DNA of 64,000 nt from Nitrospira sp. (GTDB lineage Bacteria > Nitrospirota > Nitrospiria > Nitrospirales > Nitrospiraceae), in contig SWDO01000017.1 in assembly GCA_005116895.1 (NCBI GenBank), forward strand, positions 15,626 through 79,625, given 5' to 3'. The notes beneath the pieces are model-generated. The model was not told where the DNA came from. It saw only the letters and a list, made by a program, of their open reading frames with translations, and made no database searches. The translations under genes and the position numbers were made by a program. Shown piece after piece: positions 1 to 64,000 of the stretch. Every line of letters starts with the position of its first letter. Positions within the stretch are counted from its first letter, which is position 1.

Positions 1-55
1 CACGGCACGGCTGATCCGTGAGCCGGTCCTTCCCTGAACATCGGAAGGAGTCGTT

Positions 56-1930
56 ATGCGAATACATCTTGCTCGTTTTCTCGCCATCGCCGTCATCGGA
101 TTCGGCATCACCGTCGCTACAGAAGCACTCTCTCAGGTCAACAGCCCGACCGATCCTCCCCGTCCCCCGTCATTGAAAACCGTGCCGGTCCCGGAACCGA
201 CAAACTTGACCGATTTCGTGAAAGACCGCCAAGCCGCCATCCGCCTCGGTAAGTCCCTCTTTTGGGATATGCAGGTCGGCAGCGACGGAGTGCAGGCCTG
301 CGGAAGCTGCCATTTCAGTTCAGGGTTGGCCGATACGCGTTCGAAGAATCAGCTGTCACCCGGGTTGAAGCGCATTACCGCGACCGGAGCGTCGAACCCT
401 GATCGGACGTTTCACCGCAATCTCGGCCCTGTGGGACAAGTGACCGGATCTGATTTTCCATTCTTCCCCGCGAGCAACGATGTCCTCTCTTCGCAGGGCG
501 TCCGCAACTCCGTGTTCCTCGGCATTGGGAATGGCCCAGCCGATCTCACGCGCCCAGAACCGGACCCGGATGGATTTCGGGTAGGCTCGACGAATACGCG
601 GCGTGTCGAACCGCGCAATACGCCGACCGTCGTCAACGCGGTCTTCAATCACCGCCAATTCTGGGACGGTCGCGCTGATAATGTATTCAATGGCGTGAAC
701 GAAATGGGCGATCGGGATCCCAATGCCCGGGTGTTCCGTGCAGACAGTCCGACCACCCCCGTCCCTGTCCAGATCCGCCTGGAGGACTCCAGCCTCGCAT
801 CGCAAGCGGTGGGTCCGCCGGTGAACGAAAGCGAAATGTCCGCCCGTGGCCGGACGATGCGGGACGTCGGAAAGAAATTCGCCCGCTATCAGATTCCCGG
901 CCAGCCCGCCTCCAACCTTCGTCCTTTGGCGCTTCAGCTGGTACACCCGGAGGACAGTGTGCTCGGGTCATTAAGCCGCTGGCCACAAAAAGGCCTGAAC
1001 GTGAGCAACTATCCGGAACTCATCCAGGCGGCGTTTCACCGTCAGTGGTGGGATTCCTCAAAATTAATTCGAGTGGGAACCGACGGCACACCGACAGTGA
1101 TCGATCCACCTTCGGGAGCACTTGCGGCGAACGAATACTCGTTGACGCAGTACAACTTCTCGCTCTTCTTCGGCCTGGCCATACAGCTGTACGAAGCGAC
1201 CCTTGTGGCCGACAATTCCCCCTACGATCAATTCATGGACGGTAACCCGAACGCCATCAGCGAGCAGGCCCTCTTGGGTGTGGACCTCTTCCGCAGCCAG
1301 GCTCGCGGCCAATGCATCACCTGTCATGAGGGGGCGGAGCTCACCAACGCCTCGGTTCGCCAAGTCCGTGTCGATCCGACGCGCATCCGAGACGGGCAGG
1401 TGGCGGACCGCGGCTTCAACAACACCGGCGTACTCGGCACGATCGAGGACTTGGGTCTTGGGGCGAAGGATAACCTTGGGAATTGGCTCTCCACAGTCAA
1501 ACGGCTCAGCCCTCCGCCTCCCGAGCCGATCGTCTCGGACGGGGCCTTCAAGGTGCCAGGCCTGCGCAATGTCGAGCTGACAGCTCCCTACTTTCACACC
1601 GGGGGGCATGTCGATCTGCCGGCCGTCATCGACTTCTACGATCGGGCCGGCGATGCCCACGTCGGCATGGTGACGCTCGACGGCACGCACGTCGAGCTGA
1701 TGTCGATTCTAGGACTCACGTCTGAGGAAAAAGCCGCCATGCTGGCGTTTCTCGTCTCGCTCACGGATGAACGGGTGCGCTTCCAGCAGGCCCCGTTCGA
1801 TCACCCTCAACTGTTCATCCCGAACGGGCCAGGTGCGCCACGCATGATCATGCCTGGAGACCCATTGTTCGAAATTCCTGCAGTCGGTCGTTTCGGCGGG
1901 CAACCACAGAAGAAATTCTTGGAGCCGTAA
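56..1930 (+). CDS. di-haem cytochrome c peroxidase / MauG family protein
   Basis: 624 aa ORF with signal peptide and two CxxCH haem motifs (CGSCHF, CITCHEG), plus typical family stretches (NTPTVVNAVFNHRQFWDGRA, VPGLRNVELTAPYFHTG). Confidence 0.9.
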   Translation: MRIHLARFLAIAVIGFGITVATEALSQVNSPTDPPRPPSLKTVPVPEPTNLTDFVKDRQAAIRLGKSLFWDMQVGSDGVQACGSCHFSSGLADTRSKNQLSPGLKRITATGASNPDRTFHRNLGPVGQVTGSDFPFFPASNDVLSSQGVRNSVFLGIGNGPADLTRPEPDPDGFRVGSTNTRRVEPRNTPTVVNAVFNHRQFWDGRADNVFNGVNEMGDRDPNARVFRADSPTTPVPVQIRLEDSSLASQAVGPPVNESEMSARGRTMRDVGKKFARYQIPGQPASNLRPLALQLVHPEDSVLGSLSRWPQKGLNVSNYPELIQAAFHRQWWDSSKLIRVGTDGTPTVIDPPSGALAANEYSLTQYNFSLFFGLAIQLYEATLVADNSPYDQFMDGNPNAISEQALLGVDLFRSQARGQCITCHEGAELTNASVRQVRVDPTRIRDGQVADRGFNNTGVLGTIEDLGLGAKDNLGNWLSTVKRLSPPPPEPIVSDGAFKVPGLRNVELTAPYFHTGGHVDLPAVIDFYDRAGDAHVGMVTLDGTHVELMSILGLTSEEKAAMLAFLVSLTDERVRFQQAPFDHPQLFIPNGPGAPRMIMPGDPLFEIPAVGRFGGQPQKKFLEP

Positions 1931-2264
1931 CGGAGATGGTGCGGTCAATACACCGAGAGTAACCCATCCGGGCCGTCGCCGATCCTAGGACGACGGCCCG
2001 GACCCTCAACCCAAACGTTTTCCTCGCTCAAATCAAATCAACCTCATGTTTCTGTTGCATCTAGTGCAGCAGCCGGCACCGATCAGTAGAGGATCTCAAC
2101 TAGATCTTGGTAAGAGTGATATCGAAGACAACCAATCGTTTGTTTGTCCCAATTCCCGGTCGCAAGACTGATTGAAAAGGCCAGACGGCACACATGCGCC
2201 TACAAAGAATGACAGGTTGAACACCAGATATCACGTGCCTCAATTACTACAACCAGGGAGTACC

Positions 2265-3041
2265 ATGATGAAGCCTTCGATTCTCACGTCCCTCATGATT
2301 TCCGCCGTGCTGTTAGTTTCACCCTCCATCACGTCGGCGGCCACCGTCACCAGCGGGACGTTCACGATGGATCTCGATCGGAATGCTCTCGCGCAGCTCG
2401 TGCTGAATCCGACCGGCACCCCGCCGACGATCTTCCTTGAGGAATTCTTCACGTCGCCGTCGCTGACAGGCGCGCAAATCAATGACACCGTCAACACGAA
2501 TCTTGTGCCCGGCAACAGCGAGATTCCCGCCATCGACTTGGCCTATGACGTCACCGGTTCGTCCGTCACGAATCCGGCCGGCCGAGCCATTCAAGCGACG
2601 AACCTCACCTACGATCCGACCGACCTGACCGGCACCGCTACCGGACAGATTGGATTGGGTGGTGTGCTTCGATTTTTGGGAAATTTCGGGGGGATCTTTG
2701 CGACCGGTGACTATGCGCTGAAGTATGATGCCACACGCGTCGGCAATGCGGCGGGCGGTTCAGGCTGGTATCTTCTCAATAACTATGGGTTCCCCGTTCC
2801 AGGATGGGATCTCACCGATGTGACGGCATCAAGCGATCCCTTTTCCCTGTCCTTGTCCGGAACGTTGAAATGGAGCCCCGAGGTCACCTCGGCGTTTTTC
2901 CACTCAAGCGACATCGGCAAGTCGATGGGCACCTTCACATTTGTGTCGCCGGTTCCACTCCCTGCCGCCGCCTGGCTGTTCGGCAGCGGTGTGATCGGGT
3001 TGGTCGGAGTCGCACGCCGTCGGATGGCACATCGTGGCTAG
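2265..3041 (+). CDS. VPLPA/PEP-CTERM sorting domain exported protein
   Basis: Signal peptide at MMKPSILTSLMISAVLL; C-terminal VPLPAAAWLFGSGVIGLVGVARRR (sorting motif, TM, basic tail). The called ORF begins at 2172; the 2265 start is preferred. Confidence 0.8.
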   Translation: MMKPSILTSLMISAVLLVSPSITSAATVTSGTFTMDLDRNALAQLVLNPTGTPPTIFLEEFFTSPSLTGAQINDTVNTNLVPGNSEIPAIDLAYDVTGSSVTNPAGRAIQATNLTYDPTDLTGTATGQIGLGGVLRFLGNFGGIFATGDYALKYDATRVGNAAGGSGWYLLNNYGFPVPGWDLTDVTASSDPFSLSLSGTLKWSPEVTSAFFHSSDIGKSMGTFTFVSPVPLPAAAWLFGSGVIGLVGVARRRMAHRG

Positions 3042-4107
3042 CGATAGAAGATTCCGTTGCCGAATCCTGGTGGCTGCGGCCTTGGCCGCAGCCATGTTCC
3101 CCGTTTCTCTGGTCCATGCGGCACTGCTCCCCCTCGACACAGTGGTCGTCGGCAATGCCGGGAATCTCCCGGACCCCTTGACCGGACGAGGCTCGGTTGC
3201 GTACACGTACCACATCACCAATACCGAAGTGACGAATGCGCAGTACGTCTCATTTCTGAACACTGTCGATCCGACCGGCAGCAACCCGCATGATGTGTAC
3301 AACCCAGACATGACGAATGCGACCGGCTTCGCGGTCGTCAAAGGCGGAATTGACTTCATCCCGATGGCGCCGGATGGAGCCAAATATGCCGCGAAACCCA
3401 ACTATGGCGATAAGCCGGTCAACTATGTAAGCTTTTACGACGCCGCGCGATTCGCCAACTGGGTGATGACGGGCGACACGGAAAACGGATTTTATACCTT
3501 CGCCGACACGAACACGCTCGCAAGCCAGGGCGTGCATGGTCCGGATCAGCACAACGACATGAACTGGGTCGCAATTCCCGATCAGGATGAATGGTACAAA
3601 GCCGCCTTCCATAAGAACGACGGCGCAACCGCGAACTACTATCTCTATCCGACCAGCAGCAATGACACGCCCGTCGTCGCCACGGCCACACCGACCGGCG
3701 TGATTGCTAATCCCGGACCCAACGTCGCTAATTACAACTTCGGTGCAAATTGGGACGGTACGGTCGATCTCGGTCATGTCACGTCCGTAGGAAGCGCCGG
3801 CCCAGCCAGCACCAGCCCATATGGCACATCCGACCAGGGCGGCAATGTCATCGAGTGGGTCGACGAGGTGACCGGTGCTTATCGCGTGATGCGTGGGGGA
3901 TCGCTCTGGCTCGGAGAAGAAACGCTGCGGTCCACATCCAGCAGCTTCTACAACCCTCATGTGGGAGGCAGTAGTCTTGGCTTTCGACTCTCCAGCCTCG
4001 GGCCGATCAGCGTCGTGCCGCTTCCGGGTGCTGCAGCGCTCTTTGCAACCGGCTTACTCGGGCTCCGTGCGTTACAGAGACGTCTCGCCTCAGAAGAAGT
4101 TTCTTGA
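3034..4107 (+). CDS. SUMF1/formylglycine-generating-enzyme-like domain protein with PEP-CTERM-like C-terminus
   Basis: ITNTEVTNAQYVSFLN..., DEWYKAAFHK, GGNVIEWVDE, VMRGGSLW, LGFRLSS are typical of the FGE-sulfatase fold; C-terminal VVPLPGAAALFATGLLGLRALQRR; GTG start overlaps the end of the upstream CDS. Confidence 0.82.
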   Translation: MASDRRFRCRILVAAALAAAMFPVSLVHAALLPLDTVVVGNAGNLPDPLTGRGSVAYTYHITNTEVTNAQYVSFLNTVDPTGSNPHDVYNPDMTNATGFAVVKGGIDFIPMAPDGAKYAAKPNYGDKPVNYVSFYDAARFANWVMTGDTENGFYTFADTNTLASQGVHGPDQHNDMNWVAIPDQDEWYKAAFHKNDGATANYYLYPTSSNDTPVVATATPTGVIANPGPNVANYNFGANWDGTVDLGHVTSVGSAGPASTSPYGTSDQGGNVIEWVDEVTGAYRVMRGGSLWLGEETLRSTSSSFYNPHVGGSSLGFRLSSLGPISVVPLPGAAALFATGLLGLRALQRRLASEEVS

Positions 4108-4330
4108 GTCATTCGTATTTTTTCAGGCATCTCCTGCCACACATCTCAAAAACCGAATGCGGCTTTGCATGGCGCCACAGTGAACATTGTTCACCTCGGG
4201 CAATTTTCATCACATATGTTGCATCCGGCAGCAACCATGGCTCGCTTCCTTGTCCCTGCACCTGTTAACACTTCTCTTTCAAGGAATGGACCCCTCTGTA
4301 ACGGAAGGCTAGCGACGGAAGGCGTTACGC

Positions 4331-5338
4331 ATGAAGAAAGCGCTGATTACCGGGATTACGGGTCAAGATGGGTCGTACTTGTCGGAGCTGTTACTGGGGA
4401 AGGGCTACGACGTCTACGGCATCATCCGCCGGTCCAGCTCGTTCAATACGGGGCGACTCGATCCCATCTATGAAGATCCGCATGTCCCCCATCGGCGCCT
4501 CCACTTGGTCTACGGTGATCTCAACGACGCCAGTTCACTCAATCGGATCTTGCGCACCGTCCAGCCCGATGAAATCTACAATCTCGGGGCCCAGAGCCAT
4601 GTGCGGGTCAGCTTCGATATCCCAGAATACACGGGTGAGATTACGGGATTGGGCACCGTTCGGCTGCTGGAAGCGATCCGAGAGTCCGGACTCAAGCCGA
4701 AGTTCTATCAAGCGTCCTCCAGCGAGATGTACGGGAAGGTCTTGGAGGTGCCGCAGAAAGAAACGACCCCGTTCTATCCTAGAAGCCCCTATGGTGCCGC
4801 CAAGGTCTATTCCTATTGGATTACCGTGAACTATCGGGAGGCCTACGATCTGTTTGCCTGCAACGGCATTCTGTTCAATCATGAATCGCCGCGGCGGGGG
4901 GAAACCTTCGTGACGCGAAAAATCACGAAGGCGGCAGCCCGGATCAAGCTCGGTCTTCAACACGAACTGTTTCTGGGCAATCTCGATGCCAAGCGGGACT
5001 GGGGGTTTGCGGGGGACTATGTCGAAGCCATGTGGATGATGTTACAAGCGCCCACGCCAGATGACTATGTGATCGCCACGGGTGAAACTCACACCGTCAA
5101 GGAGATGCTTGAACTGGCGTTTGACCGGTTGCAACTAGATTGGACAAAACACGTCAAGATCGATGCCGCGTACTATCGCCCGACCGAGGTCGATCTGCTC
5201 ATCGGAGACGCGAGCAAGGCGACGCATCAGTTGGGGTGGCAGCCGAAAGTCCGGTTCGACGCACTGGTTGCCATGATGGTGGATGCGGATTTGGCGTCGG
5301 AACGAGAGCGGCTCGAAGGTGTAGGGAAGAAACGTTGA
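4331..5338 (+). CDS. gmd: GDP-mannose 4,6-dehydratase
   Basis: [45 protein letters not shown] Rossmann motif; strongly characteristic. Confidence 0.96.
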
Positions 5339-5344
5339 TGGATG

Positions 5345-5362
5345 GAGGTTAGAGGTTGGAGG
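5345..5362. repeat. left inverted repeat flanking the four-helix-bundle gene
   Basis: GAGGTTAGAGGTTGGAGG, reverse-complement match 17/18 to CCTCAAACCTCTAACCTC at 5784-5801. Confidence 0.75.
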
Positions 5363-5763
5363 GAAGAATAGACGCCACAGTTCCAGGATACATCTTTCCG
5401 TTTGAGAAGCTGGAGGTATGGCAGGAGTCTCTCGATCTGGCTGATTACGCATTGGAATTGCTGGAACGTATTCCCTTAAGCAAACACTTGCGCCTAACCT
5501 CCCAACTGGAAGGAGCAGTCGTTTCAGTTGCGCACAACATCGCCGAAGGAAAAGGCCGGCAACACAGAAAAGAATTCTTGCAGTATTTGAGTATCGCCCA
5601 GGGTTCGTTATATGAAACTGTTACCTTGAACGAAGTATTCCGCACACGACAGATATTTCCCGAAAGAGAATTGGCTAATATCCGTAACAAGGCTGAGTTG
5701 ATCGATCGCAAGCTAAACGGCTTGATGAATTCAGTGAGAGGAAAGAGTCGACCGAGGCTCTGA
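5356..5763 (+). CDS. four helix bundle protein (S23 / 23S rRNA intervening-sequence-protein / bAvd-like family)
   Basis: FEKLEVWQESLDLADYALELLERIPLSKHLRLTSQLEGAVVSVAHNIAEGKGRQHRKEFLQYLSIAQGSLYET is the family signature. Confidence 0.92.
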   Translation: MEGRIDATVPGYIFPFEKLEVWQESLDLADYALELLERIPLSKHLRLTSQLEGAVVSVAHNIAEGKGRQHRKEFLQYLSIAQGSLYETVTLNEVFRTRQIFPERELANIRNKAELIDRKLNGLMNSVRGKSRPRL

Positions 5764-5783
5764 CCTCAAACACGTTCCGTCAG

Positions 5784-5801
5784 CCTCAAACCTCTAACCT
5801 C
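5784..5801. repeat. right inverted repeat flanking the four-helix-bundle gene
   Basis: CCTCAAACCTCTAACCTC, see 5345-5362. Confidence 0.75.
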
Positions 5802-5810
5802 AGGCGGTAA

Positions 5811-6776
<966 letters not shown>

Positions 6777-6954
6777 TGTAACGAGGGACCCCACTCGAAG
6801 GCAGAGTCACCTACTTCACCAAGAGCAATCATTCAATGACTCATCCCCGCCTGAATCCTCTCACGGAACGCCCTTCTGCTGCCCGCACCTATACTTCGAC
6901 CAACCCCCATTCTTTCCTTCTTGTCGGGCCTGCGCTACAGTACGGCATCGTCCA

Positions 6955-8775
6955 ATGATTCTCACGCATCGCCTACTCGCTCTTGTTTGCCTGCTGGCAC
7001 CGATCGGCCTACCCTCGTTTGCGCGAGCAGAACTCCTGCCCCGCCATGTGGTGATCCTCGCCAATGCCAAAAGCCCTGAGAGCCTCGGCGTGGCTCAGCA
7101 TTATGCCGCTGAGCGAAATATCCCTACAGACCACATTATTCCCCTTGACCTGCCGCTTCGAGACTCGCTCACTTATCGCGAGTACGAGGAGCTCGTTGTG
7201 ACTCCTCTGCGGCGCACGCTAGAAGATCGCGAGCTGTCTTCGTCCGTTCGCGTGGTGGTTACGACCTATGGCGTACCGCTGCGCGTAGAGGCGCCTCAGC
7301 TTTCGGCAGAGGAACGCCGCTGGCTCACGGACGCGCAGCAGCTGGTCAAGACAAGCCGGACGAGATTGGAACACTTGAAACAGCAGTTCGAGCTGCTTGT
7401 GCCAGAATCATCGAACCCACAGGACACATCGTCGTTCCCTGCGCAAGATATCCTCGAAGCAGCTCGGACGGCAGCTCTCGTATCACAAGTCGATCGGACA
7501 TGGCGATCCACACTTGACCAGGTTCGACAGCAGAATGGCCTGGAGGCCGAGCGATCGTCGAAGAAGCTGCTTCATCTGACCCAGCAGTATGGTGGATGGG
7601 GCATCATGCTTCAGAAGCACACAGGATCGGAACACCCCCCTGCGGCTCCGGATACGCCTCAAGCCGCGGCGTGGCGCAAACTGCTGGAACGCTCCAGCCC
7701 CTTATGGACAGGACTTGGCCGTCGACCGATCTCCTCCGAACGGTTATTGATCTACCGCTGGGCCGAACGACTGTTCGGTGTGCAAGGAGTACTCGAACTT
7801 GCGAGCGCGGAAGTCGATCTCCTTACCTATACCCATGCCGCGGCCAGCCTAGACAGCGAGTTGAGCCTGCTCTGGTGGGATCGAGATCTGTACTCGGTAG
7901 CTTGGCGCTGGGTGAACCCACTTGTTCAAGACCTGCCGGCGAATCAGGAGGAACTGCCCATCCTGATGGTGAGCCGGCTTGATGCGCCGACCGCTGAGCT
8001 GGCAAACGGTCTCGTCGACAAGGCAATCCATGCCGAGCGGCATGGATTGCGCGGAACCGCATATCTTGATGCGCGCGGGCTGAAACCGAAGAGCCCCAAC
8101 GATGCGTATGGTCATTACGATCAGAGTCTTCGCGATGCTGCAGACTTCATCACGCAGCAGAGCGATTACCGAGTCGTCCTGGAGAACACCGAGAAAACGT
8201 TTTCGAATTCCAGTGAAGCGCCGGACGTCGCGCTCTACATCGGATGGTACCGATTGCGGGCCTATGAAGATGCCTTTACCTTCAACCCTGGAGCAATCGG
8301 CTATCACATGGCATCGGCCGAAGCCCTCACTGTGCATGATCGTGGCGAACGAGGCTGGTGCAAGAATTCGCTGGAACATGGGATTACCGCCACGCTAGGC
8401 TCGGTGGGAGAACCATACCTGGATGCGTTTCCCGAGCCGGCACGGTTTGCGGCCTTGCTGCTGACGGGACGATACTCCCTCGTTGAGATCTATTACTTGA
8501 CCAGCCGCTATGTCAGCTGGCAGATGGTGCTCTTTGGCGATCCGCTCTACAACCCAATGAAGGGACGTTCGCCCATCCCTTCATCGACCTCACCGCCGAT
8601 CGCTCCTTCTGATCGGCGATTAAGCAATCCCCAGGCGCAACTGATGCGGGCCCATGACCTCGCACGCGCGCGGCAGAAACAATTGATCGCCCTGCTTCTA
8701 CAAGCCGAGCAAGCGTTCACAGCTCCCTCCTCGTCTTCTCCACCCATCTCTCCATCGATACAACCCGCTCAGTGA
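6955..8775 (+). CDS. TIGR03790 family protein
   Basis: LLPRHVVILANAKSPESLGVAQHYAAERNIPTDHIIPLDLP and MVLFGDPLYNP match my recollection of the family. Confidence 0.78.
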   Translation: MILTHRLLALVCLLAPIGLPSFARAELLPRHVVILANAKSPESLGVAQHYAAERNIPTDHIIPLDLPLRDSLTYREYEELVVTPLRRTLEDRELSSSVRVVVTTYGVPLRVEAPQLSAEERRWLTDAQQLVKTSRTRLEHLKQQFELLVPESSNPQDTSSFPAQDILEAARTAALVSQVDRTWRSTLDQVRQQNGLEAERSSKKLLHLTQQYGGWGIMLQKHTGSEHPPAAPDTPQAAAWRKLLERSSPLWTGLGRRPISSERLLIYRWAERLFGVQGVLELASAEVDLLTYTHAAASLDSELSLLWWDRDLYSVAWRWVNPLVQDLPANQEELPILMVSRLDAPTAELANGLVDKAIHAERHGLRGTAYLDARGLKPKSPNDAYGHYDQSLRDAADFITQQSDYRVVLENTEKTFSNSSEAPDVALYIGWYRLRAYEDAFTFNPGAIGYHMASAEALTVHDRGERGWCKNSLEHGITATLGSVGEPYLDAFPEPARFAALLLTGRYSLVEIYYLTSRYVSWQMVLFGDPLYNPMKGRSPIPSSTSPPIAPSDRRLSNPQAQLMRAHDLARARQKQLIALLLQAEQAFTAPSSSSPPISPSIQPAQ

Positions 8776-8828
8776 GCCTGACGCCCAAATCTCACAGCGG
8801 CAGCGCGCGCAACAGGATCGACGGACTG

Positions 8829-9599
8829 TCAGTATCCGGTCGAGGAGGTCGCGTACCGTCCCGCGTGATGAGGTCCTGAAAAGAGCTCACGTCCGGACTT
8901 CATGAAGCAACTCGCCGCCTCGGCTCTCCCGGAAACGCGCAAACGTTTGTAGATTCGCTGGAGGCGCCGTGCGATCACGCTCTGATCGACCTGTAGTTCC
9001 AGCGCGATGGCTTTGTTCGTTTCTCCCGCTGCAACACGCGAGAGAATCCTCAGATCCTCGTCCGGACAGTCTTCCACAGTCCGGTGAGGCAGGGTCCGTA
9101 CTTGCTCCCGAACCCAGCACAGGATTTTTTGAGTGAGATGCTGGTCAATCATCGCCCGTCCGATCGCTACGGCTTCTATGCCCTTCATCAGGGCGTCCCC
9201 CGATGCCGCCTTCAGAAGATATCCTCGCGCCCCAGCAATAATTGCGGAGTACAGGATGTTTGGATCGTCCGTATCGGTAAAAAACACCACGCCGACGTTC
9301 GGATGCGACTCCCGGATAGCTCGACAGAGGCTGATCCCGCTCGCGCACCCGACTCGCACATCCAAGACAACCACATCCGGCCGGCAGATCTCCATGGCGG
9401 CAAAGGCCTCGGCTTCGGTGCAGGCAGTCCCGGCCACGACAATCCACTCACATCGCAAGAGCACTGCTTTCAGGCCATGGAGGGCGATGACGGACTCATC
9501 GATCAGGAGCACGCGAACCGGTTCGCCTCTTACTGGTGTTCTCACCATTATCGGCTGCCTCTCGATCGAGCGTTGCATCCTTTCATGAGAAATAGACAC
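8829..9599 (-). CDS. NarL/LuxR-type response regulator
   Basis: Receiver (VVVLDVRVG, VFFTDTDD, YLLKAASG) plus C-terminal HTH (ILSRVAAGETNKAIALELQVDQSVIARRLQRIYKRLRV). Confidence 0.88.
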   Translation of the reverse strand: MSISHERMQRSIERQPIMVRTPVRGEPVRVLLIDESVIALHGLKAVLLRCEWIVVAGTACTEAEAFAAMEICRPDVVVLDVRVGCASGISLCRAIRESHPNVGVVFFTDTDDPNILYSAIIAGARGYLLKAASGDALMKGIEAVAIGRAMIDQHLTQKILCWVREQVRTLPHRTVEDCPDEDLRILSRVAAGETNKAIALELQVDQSVIARRLQRIYKRLRVSGRAEAASCFMKSGRELFSGPHHAGRYATSSTGY

Positions 9600-9659
9600 A
9601 CACCCCTCTTACGGCGTCGCGCTGTTCTCCGTTGAATCTTCAGGCGTCACCATCCGGCA

Positions 9660-10139
9660 CTACTTGATCAGAAGAAGCGTTCCACCAGCGTCTTTGGGGT
9701 TCAGATGGTCTCGATACACAAAGGTGGCTCCTGCGGCATAGAGCAGATCGCTGGTGGGGATGCCGATATATTTGGTCTCTCCTGGTTTGAGCACAAGTTG
9801 CACGTTTAAGACCGTTGGGGCCGCTTGATTCGCCGACGCCGTCATGAGAAACCCTCGCTCATTGGTGGACCGATTGGTCACACGCACCAAGACCGGGGTT
9901 CCCGGTCGAGACTTCAGGTCCAGCACCGACATGGGAGGATAGAGCACCTTGAGCCCCCCGATCTCTGTCGCATGAATATCGAGGTCAACCGACAATTCCT
10001 TGAAGCGTTGGCCGACCACCGACCCGCTTTCAAGGTCGCCGACTTCCACTCCCCCGGCTTGTAATGCCCAGGACGCTTCGCCCATCATGAGTACAGTCAC
10101 GGTTACCGCCATACCGAATACACACGACTTCATTCCCAT
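9660..10139 (-). CDS. hypothetical exported protein
   Basis: ORF with signal peptide MGMKSCVFGMAVTVTVLMMGEASWA; no recognised family. Confidence 0.6.
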   Translation of the reverse strand: MGMKSCVFGMAVTVTVLMMGEASWALQAGGVEVGDLESGSVVGQRFKELSVDLDIHATEIGGLKVLYPPMSVLDLKSRPGTPVLVRVTNRSTNERGFLMTASANQAAPTVLNVQLVLKPGETKYIGIPTSDLLYAAGATFVYRDHLNPKDAGGTLLLIK

Positions 10140-10165
10140 TCGTTCGCCTCCAAGGTTATACGTCA

Positions 10166-10510
10166 CTAGAGCGACTCTTCCCGCGGCCGAACAGACAAGA
10201 GACAGGGAGGAAGCCCCTGCTCATTGAGGACCTGTCCCCCAACCACGGTCTCACCCACGATCAGAAACAGGACAGTGACTCGTCTGGTTTGATCCAGGAA
10301 TTTCCCGCTCGCCACGGCCGTGACTTCATGCTTTCCATCGGTGGTCGTCACGTCACGTTCAATCTTGACGTGGTAGTAGTCAAAACCATCGAACATCTTA
10401 TTGAACGCCTGCGCACGTAGCAGTGTGACCAACGACGCGTCTTCGGCGTGAGACTGACCCGCAGGGCACAAGAACACTGTCAAGATGAGCGCCATCAGTA
10501 GAGGCATCAT
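10166..10510 (-). CDS. hypothetical exported protein
   Basis: ORF with signal peptide MMPLLMALILTVFLCPAGQSHA; collinear with neighbour. Confidence 0.55.
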   Translation of the reverse strand: MMPLLMALILTVFLCPAGQSHAEDASLVTLLRAQAFNKMFDGFDYYHVKIERDVTTTDGKHEVTAVASGKFLDQTRRVTVLFLIVGETVVGGQVLNEQGLPPCLLSVRPREESL

Positions 10511-10615
10511 TGACTCCTTATGGGTGGATCCTGCCCTGAGCTGTATTCGCTTCCGTCGATACCATCAGAGCACTGAGTGCCCGTTGTGTCGGGTGACCCT
10601 GACTCGCTTGCGCCG

Positions 10616-11164
10616 CTATCGCGCCTCCCGCTTTTCAAAATATTCATCGTAGCGAAGGACGAAGTCTTTCATGGCCAATGGCGCGTGACAGCCTCGGCAC
10701 TTCGTGAAGTCTTCCGCCAAGGTTTTCCCATCCGGGCCATAGGCCGCAAAGACCCAATTTCCGGTCCTGAGATTCTCGGGTACCTCTTGCCCCCAGCCCT
10801 CGCCTTTTTCCATGACGAAGATCTTGGCGAGATCACCCTTCACCAATTTCCCGTCCGGACCGGTTACCGGCGTCTCGCCGTCCACCTGCGCTCTGTAGAG
10901 CTCCATCACCATCACCGTCCCGTTTGGAAATGGTTGCCCCGCCTTCGTCTTGGCACCGACCGTATTGATAAACAGCTCGCGAACCTGCTTGATGTCTGGT
11001 CGCTGGACCTCCGATAGGAACTTCGACCCATTCTGATATCCAACCGGCAAAGCCAGCTCTCCATCTTTCAACTTCGCTGGAGAGGATGCAGTTTGTGCCG
11101 AACCCATTTCGGCACAGCCGCATATCGCAACCACACAAAGAATCAATCCCCACTGTTTGGTCAT
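10616..11164 (-). CDS. cytochrome P460-like lipoprotein
   Basis: LVKGDLAKIFVMEKGEGWG..., C-terminal CRGCH haem motif followed by the P460-type tail. Confidence 0.75.
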   Translation of the reverse strand: MTKQWGLILCVVAICGCAEMGSAQTASSPAKLKDGELALPVGYQNGSKFLSEVQRPDIKQVRELFINTVGAKTKAGQPFPNGTVMVMELYRAQVDGETPVTGPDGKLVKGDLAKIFVMEKGEGWGQEVPENLRTGNWVFAAYGPDGKTLAEDFTKCRGCHAPLAMKDFVLRYDEYFEKREAR

Positions 11165-11348
11165 TGCCGGTACCCCTTTCTCAATGAATTTCTCTCATAT
11201 ACCCGGTCACGTGTTCTTCGTCTACCGATGCCTGCCTAACCAGGCTCCAGGTGCTACACCTTCTCCCTCTGATGAGGAGTTTCCTGTTCCACGACGATCG
11301 TGAGATGACGTATAACCGAGGCAGAATACGGAGTCGGGGGACCATGCG

Positions 11349-12257
11349 ATGAGAGAGACGCACATGGGAGCAACTTCTTCGACCGGCACCTCGGCAGAGG
11401 CGGAACAGGCGCGCCCTAAGCCATTGATCCACTCGTTGCTCTTTGTGTTCGGTTTCTCGATCATCTTCGTTGCTCTGGGCACAGCAGTAAGCGGTATCGG
11501 TCAATTGGTCTTTGACCTTCGAGAGCCGCTGGTCAGGATCGGAGGAGTGATCGTGATTGTCTTCGGGCTTGCGACGATGGGTTTGTTCGACCTGTTGTCG
11601 AAATGGGTTGGCCGCCTGGAGAATTCTGCCGCTGATGGAATGTGGCTCTGGTGGCTTCCCCTAGCCAGGTGGATAAAGAACGGGGTTGACCTCTTTCGAC
11701 GCTCTTTTTATCGCGACACACGAACCGAACTGAGCCGTCGGAACAGCGGCGGGTATCTGCCGTCCTTCCTTATGGGCGTCTTCTTCTCGGCTGGTTGGAC
11801 GCCCTGCATCGGGCCGACCTTGGGCGCCATTCTGGCACTGGGGTACAACAGTGCCACCATCGGCCACAGTGCCTTGCTGCTTGGGGCCTATTCGTTGGGA
11901 TTGGGGATTCCGTTCGTACTCTTCGCGCTTGCTCTGGATCGTGCGCGTGGCTTCTTACGCTCGCTCACGCGCCATATCCGGACCATTCAACTGATCAACG
12001 GCACATTGCTCGTTTTGATCGGCTTGGCGCTTCTGACGAAGCAACTGGCGATCATGGCGCGTTGGGCGCAAGACCATCACTTCTATCTAGAGATCAGTTC
12101 CCTGGGTGCCGAGACACCGACGCTGCTCATCGCGGCCTTGGCCGGCCTGCTGTCTTTTTTATCGCCTTGCGTGTTACCTCTGGTACCGGCCTATGTCTTT
12201 TACCTCACCGGACGCACATTTTCGAAGACGACTGCGCATCAACCCGTTTCCCTATGA
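11349..12257 (+). CDS. CcdA/DsbD-family cytochrome c biogenesis transmembrane protein, apparently circularly permuted
   Basis: Order of conserved elements: LLFVFGFSIIFVALG, IGGVIVIVFGL, SAGWTPCIGPTLGAILALG, AYSLGLGIPFVLFALAL, NGTLLVLIGLALLT, then AALAGLLSFLSPCVLPLVPAYVFYLTGR at the C-terminus; canonical CcdA begins with the last element. Confidence 0.85.
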   Translation: MRETHMGATSSTGTSAEAEQARPKPLIHSLLFVFGFSIIFVALGTAVSGIGQLVFDLREPLVRIGGVIVIVFGLATMGLFDLLSKWVGRLENSAADGMWLWWLPLARWIKNGVDLFRRSFYRDTRTELSRRNSGGYLPSFLMGVFFSAGWTPCIGPTLGAILALGYNSATIGHSALLLGAYSLGLGIPFVLFALALDRARGFLRSLTRHIRTIQLINGTLLVLIGLALLTKQLAIMARWAQDHHFYLEISSLGAETPTLLIAALAGLLSFLSPCVLPLVPAYVFYLTGRTFSKTTAHQPVSL

Positions 12258-12617
12258 CTTCGCATGGTGGTTTAAATAGCGAGTGATCGCCTCACGCTCG
12301 GAGTCGGTCAGAGGCTGCATTCCTTTTTCGCGCATGAGCTCTTCCATCCTGGTCAACACTGCTTGCCATTCCACCATGGTCCGGAACCGTGGATCCGGCA
12401 CACCATGCGTGATCCCATGGTCTCCAAACGGCCTCCCATGACACGCTCCACACCGTTGCGCGAACACTCGTCCATCTGCGGTGTTCAATCCAGGAATTTC
12501 GGTAAACACTCCGCCGCATCCTGCGAGCCAGAGAATCGCCAACAGTTGGAGGATAAAACGACCCCGTCGGCCAGCAACAGGAATCGCCGCGGACACTCTT
12601 CGACACACGATCGTCAC
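12252..12617 (-). CDS. small c-type cytochrome lipoprotein
   Basis: LAGCGG lipobox-like signal, single CGACH haem motif, distal Met region (REKGMQPLTDSEREAITRYL). Confidence 0.8.
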   Translation of the reverse strand: MTIVCRRVSAAIPVAGRRGRFILQLLAILWLAGCGGVFTEIPGLNTADGRVFAQRCGACHGRPFGDHGITHGVPDPRFRTMVEWQAVLTRMEELMREKGMQPLTDSEREAITRYLNHHAKS

Positions 12618-12641
12618 TTCCGCTTCCTCCAGCTCTCTAGA

Positions 12642-13739
12642 TTATTTAATCTGCTGTGTCCGGATGGCCAAAGCTCTGGTCGCGACGAGCCCTGCCTGCA
12701 ATGGCTGTCCAAGGTCATGGAGTAGCATGGCATAGCGATCAAGCAACACCGCCACCATCGGGTGGCTGCGGCCCAGCGTCTGTTGCTGAATCACCAGCGC
12801 TCGCTCGTACAGAATCTTCGCCTCTTCCACCAGACCACGCTCATGTGTCAGCAAAGCCCAATTCCCCAAGATACTCCCCATGAGCGCTTCCGCCGGCTCC
12901 TTCGCCCTCTCATTGCTGGCGAGGGCTTCGCGATAGTGCAGATCCGCGCGTTCGGACAGTCCTTGGGCATGGTACAGATTGGCCAGGTTATTCAGACTCA
13001 GGGCGACGGCTGGATGCGTGTCACCATAGCGGGCACGTCGGATGCCCAGCGCCCGTTGATACAGCGGTTCGGCAAAGGCGTACAGTTCCTTTTCCTTGTA
13101 CAGGGATGCGAGATTATTCAGGATCGGCGCAGTATCGGCGGACTCACTCCCATCGCGTCTTTCCAGGAGAGCCAAGGCCAAGTGGAATCGGGCTTCCGCT
13201 TGAAGCAGATGACCCTGCTTTCGATACACAAGCCCCAAACCGTTGTAGCCGACCGCCAACTGCGGATGTCCCGCACCTCGCGCCTGCTCCCCGATCGTGA
13301 GCGAACGCACGTAATAGGCCTCCGCCTGTTCGAGATCGCCTTCCTGCTGATAGATTTCCGCCAGGTTGTGTAGCGCGGTCGCCACATCGGCATGTTCATT
13401 ACCGAGGGCTTGCTCCCAAACGGTTAACGCCCGCTCATAGTACGACTTCGCCCGTGCATACTGTCCCTGTTCATGGAACACCAATCCCAAATTGTTGAAC
13501 GTCGCCGCAACGCGCGTATCGGTGGCGCCGAATTGCTCCGCCTCACGGCCTGCAGCCAGAAACATCTGCTCCGCTTCTCGGTATCTGGCCTGTTCGCGTG
13601 CCGCAGTGCCCTCATCCGTCAATTGCTGCCACCGATCAGTCGGTTCCGCCTCGGCTTGGATCGATGCAAAGAGGCTCACCAGCAACCACGCAAGAAGAAG
13701 AGTCATCCGCACCCCCCAGGCAGGCACACTCCGGTTCAT
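12642..13739 (-). CDS. tetratricopeptide repeat protein
   Basis: Multiple kinesin-light-chain-type TPRs (ATFNNLGLVFHEQGQYARAKSYYERALTVWEQALGNEHADVATALHNLAEIYQQEG...). Confidence 0.92.
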   Translation of the reverse strand: MNRSVPAWGVRMTLLLAWLLVSLFASIQAEAEPTDRWQQLTDEGTAAREQARYREAEQMFLAAGREAEQFGATDTRVAATFNNLGLVFHEQGQYARAKSYYERALTVWEQALGNEHADVATALHNLAEIYQQEGDLEQAEAYYVRSLTIGEQARGAGHPQLAVGYNGLGLVYRKQGHLLQAEARFHLALALLERRDGSESADTAPILNNLASLYKEKELYAFAEPLYQRALGIRRARYGDTHPAVALSLNNLANLYHAQGLSERADLHYREALASNERAKEPAEALMGSILGNWALLTHERGLVEEAKILYERALVIQQQTLGRSHPMVAVLLDRYAMLLHDLGQPLQAGLVATRALAIRTQQIK

Positions 13740-13808
13740 CAACAGGGCTCGCCCCTCAATCATGTGGCCATCTCCCTTGGGATCACGACGGGGTGATTTG
13801 AACCGACT

Positions 13809-15305
13809 TCACCAGGTCGGCGTGGCCTGGTTGTCGCTGGCAGCAAGTCCCACATAGTAGACCGTGACCTGCTTCGGGTTTCTTCCGACAGGAATCGTTG
13901 CGGTGATCGCATTGGTTGCGGCATCGATCAGCAAGACCGAACCGTTCCCGCTATGTGGGGCGTTCGTCACGACGATGCCTTTTGCCGTTCCAGCACCCGG
14001 TGGACCGACGACCCATAGGTCCATGCCATGCTCGCCATTCGACCCCACCGCTGGGAGGTCGACACTTGCGAGCAACGGAAATGAAGCCGGCCACGGTGTC
14101 GCATCGAAGACATAGAGCTTGTCTTTTTGAACGGTAGCCACTTGTTGCGAGGTCAGCCCAATCGTCGCGTTCGATTGAGTCACATAGAGTCGATTGCCGT
14201 CGGCGGTGAAGCGAAACTGTGACGGCCTCACATGGTCCAGACTGTGGCTGACCAAACTCAGCGTCGGTTGGGTGAGGTCGATGAGGCCAAACCTCCCGAT
14301 CACCTTGGCGGGATCAGACGTCACATCTTCGCCGGCAAGTAAGAGAAATCGTCCGTTCGGCGTCACTTCCATACTCCACACGCTCGGCACATCGACTTGC
14401 CTCGTCGTCAGCGTCAAGGAAGCCGGATCTATCTCGACAATCACTCGATAGCCAGCAAGGTAACTGTAAATCTTGCCTGTAATCTTCGACCAAAACATGC
14501 CGGCGGGCACGGAGTGATTGGGCGTCAATGCATCCGCATCACAGACCGAATGTCCCAACGCCGTCTCTTTGGCGCTGTCACACAGATCGATCTTGACGTT
14601 GAATTCGCTCCAGGCCACATTCCCATCCGCAATCGGTACGGGAAGCAGCACACTGATAATTCCCGTTGTACTACTGGAAACAAACGCAAGTTGCTGCGGG
14701 GTGACCGGCGGTCTGGAAAATGCAACCAGGTGTTGCCCCTTCCCCGAGAGACAGGCAATCGATGTGACACGGGGCTTCTCTCCCCCCACTCCAAGATGTG
14801 AATTGTGAAGGACTGAGACCGACCCGCCCCGCGCGCAGTTGGCTACCGTATCGATCCCGGTAGTAGGGTCACCGTCGTTCATCGTCCAGAGCACTTCCTT
14901 ATCGACCGGATCGCGGTAGATGCGTGTAGGCCGCTGTCCAATCTTGACTCTGGGATCTAGCGGATTGGCGGTGAGAAAACCCTCAAGAATTGGCGCTGTG
15001 CCCCCAATCGGATCAATGGTCGCCACTTGGTTCGTTTCAGTATTTGTGACAAAGATCCACTCGCCCAATGAGAACGCGACACCACCGATCGCGTCGGCCT
15101 GCCGTGGGCCAAGCGACAGCGTCCCGATGACCGCCGGACTTACTCCATCCAGACGAACCGTGGTGAGCGTCGTGTCATCCTGGTTCACGACCAGTGCCAT
15201 GGGAGTCGAGAGAGGTGTATTTGGAGCTTGATCACTGTCCCCAGCCGCAGAGCATGCGCTGAGCAGAATGACGACTGGAAAGATTGTGTATCTTCGCCAC
15301 CACAT
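13809..15305 (-). CDS. YncE-like beta-propeller lipoprotein
   Basis: Lipobox VVILLSACSAA; repeated YVTN-like blades (VLLIDAATNAITATIPVGRNPKQVTVYYVG). Confidence 0.72.
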   Translation of the reverse strand: MWWRRYTIFPVVILLSACSAAGDSDQAPNTPLSTPMALVVNQDDTTLTTVRLDGVSPAVIGTLSLGPRQADAIGGVAFSLGEWIFVTNTETNQVATIDPIGGTAPILEGFLTANPLDPRVKIGQRPTRIYRDPVDKEVLWTMNDGDPTTGIDTVANCARGGSVSVLHNSHLGVGGEKPRVTSIACLSGKGQHLVAFSRPPVTPQQLAFVSSSTTGIISVLLPVPIADGNVAWSEFNVKIDLCDSAKETALGHSVCDADALTPNHSVPAGMFWSKITGKIYSYLAGYRVIVEIDPASLTLTTRQVDVPSVWSMEVTPNGRFLLLAGEDVTSDPAKVIGRFGLIDLTQPTLSLVSHSLDHVRPSQFRFTADGNRLYVTQSNATIGLTSQQVATVQKDKLYVFDATPWPASFPLLASVDLPAVGSNGEHGMDLWVVGPPGAGTAKGIVVTNAPHSGNGSVLLIDAATNAITATIPVGRNPKQVTVYYVGLAASDNQATPTW

Positions 15306-15385
15306 GAGTCGATCTTGGTATGTGTTGATAGAAATCGTATGTGCCATGATGTGTTGCCTCATAGCGCGTTCTTTGTGGGCGCTCT

Positions 15386-16438
15386 TCACTGCTTGAACAG
15401 AGACGGCGTTGTAAAGTACTTGGTGACGCCGCCGACAAAGCTGATTTCTTGCTGCAAATTGCCGTTGAAGTCGCGGTAGATCGGAATCTGTGTGATGAAA
15501 TAGATCTGAGCAAAATCGAAGACGTTGATCACTGCTCCGGTTGAATAGGCAACATACGTATGGTCGGTAGTCGGCACCGACCTCCCGATAATGTTTCCAT
15601 CGAGCAAGACGGCCCGGTTCACGGGGTCAGGTCGAAACTCAAGCAGCGCGGCCTCGATATTGTCTCTCCCCTTGTACCGAAAATTGATCTGGTTCGTGAG
15701 GGTCAACCATGGGAAGGTCACCAGATTCAGGCCGGCATTGACGGAGAACTCTTCTCCGAATCGATAGCCATCGGTATTGCGGAACGTATATCGGACGTTT
15801 CCCGAAAGGAACTGATTCAGCCGATGAGGAATGATCTCGTAGGTCTGGTAGAACCCCGGCTGAACTCCCAAGGCCCCGCGTCCGACTTGCAGGGTAGATT
15901 CAGCGAGCTGACCAGCGACAGGCATATTTCCGTAGTCGCCGACCGGAAACCACACTCCCATTTCCAGGACGACCATGCTGCGCAGGCTGGGCAACAGATT
16001 GTACTTCACCTTTCCCAACACATCCCCAACGCCGCGATCAAAGGTGTTCCCAACCGCAGCGTTACCAATCTGTCCGATTGCATCGATCATTCGATAGGGC
16101 ACCTGCACCTGGATGCCGACTCGCTCCGTGAGTCCGTAATTGAGATCCAAGACCGCAGTTTGAACCAGCGTACTCAGTTGACTGACTTGGCTATTCGCTA
16201 GAATCAACTGTTTGGTCTGCTGGTTGGCGAAGGGAATGGTATTCACCCCTCCCGAAGGAATCTCGTTCGGGGTGTGGGCAAAACTCAGATTTACCGTCAG
16301 GACGCCTGCGGGTGAGACTGCTTGCTGTGAACCGATCACAACAAAGCAGCTGACTGATCCACACGATGCCTCAGCAGAGGAATACATCCCCCCGAGACTC
16401 AGCAAGGCAAGAAACCAGTATGAGGCTGCACGACGCAT
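15386..16438 (-). CDS. outer-membrane/transporter-like beta-barrel protein, conserved hypothetical
   Basis: Signal peptide then alternating amphipathic strands; 'YGLTERVGIQVQVPYRMID' style. Confidence 0.55.
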   Translation of the reverse strand: MRRAASYWFLALLSLGGMYSSAEASCGSVSCFVVIGSQQAVSPAGVLTVNLSFAHTPNEIPSGGVNTIPFANQQTKQLILANSQVSQLSTLVQTAVLDLNYGLTERVGIQVQVPYRMIDAIGQIGNAAVGNTFDRGVGDVLGKVKYNLLPSLRSMVVLEMGVWFPVGDYGNMPVAGQLAESTLQVGRGALGVQPGFYQTYEIIPHRLNQFLSGNVRYTFRNTDGYRFGEEFSVNAGLNLVTFPWLTLTNQINFRYKGRDNIEAALLEFRPDPVNRAVLLDGNIIGRSVPTTDHTYVAYSTGAVINVFDFAQIYFITQIPIYRDFNGNLQQEISFVGGVTKYFTTPSLFKQ

Positions 16439-16457
16439 GGGCGTGGAGGCCGCTACA

Positions 16458-16772
16458 TCAGACTGCTGCAGCCTGTCGCAACCGGCCTGTTTCACGGCCG
16501 ACTGATCGAGCATTCACCGTCCGCGACTTGAATGGACTTTGCTTGGTTGGCACAGCGATATTTTCGGTTTTGATCGCCCCCACACAATGGAGATCGATCA
16601 ACGCCGCTACGGTCTGGCTGAAAATTCTCAAGCTACCGGCACCCAAGCGTGTGCCACCCAGGCGACCTGCCTCCACCCATCGATACACCGTCCAGCGACT
16701 GACATTGAGAATCTTTGCGGCTTCGTCTACACGGAGTAGCTGTTTGTTCTGTAACGTGGCGATGACATCCAT
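16458..16772 (-). CDS. excisionase/MerR-like helix-turn-helix DNA-binding protein
   Basis: LLRVDEAAKILNVSRWTVYRWVEAGRLGGTRLGAGSLRI, the helix-turn-helix 17 (excisionase) signature. Confidence 0.8.
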   Translation of the reverse strand: MDVIATLQNKQLLRVDEAAKILNVSRWTVYRWVEAGRLGGTRLGAGSLRIFSQTVAALIDLHCVGAIKTENIAVPTKQSPFKSRTVNARSVGRETGRLRQAAAV

Positions 16773-17020
16773 GATGAATCCTCCATACCTTCCCTGAAAG
16801 CTTACGTACGACAATCGGGAAATAACTCGTTTGCCTTGTTCTACTCGTCACAGTTCGTAATGGCGGGGTGAAGGCCGAGGAAGGAGCACCTTCCCCCCGC
16901 ACTCGTCCGAGTCAACGGCTGCTTGACTCAGACAGAACTGCTCTGTGTCACAATTGAAACGAACCGGGATAAGAATCAGCAGCAGGATATTCGCAAGATC
17001 GCGTAATACCTTGGTGATCT

Positions 17021-17401
17021 TTATCCACGCGAGAAAGTCATAGTGCTTGGAGGCGCCCGAGGGTGAAGTACAGTAGACGCAGATGATAGGAAGTATGAGT
17101 CAGGAACCGAAACCTGTTGTTCGACGACAAGCAAGGCGACGTCAACCGGCGGGTGCGCCACTGCGACGACATCCGACATTGCTTGGCAAGCCCACGCACA
17201 GAACGCATTCTGAGGCGATGAATTCCCTTCACTATGGTCATGATGGGCCTGAGTTCGGTCGGCATGGGCAAGCATACAGCCCGCACCCATCACGACCAGC
17301 GCCGTATAAATCAGCACTGCACATCCGGCGATGGAAATATTATGGAAGGCCCGACCGAAGCGTTTCACGAATGTATCACTCCAACTAGCCCTACCGTGCA
17401 T
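17021..17401 (-). CDS. small exported His/Cys-containing protein (paralogue of 18760..19128)
   Basis: GCAVLIYTALVVMGAGCMLAHADRTQAHHDHSEG...QNAFCAWACQAMSD aligns with GCALIYTGLLVMSSACTLTHAEQVSSHPHHHGEEG...QHALCVWICQATAD. Confidence 0.65.
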   Translation of the reverse strand: MHGRASWSDTFVKRFGRAFHNISIAGCAVLIYTALVVMGAGCMLAHADRTQAHHDHSEGNSSPQNAFCAWACQAMSDVVAVAHPPVDVALLVVEQQVSVPDSYFLSSASTVLHPRAPPSTMTFSRG

Positions 17402-17602
17402 TCCAATTAACCCTACGTGGCCTTTTGTACACGAACCACCACGCGCTGTCTACCTACGGGTGCTCACGCATGCTACAGTTTTGACATCCCGCTGGTAGGG
17501 CTGTTCGGCATATGTGCAGATCTCCTCCACGACGCAGGAGATCCCCACCGCCCCAGGCGCCAGATGCAACATCCAGCAGCAGCCTATTCGCCAGTGGCTA
17601 CG

Positions 17603-18016
17603 TTAGGCGCATGCCTTCACGACCGTTGAGGAGAAGGCCCGGAAGTCGTCCAACTGCTTGGTAATAATCGCGTGCACGACATCCAGGCTCAGGCGGGTGT
17701 ATTCATGCACAGCCACGTTGCGAAAGCCGACCATTCGCTGCATGCGGCCGGCCAGATCGGCAGGCAGGATACCGCCTGTCTGTAACAGTGTGAAGGCGTC
17801 TCGGCTCTCCTGCGGGACTCCCAGTCGCTGCCGGTTGACAACGTACATCGCCAGGTCAATAGCAGTTTCGCAGGCGCGCTGAAGGTTCAAGATGATGGCG
17901 TCCTGCTTGGTCTGGTTCGCCGACAGGTTCTGAGGCTTGCCCGCGTATTCTTCGAGAATGCGCTGCAGGCAGCGTTCGATACTGGCGGCTTTGTTCAGAA
18001 TGACGTCGTCAGCCAT
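17603..18016 (-). CDS. HEPN domain (DUF86) protein, putative toxin RNase of MNT/HEPN module
   Basis: RNVAVHEYTRLSLDVV (Rx4-6H motif), ACETAIDLAMYVV; overlaps MNT partner. Confidence 0.92.
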   Translation of the reverse strand: MADDVILNKAASIERCLQRILEEYAGKPQNLSANQTKQDAIILNLQRACETAIDLAMYVVNRQRLGVPQESRDAFTLLQTGGILPADLAGRMQRMVGFRNVAVHEYTRLSLDVVHAIITKQLDDFRAFSSTVVKACA

Positions 18017-18404
18017 AGGCCAACCCGTGCTTAGCCATTCTTGTTAGGATCTCGCGCCGTTCCTCATTCAGCCTGGCATAGTCGGAGAACACATACATTT
18101 CGAATTCCCGCCGGGCTCGTTCATCCGACGCGTCCAGGCACAAGCCCGTCGAGAGCACTTGCATCCGCATGACAGTTGAGACGCTGCGCAAATCGACGAG
18201 ATCGACATCCTGATGAAATTGGAGGGCGAGTTCCTGTGCTAATTCGAAGCGACGCAACGCGGGAATTGGGTCGCGCGCGAGCACGGCGAGATCCATATCG
18301 CTGTCCGGACGAGCGCTTCCGGTTGCTTGAGACCCGAAGCGGTACAGGGCGATCAGCCCGGAGACTGATTGTCTGAGGCATTGAATGAGCGCGGGATCGT
18401 CCAT
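18009..18404 (-). CDS. MNT nucleotidyltransferase-domain antitoxin
   Basis: LYRFGSQATGSARPDSDMDLAVL (GSxxxG...DxD); 8-bp overlap with HEPN gene. Confidence 0.92.
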   Translation of the reverse strand: MDDPALIQCLRQSVSGLIALYRFGSQATGSARPDSDMDLAVLARDPIPALRRFELAQELALQFHQDVDLVDLRSVSTVMRMQVLSTGLCLDASDERARREFEMYVFSDYARLNEERREILTRMAKHGLAYG

Positions 18405-18759
18405 GTTGGTGTGCCCCTGAGGCAGGCTCAGGCTACTGGTTCAGACTGTCCCTGTCAATCGTTGGGCAGGGATTGTCATGGAGTCCGGGCGAGGCACCGG
18501 TATCACAGGGCTGTTGCGTGCGGCAGGATTCCGGAGCAGTCACGCCAGGATGAGAAAGAAGGCTCCATGTGCTACTGGCCAGACTCCACGCTATCCTGGG
18601 CTTGCGGAAAAAAGGGCGGGGTAAAGGAGGAGGCAGGCAACCTTCACCCCGCGCTTTGGTCCGAGCTGGAAGGCACCTGCTCGGACAACACACACCTATC
18701 GATCAATCGGCTCAGACTGCGTAAGTACCAGCCTACAGAAACAAGATTCTTGGCTTGGC

Positions 18760-19128
18760 CTATCCGAGCCCGACAAAGAGACGTGAGGGAGGTGCACGAG
18801 CGCGAACTGCGGACAATATTGGGGAACGCACAAGTCGACTGGAGGCGAGATCGACCGCCCCGACCAGCAACTCCGTGACGGTCGGTGAGGGCCCGATCGT
18901 GACAGCGGCATCGGCTGTTGCCTGGCAGATCCAGACACACAGAGCGTGCTGATCGAATGATCCTTCCTCACCGTGATGATGGGGATGGCTTGAGACTTGC
19001 TCGGCATGAGTAAGCGTACACGCACTGCTCATCACCAGAAGCCCCGTGTAGATCAACGCACACCCGCCGACCACGGCTCGACGTATCGCTTTGCTTGGGC
19101 ATTTGAGATATGGCCTCATTACGCTCAC
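18760..19128 (-). CDS. small exported His/Cys-containing protein (paralogue of 17021..17401)
   Basis: See 17021..17401; start codon uncertain (19128 or 19119). Confidence 0.62.
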   Translation of the reverse strand: MSVMRPYLKCPSKAIRRAVVGGCALIYTGLLVMSSACTLTHAEQVSSHPHHHGEEGSFDQHALCVWICQATADAAVTIGPSPTVTELLVGAVDLASSRLVRSPILSAVRARAPPSRLFVGLG

Positions 19129-19241
19129 CTATACGCATCCCCTCGAAAGTTGTCTACCAATGCTTGCTCCCGATGCTACGAATATGGACGAGTGTATACA
19201 GCTAGTAGAATCTCCCCAATGTACGTTTAGGAGGAGACGGG

Positions 19242-19505
19242 ATGGAGCCGACCCTACGAACCTGGCCGAAGGAAACAGGCGATCTGACGCTTGCGGAGAT
19301 GTGTACAGGCTTAGCGGCACATGGGATTGCGATGAAGGCTTCCGCCTTATGGCATCAACTCAGCAAATGGAAGCTCACGTTTAAGAAAATCCTGCACGCC
19401 AGCGAGCAAGATCCCGCCGAGGTGCAAGCCGCACGGCGTGAGCGGCAAGCAGCTCAACCGGCTCTAGCAGGCTGCGGAAAAACCATGATTGAAGGAGACA
19501 GCTAG
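19242..19505 (+). pseudogene. truncated IS630-family transposase N-terminal fragment
   Basis: GDLTLAEMCTGLAAHGIAMKASALWHQLSKWKLTFKKILHASEQDPAEVQAARRE resembles the HTH N-terminus of IS630 transposases; no DDE domain follows. Confidence 0.7.
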
Positions 19506-19653
19506 AGCCGGTTATCCACCCACGCCTATCAAGATCAAACGATGAAGAGTGGGCGGTACGCGCACCGTGTGGAACTACTGAAATCCTACTGAAGGTGTTT
19601 CATCCCGTTGCCCGGAACCATCGTAAATGGCTCCGGGTCGAACGAGTTCTGTT

Positions 19654-20001
19654 TGGTGGAGGCGAGGGGAGTTGAACCCCTGTCCGAAGATCGTCAGTGC
19701 ACTGTATCTACATGTGTAGCCGACAATTTAAATTTCGCAGCCGTCCACGCCAGTCGGCAGGCTTAGAACAGCCGCTAGCCCAGAAAGTTCTCGTCCTCAG
19801 CCGCTGAGCACCGGCCTTGGACCAGCCCGCTGCATCGCGCTCTTCCACCCCCGCGGGCATCAGATGGAAGAACGTCGCAGTTAATTAAGCTGCGAGTGCC
19901 AGTTCTTGATTGGCAGTTGCGTTTTCTCGGACTTTTACGAGTTCCCGAGAGCTCGACATGCAACAGTGACCTCAGTATCCCCGTCGAAACCGGTCGCCCC
20001 C
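19654..20001 (-). ncRNA. ssrA: tmRNA (transfer-messenger RNA)
   Basis: On minus strand: 5' GGGGGCGACCGGTTTCGACGGGGATACTGAGG, tag region GCC AAT CAA GAA CTG GCA CTC GCA GCT TAA (ANQELALAA), 3' GACAGGGGTTCAACTCCCCTCGCCTCCACCA; acceptor stem pairs. Confidence 0.96.
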
Positions 20002-20011
20002 TTTCTTGTAT

Positions 20012-20083
20012 TTCGTGAAGCGTCACTCGTCATTCGTGAAGCGCGAAACACGAACGGACTTCTTGCGAGATACGCTTCACGAA
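20012..20083. repeat. intergenic inverted repeat next to ssrA
   Basis: TTCGTGAAGCGT (20012-20023) and ACGCTTCACGAA (20072-20083), perfect 12-bp arms, internal extra copy ATTCGTGAAGCG. Confidence 0.75.
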
Positions 20084-20188
20084 CGAATTGCCTCATAGAT
20101 ACCCATCATACCGCACCAGTCAATAGGAAGCCACCTGCCAACGGTTTCCCACTCATGGGTATTGTATCGAGGTCGCCACCGCACCCTT

Positions 20189-21493
20189 CTATGTGTTCTC
20201 TACTTCATCCAGGCTCGGCCGTATGAGGTACGGGCCATAGGTACACGCAAAGAGTAGATAGGCCCCACTCCAACAGAGCGCAGACAGGCCAAGTAGCGCA
20301 TAGGTGAGAGCCGTAGGAATATCGACGTTGGGAGCAAAGATTCGCAGGAGCGCCCCGACGTTGATCAGCACATACATCGACACAGTAAACCCGTCAGCAT
20401 GCCGCGGTCGTCCCGTGTGGCCGAGACTCGCGCGAGTCATCACCGCGAGCGTCATCGCGCCCATCGCGCCAGTGGTGAGGAGATGAACCGCGTTTTCAGG
20501 AGAGAAGCCAACCCCTAGAATCGATGCTCCAAGGGCGATGAGAAACAGCGCCACCCATCCATACCCGATGTGCAGAATCAGCACGAGTGGTTCCTTCCAG
20601 GTCCGCCACCCTCCCCAACGGAAAAGACGTACCACGCTCGCCACCCCAGCCACGAAAAGCGCGGTCCCTGTCCACATACTTTCCGGACCAATGATCCAGC
20701 TGATGACGCTCACGAACACAAGAATGATTGCGCCTCCATCAGTCCGAGAAAATACCTCAGGCAGTCTGGATACGTTCCGGTCAGCCAGGTACTCACGCGT
20801 AAAGGTGGGGGCGAGACGTCCTCCGATGATCGTCAACAACATCGTCATGACGGAGAGCGCCAGCCGTTCAGGAAGATCTGTCGGCAGGCCACGCAACGCA
20901 GCCACATGAAAGAGAATATTGGCGCCGGCAAAACAACTGACCAGCACCCCAATCGGTGCGCGATCCCAGCTGCGAGCGGCGACAATCTCCCGCCAGACAT
21001 AAGTAGCCAAGACGGCTAAAAAAGCTCCATCGACAACTGCAGCAGCGGAGGCTCCCGTTAACGGCACTGCCACGAGCAACCGTCCTGCCAGCCACAGCAG
21101 AAACAGGGTCAGTAACGGTGCCCCTCTCAATGGCATCCGGTCCGTCCAATTAGGCATGGCCGTCAATAAGAATCCGGCAATCAAGGCAGGCAGATACCCG
21201 AAGAGCATCTCATGGACGTGCCACTCACGCGGGGAATACAAAAACACCGCTTGAGCCTTCCCTGCAAACAAGGCGACCCAGATAAGGACGGATAGTGCAG
21301 CAAACAGTGCGGCACCCAGGAAGAACGGGCGAAACCCATACGATAAGAACGCCGGGCCTTCGTAGGGAGGGAACGTCGGTTCGTCATCCTCTTGCTGCAC
21401 AGTTGCAGCTGACTGGCCAGCCATCTGAATCTCGTTCGATGCCATAGAACTTGATTGTGTGGTCTGGGCCAGAGGCCTGTCAACGGAGGGCAA
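20189..21493 (-). CDS. NnrS family membrane protein
   Basis: AFLSYGFRPFFLGAALFAALSVLIW...WHVHEMLFGYLPALIAGFLLTAMPNWT, GARLAPTFT, characteristic of NnrS. Confidence 0.92.
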   Translation of the reverse strand: MPSVDRPLAQTTQSSSMASNEIQMAGQSAATVQQEDDEPTFPPYEGPAFLSYGFRPFFLGAALFAALSVLIWVALFAGKAQAVFLYSPREWHVHEMLFGYLPALIAGFLLTAMPNWTDRMPLRGAPLLTLFLLWLAGRLLVAVPLTGASAAAVVDGAFLAVLATYVWREIVAARSWDRAPIGVLVSCFAGANILFHVAALRGLPTDLPERLALSVMTMLLTIIGGRLAPTFTREYLADRNVSRLPEVFSRTDGGAIILVFVSVISWIIGPESMWTGTALFVAGVASVVRLFRWGGWRTWKEPLVLILHIGYGWVALFLIALGASILGVGFSPENAVHLLTTGAMGAMTLAVMTRASLGHTGRPRHADGFTVSMYVLINVGALLRIFAPNVDIPTALTYALLGLSALCWSGAYLLFACTYGPYLIRPSLDEVENT

Positions 21494-21518
21494 GAGTTCT
21501 ATGGGCGGGACGTCGGTC

Positions 21519-22994
21519 TCATCCTAGGCGGTTCAGAAACCGTTTGGAGGCGGGATAGGTGCTCCAGAGCAGTTCGAGTGTGATGGATGTCAACAACGCC
21601 GTGAGTTGTGTGGATTGCTCTTCCGTTTTGGCTGCGAGACCTTGCCCCCGTAAGCGGGCCCACACGTCGTGCAAAGTGGTGTGGTGCTTCGAAACCAGGA
21701 TTTTCACGTTCTCGATCCAGAACCTGGGATCTTCGGGATCCGCAACATACTGTCCTTGGCCTCGGCCAAAATGAGCGATGGCCAGATACCGGATGATGAC
21801 GTCTTGAACCAGCACATCCAGATACTCATCCGACCACGTCACCGAGGTCGGGGTGCTCCCTGCCCGCCGTTCCGCCCAGGCTTCCCCTCCGAGAAATCCA
21901 AGCACACCTCCCACCACTGCCCCGGCGACCGTGAACAGGCCCATACTGACCCCACCCGTCGCCGCATCAAGATGGAGTCCGGCATAGGCTCCGCTGGTCA
22001 GGGCTCCACCGATCCCGCCGATAGCGGTCCCACTGAGGGTCGCATCACCACGGCTCTGCGAGCCTCGTTGTACTTCGACATGTTCCATCCTAGCCTGGAT
22101 CACGCCAATCGCATTCCCTTCCAGGCCATGCAGGGCAATGACCGCTTTCGTCGTCGTCCCAACCTCGTTCACCAAGCCCTTCAAGAGGCCATCGACGGCC
22201 TGTTGTTTCTGCATTTCCATCGGTGAGCCGTCACCCCTGGTCATCACCCGAGACTTCGCGGCGCGTGACACCAGCATAGCCCACTGCTCCATCGCCGCAT
22301 GGAAGACGGTCAGATTCGCGGTTTGCCAGACGGTGAACAATCGATTCATGAGCTGGCGATCGTGAGAAGGGAGTAGCGATTGAATGGTCTCGAACAGAAT
22401 ACCTTCCTGGACCCAACAGCGGCTGAATGCATCAAGGCTGTGCACCCCCCTGACGAAGCCATACCGAGCAAAGTAGTCCTTCCAGGGTTGTTCGAGACGC
22501 TGCTGTTCTGTACGGTCCTTGGTGGGGCCGGTTTGGTTCAGCAGAACGATGACGGGCTTCCCGATCCATTCCAGCAGTTGCAGCTCCGGCGCAATGTATC
22601 CGGCCATGCACGGTTCTTCTGTCGCATTCACCAGGTAGAGGACGACGTCCGCCTCTTGCTGGACGTTCAACACCGCCTGTTGGGCACACCATGAAGGCCG
22701 GTCACGAAATCGATCCCACACTTCCGTCACAATCCGTACGATCGGATTCTTGGCCCCCTGCAACCGAGAGAGAATCTTTTGACAATTGGGAAAGCCGGGC
22801 GTGTCCCAGAGCTGGAGAGACTCCCCTATGTCCGTTTCTAGCACCGTGTACTTTTGATTTTCGAGTGTGACATGAGCCCGATCGGCGACGAGGCCAATAT
22901 CCTTCCGAAGCAGCGTTCTGGCCAGCGTGGTCTTCCCGATATTCGTATGGGAAATCAAGGAGAGGGCAATCTGCGTTTTCGCGGCACTCATCAT
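21519..22994 (-). CDS. GTPase with DUF3482 domain
   Basis: SHTNIGKTTLARTLL P-loop, DTPGF; pairs with DUF2868-like gene upstream (start overlaps). Confidence 0.8.
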   Translation of the reverse strand: MMSAAKTQIALSLISHTNIGKTTLARTLLRKDIGLVADRAHVTLENQKYTVLETDIGESLQLWDTPGFPNCQKILSRLQGAKNPIVRIVTEVWDRFRDRPSWCAQQAVLNVQQEADVVLYLVNATEEPCMAGYIAPELQLLEWIGKPVIVLLNQTGPTKDRTEQQRLEQPWKDYFARYGFVRGVHSLDAFSRCWVQEGILFETIQSLLPSHDRQLMNRLFTVWQTANLTVFHAAMEQWAMLVSRAAKSRVMTRGDGSPMEMQKQQAVDGLLKGLVNEVGTTTKAVIALHGLEGNAIGVIQARMEHVEVQRGSQSRGDATLSGTAIGGIGGALTSGAYAGLHLDAATGGVSMGLFTVAGAVVGGVLGFLGGEAWAERRAGSTPTSVTWSDEYLDVLVQDVIIRYLAIAHFGRGQGQYVADPEDPRFWIENVKILVSKHHTTLHDVWARLRGQGLAAKTEEQSTQLTALLTSITLELLWSTYPASKRFLNRLG

Positions 22995-24484
22995 ACCCTC
23001 CGAAAATCACCAGGCCATAAACAGTCGGGCAAGGTTTGGAGTTCACCACCCGACGGTCCAGAAGGGTCTCGGTATCTCAGGGCCTGGAGTCCGCACTCTT
23101 TCGCCAGCGTCGCCCAAGCCTGGCACCGTTCCTTCAGGCGCTTCTCATGGTCGATCTGCGCATAGGCTTCGCAATCCAGCAGGACCAGCAGCATGTTTGA
23201 TCGTCCGCTACTGCGGATCGTAGCTTTCAGCTCCTCCAAAAATTCGCTGTGTGTTTCTTCCGGAGCCTGGGCCACATTGAACATGACCACCGCGCACAGG
23301 TCTCGATCCTGGTCGTCTGGAAGGTGTGGAGGGCGATCGCCATATTGGACCGAGCCTCCGATATGGATGTTCGCCAGAACGCCGAAGGCATCGCTGAGAA
23401 ATGTCATCAGTCGATCGTCACCCTCCTTCACGCGATGACTATAGGCCAGCACCTCCACAAGCAGCCCCTTTCCTCGGTAGGGATTCAGCAATCGTTGGAA
23501 ATACGGCTCGTTGCTCGGCAGGTGCATCGCATCGGCCAGGCGGGTTTTGCGCATCCAGACCGCCGCAGCCAGCAGGGTTCGTGGCAGGACAATGAATAGT
23601 ATCGTCGTCATCGCCCAGAAATGAATCCAGATCGCTGCATTGGCCCTGGCTGTACCTCGCAGCTCAACGATGGCTTCCACGCCGGGCATTGGAACCCTCA
23701 GGAGCCAACTCGCCGGTGCGAATAAGAAGGAGAGGAACATGTGGACTCCCTCGGCCTCCATGAAGGTGCTGTCCCATCCGGCCTTGTACAGAAAACTGAA
23801 GCCGCGCAGATAGAGCCCCGCGATCACGCCGATCGCCAGCGCAGCCGCAGCCGCATGGAGCAGGCTGCGGGCATGGGTCATCAATAGGTCGCGACTGCTC
23901 TGGAGTAGGTGTGCGGCATAGGACGCAAGCGATGCTGCGATCCATTGTACTTCGTCGGGACTCTGCGCACGATCAGACCGAAGTCTGCGGAGCCGTCCCT
24001 TCACGACCAGTCCCAAGAGCCATTCCACCAACCCTGGCAGGCCTGGCTGCGACCGATCTCGTGACGGTCGGGGTACAACCATGCTGTAGAGCAAGCCGAT
24101 ATAGGCCACCGCATTCCAGAGCAGGAGCGTGAGAAGAGGAAAATTCAGGAGGTTAATGTGGCCAGCTGGTCCGATAGGGTCGGCGAGGAAGCCTCCCACC
24201 AGAGCACAGCCGATCAGCAGCGTGACCGGAATCTTGATCCGTAGGGCGGCGAAAGCTGAGTTGAACACAGGATGCTTCTGCGTCAGCCGATCGACAATGT
24301 GCTCGGCCCGTTCAATAACCCGAGCGTCACCAGCCCGCATTGGATCTTCTGCGGCCGTGCGGTCTCTCTGATCGTTTCCATGGCGAGGCGGCTCCCGTTC
24401 GTACCGCAAGATAAACTTGTGGACCGGGTCATGTTCTTCGCAGGCCTGAACCAGAAGCACCTTAGCTAATTGGGCAGGCGTCAT
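22991..24484 (-). CDS. DUF2868 domain membrane protein
   Basis: FPLLTLLLWNAVAYI..., LLHAAAAALAIGVIAGLYLRGFSFLYKAGWDSTFM; adjacency with DUF3482-type GTPase. Confidence 0.75.
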   Translation of the reverse strand: MTPAQLAKVLLVQACEEHDPVHKFILRYEREPPRHGNDQRDRTAAEDPMRAGDARVIERAEHIVDRLTQKHPVFNSAFAALRIKIPVTLLIGCALVGGFLADPIGPAGHINLLNFPLLTLLLWNAVAYIGLLYSMVVPRPSRDRSQPGLPGLVEWLLGLVVKGRLRRLRSDRAQSPDEVQWIAASLASYAAHLLQSSRDLLMTHARSLLHAAAAALAIGVIAGLYLRGFSFLYKAGWDSTFMEAEGVHMFLSFLFAPASWLLRVPMPGVEAIVELRGTARANAAIWIHFWAMTTILFIVLPRTLLAAAVWMRKTRLADAMHLPSNEPYFQRLLNPYRGKGLLVEVLAYSHRVKEGDDRLMTFLSDAFGVLANIHIGGSVQYGDRPPHLPDDQDRDLCAVVMFNVAQAPEETHSEFLEELKATIRSSGRSNMLLVLLDCEAYAQIDHEKRLKERCQAWATLAKECGLQALRYRDPSGPSGGELQTLPDCLWPGDFRRV

Positions 24485-24866
24485 TGATGGTCAGCTACGT
24501 GCTTGCTGTTCACAATGAATGGTCCCCTCTGTACCGCGATTCGGCGCATTATCGGGGCCCGGAATGATTCCGTCAATGACATGTTGGGGGTTCTTCATTC
24601 CGCATCATGCAGCTGTGGGTCTATGTACGAAGATCTGTATCATTTCGTCTCCCTGGGCGTATCACTTGAGATACGGTCTGCAGTGGAAACCCTTCCAGTG
24701 CGAGTGTCGGACAATACATAGGAAGCGTGCTCCAATCTCAACCTTGACAAGCATATACAGCCACGCAGCAGTGCAAGTTTCCCCGTGGCATCATCATTGC
24801 GTAAGTAAATCAGTCATTACGAGTACGGATCATCTGTGCTCGACCTACTCTCAAGGAGGGACTCCC

Positions 24867-25088
24867 ATGAAATGCACGAGATGCAGCGGCTTAATGGTCA
24901 CGGATCATCTGTTGGATATGCAGGAGAGCTATGTGCCGATGTGGATGCGGGGGCTGCGCTGCGTAGCCTGCGGCAATATCGAGGATCCCCTCATCCATTA
25001 TAATCGGATGATGCACGAGGCTCGAAGAATCAGAAGGCGCATGTCGCGTACAGCGCACCCACTCGCTGCACAAGCTCAGGCAGCATAG
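24867..25088 (+). CDS. small zinc-ribbon-like protein
   Basis: MKCTRCSGLMVTDHLL...GLRCVACGNIEDPLI, two CxxC knuckles; RBS-like AAGGAGGG upstream. Confidence 0.7.
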   Translation: MKCTRCSGLMVTDHLLDMQESYVPMWMRGLRCVACGNIEDPLIHYNRMMHEARRIRRRMSRTAHPLAAQAQAA

Positions 25089-25317
25089 CTGGGTTCCGAC
25101 CTACTTCCTCGTGGGCTCGTCACGGCTCGCTCTCCGTTCGCCTGCCAGTATCAGACAGGCAACGGGCCATCGTTTGCGTAGCGCGCCCTGCTCGAGCCTG
25201 GCAGGCAGCGACGCCCGCCTTACTTGGTCTTTCTCGTGGACTCTAAAGGACTTTCCACGGCTTTCAGTATGAATTGGGAGCTGAGTGTCGACCGCCAACA
25301 ACCAATCGCGCTGATAG

Positions 25318-27180
25318 CTATTGATCTCCATTGATCACGGCCAACACCCGACGGCCGTAGCGTTCCGCTTTCATCTCACCGATACCCGGAATCTCTAACA
25401 AGGCTGCCGGCGTCCCCGGCTTGTAGCCAGCAATTGCCTTCAACGTTTTATCGTGAAAAATCAGGAACGGCGCAACCCCCTCTTCTTCGGCCAATTCGGT
25501 GCGGAGCTGTCTGAGCCGTTCAACAAGCTGTCGATCCGGCACTGAAGCCTGAGCGATGCCTGCGTAGGCGGCAGACGAGCACCGCGGCTTGTTCACCGAT
25601 ACATCGGCCTGAGATTCCTCTCTCTGTGGCAATGCCACCACACAAATCCCTTGCAGCACCTCTCGCCCCTTGGACGTCAATTCAAGCGTGGGATACTCGG
25701 TACCCTCGATTCGAAGATGCCCTGACTGAATGAGATTCTTCACCAGACCAGTCACAACCGGCTTGGTCTGGGCCCGACAGATACCATAGGTCGGACAGTT
25801 TTCTGCGCCATAGGCCAACAGCGCTTTCGAACGGCTTCCACGAAGCATGTCGACGATGCGGCCCATACCGAACCGCCCCATGCACCAGGACACGGTTTCC
25901 AAGATCGCCTTTCCCGAAACGTCGGCAGCATATAAGACCGTCCGGCTCGGCTGCCGCGCCGGCGTGACACAGCGATCGCATAGGCCGCAAGGGCCCAACG
26001 CCAGCTCGGCGTCGTCGCTGAAGTACTCAAGAATCGCGAGCTGTCGGCAGCTCGAGCCTGAGACATACCCCAGCATTTCATGAAGGAGCGTCCGCATTCG
26101 CTCCGCACGTGCAACGCCATCTGAGTCTTTTAATGCCTGGTCAATAAAGTATTCCTGCGTGGCCAGATCACGCTCATGAAACAACAAGGCACAAGCCGCA
26201 GGCCGTCCGTCACGACCGGCGCGCCCCACCTCCTGGTAATAGGCCTCGAGACTTCCGGGAATGTCAAAATGGACAACCAAGCGGACGTCCGGTTTATCGA
26301 TGCCCATGCCGAAAGCATTCGTCGCGGCCAGGATTCGCACCGTTCCTCGGCGAAACTCCTCATGGACCATTCGACGTTCCTCATCCGAGAGACCGGCATG
26401 GTAATAGCCGACCGAGGGGTGAGATTGTCCCAGCCATGCCGCGACCTCCTCCACGGCTCGGCGAGTGGCGCAATAGACGAGGATCGTCCCCTTCTCCGTC
26501 TCGCGAACCAAGCGTCCCAGCGTCGACAGCTTGTCTTGGCGCGCCTGAGAGAGGTGAACGGAGAGGGCGAGGTTAGGCCGGCGAAAGCCTGCGACGAGTC
26601 GAAAGGGATCGCGAAGTGAGAGCCGTTGGCAGAGATCCGTTTGCACTCGAGCCGTGGCCGTGGCCGTCAGAGCCAGGCAAGGTGGACTCGTGAGTTCCTG
26701 ACGCAGGCGACCGATCTTGAGGTAATCGGGCCTAAAATCATGGCCCCACTGGGAAATACAGTGCGCTTCGTCCACCACCAGCAACGAGACCCAGAGGGAA
26801 CGCAACAACCGGAGAAATCCCTCATGTTGCATCCGTTCCGGCGCGACGTATAGCAGCTGCAGCCGCCGCTGCTGGAGATCCTGCATCACGCGGCTCTTTT
26901 CAATTCCAGTGAGGCTGGAGTGAAACGCCGCAGCGGCAATCTTCCGTTGCTTCATGGCCGTCACTTGATCTTGCATCAACGCGATGAGTGGAGAAATTAC
27001 CAGCGTCAGCCCAGGGAGCAGGGTCGCCGGCAATTGATAGCAGAGCGACTTGCCCTGCCCCGTCGGCATGACCGCCATCGCATCGCGCCCCGCTAACACG
27101 GCGCGGATCACGGCTTCCTGGCCTGGCCGAAACGTGGCAAAGCCGAATCGTTCGCTGAGCTGTCGAGTGAGATCATCCAC
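25318..27180 (-). CDS. recQ: ATP-dependent DNA helicase RecQ
   Basis: FRPGQEAVIRAVLAGRDAMAVMPTGQGKSLCYQLPA, VVDEAHCISQWGHDFRPDY, RQC and HRDC-like C-terminal region. Confidence 0.95.
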   Translation of the reverse strand: MDDLTRQLSERFGFATFRPGQEAVIRAVLAGRDAMAVMPTGQGKSLCYQLPATLLPGLTLVISPLIALMQDQVTAMKQRKIAAAAFHSSLTGIEKSRVMQDLQQRRLQLLYVAPERMQHEGFLRLLRSLWVSLLVVDEAHCISQWGHDFRPDYLKIGRLRQELTSPPCLALTATATARVQTDLCQRLSLRDPFRLVAGFRRPNLALSVHLSQARQDKLSTLGRLVRETEKGTILVYCATRRAVEEVAAWLGQSHPSVGYYHAGLSDEERRMVHEEFRRGTVRILAATNAFGMGIDKPDVRLVVHFDIPGSLEAYYQEVGRAGRDGRPAACALLFHERDLATQEYFIDQALKDSDGVARAERMRTLLHEMLGYVSGSSCRQLAILEYFSDDAELALGPCGLCDRCVTPARQPSRTVLYAADVSGKAILETVSWCMGRFGMGRIVDMLRGSRSKALLAYGAENCPTYGICRAQTKPVVTGLVKNLIQSGHLRIEGTEYPTLELTSKGREVLQGICVVALPQREESQADVSVNKPRCSSAAYAGIAQASVPDRQLVERLRQLRTELAEEEGVAPFLIFHDKTLKAIAGYKPGTPAALLEIPGIGEMKAERYGRRVLAVINGDQ

Positions 27181-27446
27181 AGGGAAGGCGAATCAGAAAG
27201 ATAGGGTCGTGATAGTGATCACAGCGAGTCCAGTATAGATGACCGACTGTGGGCAAGTCGAGCAGAGCCGTGCGCGGGCGATTACCTCTCTACAACATTC
27301 CTTACCACCTCTCTCGTCTCCAGGCGCCAGCAAAAGGCATGCGACTTCATAGGACAGGCTCTGCCACGCGGGGGAAAGTCGCTGGGAATAGAGGTGGAGG
27401 GAAGCGCACCCGTGACCTGGCTGGACTGCTGGAGCCACGTACTGAC

Positions 27447-27486
27447 TGAATCCAATTTGATTCATGCGGTGGATCCAATTCGATTC
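27447..27486. promoter_or_regulatory. candidate tandem operator (two dyad-symmetric half-repeats)
   Basis: TGAATC-CAATTT-GATTCA followed at a 23-nt period by GGATC-CAATTC-GATTC, adjacent to TATAAAA. Confidence 0.4.
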
Positions 27487-27827
27487 TATAAAACCGAGAG
27501 AGATTGACAGGCTATAGAGGCACAACATGGCACCATTTCAAAGATAACGCCTTACGCAAACCAATTGTGCTCAATGGCACGTAGATTGCTCAGCAACGGG
27601 GCATTCGGTGACTGAACGGCACGGACATCTCGTCGTGAATGGGTTCATATACTTATCGCTATTAAGCGCTAGGTATTGACACTCTACATTTCATGCATCA
27701 TTCAGCAACCAATTTCTCGACGATTAGGCGCATTGGGTCATGCGCTCCCACCGTACATGCGTTCAGTTCAACGGATCGCAGCAGTCAGGTAACAGGTGCC
27801 ATTCTCTCATCTCAAAAGGAGGTTTCA

Positions 27828-29912
27828 ATGAAGAGGTACGTTACGTTAGGAGCGGCTCTCTGCCTTGCGGCAGGAGTGGCCGGTTGTTCAGGCAGCGATC
27901 CCGCGCCGCCAGCGGCAGGGCCTACACCTGCGCCCACTGCCACGGTCGACTTTAAGGTGACTGATATCCCGGGGTATTTCTTCGATCTTGATGGTATGAC
28001 CAACCCGAATAAGGCGAGCCGTTCATTGGCCATCGTACCCCCTGGCGCCAGGGTTAATTTTTGGCAAGATCTTAACGGAGTGAAAGTTGCTGAAAGTAAA
28101 CACACCGTGACGAGCTTGATTTGGCCGTCCAATGCCTCGACAAGCGAGAGGATCGACCAAGCCTCAGCAAATCAGGATAATCATAGCGTGACGCTGACCA
28201 CACCGGGTCTGTATGTCTTCGTCTGCAAACTGCATCCGTACATGCTTGGAGCAGTGATCGTGGATGATCCAAATACTAAAACGGCGAACGGTGATGCCGC
28301 CTTTGATATCGGCGACAAGCTCACGTTGCTGATCAAGCGAGAGGTGACGGATCCTGCGAACCTCACGTTCGACAGCAACTCCAATCTTGGACTGCGGGCA
28401 CTGCGTGCATTTTTCATTGTGACCAACCCGGCGAACTGGAAGGACTATACCAAGGTGGGACAAGCCTATAAGCCAGCCTATCCTGCCGTGCCAGTGGTCG
28501 TTACAAACGGCGACGTTCTTCCTGATTTGAATGTCACGCTTCAGAAGACCTTTGACGGCGACATCATTCAAGCCCAGCAGAAACCGACCATCAAAGGGAT
28601 CGGGGAAGTCTGGGTCGATACCCAATTTGAGTTGACTGAGAAGAAAGGGCCGAATTTTCCTGGCACCATGACCGTGCTGTCGGCCACCGATTGGAACGTC
28701 AAGGAAAAGATTGCGCTGCCTGATCAGAAGATGAATAACGGCCACAATTTTTGGCCTAGCCACGATCAAAAAGAGATCTATCAGACTGAATGGCAAGGCA
28801 ATAGCCTCTATGTGATCAATCGAGAAACCAGGAAACTGATCCAAGAGCTTGATCTCGTCGATGGACCTGAAGTGAAGAGCAAGGGAATCCAATGTCATGA
28901 CCCAGCCCATGTGATGACGCGGGTGGATACTCAGCAAGTGCATACCGGGTGCAATGGCGATGATGGAGTGATGGAACTGAATCGGTTGTCGGATGGTAAG
29001 CTGGAAATTAATCGGCTGATCTCGATGCAAGATCCCAACAAGCCGACGAAGCAAACGCAGCCCCATGCGCATTGGATGGGGTTTGACGGCAAGCACATGG
29101 TCACCCCCAATTCCAATTCGGCGGACTCGACGATGTACGAGTTTACCGGTCAGGCCACAGGTCAGGTGGTGTCCAAGAATGAAACGGGAGCGGTGTCGAT
29201 CGCGAGTGGCATCATGCCAAATTCAAGTAAGTATTACGTGACAAACTATCTGGGTCATTCAATTTCCGTGATGAACGGCCCGCTTCCGTTATCGAACTAT
29301 ACGGGTACAGGTGGCCTGAAAGGTGCTGGCCCTTATGCGCCGGGAGAGAAGATCAAAGACATTAGCTTGCTCCAGGGCTATGACCCCAAAAATGGATGCA
29401 CAAGTGACTGCGTGGACGGTCTGATCGGTGGATTCCCGGTACAGATCCCCATCAGCCCAGATGGTAAATTTGCAATCACCGGGAATACTCTAGGTGGCAC
29501 CATTTCTATTGTGGATACGGCGACCGATACCCTTGTGCGGCTGATCCCCTGCGATCCAGGCTGCCATGGGGTGAACTTTGGCGCCAAGGAGGGTGGTGGG
29601 TACTACGCCTACATCACTCCGAAGTTCGCCAACAGGCTCCTCGTGTTGGACTATGATCCTGACCAGGATGGCAAGGCGGAAAAAGCCAAAATTGTTGGGG
29701 CCATTGTTCTAGCGAACGACAGTGTACCAACTGACGATAAGATCGTCGGCAACAAAGGCCAAGGCTCACAGGGAATCATGCCGGTGCCCAACGTCTACAA
29801 TGGATGGGTGCAGAAGCTGCCGTCTGGCCAAGGTGGCAATAGCTTCTGTGGGCAACTGACGTCCGCGCAACGGAGTCCAGACGGGGGCAAACTTATCCCC
29901 TGCACACCATAA
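27828..29912 (+). CDS. lipoprotein with cupredoxin (type-1 Cu) domain fused to beta-propeller
   Basis: Lipobox AAGVAGCSG; cupredoxin motif HTVTSLIW...PGLYVFVCKLHPYMLGAVIV (C-X2-H-X2-M); repeated propeller blades. Called ORF begins 27693; 27828 is preceded by AAAGGAGG. Confidence 0.8.
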   Translation: MKRYVTLGAALCLAAGVAGCSGSDPAPPAAGPTPAPTATVDFKVTDIPGYFFDLDGMTNPNKASRSLAIVPPGARVNFWQDLNGVKVAESKHTVTSLIWPSNASTSERIDQASANQDNHSVTLTTPGLYVFVCKLHPYMLGAVIVDDPNTKTANGDAAFDIGDKLTLLIKREVTDPANLTFDSNSNLGLRALRAFFIVTNPANWKDYTKVGQAYKPAYPAVPVVVTNGDVLPDLNVTLQKTFDGDIIQAQQKPTIKGIGEVWVDTQFELTEKKGPNFPGTMTVLSATDWNVKEKIALPDQKMNNGHNFWPSHDQKEIYQTEWQGNSLYVINRETRKLIQELDLVDGPEVKSKGIQCHDPAHVMTRVDTQQVHTGCNGDDGVMELNRLSDGKLEINRLISMQDPNKPTKQTQPHAHWMGFDGKHMVTPNSNSADSTMYEFTGQATGQVVSKNETGAVSIASGIMPNSSKYYVTNYLGHSISVMNGPLPLSNYTGTGGLKGAGPYAPGEKIKDISLLQGYDPKNGCTSDCVDGLIGGFPVQIPISPDGKFAITGNTLGGTISIVDTATDTLVRLIPCDPGCHGVNFGAKEGGGYYAYITPKFANRLLVLDYDPDQDGKAEKAKIVGAIVLANDSVPTDDKIVGNKGQGSQGIMPVPNVYNGWVQKLPSGQGGNSFCGQLTSAQRSPDGGKLIPCTP

Positions 29913-30112
29913 AGGTTTGTTCAGGCTGCCGGGATCATCCCGGCAGCTAACATAGCTGCCTAGCAAGGCCCCGGAGTGGTGGCATTTAACCATCGCACCG
30001 GGCCCACTCAGATTTTCCCCGATACAATCACTGAAGAGACGGATCGTACGCTTGGCCGTAGGATGAACCTCTGCCTACGAGACATGACCGGGACATTGTG
30101 TCGTCGAACTGG

Positions 30113-30634
30113 TCAGGCCGCCAATGAATTGGTTTCAGCAGCCTGGCCTCCCACCAGGTTCAGTCCATCGAGACACTGGATCTTCGGCTGATAGGCACTC
30201 ACCTTGCGCATGATCATCGCTCTCAAGTCTTCATCGATATGAGAGAGCGCTTCTCGCACCCCAACAATATCGCCATCCTCCGCTAGATGAGCGGCAATGC
30301 CAATGAGCGGCAAGACTCCAGCATCGCCCATGGCCTTAGCAATCTCGATGGCTCCTGACCGATCTCCAGCCTTGACGAAGACCTGAGGGAGCTCAAGGTA
30401 GAAGTGACTGGCCAAGAGCGACGGATCAGGGCACGAAACAATGGTGTCTTTCACGGCCTGGACATTGCCCCGCTCCGATTCGATGAATAGCATCATTTGC
30501 CAGGCCTCTCGCAAGTACCGCTTATCAACGATCTCATGTGCAGTTTGCCGTGCCTGGGTGATATCGCCCGCGAGCGCTTGTCTGATCGCCTGGTCCTTCA
30601 ACTGTGCATCCGTCATTGTTTGGGTTGTCATCAT
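30113..30634 (-). CDS. hypothetical protein (alpha-helical, TPR-like)
   Basis: 173 aa ORF; DAQLKDQAIRQALAGDITQARQTAHEIVDKRYLREAWQMML. Confidence 0.6.
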   Translation of the reverse strand: MMTTQTMTDAQLKDQAIRQALAGDITQARQTAHEIVDKRYLREAWQMMLFIESERGNVQAVKDTIVSCPDPSLLASHFYLELPQVFVKAGDRSGAIEIAKAMGDAGVLPLIGIAAHLAEDGDIVGVREALSHIDEDLRAMIMRKVSAYQPKIQCLDGLNLVGGQAAETNSLAA

Positions 30635-31046
30635 GTCTTGGCTCCTCCCTGCACTTGGTCGGACGACGAAATTGGAAATTCAAAACGCCTATTTCGAAAT
30701 CTAGCGGTGAACGCCGTTCTTGTCGATCTTTTCCCGCCAAATTGACAGACCCATTCTCCGCCAATCGGCATGACAGCTCTTGTGACAGCTCTGACGATCG
30801 ACCGTTGCTTCTATTCGCGAAGTATTTGCGTGAGGATGATGCGGAATTGGATTGTATCTGCGAGCCTGACTCACGGCGATTCGAGAATCATTTCCTATTA
30901 CGCGCAGAGGCCCAACAGACTTTCCACTGAAGGAATATAGAGGCTTAAGCCATTGGCTTTCTTGCTACTTTTTCAGATTTGAATCCTAAAGAAGTTCTTT
31001 CCCCCGCTTCGCTTGCGCATCTGAAATGTCCAGCTATACTTTCCCA

Positions 31047-31361
31047 ATGCGCTCAACAAAATACATCATCGTGCAAGACGGAGACGGGTGGCGCGGCTAC
31101 CTTGAAGGCTACCAAGAACAAGAGGCCTATGGGGAATCGTTCGAAGAGCTGCAGATCAAGCTGTGGCAACAACACCAAGAGCTCATCGCCCAAGAATCAG
31201 AACAGGCCCAATGCGGGAACAGAGAACAAGACCGGCAACATGGTCATACATCTACGCTCCCCCGTCACACCCCCACCACATCCCGCCCCATGTCGCGCAC
31301 CCAGATTAAGCGAAAGGCGCGGGTGGAACAGCTCGTGTTTGCAATGATCAGCAATCGCTAA
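31047..31361 (+). CDS. HicB-like N-terminal domain protein (orphan), C-terminus unrelated
   Basis: KYIIVQDGDGWRGYLEGYQEQEAYGESFEELQIKLWQQHQELI resembles the HicB-antitoxin fold; no HicA found adjacent. Confidence 0.4.
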   Translation: MRSTKYIIVQDGDGWRGYLEGYQEQEAYGESFEELQIKLWQQHQELIAQESEQAQCGNREQDRQHGHTSTLPRHTPTTSRPMSRTQIKRKARVEQLVFAMISNR

Positions 31362-31774
31362 GCACCACCAACGTTCGACTATTCTCCTGTCACCAACCCC
31401 ATGACCGCTGAACACAGAATACTGCAAGAAGCTTCTGAACTCAGCCTCCCATAAACTATTCAGCTCACCCAGCAGCACGAGATCAACGGCTGCTCCGGAA
31501 TCAACGCCTCTTCACACGTCATGCCTCGATCTTTCCCACATGTTCCTCCGCCTGCGCCAAGCCATAGGCAACCTGCCAACGTTGCCATCTCCCAATCGAT
31601 TGCTCGGAAATACCTGTAAGATTTGTATCCAGAAACCGACTCTTAAGGAGAAAGTAACTGGATATTTCCATTTATCACCTTCTCTACGTACCTGGGGAAG
31701 CTCCGATTGACCCGATAGGTGAAGTGTTGATACACATATTTCGCAGGTATTCTGATCAACTCTGCGAGGCCGCT

Positions 31775-32962
31775 ATGCCGATTGATGACATCACACAAAA
31801 GGTCAGCGAGCGCTATGCTAAAGCCGCCAGCACCGGTGAGCAGATGTGTTGCCCCACCAGCTACGACATGGGGCACCTCAAGACCTTCATCCCCGAAGCA
31901 GTGCTCACAATCTCCTATGGCTGCGGCACACCGGCAGGTCTCAAGACGGTGCAGGTCGGTGAGACGGTCTTGGACATTGGGTCGGGCGGCGGAATCGATT
32001 GTTTCGAAGCCTCCCGCTTGGTGGGTTCCACTGGACACGTGATCGGGATCGACATGACCGATACGATGCTGGAGATCGCCCGCAAGAATGCGGCGGTTGT
32101 GGCCACAAACCTCGGTTATTCCGCATCGAACGTAGAATTCCGGAAAGGCTTGGCCGATGCGATGCCGGTGCAAGACGGGACGATCGATCTGATCATCTCG
32201 AATTGCGTCATCAACCTGGCGCCGGACAAGCGGAAGGTCTTTCAGGAAATGTATCGGGTCGCCAAGCCCGGTGGACGGTTCACCATCTCCGACATTGTCT
32301 CGGACCAAACCGTGCCGCAGTACCTCGTCCACGACGCCCAGAAATGGGGCGATTGTTTATCCGGTGCCTTGACACTCACTGACTATATGAGAGGCATGAC
32401 GGCAGCCGGCTTCCTTGGTATTCATCTGGTGAAGTCTTCCCCCTGGCGCGTCATCGATGGCATCCATTTCTTTTCCGTCACGTTAACCGGGTACAAGCTA
32501 CCTCCGGCACCAACAACTTCCTCAGTCCAGTATGCGACCCTTCGTGGCCCCTTCAGCCGAGTCGTGGATGAACGAGGCACAACCTACCAACGCGGCATTC
32601 CGCAGCCGATCAACCCTGACGATGAACTATTGTTGAGCGCTCCTCCGTTCGCCGAGCACTTTCTCTTGGCTGCGGAGCCTGTGACGTTCGACAGCCATGA
32701 TCCGCGTTGGACCGCGGTCTTCCCAGCCGATGCGCCATGCACCTGGCAAGGCCAGTATGCATTGCTGGCCGGTCCCTTCGTTGAAGCAGCCGATGACGAT
32801 CACCATGTCTATCGCCGCGGCGAGCCGCTAGAAATCTGCTCCAAAACAGTTGCCGTTCTGGAGAGCGGGCGATATCAGCCCCATTTCGTCATTCTGAATC
32901 GGGCCGGTGATCGTGTGAGCGGTGAAGCCGTGACCTGTGCTCCTAACGGAGGCTGCTGCTAG
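31775..32962 (+). CDS. arsM: arsenite methyltransferase
   Basis: MCCPTSYD, ETVLDIGSGGGIDCFEASRLVG, ISNCVINLAPDK, C-terminal GGCC. Confidence 0.93.
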   Translation: MPIDDITQKVSERYAKAASTGEQMCCPTSYDMGHLKTFIPEAVLTISYGCGTPAGLKTVQVGETVLDIGSGGGIDCFEASRLVGSTGHVIGIDMTDTMLEIARKNAAVVATNLGYSASNVEFRKGLADAMPVQDGTIDLIISNCVINLAPDKRKVFQEMYRVAKPGGRFTISDIVSDQTVPQYLVHDAQKWGDCLSGALTLTDYMRGMTAAGFLGIHLVKSSPWRVIDGIHFFSVTLTGYKLPPAPTTSSVQYATLRGPFSRVVDERGTTYQRGIPQPINPDDELLLSAPPFAEHFLLAAEPVTFDSHDPRWTAVFPADAPCTWQGQYALLAGPFVEAADDDHHVYRRGEPLEICSKTVAVLESGRYQPHFVILNRAGDRVSGEAVTCAPNGGCC

Positions 32963-34000
32963 ATGCCACTCACGTTGCTTGGCCGAAGCAACCCCCTCGC
33001 CTCAGCGGCTGAACAACTCCGTATCCTTGATCAACCGAGCGGTTCTCCACCGTTCGACCTGCGACTCACCCAAGCTGGAATGTTCCCTCTGCGCGCGAGC
33101 GGCATCACGGTCTTCCAAATCAACGTCGGTAAGCTCTGTAATCAGACCTGCCGCCATTGTCACGTAGATGCCGGACCGGATCGCCCTGAAAGGATGTCCT
33201 TAGAAACGGTAGAGCACTGTATGCAGGCGCTGGCCAAGACGGACATTCCCACAGTGGATATCACAGGCGGCGCGCCGGAGCTGAATCCCCATTTTCGCTG
33301 GCTCGTCGAACAGTCCCGCAGGCTTGGCCGGCATGTGATGGATCGCTGCAATCTGTCCGTGTTGCTGCTACCTTCCCAGGCGGATCTCGTAGAATTCCTG
33401 GCTCACCACCATGTGGAAATCATCGCCTCGCTTCCATCGTACCGTGCCAGCCAGACGGATGCGCAACGAGGCGACGGCATTTTTGAGAAATCGATGGAGG
33501 CACTTCGCCTGCTGAACCGGTTCGGCTATGGCCGTTCGGATAGCGGGCTCGCCCTGAACTTGGTCTACAATCCCGTCGGCGCGTTCCTGCCTCCAAAGCA
33601 GGAATCGATCGAAGCACAGTTTAAGAAAGAATTGCGGACCAAGCATGGGGTTGAGTTCAACCGGCTTTACACGATCACCAACATGCCGATCAGCCGCTTC
33701 CTGGAGTTCCTCATCGAAAGCGGCAACTATGATCAGTACATGATGCGCCTGGCCAATGCGTTCAATCCCACCACCGCAGCCGGCGTCATGTGCCGATACA
33801 CGCTGTCCGTCGGATGGGACGGCAGGCTCTATGACTGTGATTTCAACCAGATGCTCGAACTCCCGGTCGACCATGGAGCACCGTCGCATATCCGCGACTT
33901 TGATCCTGATCAACTCCACCATCGACAGATCGTGACGCGCAACCATTGCTTCGGTTGCACGGCTGGCTCCGGTTCGACTTGTGGTGGATCGATCACGTAA
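32963..34000 (+). CDS. arsS: arsenosugar biosynthesis radical SAM protein
   Basis: GKLCNQTCRHCHVDAGPDRPERM (CxxxCxxC), TGGAPELNPHFRWL, C-terminal CFGCTAGSGSTCGGS. Confidence 0.93.
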   Translation: MPLTLLGRSNPLASAAEQLRILDQPSGSPPFDLRLTQAGMFPLRASGITVFQINVGKLCNQTCRHCHVDAGPDRPERMSLETVEHCMQALAKTDIPTVDITGGAPELNPHFRWLVEQSRRLGRHVMDRCNLSVLLLPSQADLVEFLAHHHVEIIASLPSYRASQTDAQRGDGIFEKSMEALRLLNRFGYGRSDSGLALNLVYNPVGAFLPPKQESIEAQFKKELRTKHGVEFNRLYTITNMPISRFLEFLIESGNYDQYMMRLANAFNPTTAAGVMCRYTLSVGWDGRLYDCDFNQMLELPVDHGAPSHIRDFDPDQLHHRQIVTRNHCFGCTAGSGSTCGGSIT

Positions 34001-34011
34001 GGCGACTTACC

Positions 34012-35145
34012 ATGGAACTCTCCGTCCTCACCTTTTCCCTGGTCCTTGTCCTCGCCTTTGCGAACGGCACGAATGACGTGTCGAAGGCCATTGCCACATT
34101 GGTCGGCAGCGGCGTCACCAATTATCGAACAGCCATTGCCTGGGGGACATGTTGGACGATGATCGGAGCGGCCGCTGCGGCGTTTGTGGCCAGCGCGATG
34201 GTCAAGACGTTCAGCAGCGGGCTCATCGAACCAGGCCTCGCCATCCCCTCTTCCCTAGCTCCGGCAATCCTGAGCGGTACTGTGCTCTGGGTACTCTTTG
34301 CCTCAAAAACCGGACTTCCGGTCTCTACCACACATGCCTTGACCGGCTCGCTCGTAGGGGCCGGCCTCATGGCGTTTGGAACCGAGGGCTTGATCTGGGA
34401 CACGGTTTCAAAAAAGATCGCGCTTCCGTTATTGCTGAGCCCCTTCCTTTCGTTTGCCGTCTCGTGCCTGATGCACCCTCTTCTGCGCCTGGTTGCGAAC
34501 CGATGGGAAGGACTCTGTGTCTGTGTCCTGCAAAGCCATCGCGCTCTCGTCACGATCGACGCACAGGGGTGCACCCGGACCTTGTTTCAGGCCGGAGGTC
34601 TCGGCATACCGATCGCGTCGGTGCCCTCGCAATGCGACCGCGCAGGTCTGTCCGGCCCAACACTTGGCCTCGACTCCATCCACTGGCTCTCAAGTGGATT
34701 GACGTCCCTAGCCCGAGGTATCAACGATGCACCGAAGATCGCCGCGATGCTGTTACTGGGAAGTCTCCAGGCTGCATGGCCCAGTGCGGCCCTGCAACTG
34801 CTCGTGTTTGCCGGCGTAGCGATCGCCATGGGAATCGGCAGCTATTGGGGTGGGCGCCGCGTCACGGAAGTGCTTGCGGAAGATGTGACGACGATGAATC
34901 ATGTGGAAGGATTGTCCGCCAATCTCACAACCTCTTCTCTCGTGCTTCTCTCCGGATCGCTGGGCCTGCCGGTCTCAACCACCCACCTCAGCAGCTCCGC
35001 GATCATCGGTATTGGTCTGTTGAAAGGATCGTCCGGCGTCCGCTGGACTACTGTGCGGGAAATGATCCTCGCATGGATCGTGACGCTCCCTGCCGCTGCG
35101 CTCCTAGCTTGTCTGGCCTATCTTGTCCTGACTAGGGTTATCTAG
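34012..35145 (+). CDS. PiT-family inorganic phosphate transporter
   Basis: FANGTNDVSKAIATLVGSG, GLPVSTTHALTGSLVGAG, ARGINDAPKIAA, GLPVSTTHLSSSAI. Confidence 0.93.
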   Translation: MELSVLTFSLVLVLAFANGTNDVSKAIATLVGSGVTNYRTAIAWGTCWTMIGAAAAAFVASAMVKTFSSGLIEPGLAIPSSLAPAILSGTVLWVLFASKTGLPVSTTHALTGSLVGAGLMAFGTEGLIWDTVSKKIALPLLLSPFLSFAVSCLMHPLLRLVANRWEGLCVCVLQSHRALVTIDAQGCTRTLFQAGGLGIPIASVPSQCDRAGLSGPTLGLDSIHWLSSGLTSLARGINDAPKIAAMLLLGSLQAAWPSAALQLLVFAGVAIAMGIGSYWGGRRVTEVLAEDVTTMNHVEGLSANLTTSSLVLLSGSLGLPVSTTHLSSSAIIGIGLLKGSSGVRWTTVREMILAWIVTLPAAALLACLAYLVLTRVI

Positions 35146-35221
35146 ACCTTGTCTATTGTGACGACAGTCTGCTATGGTGCAGATCTGTCGTTCATTGTCA
35201 CTGGATTTCCTACATTACTGA

Positions 35222-36349
35222 ATGGTCTGGGACCCAAAAGATCCTTGGGGCAAAAAGCCTGACCCGCTTGAGGAAGTTCTCAAGCAGGCTCAGTCGCAAT
35301 TCAAGGACATACTTCCTCCTGGTGGCCTGAAGAGTCTCATCCCCTCTGGAGGAGCCTGGAATATCATCATCGCAGCTCTGGTGATCTTTCTCGTTTGGCA
35401 GAGTGTGTTTATCGTCGCCCCGGATGAAGAAGGTGTCGTGAAAAGATTCGGCGTTCCGGTTCGGGCCGTAGAGCCAGGCCCGCACTTCAAGATTCCGCTG
35501 ATTGAATCCGTCCTCCAGCCGAAAGTCGCCAAACTCTTTCGCGTAGAGGTCGGGTTCCGCACCAATCAACAAGGCCGCCAGCAGATGGTGCCTCAGGAAG
35601 CCTTGATGCTGACCGGCGATATGAACATCCTCGCCATCGAATTCATCGTTCAGTACAAGATTAAAGAGGCCCGCAACTTCTTATTCAACGTCGCGGATAT
35701 CCATGAAACCATCGGGAAAGCTGCCGAAGCCTCCATGCGTGAAGTCGTCGGGAAGAGTAAGATCGATGAAGCCCTGACCACCGGGAAAGCCGTGATTCAG
35801 CAGGACACCTTGACGTTGTTGCAGACGATTCTTGATCAATACCAATCCGGTGTGCAGATCGCCGCCGTGCAACTCCAGGACGTCGATCCTCCGGAAGCGG
35901 TCGCCGCCGCGTTCAAAGACGTCACGAATGCCAAGGAAGACCGGGAAAAGCTCATCAACCAAGCCCAGGGTTACCGGAACGACATCATTCCGAGAGCCAA
36001 GGGTGAAGCGGCTGAGCTGGTTAACCGCGCAAAGGGATTTGCTCAGGCGCGACTCAATCGTGCCCAGGGCGAGACCAATCGGTTCCTCGCCACCTTGAAG
36101 GAGTATAACCAAGCGAAGGACGTCATCACCAAGCGGATATATATTGAAACCATGGAAGAAATCCTGCCGCATACGGAGAAGATCATCATCGACGGAAAAG
36201 GCGGAGAGCGCCTCTTGCCGTATCTTCCGCTTGACCGTCTCTCCAGATCAGGGCCCTCAACCCTTGCCAAACCAGGCTCGCATGTTGAGGTTGAGGAACC
36301 CAGGCCAGATCTATCGCCAACCCTCAAGTCAAGGAACGCCAGGCCATGA
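35222..36349 (+). CDS. hflK: FtsH protease modulator HflK
   Basis: SPFH/band-7 protein with WDPKDPWGKK N-terminus; next to hflC. Confidence 0.94.
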   Translation: MVWDPKDPWGKKPDPLEEVLKQAQSQFKDILPPGGLKSLIPSGGAWNIIIAALVIFLVWQSVFIVAPDEEGVVKRFGVPVRAVEPGPHFKIPLIESVLQPKVAKLFRVEVGFRTNQQGRQQMVPQEALMLTGDMNILAIEFIVQYKIKEARNFLFNVADIHETIGKAAEASMREVVGKSKIDEALTTGKAVIQQDTLTLLQTILDQYQSGVQIAAVQLQDVDPPEAVAAAFKDVTNAKEDREKLINQAQGYRNDIIPRAKGEAAELVNRAKGFAQARLNRAQGETNRFLATLKEYNQAKDVITKRIYIETMEEILPHTEKIIIDGKGGERLLPYLPLDRLSRSGPSTLAKPGSHVEVEEPRPDLSPTLKSRNARP

Positions 36350-37206
36350 CCAAGCAAGGACTGGTGATTGCACTCCTCGCTGTGGTGGTTGCGTTGTTCG
36401 TGCTCGGGGCATCTCCTCTCTTCGTCGTAGACGTGATCCAGACGGCCATTGTCGTGCAACTTGGGAAACCCGTTCGCAACATCACTGAGCCAGGACTGTA
36501 CGTCAAAGTGCCGTTCGTCCAGGAGGTGACGTACTTCGAGAAGCGGTTACTGGATTACGATTCGAACGCGCAGGATGTCATTACCTCGGACAAGAAGACC
36601 CTGCTGCTCGACAACTTTGCGAAATGGCGCATTGTGGATCCGCTAAAAGTTTACCAGAACTTCCAGAGCCAACGCGGCGCACTCCAACGGTTGCATGATA
36701 TCATCTACTCCGAGCTTCGCGTGGAGTTAGGCCGGCATGAGCTACTCGAAATCGTGTCCAGCACGAGGGCCGACATCATGAAAGTGGTGACCGAACGGGC
36801 AAACGAGAAGGCCACGGTGTATGGCATCGAGATCCAGGACGTCCGAATCAAGCGCGCCGATTTGCCTGAACAAAATGAGAAGGCGGTCTTTGCACGGATG
36901 CAGGCGGAACGGGAACGACAGGCTAAGCAATATCGCGCGGAGGGGGCGGAGGAAGCGCAAAAAATCAGATCGGAAGCTGAAAAAGACCGGGAAATTATCC
37001 TGGCCCAGGCCTATAAAGAGTCTGAGGAACTTCGAGGCGGCGGCGATGCCAAGGCATTTCGGATCTATGCTGACGCCTACCGACAGGACCTGAAGTTTTT
37101 TGAATTCACCCGCTCTATGGAGGCCTATAAGAGCGCCTTCAAAGACGGCACGACCCTGGTGATGAGCCCAGATTCTGAATTCTTTCGATACTTGAAGCAG
37201 CGCTGA
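36346..37206 (+). CDS. hflC: FtsH protease modulator HflC
   Basis: SPFH protein, DYDSNAQDVITSDKKTLLLDNFAKWRI; overlaps hflK by 4 bp. Confidence 0.94.
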   Translation: MTKQGLVIALLAVVVALFVLGASPLFVVDVIQTAIVVQLGKPVRNITEPGLYVKVPFVQEVTYFEKRLLDYDSNAQDVITSDKKTLLLDNFAKWRIVDPLKVYQNFQSQRGALQRLHDIIYSELRVELGRHELLEIVSSTRADIMKVVTERANEKATVYGIEIQDVRIKRADLPEQNEKAVFARMQAERERQAKQYRAEGAEEAQKIRSEAEKDREIILAQAYKESEELRGGGDAKAFRIYADAYRQDLKFFEFTRSMEAYKSAFKDGTTLVMSPDSEFFRYLKQR

Positions 37207-37210
37207 GTTT

Positions 37211-38893
37211 CTACGACAGCCCCACTATCTTCCCGCTGGTCGGATCAAGCGTAATCCGCTCACCGATCGGCCTCTTGGGCAACCCCGGCATCAACTGAAT
37301 CCCTGAACAGACCGCCGTCACAAACCCCGCACCAGCTAGAATTCGCAATTCTTTGATCGGAACTGTAAATCCAGTCGGCCTCCCCTTCACCGTGGGATCA
37401 TGTGAAAGTGACAGCGGCGTTTTCGCCATGCAAACAGGTAGGTCCCCATACCCCAACGCTTCGGCCATATCGATTTGACGTTCCACCTCCGGCTCGAACG
37501 AGACCCCAGCAGCTCCATACATATACGTGGCAATAGTTTCTATCTTTTTTCTGATCGGCCATGACACATCATAAAGATGCCTGAATTGGGCAGGTCTTTC
37601 GGATGCCTTGAGGACTGCAGCCGCGAGCTGTTCGGCCCCCTTTCCACCGTCGGACCAGTGCGTAGACACCGCCGCATCGACTGCGCCCATCCTCAGTGAC
37701 CGTTCTCGCACCCAGTCCAACTCATCCTGAGGATCATCCTTGAAGGCATTGACGGCGACCACGACCGGGACTCCGTGCGCCAGAACATTGGCGACATGCT
37801 GTTCCAGATTAGCGATCCCCTTCGATAAGGCCTGCTGGTTCGGTCCCGTGAGACTCGAAGGTAGCGCAACACCAGCCTTGACGACGCCGCCCCCTCCATG
37901 GAGTTTCAGCGCCCGTAAGGTCGCCACCACAACCGCCACAGCCGGAGTGAACCCCGACGCTCGGCACTTAATGTTGAAAAACTTTTCCGCTCCCAGATCG
38001 CTACCAAAACCTGCCTCAGTCACGACGAAGTCAGCGCATCGAAGTGCAATGGCATCGGAAATGACCGAGCAGTTCCCATGGGCGATGTTGCCGAACGGCC
38101 CCGTGTGTACGAATGCGGGGGTCCCTTCTAGCGTTTGAACCAGATTCGGCTTGAGGGCGTCCTTCAGGAGCACCGCCATCGACCCTACGCATCCAAGCGC
38201 CTCAGCCCTGATCGGTGTTCCTGACGTTGTGAACCCGACCACTATTCGCCCAAGCCGCTCATGGAGATCTTTGTAATCCTTCGCAAGTGCCAACACCGCC
38301 ATAACCTCTGAAGCCTCGGTGATGACGAATTGGCCCCGACGTCTGCCGGTTTCTTCCCCCAATAATACGTCTCGGAGAGCACGATCATTGACGCTCAGCG
38401 TCCGAGGCCATGGAGTTCTGGTCGGATCGATCGAGAGAGGGTTTCCATGAAACAGATGATTGTCGAGGAATGCTGAAAGCAGATTGTGGCTAGCGGCCAC
38501 CGCATGGGCATCTCCCGTCAGGTGAAGGTTGATATCCTCCATGGGCACAACCTGGGCATGCCCCCCACCCGTACCCCCGCCCTTCACTCCAAACACAGGA
38601 CCGAGCGAGGGTTGCCTGAGAGTAAGCGCGGTCCGACGCCCAAGCCGAGTGAGCGCCATGGCAAGACCGATTGATGTTGTCGTCTTTCCCTCTCCCAAGG
38701 GGGTTGGGTTTATCGCTGTGACAAGTACATACCGTCCGCGCGGTACAATATCCAGGCGATCCAATATTTGAGGCGATATTTTGGCCTTATCCTGTCCATA
38801 GAGGGTCAGCTCTTCGGCACGGACCCCAAGCTGGGAAGCAATTTCTAGGATAGGGCGAAGGGTAACGGATTGAGCAATGTCGAGATCGGTCAA
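37211..38893 (-). CDS. fhs: formate--tetrahydrofolate ligase
   Basis: TAINPTPLGEGKTTTSIGLAMAL, RQPSLGPVFGVKGGGTGGGHAQVVPMEDINLHLTGD. Confidence 0.97.
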   Translation of the reverse strand: MTDLDIAQSVTLRPILEIASQLGVRAEELTLYGQDKAKISPQILDRLDIVPRGRYVLVTAINPTPLGEGKTTTSIGLAMALTRLGRRTALTLRQPSLGPVFGVKGGGTGGGHAQVVPMEDINLHLTGDAHAVAASHNLLSAFLDNHLFHGNPLSIDPTRTPWPRTLSVNDRALRDVLLGEETGRRRGQFVITEASEVMAVLALAKDYKDLHERLGRIVVGFTTSGTPIRAEALGCVGSMAVLLKDALKPNLVQTLEGTPAFVHTGPFGNIAHGNCSVISDAIALRCADFVVTEAGFGSDLGAEKFFNIKCRASGFTPAVAVVVATLRALKLHGGGGVVKAGVALPSSLTGPNQQALSKGIANLEQHVANVLAHGVPVVVAVNAFKDDPQDELDWVRERSLRMGAVDAAVSTHWSDGGKGAEQLAAAVLKASERPAQFRHLYDVSWPIRKKIETIATYMYGAAGVSFEPEVERQIDMAEALGYGDLPVCMAKTPLSLSHDPTVKGRPTGFTVPIKELRILAGAGFVTAVCSGIQLMPGLPKRPIGERITLDPTSGKIVGLS

Positions 38894-39064
38894 GAGGCTC
38901 TCGTCTCGTTATCTAGATTATACGGGACCGCAGTATAACATAGGTTCTAATCAAGGGGCGGGGCGGATCTGGCAGAAACCAATGGGAAGAGGCGGCTGAC
39001 TGCTGAACTTTTAAGAAGCAGCGGAAACAGGTTGGACTGACTTCGATTATATCGAAACGGTCTA

Positions 39065-40084
39065 CTATTCCAGAATGTACTTGGTTGGGTCAAGCGCTTG
39101 GCCGTTCAATTTCACCATGTAATGCAGGTGAGGACCGGTGGAAAGGCCCGAGCTCCCGACGAGCGCAATGACATCGCCACGCTCAACCCTTTGGCCTTCC
39201 TTCACCAAGGCCTTCGCCAGATGTCCGTAGAGGGTTTCAACTCCGAATCCATGATCGACGCGGACCATGTTCCCGAGCTTAGGATCGTATCCTACGGATG
39301 TAATCCGACCTTGGGCCGGAGCACGGACCGGGGTGTTTGGTGCAGCACCGATATCCAACCCATCATGCCAGGCGGGCTTCTCCGTGAAAGGAGAAATTCT
39401 CGGGCCAAACCCAGACGTGACCCACCCCTTGACTGGCCAAATCGAAGGCGTCGAGGCCCAGCGAGACGAGCGCTGCTCAGCTGCTTGTGATAACTCGTCA
39501 AGAATACGTTCCTGCATCGTGGCTTGCTTTGAAAGCCATTCCAACCCCTCTTTCACTGATGTAATTGCCAGGAGGGCATCTCGAGAAGGCTCTAGACCAA
39601 CAGCAGATGAGTGTTCTTGATTACCCTCAGATGTTTGCTTAGAGATACCTGGGGAGACATTCAGTTCGGTTCTACCGGGTATCGAGCCTCCTTCTTCAGA
39701 AATCGGCACCTCTTCTCCACCCCTACCGTTTGCCATATCTCCCGTCTTGGGTACTTCTATGCCGAGCATGACTCGAAGCCTTTGATTCACCTCATTCATT
39801 GCCCCAAGGCGCTTCTTCAAGTCATCAATAGCCGTGGAGAAGGCTGCGGTCTGCTCTCGTGCGCTCATGGCTTCCGCGCGAAAAGCTGCTAACTCCCATA
39901 CCTCTCCCGTTCTGATGGCATAGTGAGAAACCACGAGAAGATCGGCAAGAACGACCAACCCCGCACAGATCAACAATCGGCGGAGTAGTTTCTTCGAAAA
40001 GCTGAAGCGGATAGGCTTTGCCGTGGACCCTCTGAAAACCACAACGGTATAGGCATCACCGTCTTGAATGTTTGTCTGGCTCAT
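39065..40084 (-). CDS. M23 family metallopeptidase (LytM)
   Basis: GFGPRISPFTEKPAWHDGLDIGAAPNTPVRAPAQGRI...GLSTGPHLHYMVKLNG. Confidence 0.92.
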   Translation of the reverse strand: MSQTNIQDGDAYTVVVFRGSTAKPIRFSFSKKLLRRLLICAGLVVLADLLVVSHYAIRTGEVWELAAFRAEAMSAREQTAAFSTAIDDLKKRLGAMNEVNQRLRVMLGIEVPKTGDMANGRGGEEVPISEEGGSIPGRTELNVSPGISKQTSEGNQEHSSAVGLEPSRDALLAITSVKEGLEWLSKQATMQERILDELSQAAEQRSSRWASTPSIWPVKGWVTSGFGPRISPFTEKPAWHDGLDIGAAPNTPVRAPAQGRITSVGYDPKLGNMVRVDHGFGVETLYGHLAKALVKEGQRVERGDVIALVGSSGLSTGPHLHYMVKLNGQALDPTKYILE

Positions 40085-40212
40085 AACCTTCGTCTCCCGT
40101 GCCTACTTGTATCTGGAAGGCATGTCAAAACTTACCCTGTAAACTACCGATCTAGCCCCCCATTGGTCAACCTCAAAATAGTGCCTCGACGATCTGGTTT
40201 CAACCGCATTAT

Positions 40213-40542
40213 CTAGGAGGTTTCTCGGCGAACCCACTCTAGATATGGTGGAAACCCTTGGTAAACAGGAATCGCTATTATTTCCGGTACCTTGTACGAA
40301 TGGATCTTCCGTATTGTTTCTTCAAGAGAACTGAATTTATCAGAGGTTGTCTTGATCAGTAGCAGTGATTCTTGGTCGTTCATCAACTTTCCTTCCCACC
40401 AGTACGTTGAACGCACGGTGGGAATCGTAGAAGCGCAAGCAGCCAGGCGAGACTGTACCACCTGGTCGGCAATCTTCATCGCTTCATCTTGGCTCGCCGT
40501 TGTGACCATGACAACCACTACCTGGATGGATTCAGTCCCCAT
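40213..40542 (-). CDS. cutA: divalent-cation tolerance protein CutA
   Basis: VQSRLAACASTIPTVRSTYWWEGKLMNDQESLLLIKTT. Confidence 0.94.
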   Translation of the reverse strand: MGTESIQVVVVMVTTASQDEAMKIADQVVQSRLAACASTIPTVRSTYWWEGKLMNDQESLLLIKTTSDKFSSLEETIRKIHSYKVPEIIAIPVYQGFPPYLEWVRRETS

Positions 40543-40836
40543 AGGAAAGCCAGGATACTCAAGCGCCTCTCGACAAGCAACCTGGATCCTTTCAACGGCG
40601 CGTCCCGCTCCCCAGCTTCACATTGAGCAACATCTGTGCCTTTCCAGCAAAGATTCGCAATAGACATTACATTTATTTACAATGACTTACGACTTCACCA
40701 CGACTGCCGATATGGCTCTTGGATAAGGGACTGTGTGGCAAACGTGGTAGTCAGGCATTTTTTGGGACACCGACGTTCAAAAACAGACTTTCCCCGAGTT
40801 TCCCGCAGGCTGTACGAAGGTGATCAAAAACAGACC

Positions 40837-42204
40837 CTATGCCTTCCCTATCTTTGCTAACCCTGAGAAGTAATGAGCGAATGTCTTCATCCCCCCTGAA
40901 GCCTGACCCCAATCGTAATATTCGTTGGGAGCATGATATCCATGCTCAGGCAGGCTTAAGCCTATGAAGAGGATTGGTACCTTCCAGGTTTTCTGCATGG
41001 TAACCACCGCACCGATTGATCCTCCTTCTCGCACAAATGCGGGATCTTTACCAAACCCTGCCTTTACAGCACGTTTCACGCAATCCACATATGATCCTTC
41101 GAAACTGCCCTTGAATGGATGGAGCATGCCCTCCTTCTCCACCTTCACATCTGGATTCACCTTCGCCACATGCTTCTTCAACAGAGCAAACACTCTTTCC
41201 GGTACCTGATCTGGAACGAGCCGCATACTGACCTTGAGCTCGGCATGACCAGGCACAACGGTCTTCACCCCCTGTCCATGGTATCCCCCACTAAGGCCAT
41301 GGATTTCAAAGGTCGGAGATGCCCAAATCCGTCGCATGACATCGGCGGGATCCTGCACGCGAAGCGATCGAAATCCGTAGGCTTTCTTGAAACGTTCTAC
41401 TTCAAAACCAGACTTCAGGAAATCCTTGATCTCAGTGGTCGTGGGCTTAACCACATCGTCATAGAAACCAGGAATTTTTACCCTGCCGGTCCTCGCCTCA
41501 ACACAGCTATTCGCCACCTCCATCAACTCAGCCAGCGGGTTACGAGCAGCTCCTCCAGTTACACCCGAATGTGCATCGTTCTCCCCTGTGCGCAAAATCA
41601 GCCGTGCGCCGAGCAGGCCGCGCAAGCCGTATGGCACCGCAGGCCGCCCCTTGGCAATCCAGATCGTATCCGACACTACCACGGAATCCGGTCGTGGGAT
41701 CGCACTGTGGTTTCTCAGCCCTGCGGCAAAGTGGGGACTTCCAATCTCTTCTTCGAGTTCCCACAAGAATCGGATGTTGATAGGCCAACCTTGCTCGATC
41801 GCATATTGAGCGCCAAACATCGCCGTGAGAGCCGGGCCCTTGTCATCGGTGGCTCCTCGCCCCCGATACATCCCGTGTTCATTTGTAAAGGCAAACGGCG
41901 CCTGCCTCCATTCCGGCTCCTGCGCCGGCTGCACGTCCAGATGATTGTAGATTGTGACGGTCGGATACTCAGGCCCTGCCATCCACCCGCCGGAAACGAT
42001 GGGATACCCACCGGTTTCAACCACGTGAACCTTGGCATTCATCCCGACCAAATACTGCTTCGCAAGGTCAGCCATACGTCGCATATCGCCTGCGCGGGAT
42101 GAATCCATACTGATCGACGGCACCTCCACCATCTGCCCCAAGAGATCCTCAAACTTCGACCGTGATTCCTTGACAAAGATCCTCAGTTGCCGCTCATTGA
42201 CCAT
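40837..42204 (-). CDS. M20 family dipeptidase
   Basis: YNHLDVQPAQEPEWRQAPF, GRGATDDKGPALTAM, LWELEEEIGSPHF. Confidence 0.93.
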   Translation of the reverse strand: MVNERQLRIFVKESRSKFEDLLGQMVEVPSISMDSSRAGDMRRMADLAKQYLVGMNAKVHVVETGGYPIVSGGWMAGPEYPTVTIYNHLDVQPAQEPEWRQAPFAFTNEHGMYRGRGATDDKGPALTAMFGAQYAIEQGWPINIRFLWELEEEIGSPHFAAGLRNHSAIPRPDSVVVSDTIWIAKGRPAVPYGLRGLLGARLILRTGENDAHSGVTGGAARNPLAELMEVANSCVEARTGRVKIPGFYDDVVKPTTTEIKDFLKSGFEVERFKKAYGFRSLRVQDPADVMRRIWASPTFEIHGLSGGYHGQGVKTVVPGHAELKVSMRLVPDQVPERVFALLKKHVAKVNPDVKVEKEGMLHPFKGSFEGSYVDCVKRAVKAGFGKDPAFVREGGSIGAVVTMQKTWKVPILFIGLSLPEHGYHAPNEYYDWGQASGGMKTFAHYFSGLAKIGKA

Positions 42205-42289
42205 ACGAGTGATCCTCCTTGATGAAAAGACGGGGAATTATAGCGATCATGTCTCGCAAGAGAAAGCAGCCTCGGGTTCTAAGCTCAGA

Positions 42290-42784
42290 ATGATGATAAA
42301 ATGCCTTTCACCCAGCATGACCACTTCGGCACGAATCATCGCTTCTCTCGTCATTGCGCTGCTCACACTTCTCGGAGCAGACACACCGATACCGGTATGG
42401 GCAGAGGAACCGACCAGCATCCAAGCCATACTCGAAGAACCGCGAGACTATCACCTTCGGCATGTCACCTTGCGAGGCATTGCGCGGGATGTGCACCCCC
42501 TGGAGCCCTACCCGATTGCCAATGGAGATAATTGTTATGGGGCGTACTTGTTCCGTCTTGAGGACGATGAGGCGACGATTCCAGTGGCCGTGTTAGGCAT
42601 TTGTGGTAGACCAGTTGTCCGCGATCCGGACGTCGAAGATGGAGATCGAGTCGAAGTCAGCGCCACGATTCAGGCACCGAGTCATGGAGGACACTATCTC
42701 AGTTTCAAAGGATTGAAAGCGGTGACCGAACAAGAGCGTGTGGTACAGGCAGTCGCCGATCGCATTCTTCCAATCGTTGAGTAA
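42290..42784 (+). CDS. hypothetical exported protein (OB-fold-like)
   Basis: Signal peptide ARIIASLVIALLTLLGADTPIPVWA; start downstream of the ORF-track start at 42032. Confidence 0.6.
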   Translation: MMIKCLSPSMTTSARIIASLVIALLTLLGADTPIPVWAEEPTSIQAILEEPRDYHLRHVTLRGIARDVHPLEPYPIANGDNCYGAYLFRLEDDEATIPVAVLGICGRPVVRDPDVEDGDRVEVSATIQAPSHGGHYLSFKGLKAVTEQERVVQAVADRILPIVE

Positions 42785-42864
42785 CCACCTCAGCAGCCGA
42801 CCATGGTACCAATACACGTCAACTCCACCATTTCAATGAACCGACCGAAGGAGTAGTAAACGAA

Positions 42865-43599
42865 GTGATGGTTCAACTACTTACAATTGTGGCATCGTTC
42901 ATAGTGGCGCTGTCGGCCGGCTGTGCGAGCAGCCAAGGGTTCGATCGAACGGCGATGAACGAAGCCCTGCATGTCGAGCCTACCCCAATCCCTGAGAGTC
43001 AGTCCCTCGCGAGCCAGAACGTTCACCTTCCCACACCCGTTCGGCTCGGTATCTTTTTCGTAAGTCACGATTTTCCACACAGGCAGTCCATCCGAAAGGT
43101 GGAGTGGCTGGCCAGGGATAGAGAGCAACTACTCCGCGAGCTATCTCCACTCCAAGATACGCATGTCCTCCAGGATGCATTTGTGCTGATGGATGCCACT
43201 CTGCGAGGTGAAGATATTCGCGGGATCCGTCAGGCTGGTGCTCGATATGGAGCCGATGTGGTCTTGATCGTCGACGGAGTTGCGGCCGTTGATCGATACA
43301 ACAACCGCTTTGCCTGGTTGTATCCGACCTTACTCGGTGCCTATCTCGCCCCCGGCACTGAAAGCGACGCACTCGTCATGGTCACCGGAGGCTTGTGGGC
43401 TGTACGCTCCGAATGGCACGCACCGATGCAGACAGTTGAAGGAACATCGACCCTGGTCGGATCGGCGGTCTTAGTCGAAGATATCGCTGCGCTGCAAGAG
43501 GCGAAGAAACACGTCATCCGAGCACTCGGCCAACGCATCGTCGATCGGTTCCCATACTGGATACAGGAGCTCCCCCCTCCTGCCCCCCACTCACGGTGA
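42865..43599 (+). CDS. hypothetical lipoprotein
   Basis: Lipobox FIVALSAGCAS. Confidence 0.6.
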   Translation: MMVQLLTIVASFIVALSAGCASSQGFDRTAMNEALHVEPTPIPESQSLASQNVHLPTPVRLGIFFVSHDFPHRQSIRKVEWLARDREQLLRELSPLQDTHVLQDAFVLMDATLRGEDIRGIRQAGARYGADVVLIVDGVAAVDRYNNRFAWLYPTLLGAYLAPGTESDALVMVTGGLWAVRSEWHAPMQTVEGTSTLVGSAVLVEDIAALQEAKKHVIRALGQRIVDRFPYWIQELPPPAPHSR

Positions 43600-44820
43600 G
43601 TCGAAGCTCACGAGCACTCCCAACAAGAGCAGATGCTGCCCCGGCGTAAGGCCTGCGACACCTGGGCGGAGATCACCATTCTTGAAAAACCCACCTTCCA
43701 CCCCAGTTGAGTCATCATAACGATATTCTGCTCGCACTACCATGTTGGTCCATTTATATGGAACCGTGTACTCGACAGTAGAAGTGATCGCCTTCACAAA
43801 CTGCTCCGCACCGGTCCACCGACCGTTCCGATCCCAGTAGAACTCGGGCCGTAACGCCACAGCCCACGGGCCAGTGATATGCCATCTCACGACCATATTG
43901 CCACCCATGACAAAGGTGCGTGGACTGCCAGGCTGGCCGGCAATGCTCTCGGTTCCGATATCGAAGGACGCTGCGATCAGCACCTCATCTCCTTTCCATT
44001 CCAATATATGATTTCCATACAGACGCCAGAACTCCAAGGAGGTCTGTGTCTGGTCTGGTCCTCCGTAGAAGGTTTGAGTGAGGGTGAGCCGTGGCGTGGC
44101 CTTCCAGATCCATCTTCCCCCATAGCTGGGGAGATCGTTCGGGTGCGCCAGATGATAGTAACTATTCACCACAAAGGCGGAGACGGTGAGATCCTCGCTC
44201 ACGGGATACTGCGCATGCACCCCGAACATCATGTAGGGCGTATTGTCCGCAATCCATGATCGCGTATAGTTGACGTTGTCTTTGGCATAGAGCGATTCAT
44301 ACCCCATCAGGCTGTTGAACAAACCCGCAGTGATCGTCAGCCCGTTGCCGACTGGGGCTAGGTACGACATGTTTGCGCGATGAATGTGTCGGAGCACATC
44401 TGAACCATCGACCCGCCTTTCCCCAACCAAGAATGCGAACTCTTCCGAATCCCGCCCGCCTTGGAAGCCAAGTTCCATACCCCAGCGTGAAGATTCTTTG
44501 GCATCCTTGCGCACATAGGCCAGCCCCATGTTCGGAGAGAGATGATTGTGATGCGAAGCTGTGGCACGATTGCGCCAGAGTTGGTTATCGGGAAAGTTAA
44601 AATTACCGATATACCCAACATCCACGTAAGCCCCATAGTGCCAGTCGGTTGCGACAGAGCCACTCGGGCTGGCGGAATCGGGCATAGGTGGAGCTTTCTC
44701 CTCCAATCGCTGACCTAGACCTTGAGCGTTGCATACAGAGACTGTCGCGACTAGCCCCCATGAGATCAATGTCCAACCAACACCATTGCGCCAACTGCGC
44801 CCATGATTCCTGGTCATCAT
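43591..44820 (-). CDS. outer-membrane beta-barrel porin (BBP2-like)
   Basis: DWHYGAYVDVGYIGNFNFPDNQLWRNR..., C-terminal beta strand LLLLGVLVSFDSP; next to kdp regulatory genes. Confidence 0.75.
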   Translation of the reverse strand: MMTRNHGRSWRNGVGWTLISWGLVATVSVCNAQGLGQRLEEKAPPMPDSASPSGSVATDWHYGAYVDVGYIGNFNFPDNQLWRNRATASHHNHLSPNMGLAYVRKDAKESSRWGMELGFQGGRDSEEFAFLVGERRVDGSDVLRHIHRANMSYLAPVGNGLTITAGLFNSLMGYESLYAKDNVNYTRSWIADNTPYMMFGVHAQYPVSEDLTVSAFVVNSYYHLAHPNDLPSYGGRWIWKATPRLTLTQTFYGGPDQTQTSLEFWRLYGNHILEWKGDEVLIAASFDIGTESIAGQPGSPRTFVMGGNMVVRWHITGPWAVALRPEFYWDRNGRWTGAEQFVKAITSTVEYTVPYKWTNMVVRAEYRYDDSTGVEGGFFKNGDLRPGVAGLTPGQHLLLLGVLVSFDSP

Positions 44821-44976
44821 ATTGATCGTTGACGGATGCGCAATGCCCGCTCGCATCAATGCAGTTTCCCCACTGCTGAGAGCCAACTCACACTGACAAA
44901 CTATACTTCGTCAGATATCAAAACGGGATAAAAACCAATGCCATGACAGTGAGTGCGACATAAAGACAGGAGTAGA

Positions 44977-45678
44977 TTATTCTGTCCGAAGTCGATAGCC
45001 AACTCCCAGTTCTGTCACAAGATAGCGGGGATGAGCGGGGTTTTTCTCCAGTTTGTTCCGCAACTGTCGCATGTAGACTCGTAGATAATGTCCTTCGTCT
45101 ACATGAAGCGGCCCCCAGACCTCTTTTAGCAGCTGACGGTGAGTCAGCACTTTGCCGGCATACCGGATCAACGTTGTGAGGAGTTTATACTCGATCGGTG
45201 TAAGATGAATTTCCTTCCCTGAGACAAACACCTGCCGCCGTCCGAGATCCACCTTCAGATCGCCAAGATCACCCAGCGTAAACACCGAATCGCCGCCATC
45301 AGCAGGTCGGGACGTATGACGAAGCGCCGCTCGCATCCGTGCAAGGAGTTCGTTGACCCCGAACGGTTTTGTCACATAATCGTCGGCACCGAGGTCGAGT
45401 GCCGCTACTTTGACCTGTTCCTGGTCTCGAGCCGACAGCACGATGATGGGGGTGGTGGTCCATTCCCGCACCTGCCGAATGACCTCGCTCCCCTCTAGAT
45501 CCGGCAAACCGAGATCCAGCAGAATAAGGTCAGGATTTCTTGCTTGAGCTTCGGCAAGGCCATCCCGCCCCGTCGTCGCCTCGTACAATCGAAAGCCATG
45601 GACAGGTAGTGTCGTCCGCAGGAAGCGGCGAATCTCCGGTTCATCTTCAATGAGGAGTATCGTGGCTTCCTGTGACAT
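44977..45678 (-). CDS. kdpE: KDP operon response regulator KdpE
   Basis: OmpR-type regulator, LLIEDEPEIRRFLRTTL; LTPIEYKLLTTLIRYAGKVLTHRQLLKEVWGP; adjacent to kdpD. Confidence 0.93.
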   Translation of the reverse strand: MSQEATILLIEDEPEIRRFLRTTLPVHGFRLYEATTGRDGLAEAQARNPDLILLDLGLPDLEGSEVIRQVREWTTTPIIVLSARDQEQVKVAALDLGADDYVTKPFGVNELLARMRAALRHTSRPADGGDSVFTLGDLGDLKVDLGRRQVFVSGKEIHLTPIEYKLLTTLIRYAGKVLTHRQLLKEVWGPLHVDEGHYLRVYMRQLRNKLEKNPAHPRYLVTELGVGYRLRTE

Positions 45679-45696
45679 ATGGCAATACGGTCTTGA

Positions 45697-48414
45697 TCAC
45701 TGCTCTTCGATGGAAAAGGATTGGCCGTGTTGAGTCTCCGCCTCCAGAGACGGCTGCTGATCCGGCAACGGAATCGAGAAGCGAAAGAGGGCGCCCCCAC
45801 CGGAGCGATTCTCAGCCCAAATACGGCCGCCATGCGCTTCCACGATACCGCGACAAATCGTCAACCCGAGCCCAACCCCTCCCTCTCGCGCAAGACTACC
45901 GCGATAGAATTTATCAAAGATACGGGACTCATCCCCAACTGGAATACCCGGTCCTCTATCTGCGACCTCCACGATCACGTCGCGATCGCTCGCTGATGCG
46001 GACAGATCAATCGGGCCTCCCGAAGGCGCATACTTCACGGCATTCTCCACCAGGTTGATGACCACTTGTTCCAGCAGCACTCCATCGACTAACACCAGCG
46101 GCAGATCGGCTGGAAACGCCGTGTTGACGGTATGCTCGCGCAACCGTCCCTCCAGTCTGGCCAAGGCTGCACCGACAACCTCATCTAGAGAATGCCACTC
46201 TTTACTGAGCTGTATGGCTCCCGCTTCAAGACGCATCATATCGAGAAGGTTCTTCAGTAAACGATCAAGACGATCAGCCTCTCGATAAATGGACCGAGAG
46301 AGCTCGCGCCGAGCGGCGGGGTCGAGTACCCTCTGCTCTTCCGCCAAACTACTGGCAGCGCCGGTGATGGTAGCCAGCGGGGTCCTCAGGTCGTGAGACA
46401 CCGAGCTGAGAATAGCATTCCGCATGCGCTCCGTTTCGGCGCGCACGTGGGCGTGCTGCGCCTCCTCCGACAGGCGCGTCCGCTCAATCGCCAGCGCCAC
46501 CTGATTCACCAGAGATTCGAGCAAGTGCAGTTGCTCGGGGTCCAGCAAGAGTCCCGGGTCCTTCGGCCGGACTGCGACTACCCCGATCGCGCCGGATGAT
46601 CCGACCAAGGGCAAGTACAGAGCGCTGGCCCCCGGCAGCGTATCCGTCCCAAGTCCGGCTCGCTCACTGTGATCGAATGCCCATTGAGCCACACCCGCTT
46701 CCTTTGGGTCCAACTCAAAAAACAGGAGTTCCCCGCGTTGCAGTTGCACCCGCTTGTCCACATCCGCCAGGAAGATGGCAACTTGAGCATCAAACACCTC
46801 ACGGAGATGCTTGGCCGCAAGTTGCGCCAGCAGGCCGGTTCCACGATGCATGGCGAGGTCGCGGCTCATGGCATAGAGCACTCCCGTGCGTCTTTCTCGG
46901 TAACGGGCCAGCTCGGCTTGCTGGTGTAGACGCACGGCCAGATTGCCGATGACCAAGGCAACCACGAGCATGACGCCGAAGGTCAATAGGTATTGAATAT
47001 CGGAGACGGCAAAGGAGAGGTAGGGCGGCACGAAGAAGAAATCGAAAGCCGCCACGCTCACAATCGAAGCCATCGCCGACGGCCCACGCCCAAAACGAAT
47101 CGCAATGACAATCACGGCAATGAGATACATCATGATCAAATTCGCCGCCGCGAAATAGGGGAACATCAGCCAAGCGACTGCCGTCGCTGTCAACACTCCT
47201 GCCAAGGCGTAGGCATATCCTGAGGCATCGTTGGTACTTCGGAGAGTGCGACGTATCAGCGGCTGCCCTTCGCCTGCCTCTCCCGTGATGACATAGATAT
47301 CCATCTCTCCGCTTTGATGGACGAGGTCCGAGACAACCGACCCAAACACCCATTCCTTCCACCGAGACCTGACTGGTTTCCCGACAATAATTTTTGTGGC
47401 ATTGCGGCTGCGTGCATAGCTCAAAATCTCTTGGGCGACGTTCTCGCCGGTGAGCGTGACGGTTTCGGCCCCTAACTGTTCTGCCAGTCTCAGTGTTTGT
47501 ACCAGGCGATCTCGTTCGGTTTGCGGCAAGCCAAGATGCCGTGGAAGCTGCACATAGACCGCGATCCACTTGGCATGGAGATCCGCCGCCATCTGGCGGG
47601 CAGCCCTGATCAAGCGTGAGCCACGAGGTTTCATATTCACGCAGACCATGATAGTTTCCGCCGCCGGCCAGGTTCGGACCACTGCGTGGTCGCGCCGGTA
47701 GACCTCCATCTGCTGATCGACCCGCTCGGCCGTGCGGCGCAACGCGAGTTCTCGAAGCGCGATGAGATTGCCTTTGGCAAAGAAATTTTGAATCGCATGT
47801 TGGATCTGTTCCGGGACATAGACCTTCCCGTCTTTGAGCCGCTGAAGAAGATCGTCAGGCGGGAGGTCGATAAGTTCGACGTCATCTGCCCGTTCGAGCA
47901 CGGAATCCGGGACGGTCTCACGCACCCGCACGCCGGTAATCTGCGTGACCACATCATTCAAACTTTCCAAGTGCTGCACATTCACGGTGGTATAGACCGT
48001 AATACCGGCCTTGAGTAATTCCTGAACATCCTGCCACCGCTTGGCATGACGCTGACCCGGGGCGTTGGTGTGTGCCAATTCGTCGATGAGGATGATAGTG
48101 GGGTGTCGCGCGAGGGCCGCGTCGAGATCGAATTCTTGCAGCATTGCACCACGGTAGCCGACAACGCAGCGCGGGAGGACCTCAAGTCCGTCCACCAACG
48201 CCTCGGTTTCAGCTCGGCCATGAGTCTCAACGACGCCGATAGCGACATCGACACCGTCACGCAGCTGCTCATGTGCCGCTTCGAGCATGGCGTACGTCTT
48301 CCCAACGCCGGGATTGGCGCCGAAGAAGATCTTGAGTTTGCCTTCGGCTTTGCGAGTTTCCTCCGCCTGCACACGTTTCAGCAGCGCATCCGGATCTGGT
48401 CGTGATTGGCTCAT
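45697..48414 (-). CDS. kdpD: osmosensitive K+ channel sensor histidine kinase KdpD
   Basis: [26 protein letters not shown] domain, DUF4118 TM region, HK domain [18 protein letters not shown]. Confidence 0.96.
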
Positions 48415-48587
48415 GCAAGCAGTTTCCCGCGTTAGGTTGCGCGCAAAATTGAAGACAACTTCGTGAACGGCGCTTGAATTCTAGGATAGGCCCGGAAGAG
48501 CGTCAACGGCACGATCGACCGTACAAGGGCTACGGGTGGTTTAGCGAATGCTTCCACTGATGACCACCCGACATAGAGGCTCTGAAA

Positions 48588-49160
48588 CTAATGCCTCTCG
48601 TCCAGAGCGAGATTCAGCAAAAGAACATTGACTCGTGGTTCTCCAAGAACACCGAGCTGGCGACCCTCTGTGTGTTGCACCACGAGGTCTCGCACCACGG
48701 CTGCATCGAGCCCTCGAGCACGCGCTACTCTTCTGATTTGGTACTGAGCAGCCGCCGGGCTGATGTGAGGATCCAGCCCGCTGCCTGATGAAGTCACGAG
48801 GTCAATAGGGACAAGCGCATCGTTACCCGGATCAGCGGCCCGCAATGCGACCACTCTCGCTTTAACCCCATCGATCAACACCTGGTTGGTCGGTCCGAGG
48901 TTTGATCCCCCGGATGCAGCGGCGTTGTAGGGAAACGGCGCGGTCGCCGAGGGCCGACTCCAGAAATACTCCGGTTTGTCAAAATACTGTCCGATCAACG
49001 TGGACCCAACCACTTTGCCTTCGCGCACGATCAAGCTGCCGTTCGCCTGGTCTGGGAAAAGCACGCGGGCCAGCCCTGTGACCGCCAGCGGATAGACTAG
49101 GCCAGTCAAGACAGTCATAAGTAAGAGCATGGTCAGAGCAGGTCTTAGGTGGTCCTTCAT
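48588..49160 (-). CDS. kdpC: potassium-transporting ATPase subunit C
   Basis: [71 protein letters not shown]; full length. Confidence 0.95.
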
Positions 49161-49328
49161 GTCTCTCCTCGCGTCCTAATCGTTATCTCAGTCAAACAAG
49201 ATGCAAAGAGACGCCTTCCTCGCCCGCTATCATTACCACCGCCCACACTTGGGATTGTCACCGATGCGACCACCACTTCAGACACCCACGACACAGGAGG
49301 AAGGACTGTCGGATATTTACGGAGAATA

Positions 49329-49667
49329 ATGCGGGCAGTTGACATTTCATTGCCGGTAGCCGAAACAGTGATACTGACAGAAGACACGCTCACCGTAGAG
49401 CTGAGCGATGGGCGGAGCTTGTCCGTGCCACTTGCTTGGTTTCCCCGCCTGGTTCATGCCTCAACCGTAGAACGCAAAAACTGGCGATTGATCGGCAGAG
49501 GGCACGGGATTCACTGGGACAAGCTCGACGAGGACATCAGTATCGAAGGCCTTCTTGCAGGCAGACCGTCCGGTGAAAGCCAAGCGTCGTTTAAGAAGTG
49601 GCTCTTAGCTCGCGGGTCCAGTAGGACACGAAGCTCTGTTCGACGTACGAGGAATCGTCGTCATTAG
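49329..49667 (+). CDS. DUF2442 domain protein
   Basis: DTLTVELSDGRSLSVPLAWFPRLVHASTVERKNWRLIGRGHGIHWDKLDEDISIEGLLAG. Confidence 0.85.
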   Translation: MRAVDISLPVAETVILTEDTLTVELSDGRSLSVPLAWFPRLVHASTVERKNWRLIGRGHGIHWDKLDEDISIEGLLAGRPSGESQASFKKWLLARGSSRTRSSVRRTRNRRH

Positions 49668-49857
49668 CGATGCATCAAGCCTTCCCTTGCCAGCTGGATT
49701 CGTTCATCTTGCAGGCAACTGTACAGTTCTTTTGAACCGGTAGAACATCCTTGTATGGTCTTGCAAGCCAATACTCCTGTCGCCGCGACCGGCAACAGAT
49801 TGCCGACAGCACGATTGAGATCACCATCTGGATCATCACAACTCTCTCGTCACCATT

Positions 49858-50082
49858 TCAAAGCCACATCCCGCTCGAACTTCCGTTAGAAAACCAGCCT
49901 GTCCCTATTTTCCTCTCCTTGTAGTAGTGCATGACCATCGTTATTGCGGTCTTGTTTCCTGTCAGTTCGTCAACCGAGAGGCCAGCGAGTTCGTCGGTAG
50001 ATAGACCCAGAATCTGGCGATCCCGTGCACTGCCCTGTTGCCGCGATTCCGGGTGTGGTGGCAGTGTGGGGTCTGTAGTCAT
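49858..50082 (-). CDS. hypothetical small protein
   Basis: ORF beginning about 44 bp beyond the attC core GTTAGGC on the minus strand. Confidence 0.45.
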   Translation of the reverse strand: MTTDPTLPPHPESRQQGSARDRQILGLSTDELAGLSVDELTGNKTAITMVMHYYKERKIGTGWFSNGSSSGMWL

Positions 50083-50125
50083 GTTCTCCCTCGGGCTATG
50101 GCTGACGCAGCAGTGTATTCATGCC

Positions 50126-50223
50126 GCCTAACGTTCGCGGCTCACTTGCGGCGGCCGTAAGCGAGCGCGTCAAGTTGTCCGGATCCTACCGCGGCCGCCG
50201 TCAAGTGCAGCCGCTTGTTAGAC
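50126..50223 (-). other. integron attC recombination site
   Basis: Minus strand GTCTAACAAGCGGCTGCACTTGACGGCGGCCG...CGGCCGCCGCAAGTGAGCCGCGAACGTTAGGC: RYYYAAC/GTTRRRY ends and long imperfect palindrome with unpaired bases. Confidence 0.9.
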
Positions 50224-50939
50224 CGCCGACGTCTCGCCACCAGACTGAATGCGGACGAAGTTTACAATGGCGTTGTCGACGGCCTTTGGTGGCGTGACTT
50301 GATTCGCGCGCTGCTCCTGCTGAAAGAGCGCGGGGTCGATCCGGTCAGCAAGACCCTTCACTTGAAGACATATCGACTGAAACAAGTCGAACTGGGCGTC
50401 GAGGCCAGCAGGCAACATGATTGTCCGGTACTTGCCCTTGGCGTTGCGCCACTCCTTGAGAGACTGCGTAAAGAACCGGACGGTGTACTGGCGATCAATA
50501 GGCGGAATCAGCTGCGGCAGCAAGTGGTACAGCGCCTTCGAGTTCACGACGATGGTCGCCTCCGACTTCGACAGGTGGAGCTTCCGATAGCAGGCCGACA
50601 GCGCCCGCACTGCATTTGAATATTCCTCCCCGCTGAGGCCGAGGATGGTGACGCCCTTGAGCGTCATCAAATCCGCCCTGCAGTCTCTGAGTGACTCGCG
50701 GAATACGTCCCAGTCCGTCAACTTCGTCTTGGTTGTTGTCGCGTCACCCATCCGGTGCATTCCCCACGCTGTGAGCGTTGCGTACAGCATTTCGAGATGG
50801 CGATCGGAAAGAAAGGCCTCTTCGCCGGCACGGATGCACTCCCTGTGGAAATACACACAGGGGCCACCGAACGCCCGGAACTGCTCGTAGGCGTCGCGGA
50901 AGTAACGGTGCTGTTCGGAAAGAAAGGCAGCCGTGTTCA
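50218..50939 (-). CDS. cassette-encoded hypothetical protein
   Basis: ORF MNTAAFLSEQHRYFRDAYEQFRAFGG...; start shortly after GTTAGACC core, stop codon inside the attC as in mobile gene cassettes. Confidence 0.8.
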
Positions 50940-50976
50940 TTTGTTGGCTCGGTGCGTCACTCGGCGGTCTAACATT

Positions 50977-50997
50977 GATTATACAGTCTGTATAATC
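50977..50997. promoter_or_regulatory. perfect 21-bp palindrome (10-bp arms, 1-nt centre)
   Basis: GATTATACAG-T-CTGTATAATC, 3 bp beyond the 5' cassette boundary core. Confidence 0.6.
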
Positions 50998-51285
50998 CAC
51001 CCGACACAGACAGCGTCTTTCCGTATAAGCGGTTTCCACTTTCCCCGGAACCTGAACGAATCGTACAAATCGTATAGTAGGCGTTGTGAGAGGGCACGAG
51101 CAAGGTTCCTCCTGAAGAAGAGATGATCAGAAAGTGACGGGAAGTCCGTCCGTGTAGGGTAAAGGAGAACTTCAGTTGAAGGATGTGGTCGTTGCTAAGG
51201 GGTCGCGTGGGAAGCTGAAGCAGCTTCTCTGTGCCATACACGAAACACGATCCGATCCCCAAGCGTGCTTCTTACGCCTGGAAAT

Positions 51286-51489
51286 TCACGACCCGGTTGT
51301 CTGGAACTCGACCTTATGTGCTTCAGTGACCCGTTTCGAGGCATCAAGAATTTCCAGCGACACTAGGTTGCCTGCGGCATCATAGTCCAGAACAACCCCA
51401 GGTTTATCCTCGTCACTTTCGACGATTGGCGTGTTGTCTTTGAGAATCACGCTGAGCGTGTCCGTCGTTTCATCATATGATACTTTCAT
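51286..51489 (-). CDS. DUF2283 domain protein (putative antitoxin-like partner)
   Basis: MKVSYDETTDTLSVILKDNTPIVESDEDKPGVVLDYDAAGNLVSLEILDAS. Confidence 0.9.
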   Translation of the reverse strand: MKVSYDETTDTLSVILKDNTPIVESDEDKPGVVLDYDAAGNLVSLEILDASKRVTEAHKVEFQTTGS

Positions 51490-51770
51490 CTGTCGTCCCT
51501 CCAGTACTTCGCGATCTTGCTTGTCTGATAAGCCGTCACTACTTCTGCCGGCGTACGATCGACATCCACGAAGACCCGAACGAGGACTGTCTTTCCAGGA
51601 TGTGCGGAGACGACCTTTGATTGAAGCACAAACCTCCCCGGACGAACCTCAAATCGCTGTTCCGGTGCTGAAAGTATGGCATGGATGGTAGCCTCACTCA
51701 AGCTGCGCCTGGATAGTTCCCACTGGGCATGAGGCGTCAGGATATAGTCCGTGATGGGCGTAGGTTCCAT
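51486..51770 (-). CDS. DUF4258 domain protein (putative toxin-like partner)
   Basis: YILTPHAQWELSRRSLSEATIHAILSAPEQRFEVRPGRFVLQSKV...TPAEVVTAYQTSKIAKYW; 4-bp overlap with DUF2283 gene. Confidence 0.88.
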   Translation of the reverse strand: MEPTPITDYILTPHAQWELSRRSLSEATIHAILSAPEQRFEVRPGRFVLQSKVVSAHPGKTVLVRVFVDVDRTPAEVVTAYQTSKIAKYWRDDR

Positions 51771-52087
51771 GAGCGTGCTTCAGGTTGCGGGAGCAGGATA
51801 CACTGAGTTAGAGCAATTGGGAAGATTTGGAGGAGGGAGTCAGCGGGTGATGTTGGATCGTGAATGACGCATGGCCGGGAGAACCGGTTTGATCTGGTGA
51901 ACAAATAGGAATGGGCTACTATTCACTTGCGTTCTTATCTGCCCGCCCCATACACACTGCCTCCTATGCCACGGATTCCACGTAGGCACATCGGTCGTAC
52001 GCAGTACTCTACTTTAGGATCAGGCACGAATTCGGACAAGGAAATCAGAAGAATAGTGCGAGTGTGAATGACAAGGCGCGGTGCCTG

Positions 52088-53068
52088 TTAGTGAAAGGAG
52101 AAAGGAACCGGCGCAAAGGTGACGACAAACACAACAAAGGCAATCCAGCCCACAATGGTCCGATTACGACCCAACGGAACGTGAGGATCGATGACAGGGG
52201 GATGGCCGAGCCCCCAGAGCCCTGCCATGAACGCCCAGAGAAACCAGCCAGGCCAACCGATAAATCCCAACACCAATAAGATAGGGAGAAAGACCATCGC
52301 CATCGTCCGTTGCCTTCTTCCCCAGAGGGCATAAGCCACATGCCCGCCATCGAGCTGGCCGATCGGAAGGAGATTCAACGACGTCACGAAGAGACCAAAC
52401 CAGGCGGCGAAGCCGATGGGATGCAACACCACGTCTGCCTCCGGCGGGAGCGGCCCGATGATCACCCAGGCCATGAACTGTAGCAGCAACGGCTCGCCGA
52501 GTTGCAATCCAAACGTGCCGGTTCGATCCACGACTGTGGACAGATTCAGTCCCACGATCAATGCCACGACGGCAACCACGAAGCCCGCCAAGGGACCGGC
52601 GACGCCGATGTCGAACAGTGCACGACGGCTCAGAATTGGACCGCGCATGCGGATGATGGCACCGAATGTCCCAATGAAATGCGGCGGTCCAGGAATGAAC
52701 AGCGGCAAGGAGGCGGGAACTCGGTGGATCTTGGATAACAGATAATGACCCAACTCGTGCGTGGTGAGAATAAACAGCAGTGCACCGGCAAAGGGGATTC
52801 CACGCCAGAGCGTCTCCGGAGAGCTCAAGAGAAAATTGAGAGGCCCGCGTACCGGGCCGTGGTAGGCTTGGTACGCTCCAGCCCACAACGTCGTAAAGAC
52901 CGTCAGGAGAAAGAGAACGATCGGTAATGCCCACTTGGAAAAAAACGACGGCTCTCCCTCATCATCGGTCTCCGTCGCATCAATGATTTCTGGAGCCGAC
53001 TCTTCCCTGGCATCAAGAACAGGCGTGTTCTCAAGATCTCGATGTTCATGCCGTCCCGATCCATCCAT
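52088..53068 (-). CDS. site-2 protease family (M50) membrane metalloprotease
   Basis: LTTHELGHYLLSKIH (HExxH), NLLPIGQLDGGHVAYALWG. Confidence 0.93.
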   Translation of the reverse strand: MDGSGRHEHRDLENTPVLDAREESAPEIIDATETDDEGEPSFFSKWALPIVLFLLTVFTTLWAGAYQAYHGPVRGPLNFLLSSPETLWRGIPFAGALLFILTTHELGHYLLSKIHRVPASLPLFIPGPPHFIGTFGAIIRMRGPILSRRALFDIGVAGPLAGFVVAVVALIVGLNLSTVVDRTGTFGLQLGEPLLLQFMAWVIIGPLPPEADVVLHPIGFAAWFGLFVTSLNLLPIGQLDGGHVAYALWGRRQRTMAMVFLPILLVLGFIGWPGWFLWAFMAGLWGLGHPPVIDPHVPLGRNRTIVGWIAFVVFVVTFAPVPFSFH

Positions 53069-53080
53069 GTCATCCCTACT

Positions 53081-53923
53081 CTACTGAATCGTCGTAAACG
53101 GATTATGATCGAGTTCTTCCTCAACGGTTGTGGCAGGTCCATGGCCTGGCAGGAGGCGATAGTCAGGAGAGAGCGTCAGCAGACGGTTGCGAACCGAATC
53201 GATATGAGCCGCATACAGCTCCTTGGGATTGGACCGACCGATCGATCCGGCAAAGAGGGTATCCCCGACGAAACAGACTGGAAGTTGTGCGTCATCCAGC
53301 CGATAACAGATGCCGCCAGGTGTATGGCCAGGTGTCGTCACACAATACACCGTGCGGCGTCCGACGTTGATCGACAATCCATCTGCCGGCACCACCAGAA
53401 GCTCCGTCCGTGGCCGCCAGCTCAACAGGCCCACATCCTCCGGCCCAAGATAGACCGGGACTTCATGACGGCTGAGAATCTGCTCGATTCCATCCGCATG
53501 GTCTGCATGGCCATGCGTCAGACAAATACCCACCAGGCGCAAGCTGCGTCGTCGAAGCACATCAAGCATCGCATGGGCGTTATAGGCCGTATCCACCAAC
53601 AACGCTTCACCTTCATCATGCACGATATACCCTTGCACGCCATACCCACTGATGGAGCCCTGCACCATCTCTACCCAGGGCGGTGTCCGTTGCGCCACCG
53701 GCTCCCACTTATCAATGGCAATTTGCTCCAGCGGCTCAGCCCGCAAGCCCAACGCCTTGGCCAGTGCGCGCACCTCCGCATGGTCTCGCGGCTGATCGCC
53801 ACGTTCCAGCGCCGTAATATCCCCGCCGGGCAGCCCCGTCATTCGGGCCACGTCGCCGACCGACAACCCTTGTCCGGTCCGCGCTTTCTTGAGGATGTCG
53901 CAAAAGTCGTCTTCAAGGGGCAT
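53081..53923 (-). CDS. XRE-type HTH fused to MBL-fold metallohydrolase
   Basis: N-term LKKARTGQGLSVGDVARMTGLPGGDITALERGD; C-term LTHGHADHADGIEQIL, TTPGHTPGGICY, GDTLFAGSIGRSN. Confidence 0.9.
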   Translation of the reverse strand: MPLEDDFCDILKKARTGQGLSVGDVARMTGLPGGDITALERGDQPRDHAEVRALAKALGLRAEPLEQIAIDKWEPVAQRTPPWVEMVQGSISGYGVQGYIVHDEGEALLVDTAYNAHAMLDVLRRRSLRLVGICLTHGHADHADGIEQILSRHEVPVYLGPEDVGLLSWRPRTELLVVPADGLSINVGRRTVYCVTTPGHTPGGICYRLDDAQLPVCFVGDTLFAGSIGRSNPKELYAAHIDSVRNRLLTLSPDYRLLPGHGPATTVEEELDHNPFTTIQ

Positions 53924-54183
53924 ACGCGAGCCTTATCCGATCAGCGGCCAAAATTAGGTTTGCCGAAACTACCAAACCCTTCATTCAGTAATTCCCCCTG
54001 TCGACAAATCCGATAAAGAGTACCATGACTCTATCACTTCAGTGAAACACCCACCGCCCCGGTGCTCATACGCTTCACAGTACCGCGCCATGAGGCTGAC
54101 GATCAAGGTTATGAAAACGATATGATAGGGCTTTCTCACAACCTCGCATTGACACCCTACACTGTTATGGTATCTACTGCCAT

Positions 54184-54477
54184 ATGCCGAAGGCGAAGCT
54201 GGTCCTTCACACAAGATATGTGGACGAACAGGGAGGGCTGGTGGAAATGAAAGCCTATGACGTTCCGAGGAACCTGACAACTCCTCACGGATTCAAATAT
54301 TCCCTGGTTTACATACGCAACGGAGAGCGACTGGTCGGATATGACAATCACGAACACAAGGGTGATCATCGGCACTCTCGCGCCGCCACATCACCGTATA
54401 CCTTCACGACTATCGGACGGTTAATTGAGGACTTTCGCCGGGATGTCGAAGCTATAAGAAAGGAGTTAGAACGATGA
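54184..54477 (+). CDS. TumE-family (DUF6516) toxin
   Basis: KLVLHTRYVDEQGGLVEMKAYDVP...HGFKYSLVYIRNGERLVGYDNHEHKGDHRH. Confidence 0.88.
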   Translation: MPKAKLVLHTRYVDEQGGLVEMKAYDVPRNLTTPHGFKYSLVYIRNGERLVGYDNHEHKGDHRHSRAATSPYTFTTIGRLIEDFRRDVEAIRKELER

Positions 54478-54848
54478 AAGTCAAACGTCTCAAAGTGGGT
54501 GTGCGCTCATTAGAGGAAGGCCTGCAAGAGTTCGGTGCCACGCTGAAGGCGGTCCAGTCCGGCAAGACCATTCCCAAACGAACGGGGGTCTATTTCATCA
54601 GCGTAGAAGCGATGCGCCAAGTGTTGACGCCGTCGCGCTTGACCCTTTTACATTGCATCCGCACTCGTCGGCCTCGCTCTATTGCCGCGCTGGCCAAGCT
54701 GATCCGCAGGGATTTTAAGAACGTGCATGCCGATCTGAAACTCTTGGCCGACCTCGGCCTGGTGCAACTAGAACCGGGCGCGCATCTGAGGGACTCTGTC
54801 ACCCCAACCGTTCCCTACGAACGAATTCAGTTCGAGATCGCGGTGTGA
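54474..54848 (+). CDS. HVO_A0114-type HTH antitoxin (TumA-like)
   Basis: YFISVEAMRQVLTPSRLTLLHCIRTRRPRSIAALAKLIRRDFKNVHADLKLLADLGLVQLE; 4-bp overlap with upstream toxin. Confidence 0.85.
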   Translation: MKVKRLKVGVRSLEEGLQEFGATLKAVQSGKTIPKRTGVYFISVEAMRQVLTPSRLTLLHCIRTRRPRSIAALAKLIRRDFKNVHADLKLLADLGLVQLEPGAHLRDSVTPTVPYERIQFEIAV

Positions 54849-54873
54849 AAGAGAAGAGAGTTCGTACATACAT

Positions 54874-55335
54874 TCATTTCCAAGAACCACCAGCTTCTTG
54901 AAGTAGCGACCAGAAAGCATCAGCATCGTAAAACGACTTATGGTGCCCCAGTGTGGATTTCTTGATCTTTAGATTTTCTCCCGTGGCATCAGAAGACCAG
55001 GAGGGCACGGAATTTCGCACATCTTCTGGTGTGTAGAAATATCCAGATTCATGATGATTATCCAGGAGAATCAGCACCCACTTGTCTCCGTAAGTATGTT
55101 TCAACTTTTCAAAAATGGGCTTTCTTGCTCCCCACCACTCAACAGAACTTTCAGGAGCATATAGACCAAAGTCACCTTCGCCAATACCCAGTTTCCTGAG
55201 CAAGGGTGCCGACTCACGCTCAGTTGTTCGCCGATGCATATGAAGAACTTTGGTCGACCTATCACGATCAACATCGAAACGCTTCTCGATCATTTCGACG
55301 AACCTGCCGAATACTGTTTCAGGGTCTATGGCCAT
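54874..55335 (-). CDS. hypothetical protein
   Basis: 153 aa ORF, intact, no family recognised. Confidence 0.55.
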   Translation of the reverse strand: MAIDPETVFGRFVEMIEKRFDVDRDRSTKVLHMHRRTTERESAPLLRKLGIGEGDFGLYAPESSVEWWGARKPIFEKLKHTYGDKWVLILLDNHHESGYFYTPEDVRNSVPSWSSDATGENLKIKKSTLGHHKSFYDADAFWSLLQEAGGSWK

Positions 55336-55339
55336 ACCA

Positions 55340-56812
55340 TCACCCTTCAGGACTGAGCGCGATTTCTTTCACGTCTCCAAATGTCGAAAGGGCCTTCGGC
55401 AACGCCTCGCCTGATCCGACCGCCACGATCTTCAATCGATCCGGGCGCAAATGTTTCTTGGCCGCCGCTAAGACATCCGCTTTCGTCAGCTGCACGACCT
55501 TGCTGCGCAGTTGTTGCAGAAAATTCTTCGGCAATCCATCGTACTCTAACTCAACCAACCGGCTGACGATCGCCGACGGACTGGAAAATGAAAACACGAA
55601 CGAATTCACGTACGCTTCCTTCGCCTCCGCCAGCTCGGCATCGGTCACCGGCTCGGCGCGGATGCGTTCGATATTCGCCACGAACCGCTCAATCACTTCC
55701 TGTGTGGAGGTCAACTTGGTTTCCGCCCGCATCAGCCAGACACCTTGGTCATGCATCCCCGTATTGAGACGGCTACCGACGGAATAGGCCAACCCCCGTT
55801 TCGTTCGCACATCGTTGAAGAGGCGGCTACGAAACGAACTCCCGCCCAAAATATCGTTCGCGATGGCCAACGCCACGTAATCAGGATCATTCTCCTTGAT
55901 CGAAAGATGTCCCACCCGGAGATGGGTCTGCGAGGTCTCTTTCCCGACGAACCGGACAACCGGCCTGGACAGTTCCGCCTCCGAAACATCGACGATCCTC
56001 AACTCCGGCACCGTTCCCTGTTTCCAATTTCCGAATACTGTGCGGAGAGAGGCCACCATCTCATCTCTCTTAAAATCACCGGTCACACCGAGGATCATCC
56101 CGTTCGGGTGAATTGTGTTGTGATGGAAGGTGACGAGATCGTCCCTCGTAATGCGTGTGATCGAATCCAGCGAGCTCTCTCGGGCACTCGGATGAGCAGC
56201 CCCATAGAGCATCTTGGCAAATTCACGGCCGACGATGGACCCGGGATTATCCTGACGGCGGCGGATCCCCTCGATCGCCTGCAGCTTGACTAATTCGACA
56301 CGGGCGGGATCGAACGCCGGGGTCCGAATGAGCCCGGCGAAGATCTCCAACCCCCGATTCACATCTTTGCTCAGGACATCGAGAGACGCCGACCCTGATT
56401 GCCGCCCGATCCCGATACTCACATCAGCCGCAAATTGCTCCAGTTCGGCATCAACCTGCTCAGCGGAAAGACCACCACCGCCACCGGTCCGCATCACCGC
56501 CCCGGTCATGCCAGCGAGCCCGATCTTATCGGTTGGATCAAGCCAACTCCCTGTTCGCATCGTCGCCGTGATCGACACCAATGGCAATTCATGGTCTTCC
56601 AGCAAATAGAGGACCATGCCGTTGTCCAGCACGACCCGTTCGGGTTCCGGTGGTGAAAATTCCACAGGCTTAAACACCATGGTTCTTGGATCACCGAGTG
56701 AGAGTTCCCCCGCACACACCGTGGTGACTGACGCCAGCAGCATGGCTACGCCAACCAAGCCGGCGATTCCACCTCCCCTCACCCCTACTCCCTTATCCCT
56801 CATCGTCCTCAT
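55340..56812 (-). CDS. M16 family peptidase subunit (non-catalytic-type)
   Basis: LDNGMVLYLLEDHELPLVSITATMRTGSW; lacks HxxEH; paired with next gene. Confidence 0.9.
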   Translation of the reverse strand: MRTMRDKGVGVRGGGIAGLVGVAMLLASVTTVCAGELSLGDPRTMVFKPVEFSPPEPERVVLDNGMVLYLLEDHELPLVSITATMRTGSWLDPTDKIGLAGMTGAVMRTGGGGGLSAEQVDAELEQFAADVSIGIGRQSGSASLDVLSKDVNRGLEIFAGLIRTPAFDPARVELVKLQAIEGIRRRQDNPGSIVGREFAKMLYGAAHPSARESSLDSITRITRDDLVTFHHNTIHPNGMILGVTGDFKRDEMVASLRTVFGNWKQGTVPELRIVDVSEAELSRPVVRFVGKETSQTHLRVGHLSIKENDPDYVALAIANDILGGSSFRSRLFNDVRTKRGLAYSVGSRLNTGMHDQGVWLMRAETKLTSTQEVIERFVANIERIRAEPVTDAELAEAKEAYVNSFVFSFSSPSAIVSRLVELEYDGLPKNFLQQLRSKVVQLTKADVLAAAKKHLRPDRLKIVAVGSGEALPKALSTFGDVKEIALSPEG

Positions 56813-58341
56813 GGTCTCACCTCACCGGCTGGTACTCCAGCAACGGCCTTCTCAGTCAGTTTCTTCACTAAGACCGCCACGGTACGGTTTGATTTTGTAA
56901 AGTACTGCGTCGCCACTCGCTGCACATCAGCCGCCGTGACCTTGGCAACCTTGTCACGTGATGTCACGATGTAGCGCCAACCGCCTGCCACCGCCTGATA
57001 TAAGGATAGTTGAGCAGCCAGACCACTATTCGATCGCAGGCCTCGGACAAGATCGGCATCCAGATTATTGAGCACCTTTTCCAATTCCTGAGGGGAAACC
57101 GGCTCTCGCTTCAGCCGTTCCAACTCCTCGTAGATCGCGGTTTCGACTTCCGCTGTCGTATGAGGGGCTAAGGGTGTCGCTGTGACGACGAAGAGATTCG
57201 GCGCCCGCACCCCCGGATGACTGGCATCCGAGCCGACTGAGACGGCCAGCCGCTTCTCCCGTACCAGCTTGTGATGCAAGCGAGACGTCAGTCCATCGCT
57301 CAGTACCGCGTCGATCACGTCAAACACATCGTCATCTGAATTCCCCAAGGTTGGCTTGTGGTACCCAATCACGATAGCCGGCTCGGCATCAAACTCCACG
57401 TCAACTCGCCGCTCGCCTCGCTGCTCCGGTTCGATCGTCACCAACGGCGGCGTCGGCGGTGCGGCAGGAATTTTCCCGAACGTCTGCTCGATCAACGCGA
57501 TGGTTTCTTGCGGATTGATATCACCGACCAACGCAATCGTGGCACGATTGGGACCATAGTGTGTCTTGAAGAAGGCTTCCGTAGCGGCGGGTGTCAACGA
57601 CAGGATATCCGATCCCCATCCGATGGTGGGAACCCCATAGCCATGAGCGCGAAACGCGGCCGACGTGAAGGTCTCAAACAACAGACCGTTCGGACTGTCT
57701 TCGTTCCGCAGACGCCGTTCTTCCATCACGACACCGCGTTCCTTATAGAACTCGCGCAACACAGGGTTGGCCATTCGGTCTGATTCAATCGCCGCCCATA
57801 AGGGCAACCGATTGGACGGCAGACTAATCATATACCGCGTCACATCCTTGCCCGTCGATGCATTCAGTCCGACACCGCCATGCCGCTGATACAACAACGC
57901 CATTTCATTCCCGACCACGTAGCGCGAGGCCTGCGTCTGTAGCTCAACGAGGCGATTCTGGAGCGATGCAATCGCGGCACGCTCTTCAGCCGTTGCACCA
58001 CTCCCTTTAGTGGCCAGATCACGCTGACGTTGGTCGAGCTCGGTCCCGACGAGCGCGAGTTGGTTCAAAATCGGTTGTTCGTTCTCATAGCTTGTCGTGC
58101 CGACGACACGCGTGCCTTTAAAGGCCATATGCTCATAGAGATGCGCGAGTCCGGTTTGGCCGACCTGCTCATCGATCCCACCCACTGCGAAGGTGATGTT
58201 GATGGAGACGACAGGCGTCTGATGTCGTTCGACCATGAGCACGGTCAGCCCATTTGCCAGCCGATGCTCGATCACCCGTTCGGCGAGACTCGGCATCGCT
58301 GCCGACAGCGCATTGACGTTGAAGACGAGACTGAGGGCCAT
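56809..58341 (-). CDS. M16 family zinc peptidase (HxxEH-type)
   Basis: HLYEHMAFKGT; LANGLTVLMVERHQTPVVSINITFAVGG; ORF-track start at 58626 runs through intergenic repeat, so the start near 58341 is preferred. Confidence 0.88.
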   Translation of the reverse strand: MALSLVFNVNALSAAMPSLAERVIEHRLANGLTVLMVERHQTPVVSINITFAVGGIDEQVGQTGLAHLYEHMAFKGTRVVGTTSYENEQPILNQLALVGTELDQRQRDLATKGSGATAEERAAIASLQNRLVELQTQASRYVVGNEMALLYQRHGGVGLNASTGKDVTRYMISLPSNRLPLWAAIESDRMANPVLREFYKERGVVMEERRLRNEDSPNGLLFETFTSAAFRAHGYGVPTIGWGSDILSLTPAATEAFFKTHYGPNRATIALVGDINPQETIALIEQTFGKIPAAPPTPPLVTIEPEQRGERRVDVEFDAEPAIVIGYHKPTLGNSDDDVFDVIDAVLSDGLTSRLHHKLVREKRLAVSVGSDASHPGVRAPNLFVVTATPLAPHTTAEVETAIYEELERLKREPVSPQELEKVLNNLDADLVRGLRSNSGLAAQLSLYQAVAGGWRYIVTSRDKVAKVTAADVQRVATQYFTKSNRTVAVLVKKLTEKAVAGVPAGEVRP

Positions 58342-58355
58342 GACAAGAGAACAGA

Positions 58356-58510
58356 TCGTGAAGCGTGAAGCGTGAAGCTTCGTTCGTGGCTCACCCGCAA
58401 GTTTCAAGTTCCATGTTTCTCGTTTCATGTTTGAGGTTCCTCTAGTAACTTGAAACCTGAAACTTGCAACATGAAACTCTTGAGCGGGATACGCTTCACG
58501 AGAGACGAAC
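58356..58510. repeat. intergenic hairpin-forming repeat (TCGTGAAGCGT / GTTTCAAGTT type)
   Basis: ATCGTGAAGCGTGAAGCGTGAAGC...CCCGCAAGTTTCAAGTTCCATGTTTC... facing ...GAAACCTGAAACTTGCAACATGAAACTCTTGAGCGGGATACGCTTCACGAGA. Confidence 0.7.
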
Positions 58511-58523
58511 CACGGTTGAGTGG

Positions 58524-59171
58524 TCATATAAAAATCTCCATGAGTTGTTCTGGCTTTTCGATGAACCAATCGGGCTGACACGCTGCCATCTTCTCTCGAT
58601 TCCCCATGCCATACCCAACGGCACACACACGAATACCGGCGTTATGTCCTCCGTTGATATCATTCGTGCTGTCCCCGACAAGGATCGTCCGCTCTTTCGG
58701 CGCGCCTACTTTTTCCATGATGTGCAATAACATCCCTGGTTCCGGTTTGAGCCCAAACCCGTTGTCCCCACCGACCATGTACAGGAAATGCTGCGGACCC
58801 AACCCATTCAGAATCACACGGGTGTATTCGATCGACTTGTTGGTCGCAATCACTTTGTCTTTGTGGGAAAAATGTTGCAGCATCGGCTCAATACCTGAGT
58901 AGAAGCGTGTCCGGTCCAGACAATGTTCGAGATAATGGCCTCGAAAGACTTTGAGCGCTTCTTCGAATCTGGTCTGATTGCCCTCCCCGACTGCCAGACG
59001 CAGCAACCGTTTGACGCCATCGCCGACAAAACCGAAAATTTCCTCAATGGGGCGTTCGGGTAATCCCAGCTCAGCAAGGGTCAAGTTAACGGATTGCGCA
59101 ATATCCCACTTCGACTCGATCAGTGTACCGTCCAAATCGAAAATCATCAAATCCACAGGGGTCTTAGCCAT
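58524..59171 (-). CDS. HAD-IA hydrolase, phosphoglycolate phosphatase-like
   Basis: LMIFDLDGTLIESKWDIAQSVN, TILVGDSTNDINGGHNAGIRVCAVGYG. Confidence 0.88.
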   Translation of the reverse strand: MAKTPVDLMIFDLDGTLIESKWDIAQSVNLTLAELGLPERPIEEIFGFVGDGVKRLLRLAVGEGNQTRFEEALKVFRGHYLEHCLDRTRFYSGIEPMLQHFSHKDKVIATNKSIEYTRVILNGLGPQHFLYMVGGDNGFGLKPEPGMLLHIMEKVGAPKERTILVGDSTNDINGGHNAGIRVCAVGYGMGNREKMAACQPDWFIEKPEQLMEIFI

Positions 59172-59761
59172 TACTTCGCCTTTCGCAATGAGTCAATGAG
59201 GGCAGCGAGCACGATCCGCTGTGTTGTATCCTGTTCATGGGCCTCCGCCTCTCGCGCGAAATTCATCATCCGTTTTAGTCCGACGTGAGGAGGGATGACC
59301 GGCGCAATGATGCGCCAGTAATTCCCCACCACCTTCACGTGAAAACGAACCTCTTCCGTCGTGTCCTCAGGAACGAAGGTGGCGGTTTCTAGGTAGACCG
59401 CCCCGCGCACATGAAAGGTGACCGGAATGATCACTTCCAGATTGTTGAGAATCTCCCATTTTCGATAGTCCTCCGGGACGATTGTGTCCTGGATGATGAC
59501 GACACGGCCCCATGCCGGCTCTTCTTTCCAATCGATATAGGGGATCACGGTGTCGAAGGACGGCGCGTCTAAACGAGCCCCCTTCTGGTCCAAGAGCACA
59601 TACCGCTTCACGACTTCCACCGGAGACCGCCGCATCGAACCGCTCGGGCTCAGTTGTGCGTTCGAAGGGACGGCCAGAGCGAGGATGGCCAGAGCAACCA
59701 GGGAGTGGATGAGGCGCTTGGGTAAAGAATACACGCGTCTAACCGGATGGATCTCACACAC
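59171..59761 (-). CDS. hypothetical exported protein
   Basis: Signal peptide SLVALAILALAVPSNAQ; overlaps the HAD gene start. Confidence 0.6.
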   Translation of the reverse strand: MCEIHPVRRVYSLPKRLIHSLVALAILALAVPSNAQLSPSGSMRRSPVEVVKRYVLLDQKGARLDAPSFDTVIPYIDWKEEPAWGRVVIIQDTIVPEDYRKWEILNNLEVIIPVTFHVRGAVYLETATFVPEDTTEEVRFHVKVVGNYWRIIAPVIPPHVGLKRMMNFAREAEAHEQDTTQRIVLAALIDSLRKAK

Positions 59762-59964
59762 AGCGGACAGGTTTCACACGATGCCCCAAGAACATATATC
59801 ACATCCCTCTTTCTTGAGAGGTTCACTTCCGCCGCCTCATTCTAGCAAACGGGACGAGAGACATCCAGGTAACGAGATGATGGTGCCTGCCTTGTTTGAC
59901 CTTCTTGAAAAGAGAATGCTACGGTCGAGCTTCCGTTCAACATCTTGCCAAGGAAGAAGCGCCT

Positions 59965-60396
59965 GTGTTCACCCCTCGATGGAGACAAGTGCGGCTCATC
60001 GGTCTTCTTCTCAGCCTGCTGTGCACGATCAATCTGGTGTCCTCGGTCTCAATCGCCGCTGCCGACCTCAACGACGAACTTCTGAATACGAATCCCATCC
60101 TCAGCGCGCCGAGTCACATCGAGCACCCGTCCTCGCTCACCCCACCGCCCCAGAAGGTCTATGACCTGCTCACACAGCTCAAGAAGCGAGACGGGATGCC
60201 GCTGCCAGGCTACGTCGGAGGGCGTGACTTCCAAAATCGAGAACGACGTCTTCCACGAGGCTCCTATCGGGAGTATGATGTGAATCCCAAGAGACGAGGC
60301 CGCGGTCGCGATGCCGAACGCATCGTCATCGAACGGCGAACCGGGAAAGCCTATTACACCGGAGATCACTACCGAACCTTTGTTCCTCTGAACTGA
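59965..60396 (+). CDS. barnase-type (N1/T1-like) secreted guanyl-preferring ribonuclease
   Basis: YVGGRDFQNRERRLPRGSYREYDVNPKRRGRGRDAERIVIERRTGKAYYTGDHYRTF aligns to barnase active-site E73/R87/H102 positions; signal peptide; GTG start suggested (ORF track 59896). Confidence 0.9.
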   Translation: MFTPRWRQVRLIGLLLSLLCTINLVSSVSIAAADLNDELLNTNPILSAPSHIEHPSSLTPPPQKVYDLLTQLKKRDGMPLPGYVGGRDFQNRERRLPRGSYREYDVNPKRRGRGRDAERIVIERRTGKAYYTGDHYRTFVPLN

Positions 60397-60423
60397 CGAA
60401 CGTCCAAACCGACAGAGAGATCT

Positions 60424-60972
60424 ATGGCGGGAACCTCTACCTTACACACTCATCTTTGCAATGCCACACCTCCCTGGTCGGCGCTTCTCGTCGTCCCTCG
60501 AGGAACCTCAGCCTCGGCCCTGGTGAAAACACCGCCAGGCTTTGCCGTGCGTACCATCCAGGGAAAGAAATGCCGAACTCCATCGACTCTCTTCGGTGAG
60601 TTTGCACGAGCACTGGATTTCCCGGATTATTTCGGACACAACTGGGACGCATTGGAGGAGTGTCTGGCCGATTTCGACTGGCTTCCCGCTAAAGGGTACA
60701 TCTTGCTCATTCACGATGCCGACGCTGTGCTTCCCGAGGATGAAGAAGAGTACGAAACGGTACTGGAAATCCTCAGCGACGCTGGCGAAGCCTGGAGCAA
60801 GGGACAAACGGCTGAAGGTCGGCGCGCCCCATTCCATGTGTGTTTGGCGGTGACGGAACAGAACAAATCGAAACGGACACACTGGCACTTGAAAGAGTTC
60901 TCCCCTACCGAGTCAACAACACCCAAGACGAAACCCAACCTCAAACGTGCGCCGAAGCGGTCTAAAAAGTAA
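60424..60972 (+). CDS. barstar family RNase inhibitor
   Basis: LFGEFARALDFPDYFGHNWDALEECLADFDWLPAKGYILLIHDAD; directly downstream of barnase-like gene. Confidence 0.92.
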   Translation: MAGTSTLHTHLCNATPPWSALLVVPRGTSASALVKTPPGFAVRTIQGKKCRTPSTLFGEFARALDFPDYFGHNWDALEECLADFDWLPAKGYILLIHDADAVLPEDEEEYETVLEILSDAGEAWSKGQTAEGRRAPFHVCLAVTEQNKSKRTHWHLKEFSPTESTTPKTKPNLKRAPKRSKK

Positions 60973-61017
60973 CACGTTCGACGACGAGCTGGGGTAGACC
61001 ACACCGGCGAGAAGAAA

Positions 61018-61293
61018 CTACCCGCGAGTCTTTTGAGCCAAGCCCCTTAACCCAACACATAACCGCACAACCGATCGCACCGCCCGGCGAATATGGGAAG
61101 GATGCTCCTTCGGCATGTCGATGGATGCGCCAGGGAGACCTGTGCTCCGTTGACAAGCGGTCCATCGAGCTCGCACCACCTGCAGATGCTCCAGGCAGAT
61201 ACTATGCGTCTCTCGACGGTCTCCAAGGGGAGCCTTTTCTCCGACGAATCCTGCCAGACCTTCCCTGCGGCACCATGAGCAGATGACTTGCAT
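61018..61293 (-). CDS. hypothetical protein with CSWC...CLEH motif
   Basis: MQVICSWCRREGLAGFVGEKAPLGDRRETHSICLEHLQ; resembles the small C-x2-C segment in PAS/response-regulator proteins. Confidence 0.5.
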   Translation of the reverse strand: MQVICSWCRREGLAGFVGEKAPLGDRRETHSICLEHLQVVRARWTACQRSTGLPGASIDMPKEHPSHIRRAVRSVVRLCVGLRGLAQKTRG

Positions 61294-61547
61294 ATTCGTC
61301 TCGCTTTTCTGACTAACCAAATATTCCAGCAAGAATCGCGCCGTCACGCCAAAACAGAAACCAGGACGAAAACAAGCGAGAACCTGAACTTCCATTCAAT
61401 TCTCAGAGTCTGTTGCTGTATCTGTATCGATAGATACAGTATCGCTTCCGACATTTTTTGACCGCGCACAGCGCTCCTCCGAACAGGTCGCACAATGATG
61501 GGTTTCTTGACCGGCTCTCACCCTGCATGATAGGGTGCGCCGCCATT

Positions 61548-62831
61548 ATGAAAACATCCCGCTCTACCAAGCTCTTTACTGAAGCCCAGCAACTCATTCC
61601 CGGTGGCGTCAATAGCCCCGTTCGAGCCTTCCGCTCGGTCGGCGGGCAACCGCGCTTCATCGCACGCGCCAAGGGATCACGGCTCTACGATGTAGACCAC
61701 AACGCCTACATCGACTATGTGCTTTCGTGGGGACCGATGATTTTAGGGCATGCCCATTCATCGGTAATCACCGCGATCAAGAGCGCAGCCGGGCGAGGCA
61801 CCAGCTACGGAGCCCCGACCGAGTCGGAAGTGTCGCTGGCCAGAGAAATCCGCAGCGCCTTCCCCTCCATGGAAAAGATCCGGCTCGTCAGCTCAGGGAC
61901 CGAAGCTGTCATGAGCGCGATCCGTGTCGCACGAGGATTCACCAAGCGGACCAAGGTCATGAAATTCGAGGGGTGCTACCACGGTCACGGGGACTATCTG
62001 TTGGCCAAAGCTGGGTCAGGGCTGGCGACATTGGGGATTCCGGATTCACCTGGTGTGCCGGATGACTTTGCCAAACACACGCTCACCGCTCCCTATAATG
62101 ATATCCGTACCGTCCAGCAACTGATCACAGCCAACCGGGATCAGCTAGCCTGTATTATCGTCGAGCCGATTGCCGGAAATATGGGAGTCGTTCCTCCTGC
62201 TCCGGACTTCCTCGCGGCGCTGCGGCAGCTGACCGCTGACCACAACATCTTGCTGATTTTTGACGAAGTCATCTCCGGATTCCGAGTACGTTATGGAGGC
62301 GCGCAGGCCCTCTATGGCATCACGCCCGATCTGACGGTGCTGGGCAAGATTATCGGAGGAGGCTTGCCCGTCGGTGCCTATGGCGGACGGAGAGAGATCA
62401 TGGATCTCATTGCGCCCGTCGGGCCGGTCTATCAAGCCGGAACTCTCTCTGGGAATCCACTGGCAGTCTCCGCTGGACTGGCAACCCTCAAGCAGTTGCG
62501 AGTGAAGGGGGTTTACAAGAAACTAGAGGAGCGATCAGCAGCCCTCGCCAAAGGTATCGGCGAAGCGGCGAAAAAGGCCGGAATTCCCGTGACGCAAACC
62601 CGAATCGGGTCGATGTTGACGACCTTCTTTACCCCAGGTCCTGTGGTGGATTGGAATACGGCAAAACAGTCAGACACGACGCGCTACGGCCAGTTTTTTC
62701 ACCACATGCTGGAGCAGGGTGTCTATCTCGCGCCTTCTCAGTTCGAGGCTGCCTTTCTCTCCACCGCCCACAGCACACAGGACATCGAGAAGACCCTCCG
62801 CGCTGCACACAACGCCTTCAAGAAACTCTAA
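61548..62831 (+). CDS. hemL: glutamate-1-semialdehyde 2,1-aminomutase
   Basis: [70 protein letters not shown]. Confidence 0.97.
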
Positions 62832-62961
62832 CTGAACGCCTGCCTAAGACGTCCGGTCAGATTGGTCATCCGTATCTTCCAGGATACACTCGTTATCTAT
62901 TTAGATACAGAGCACTGACACCTGAGAGCTCTTTCCCTTTTGAGGCCTATCTGAGTCCCCT

Positions 62962-63228
62962 CTACTCATCATCATCCTCGTCTTCGGCCTCTAACGCCTC
63001 CTGCCGCTTCTGTTCCTCCATCGCGTTATGGAGCAGCATACGAATAAACATCGAATAGAGCGACCCTTTTTCCAATGTGCCGCCAGGCGGGATGGCAATT
63101 TTCCCTTCCTTAATCATGCGATCCATCCAAGCCTTTTGATCCGGGGCGATCAATATAGGAATTTCAACCAGCCCCACCCGTCCCATCATATCCATGACAT
63201 TCAACCTCCGTGAATCGTGAAGCGTCAT
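62962..63228 (-). CDS. hypothetical protein
   Basis: 88 aa ORF with acidic C-terminus (ALEAEDEDDDE); plausible start MDMMGRVGLVEIPILI at about 63195. Confidence 0.5.
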   Translation of the reverse strand: MTLHDSRRLNVMDMMGRVGLVEIPILIAPDQKAWMDRMIKEGKIAIPPGGTLEKGSLYSMFIRMLLHNAMEEQKRQEALEAEDEDDDE

Positions 63229-63232
63229 TCGT
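63215..63232. repeat. single-armed copy of the TCGTGAAGCGT repeat
   Basis: TCGTGAAGCGTCATTCGT, matches the motif order at 20013-20036. Confidence 0.55.
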
Positions 63233-63325
63233 ATCTTGTAAAAATGCGAACCTATTGCAGCATGCGGTTTTGAACATTGTCAATCGATCAGAGCCTGGCG
63301 CAACACCTGCATATGCACACATTCC

Positions 63326-63919
63326 ATGAAACTGCATGTGCCCATTGCGACTTGGTTGTTCATCGGCTGGTGGGTTCTCCTACCCTTCGAACCCAATGCC
63401 CATGCTGATCGGTTACCGAACTCCGATCTTGGTTCGACTCTACAACCGCAATGTGACCTCTGCTGGTATCCATCACCGAATCAGGAACAAGACTCAGATC
63501 GCCTTCCCACCTACAAGCAGCGTCGGCCTCGGCGTCCACCGGACAGCAGACCACAGCGCTACCCCAAAGGGCGGTACAAACTCGGCTCTACGCACAAGCA
63601 GTCTCAGCTTTCTACGCTTCGCGCTCGGTCGCAGCATGAGATGAAGGTGTTGAGCACCTTGCAAGTGCACGTAGTCGACGGTGATACGATTCGAGTCGGA
63701 GGCGAGCGGATCAGACTTCGCGGCATCGACACGCCAGAAATGAGCGAGCTGCAAGGACCGGCAGCCAAGCAACGGTTGACAGAGTTACTGCGCAGTGGCT
63801 CGATTCGCATCGAGCCACACGGCCGAGATGTCTACAATCGTCTTCTGGCCGACGTGTTCGTGAACGGGCAGAATGTGGCGGAGATTCTTCGGAATGAAGG
63901 CTTTTCAAAAGCAGGATAG
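63326..63919 (+). CDS. thermonuclease (SNase-like) family protein
   Basis: HVVDGDTIRVGGERIRLRGIDTPEMSELQGPAAKQRLTELL...GRDVYNRLLADVFVNGQNVAEILRNEG; signal peptide. Confidence 0.92.
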   Translation: MKLHVPIATWLFIGWWVLLPFEPNAHADRLPNSDLGSTLQPQCDLCWYPSPNQEQDSDRLPTYKQRRPRRPPDSRPQRYPKGRYKLGSTHKQSQLSTLRARSQHEMKVLSTLQVHVVDGDTIRVGGERIRLRGIDTPEMSELQGPAAKQRLTELLRSGSIRIEPHGRDVYNRLLADVFVNGQNVAEILRNEGFSKAG

Positions 63920-64000
63920 ACTGGAAGCAGCGTTGTTCATTGGCTGCTCACCCACGGTAAGTGGGGAACCTTTCATCTCAGAGCGTTTAGATGAAATTCA

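Follow-up and report, generated by a model that had tools for sequence, protein, structure and literature searches.

The 457-bp segment that lies between gmd and fcl, two genes of a fucose-sugar operon, in the window (the whole 64-kb stretch of DNA analysed here) probably belongs to a widespread class of small elements, mobile or insertable, whose insertion would be assisted by the S23 protein that they encode. On our best reading of the sequences, the S23 gene and its heptamer arms behave as a mobile DNA unit that has as yet no name and no recognisable transposase. The unit has a defined structure, it is prevalent, its site is empty in most relatives, its gene and arms are inherited together, it gives rise to derivatives that lack S23, and its gene lies in sense orientation under purifying selection.

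The insert between gmd and fcl

The original prediction described a 135-aa S23-like ORF, bracketed by inverted repeats, between gmd and fcl, and this description is borne out. The left arm (GAGGTTAGAGGTTGGAGG, positions 5345–5362, forward strand) reads inwards as the heptamers GAGGTTA GAGGTTG GAGG, and the right arm (CCTCAAACCTCTAACCTC, 5784–5801, reverse strand) is its inverted copy; the 18-nt arms are complementary at 17/18 positions (94%) and are separated by a spacer of 421 nt. The four-helix-bundle S23/IVP ORF (5356–5763, forward strand) begins at a TTG codon inside the left arm, which also holds a Shine–Dalgarno-like GGAGG/GAGG. Directly past its stop codon, a single isolated heptamer, CCTCAAA, can be read from the sequence (5764–5770, reverse strand). 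The ORF matches PF05635 (23S_rRNA_IVP) over positions 1–106 of 106 at 4e-27 (94.9 bits, cut-off 33.8) and TIGR02436 (four helix bundle protein) at 1.4e-25 (89.7 bits, cut-off 24), and the sole solved structure that it matches by sequence is PDB 2gsc (Xcc0516; 4.7e-16). It is the only ORF within the unit, which encodes neither transposase nor recombinase. The host-operon gene upstream, gmd (GDP-mannose 4,6-dehydratase; 4331–5338, forward strand), matches TIGR01472 above the cut-off; the gene downstream, fcl (GDP-L-fucose synthase-like; 5817–6776, forward strand), has as its top NCBIfam match the GDP-L-fucose synthase model NF047922, below that model's cut-off.

Arms were scored by the best ungapped inverted repeat that the 5′ and 3′ flanks form with each other, with a threshold of 12 or more. 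The insert scores 15, the maximum over 2459 S23-sized positions tiling the rest of the window is 11, and a score of 15 is reached in 0.3% of random segments of related genomes; the inverted repeat is not due to chance. There are no other heptamer inverted repeats elsewhere in the window, and the arm sequence has no second occurrence in the genome when up to two mismatches are allowed. The original prediction had recognised neither that 7-bp tandem units make up the arms nor that such units, with different letters, are present at every S23 gene of the genome.

Heptamer arms at other S23 genes

The genome has six PF05635 genes, and inverted repeats with a 7-bp period bracket 6/6, the sequence being different at each (GTGATGG; GGGGTTA/GGCGTGA; GAGGACT; GAGGTTA, in the window; AGTTTCA/CGAGTTT; ATCTGAT). 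For relatives we used as a control the 5′ flank of one S23 gene paired with the 3′ flank of another. Arms at or above threshold are found at 65% of 63 S23 loci in relatives (control 2.4%), at 79% of 70 loci across Nitrospirota (3.7%), and at 66% of 79 usable loci in a GTDB-wide collection (3.3%) that spans Bacillota, Bacteroidota, Planctomycetota, Acidobacteriota, Proteobacteria, Verrucomicrobiota, Patescibacteria, Chloroflexota and others. On cyanobacterial plasmids, 12/12 S23 loci have arms against 18% in the control, which is inflated because several of these arms are related. Random segments of related genomes pass the threshold in 1.2% of cases, and in 0.13% if a 7-bp period is also required. 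The expectation that other standalone S23 genes would also be flanked by inverted repeats is therefore sustained, and S23 genes inside inverted heptamers whose letters differ per copy occur in a dozen bacterial phyla.

The distribution of S23 among 39 relatives is patchy, and genomes of the genus have between 0 and 10 copies. Arms above threshold are missing from roughly one quarter to one third of the S23 genes, and some of these genes are well conserved and syntenic; the syntenic S23 genes L026 and L059 (genomes G012 and G018) are 93% identical, have no detectable arms and are possibly a domesticated copy. In two species of the genus, two S23 units with unrelated heptamers lie in opposite orientation about 0.7–1.5 kb apart (G000:C6 34080–35379 and G021:C6 23175–25335).

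Period and phase of the arms

The arms of different copies have in common only a period of 7 and a phase; their letters differ. Self-identity within arms is 0.47–0.59 at lag 7 and 0.43–0.57 at lag 14, against about 0.22–0.35 at other lags. Alignment of 125 different arms by phase gives the inward-reading unit [T/G]NNNN[A/C]G, with its final G at 95% and the preceding A at 75%, and the phase score is 271 compared with 174–177 for column-permuted arms. Mismatches between the two arms of an element avoid the G position (8 in about 490) and fall 52–71 times at each of unit positions 1–4. The conserved letters are held symmetrically: the G is kept only in the 5′ arm 4 times and only in the 3′ arm 3 times, and the A is lost 16 versus 15 times between arms.

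The complementary ends of an intervening sequence (IVS) would have to form an RNA stem under selection; the arms here can pair, and their mismatches comprise 77 G.U and 97 A.C (p = 0.15), that is, no wobble excess. The counts do not support RNA-level pairing as the force that matches the arms. Most simply, the arms are read as the symmetrical ends of a DNA unit, and no constraint on an RNA helix can be seen. Because G.U is not in excess, the G and A are kept equally in both arms, positions 4000–7200 of the window have no Rfam match and hairpins without S23 exist, the match between arms favours the DNA level, as in the ends of an element, over an RNA stem that would serve excision. Arms within an element are more alike than the same arm between orthologues (0.84 versus 0.71, p = 0.019) by a measure that favours that outcome, and orthologues share one arm mismatch (GGGCT versus GGACT in G000, G005 and G011); these figures hint only faintly that the arms of one element are strongly homogenised by conversion.

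Empty and filled sites

The gmd–fcl site is empty in 10/12 relatives (spacer 8–48 nt) and the insert is found only in G000 and G011, so that the segment is indeed an insertion, as had been proposed, and not a gene common to the locus in all relatives. Both inserts carry GAGGTTN heptamers though their S23 genes stand at dS 1.65. Likewise, two genomes, G690 and G697, have a unit between accB and accC, where six congeners have an empty site. At both loci the relatives are too diverged for a target duplication to be called. Four empty sites on plasmids of Nostocales place the insertion, with base resolution; of all empty sites examined, just two show a 5-bp duplication (GTAAT and TTCTA). The Trichormus plasmid site reads AAAAAGTAATTAAC when empty and AAAAAGTAAT-AAATCAGAATTC...(S23)...GAGTTCTTCTTT-GTAATTAAC when filled, with a 5-bp duplication; that of Nostoc ATCC 53789 pNsp_a reads GGTTCTAGGTTATG when empty and GGTTCTA-AATCAGGAG...(S23)...TGGA-TTCTA-GTTATG when filled. 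The two further plasmid sites, with TraM and integrase neighbours, occur filled and empty with no clear duplication, and on another plasmid the TraM site holds a heptamer hairpin without S23. We considered whether the heptamers are copied from the target site and rejected this, as the empty Trichormus and Nostoc plasmid sites have no heptamers. Many S23 insertions are common to several species, so that movement in Nitrospira need not be recent.

Gene and arms travel together

At unrelated sites, the similarity of heptamers rises with that of the S23 proteins, from about 0.3 below 50% identity to 0.49 at 60–70% and 0.67 above 70%, and the observed correlation was reached by 2/1000 permutations. 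Since similar S23 proteins at unrelated sites have common heptamers, gene and arms travel together. S23-bearing genomes also contain hairpins that lack S23 and have related heptamers. On Nostoc pNsp_a (L262) they carry the heptamers of the local S23 element, one being nested inside another, and G167 has one with the AGTGCTG of its S23 unit; they are also present in G005 and G021. None was found in 200 kb of G081, a genome free of S23, or in the 264 kb scanned of the window's own genome.

Passages of Rehm et al. (PMC4692102) describe GGGAATC heptamers in Xanthomonas, with 70 convergent pairs in X. campestris, and a text search of that article finds no mention of S23 or four-helix. If the heptamers belong to S23, GGGAATC arrays in a genome should be accompanied by an S23 gene inside GGGAATC arms, a prediction that served as a blind test. 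Just 1/369 gammaproteobacterial genomes (G690) has (GGGAATC)3 arrays, and its single S23 gene, between accB and accC, lies in arms of the GGGAATC type (CGGGAATCGGCAATGGGGAATCGGGAATCG / CGATTCCCTACTCCCCATTCCCGATTCCCG); the S23 gene of its congener G697 is likewise inside GGGAATC arms. Among S23-free congeners, 4/6 are without GGGAATC arrays; the other two, G694 with 23 matches in a fragmented assembly and G695 with 4, have arrays and no detected S23 gene. The S23-less GGGAATC hairpins of G690 include L314, whose inner sequence GGGAATCGTTCAAGC is common to the S23 unit, which suggests that L314 is a deletion derivative of that unit. Another such hairpin is apparently at the same site in two species (L315 in G690, L319 in G697), with arms identical down to an odd GGGAATG unit and loops of entirely different sequence. 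Several of the hairpins in these two genomes (L314–L330) lie directly 3′ of terminator-like hairpins.

The S23 protein

S23 is under purifying selection, with dN/dS of 0.04–0.14 across orthologous pairs (0.10 for the window S23 against the orthologous insert of G011), and the protein must therefore be needed for something. Within co-directional gene pairs it is in sense in 103/106. Inverted arms cannot impose such a bias; it implies that S23 has to be expressed from the host operon, or else that antisense copies disappear. We know of no catalytic motif in S23, and of no nuclease motif. Dependence on a reverse transcriptase, as for Avd, was considered and rejected, since some genomes rich in S23 are without RVT_1; the domain is absent in 8/16 S23-bearing genomes (G005, G011, G016, G021, G143, G229, G320 and G690). 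A solved S23 relative is a ring of five four-helix bundles (Lin et al., as related in PMC3936711 and PMC4990558).

Discussion

Each unit is an S23/IVP gene between two inverted degenerate heptamer arrays which, read inwards, have the form ([T/G]NNNN[A/C]G)n; their letters vary between elements and agree between both arms of one element. We propose that S23, translated from the mRNA of the host operon, would recognise the phased heptamers of its own lineage, and a pentameric ring and a repeated heptamer phase would suit each other. By this binding S23 may enable a nuclease, a recombinase or replication to place the unit, or a derivative without S23, between the genes of an operon, presumably with a short target duplication of about 5 bp.

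Three other explanations have to be weighed. The original prediction held that the repeats would bring the ends of the operon mRNA together exactly like an IVS, in a mobile unit that can live in protein operons; insertion, arms and sense orientation in operons stand, and the likeness to an IVS in RNA finds no echo in the wobble counts, the Rfam search or the hairpins that lack S23. In such an element the arms would pair in polycistronic mRNA, RNase III would cut the stem and release the S23 segment, and the DNA unit would spread as a selfish insertion. The sense orientation in co-directional operon pairs, the start codon and ribosome-binding region inside the left arm, and a predicted RNA fold in which the arms pair at the base (z −1.96) would all agree with this, and in an IVS with an S23 ORF the flanking sequences are complementary and RNase III makes the cut (PMC4990558). 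We nevertheless consider it unlikely: G.U pairs not above A.C are contrary to selected RNA pairing, as is the equal retention of A and G in both arms, and since the missing wobble excess argues against selection on an RNA stem, excision like that of an IVS is only partly supported. The left arm could also be read as a regulatory site, at which a TRAP-like S23 ring binds AG-phased repeats in the 5′ leader of its own RNA, so regulating the translation of S23 and of the downstream gene, the right arm being the competing strand and ordinary recombination the main means of spread. The strong 7-nt phasing with a near-invariant G, mostly preceded by A, the position of start codon and ribosome-binding site in or adjoining the left arm, the purifying selection and the sense orientation are what such a regulator would show; but the phase is kept equally in the right arm, where the RNA has the complement, the same heptamers recur in hairpins without S23 dispersed over the genome, and new sites gain gene and arms together, and we regard this explanation as unlikely too.

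Alternatively, an unrelated host transposase or integrase might mobilise the unit as a MITE with a passenger gene, S23 being cargo with a role in, for example, defence or maintenance. Inverted ends, two 5-bp duplications, S23-less derivatives, a protein without nuclease motif, and the frequency of units on conjugative plasmids and near CRISPR genes are all compatible with cargo. The ends of transposases are, however, normally conserved in sequence, and these arms keep only period and phase; moreover, the heptamer letters track the S23 lineage and are common to S23-less hairpins, suggesting that the arms are read by S23 itself. We judge mobilisation as cargo to be unlikely, and favour insertion assisted by S23.

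The unit resembles several known systems without coinciding with any. The 23S rRNA IVS of Leptospira and Coxiella (about 430 nt) has an S23 ORF between complementary sequences (PMC4990558), that is, the same protein family and a similar layout; the present unit, in contrast, lies in a protein operon and not inside a 23S rRNA gene, its arms are heptamer arrays with letters that vary per copy and no sign of selection for RNA pairing, and it has S23-less forms. Heptanucleotide repeats are described in passages of PMC4692102 (STRR in heterocystous cyanobacteria, GGGAATC in Xanthomonas, GGGGA(C/T)T in Nostoc) and PMC4679880 (TAACTGA in Beggiatoaceae); these have the same unit length, are intergenic and often form convergent inverted pairs, and the GGGAATC type flanks S23 in G690 and G697. 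They differ in that here they form the arms of units with and without S23 under a common phase rule, and those passages do not name S23. With REPIN/RAYT systems (REPtrons) the unit shares a conserved gene in inverted repeats and, in the same genome, dispersed gene-less hairpins that share sequence with those repeats, as in Nostoc pNsp_a, G167 and G690, but S23 (PF05635) is not an HUH tyrosine transposase, the repeats are degenerate heptamer arrays, and S23 genes with differing arms can be numerous in one genome. MITEs and insertion sequences likewise have terminal inverted repeats, a short target duplication (seen here at two sites, with empty sites at several loci) and non-autonomous derivatives, whereas the S23 unit is without a transposase and its ends are not conserved between copies. 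Structural homology has been suggested for BPP-1 Avd (4DWL) and Xcc0516 (2GSC) (PMC10053308); S23 has the same fold as the Avd of diversity-generating retroelements, but its units need no reverse transcriptase.

Tentatively, we suggest that S23/IVP could be the recognition, and perhaps the mobility, factor of transposase-less elements, spread phylum-wide, whose ends are set by period and phase rather than sequence, that they might be a major source of the unexplained heptanucleotide excess, and that the rRNA IVS and the S23 genes of cas operons might be special cases. Two puzzles would then be joined, the role of free-standing S23/IVP proteins and the excess of heptanucleotide repeats in many bacterial genomes; in published open-access text we found no link between S23 and heptamers. 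It would be unusual for a mobile element to keep its identity, while its letters drift, through ends that are recognised by their spacing and not by their sequence. S23 genes near cas genes were earlier taken as a CRISPR-linked family (PMC3936711), and the 23S rRNA IVP is listed among the domains of CRISPR-linked candidates (PMC10910872). On cyanobacterial plasmids, the S23 units in cas operons (L157, L164 and L166; cas6–cas4 and cas10–cmr3) have heptamer arms, and because these are of the same kind as elsewhere we caution against reading such genes as CRISPR components; the reported association may be insertion hitch-hiking.

Other features of the window

Just 5′ of gmd, two secreted proteins (2172–3041 and 3034–4107, forward strand) end in PEP-CTERM/VPLPA-type sorting tails (VPLPAAAWLFGSGVIGLVG and VPLPGAAALFATGLLGL). 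A tmRNA gene at 19654–20001 (reverse strand) encodes the tag peptide ANQELALAA.
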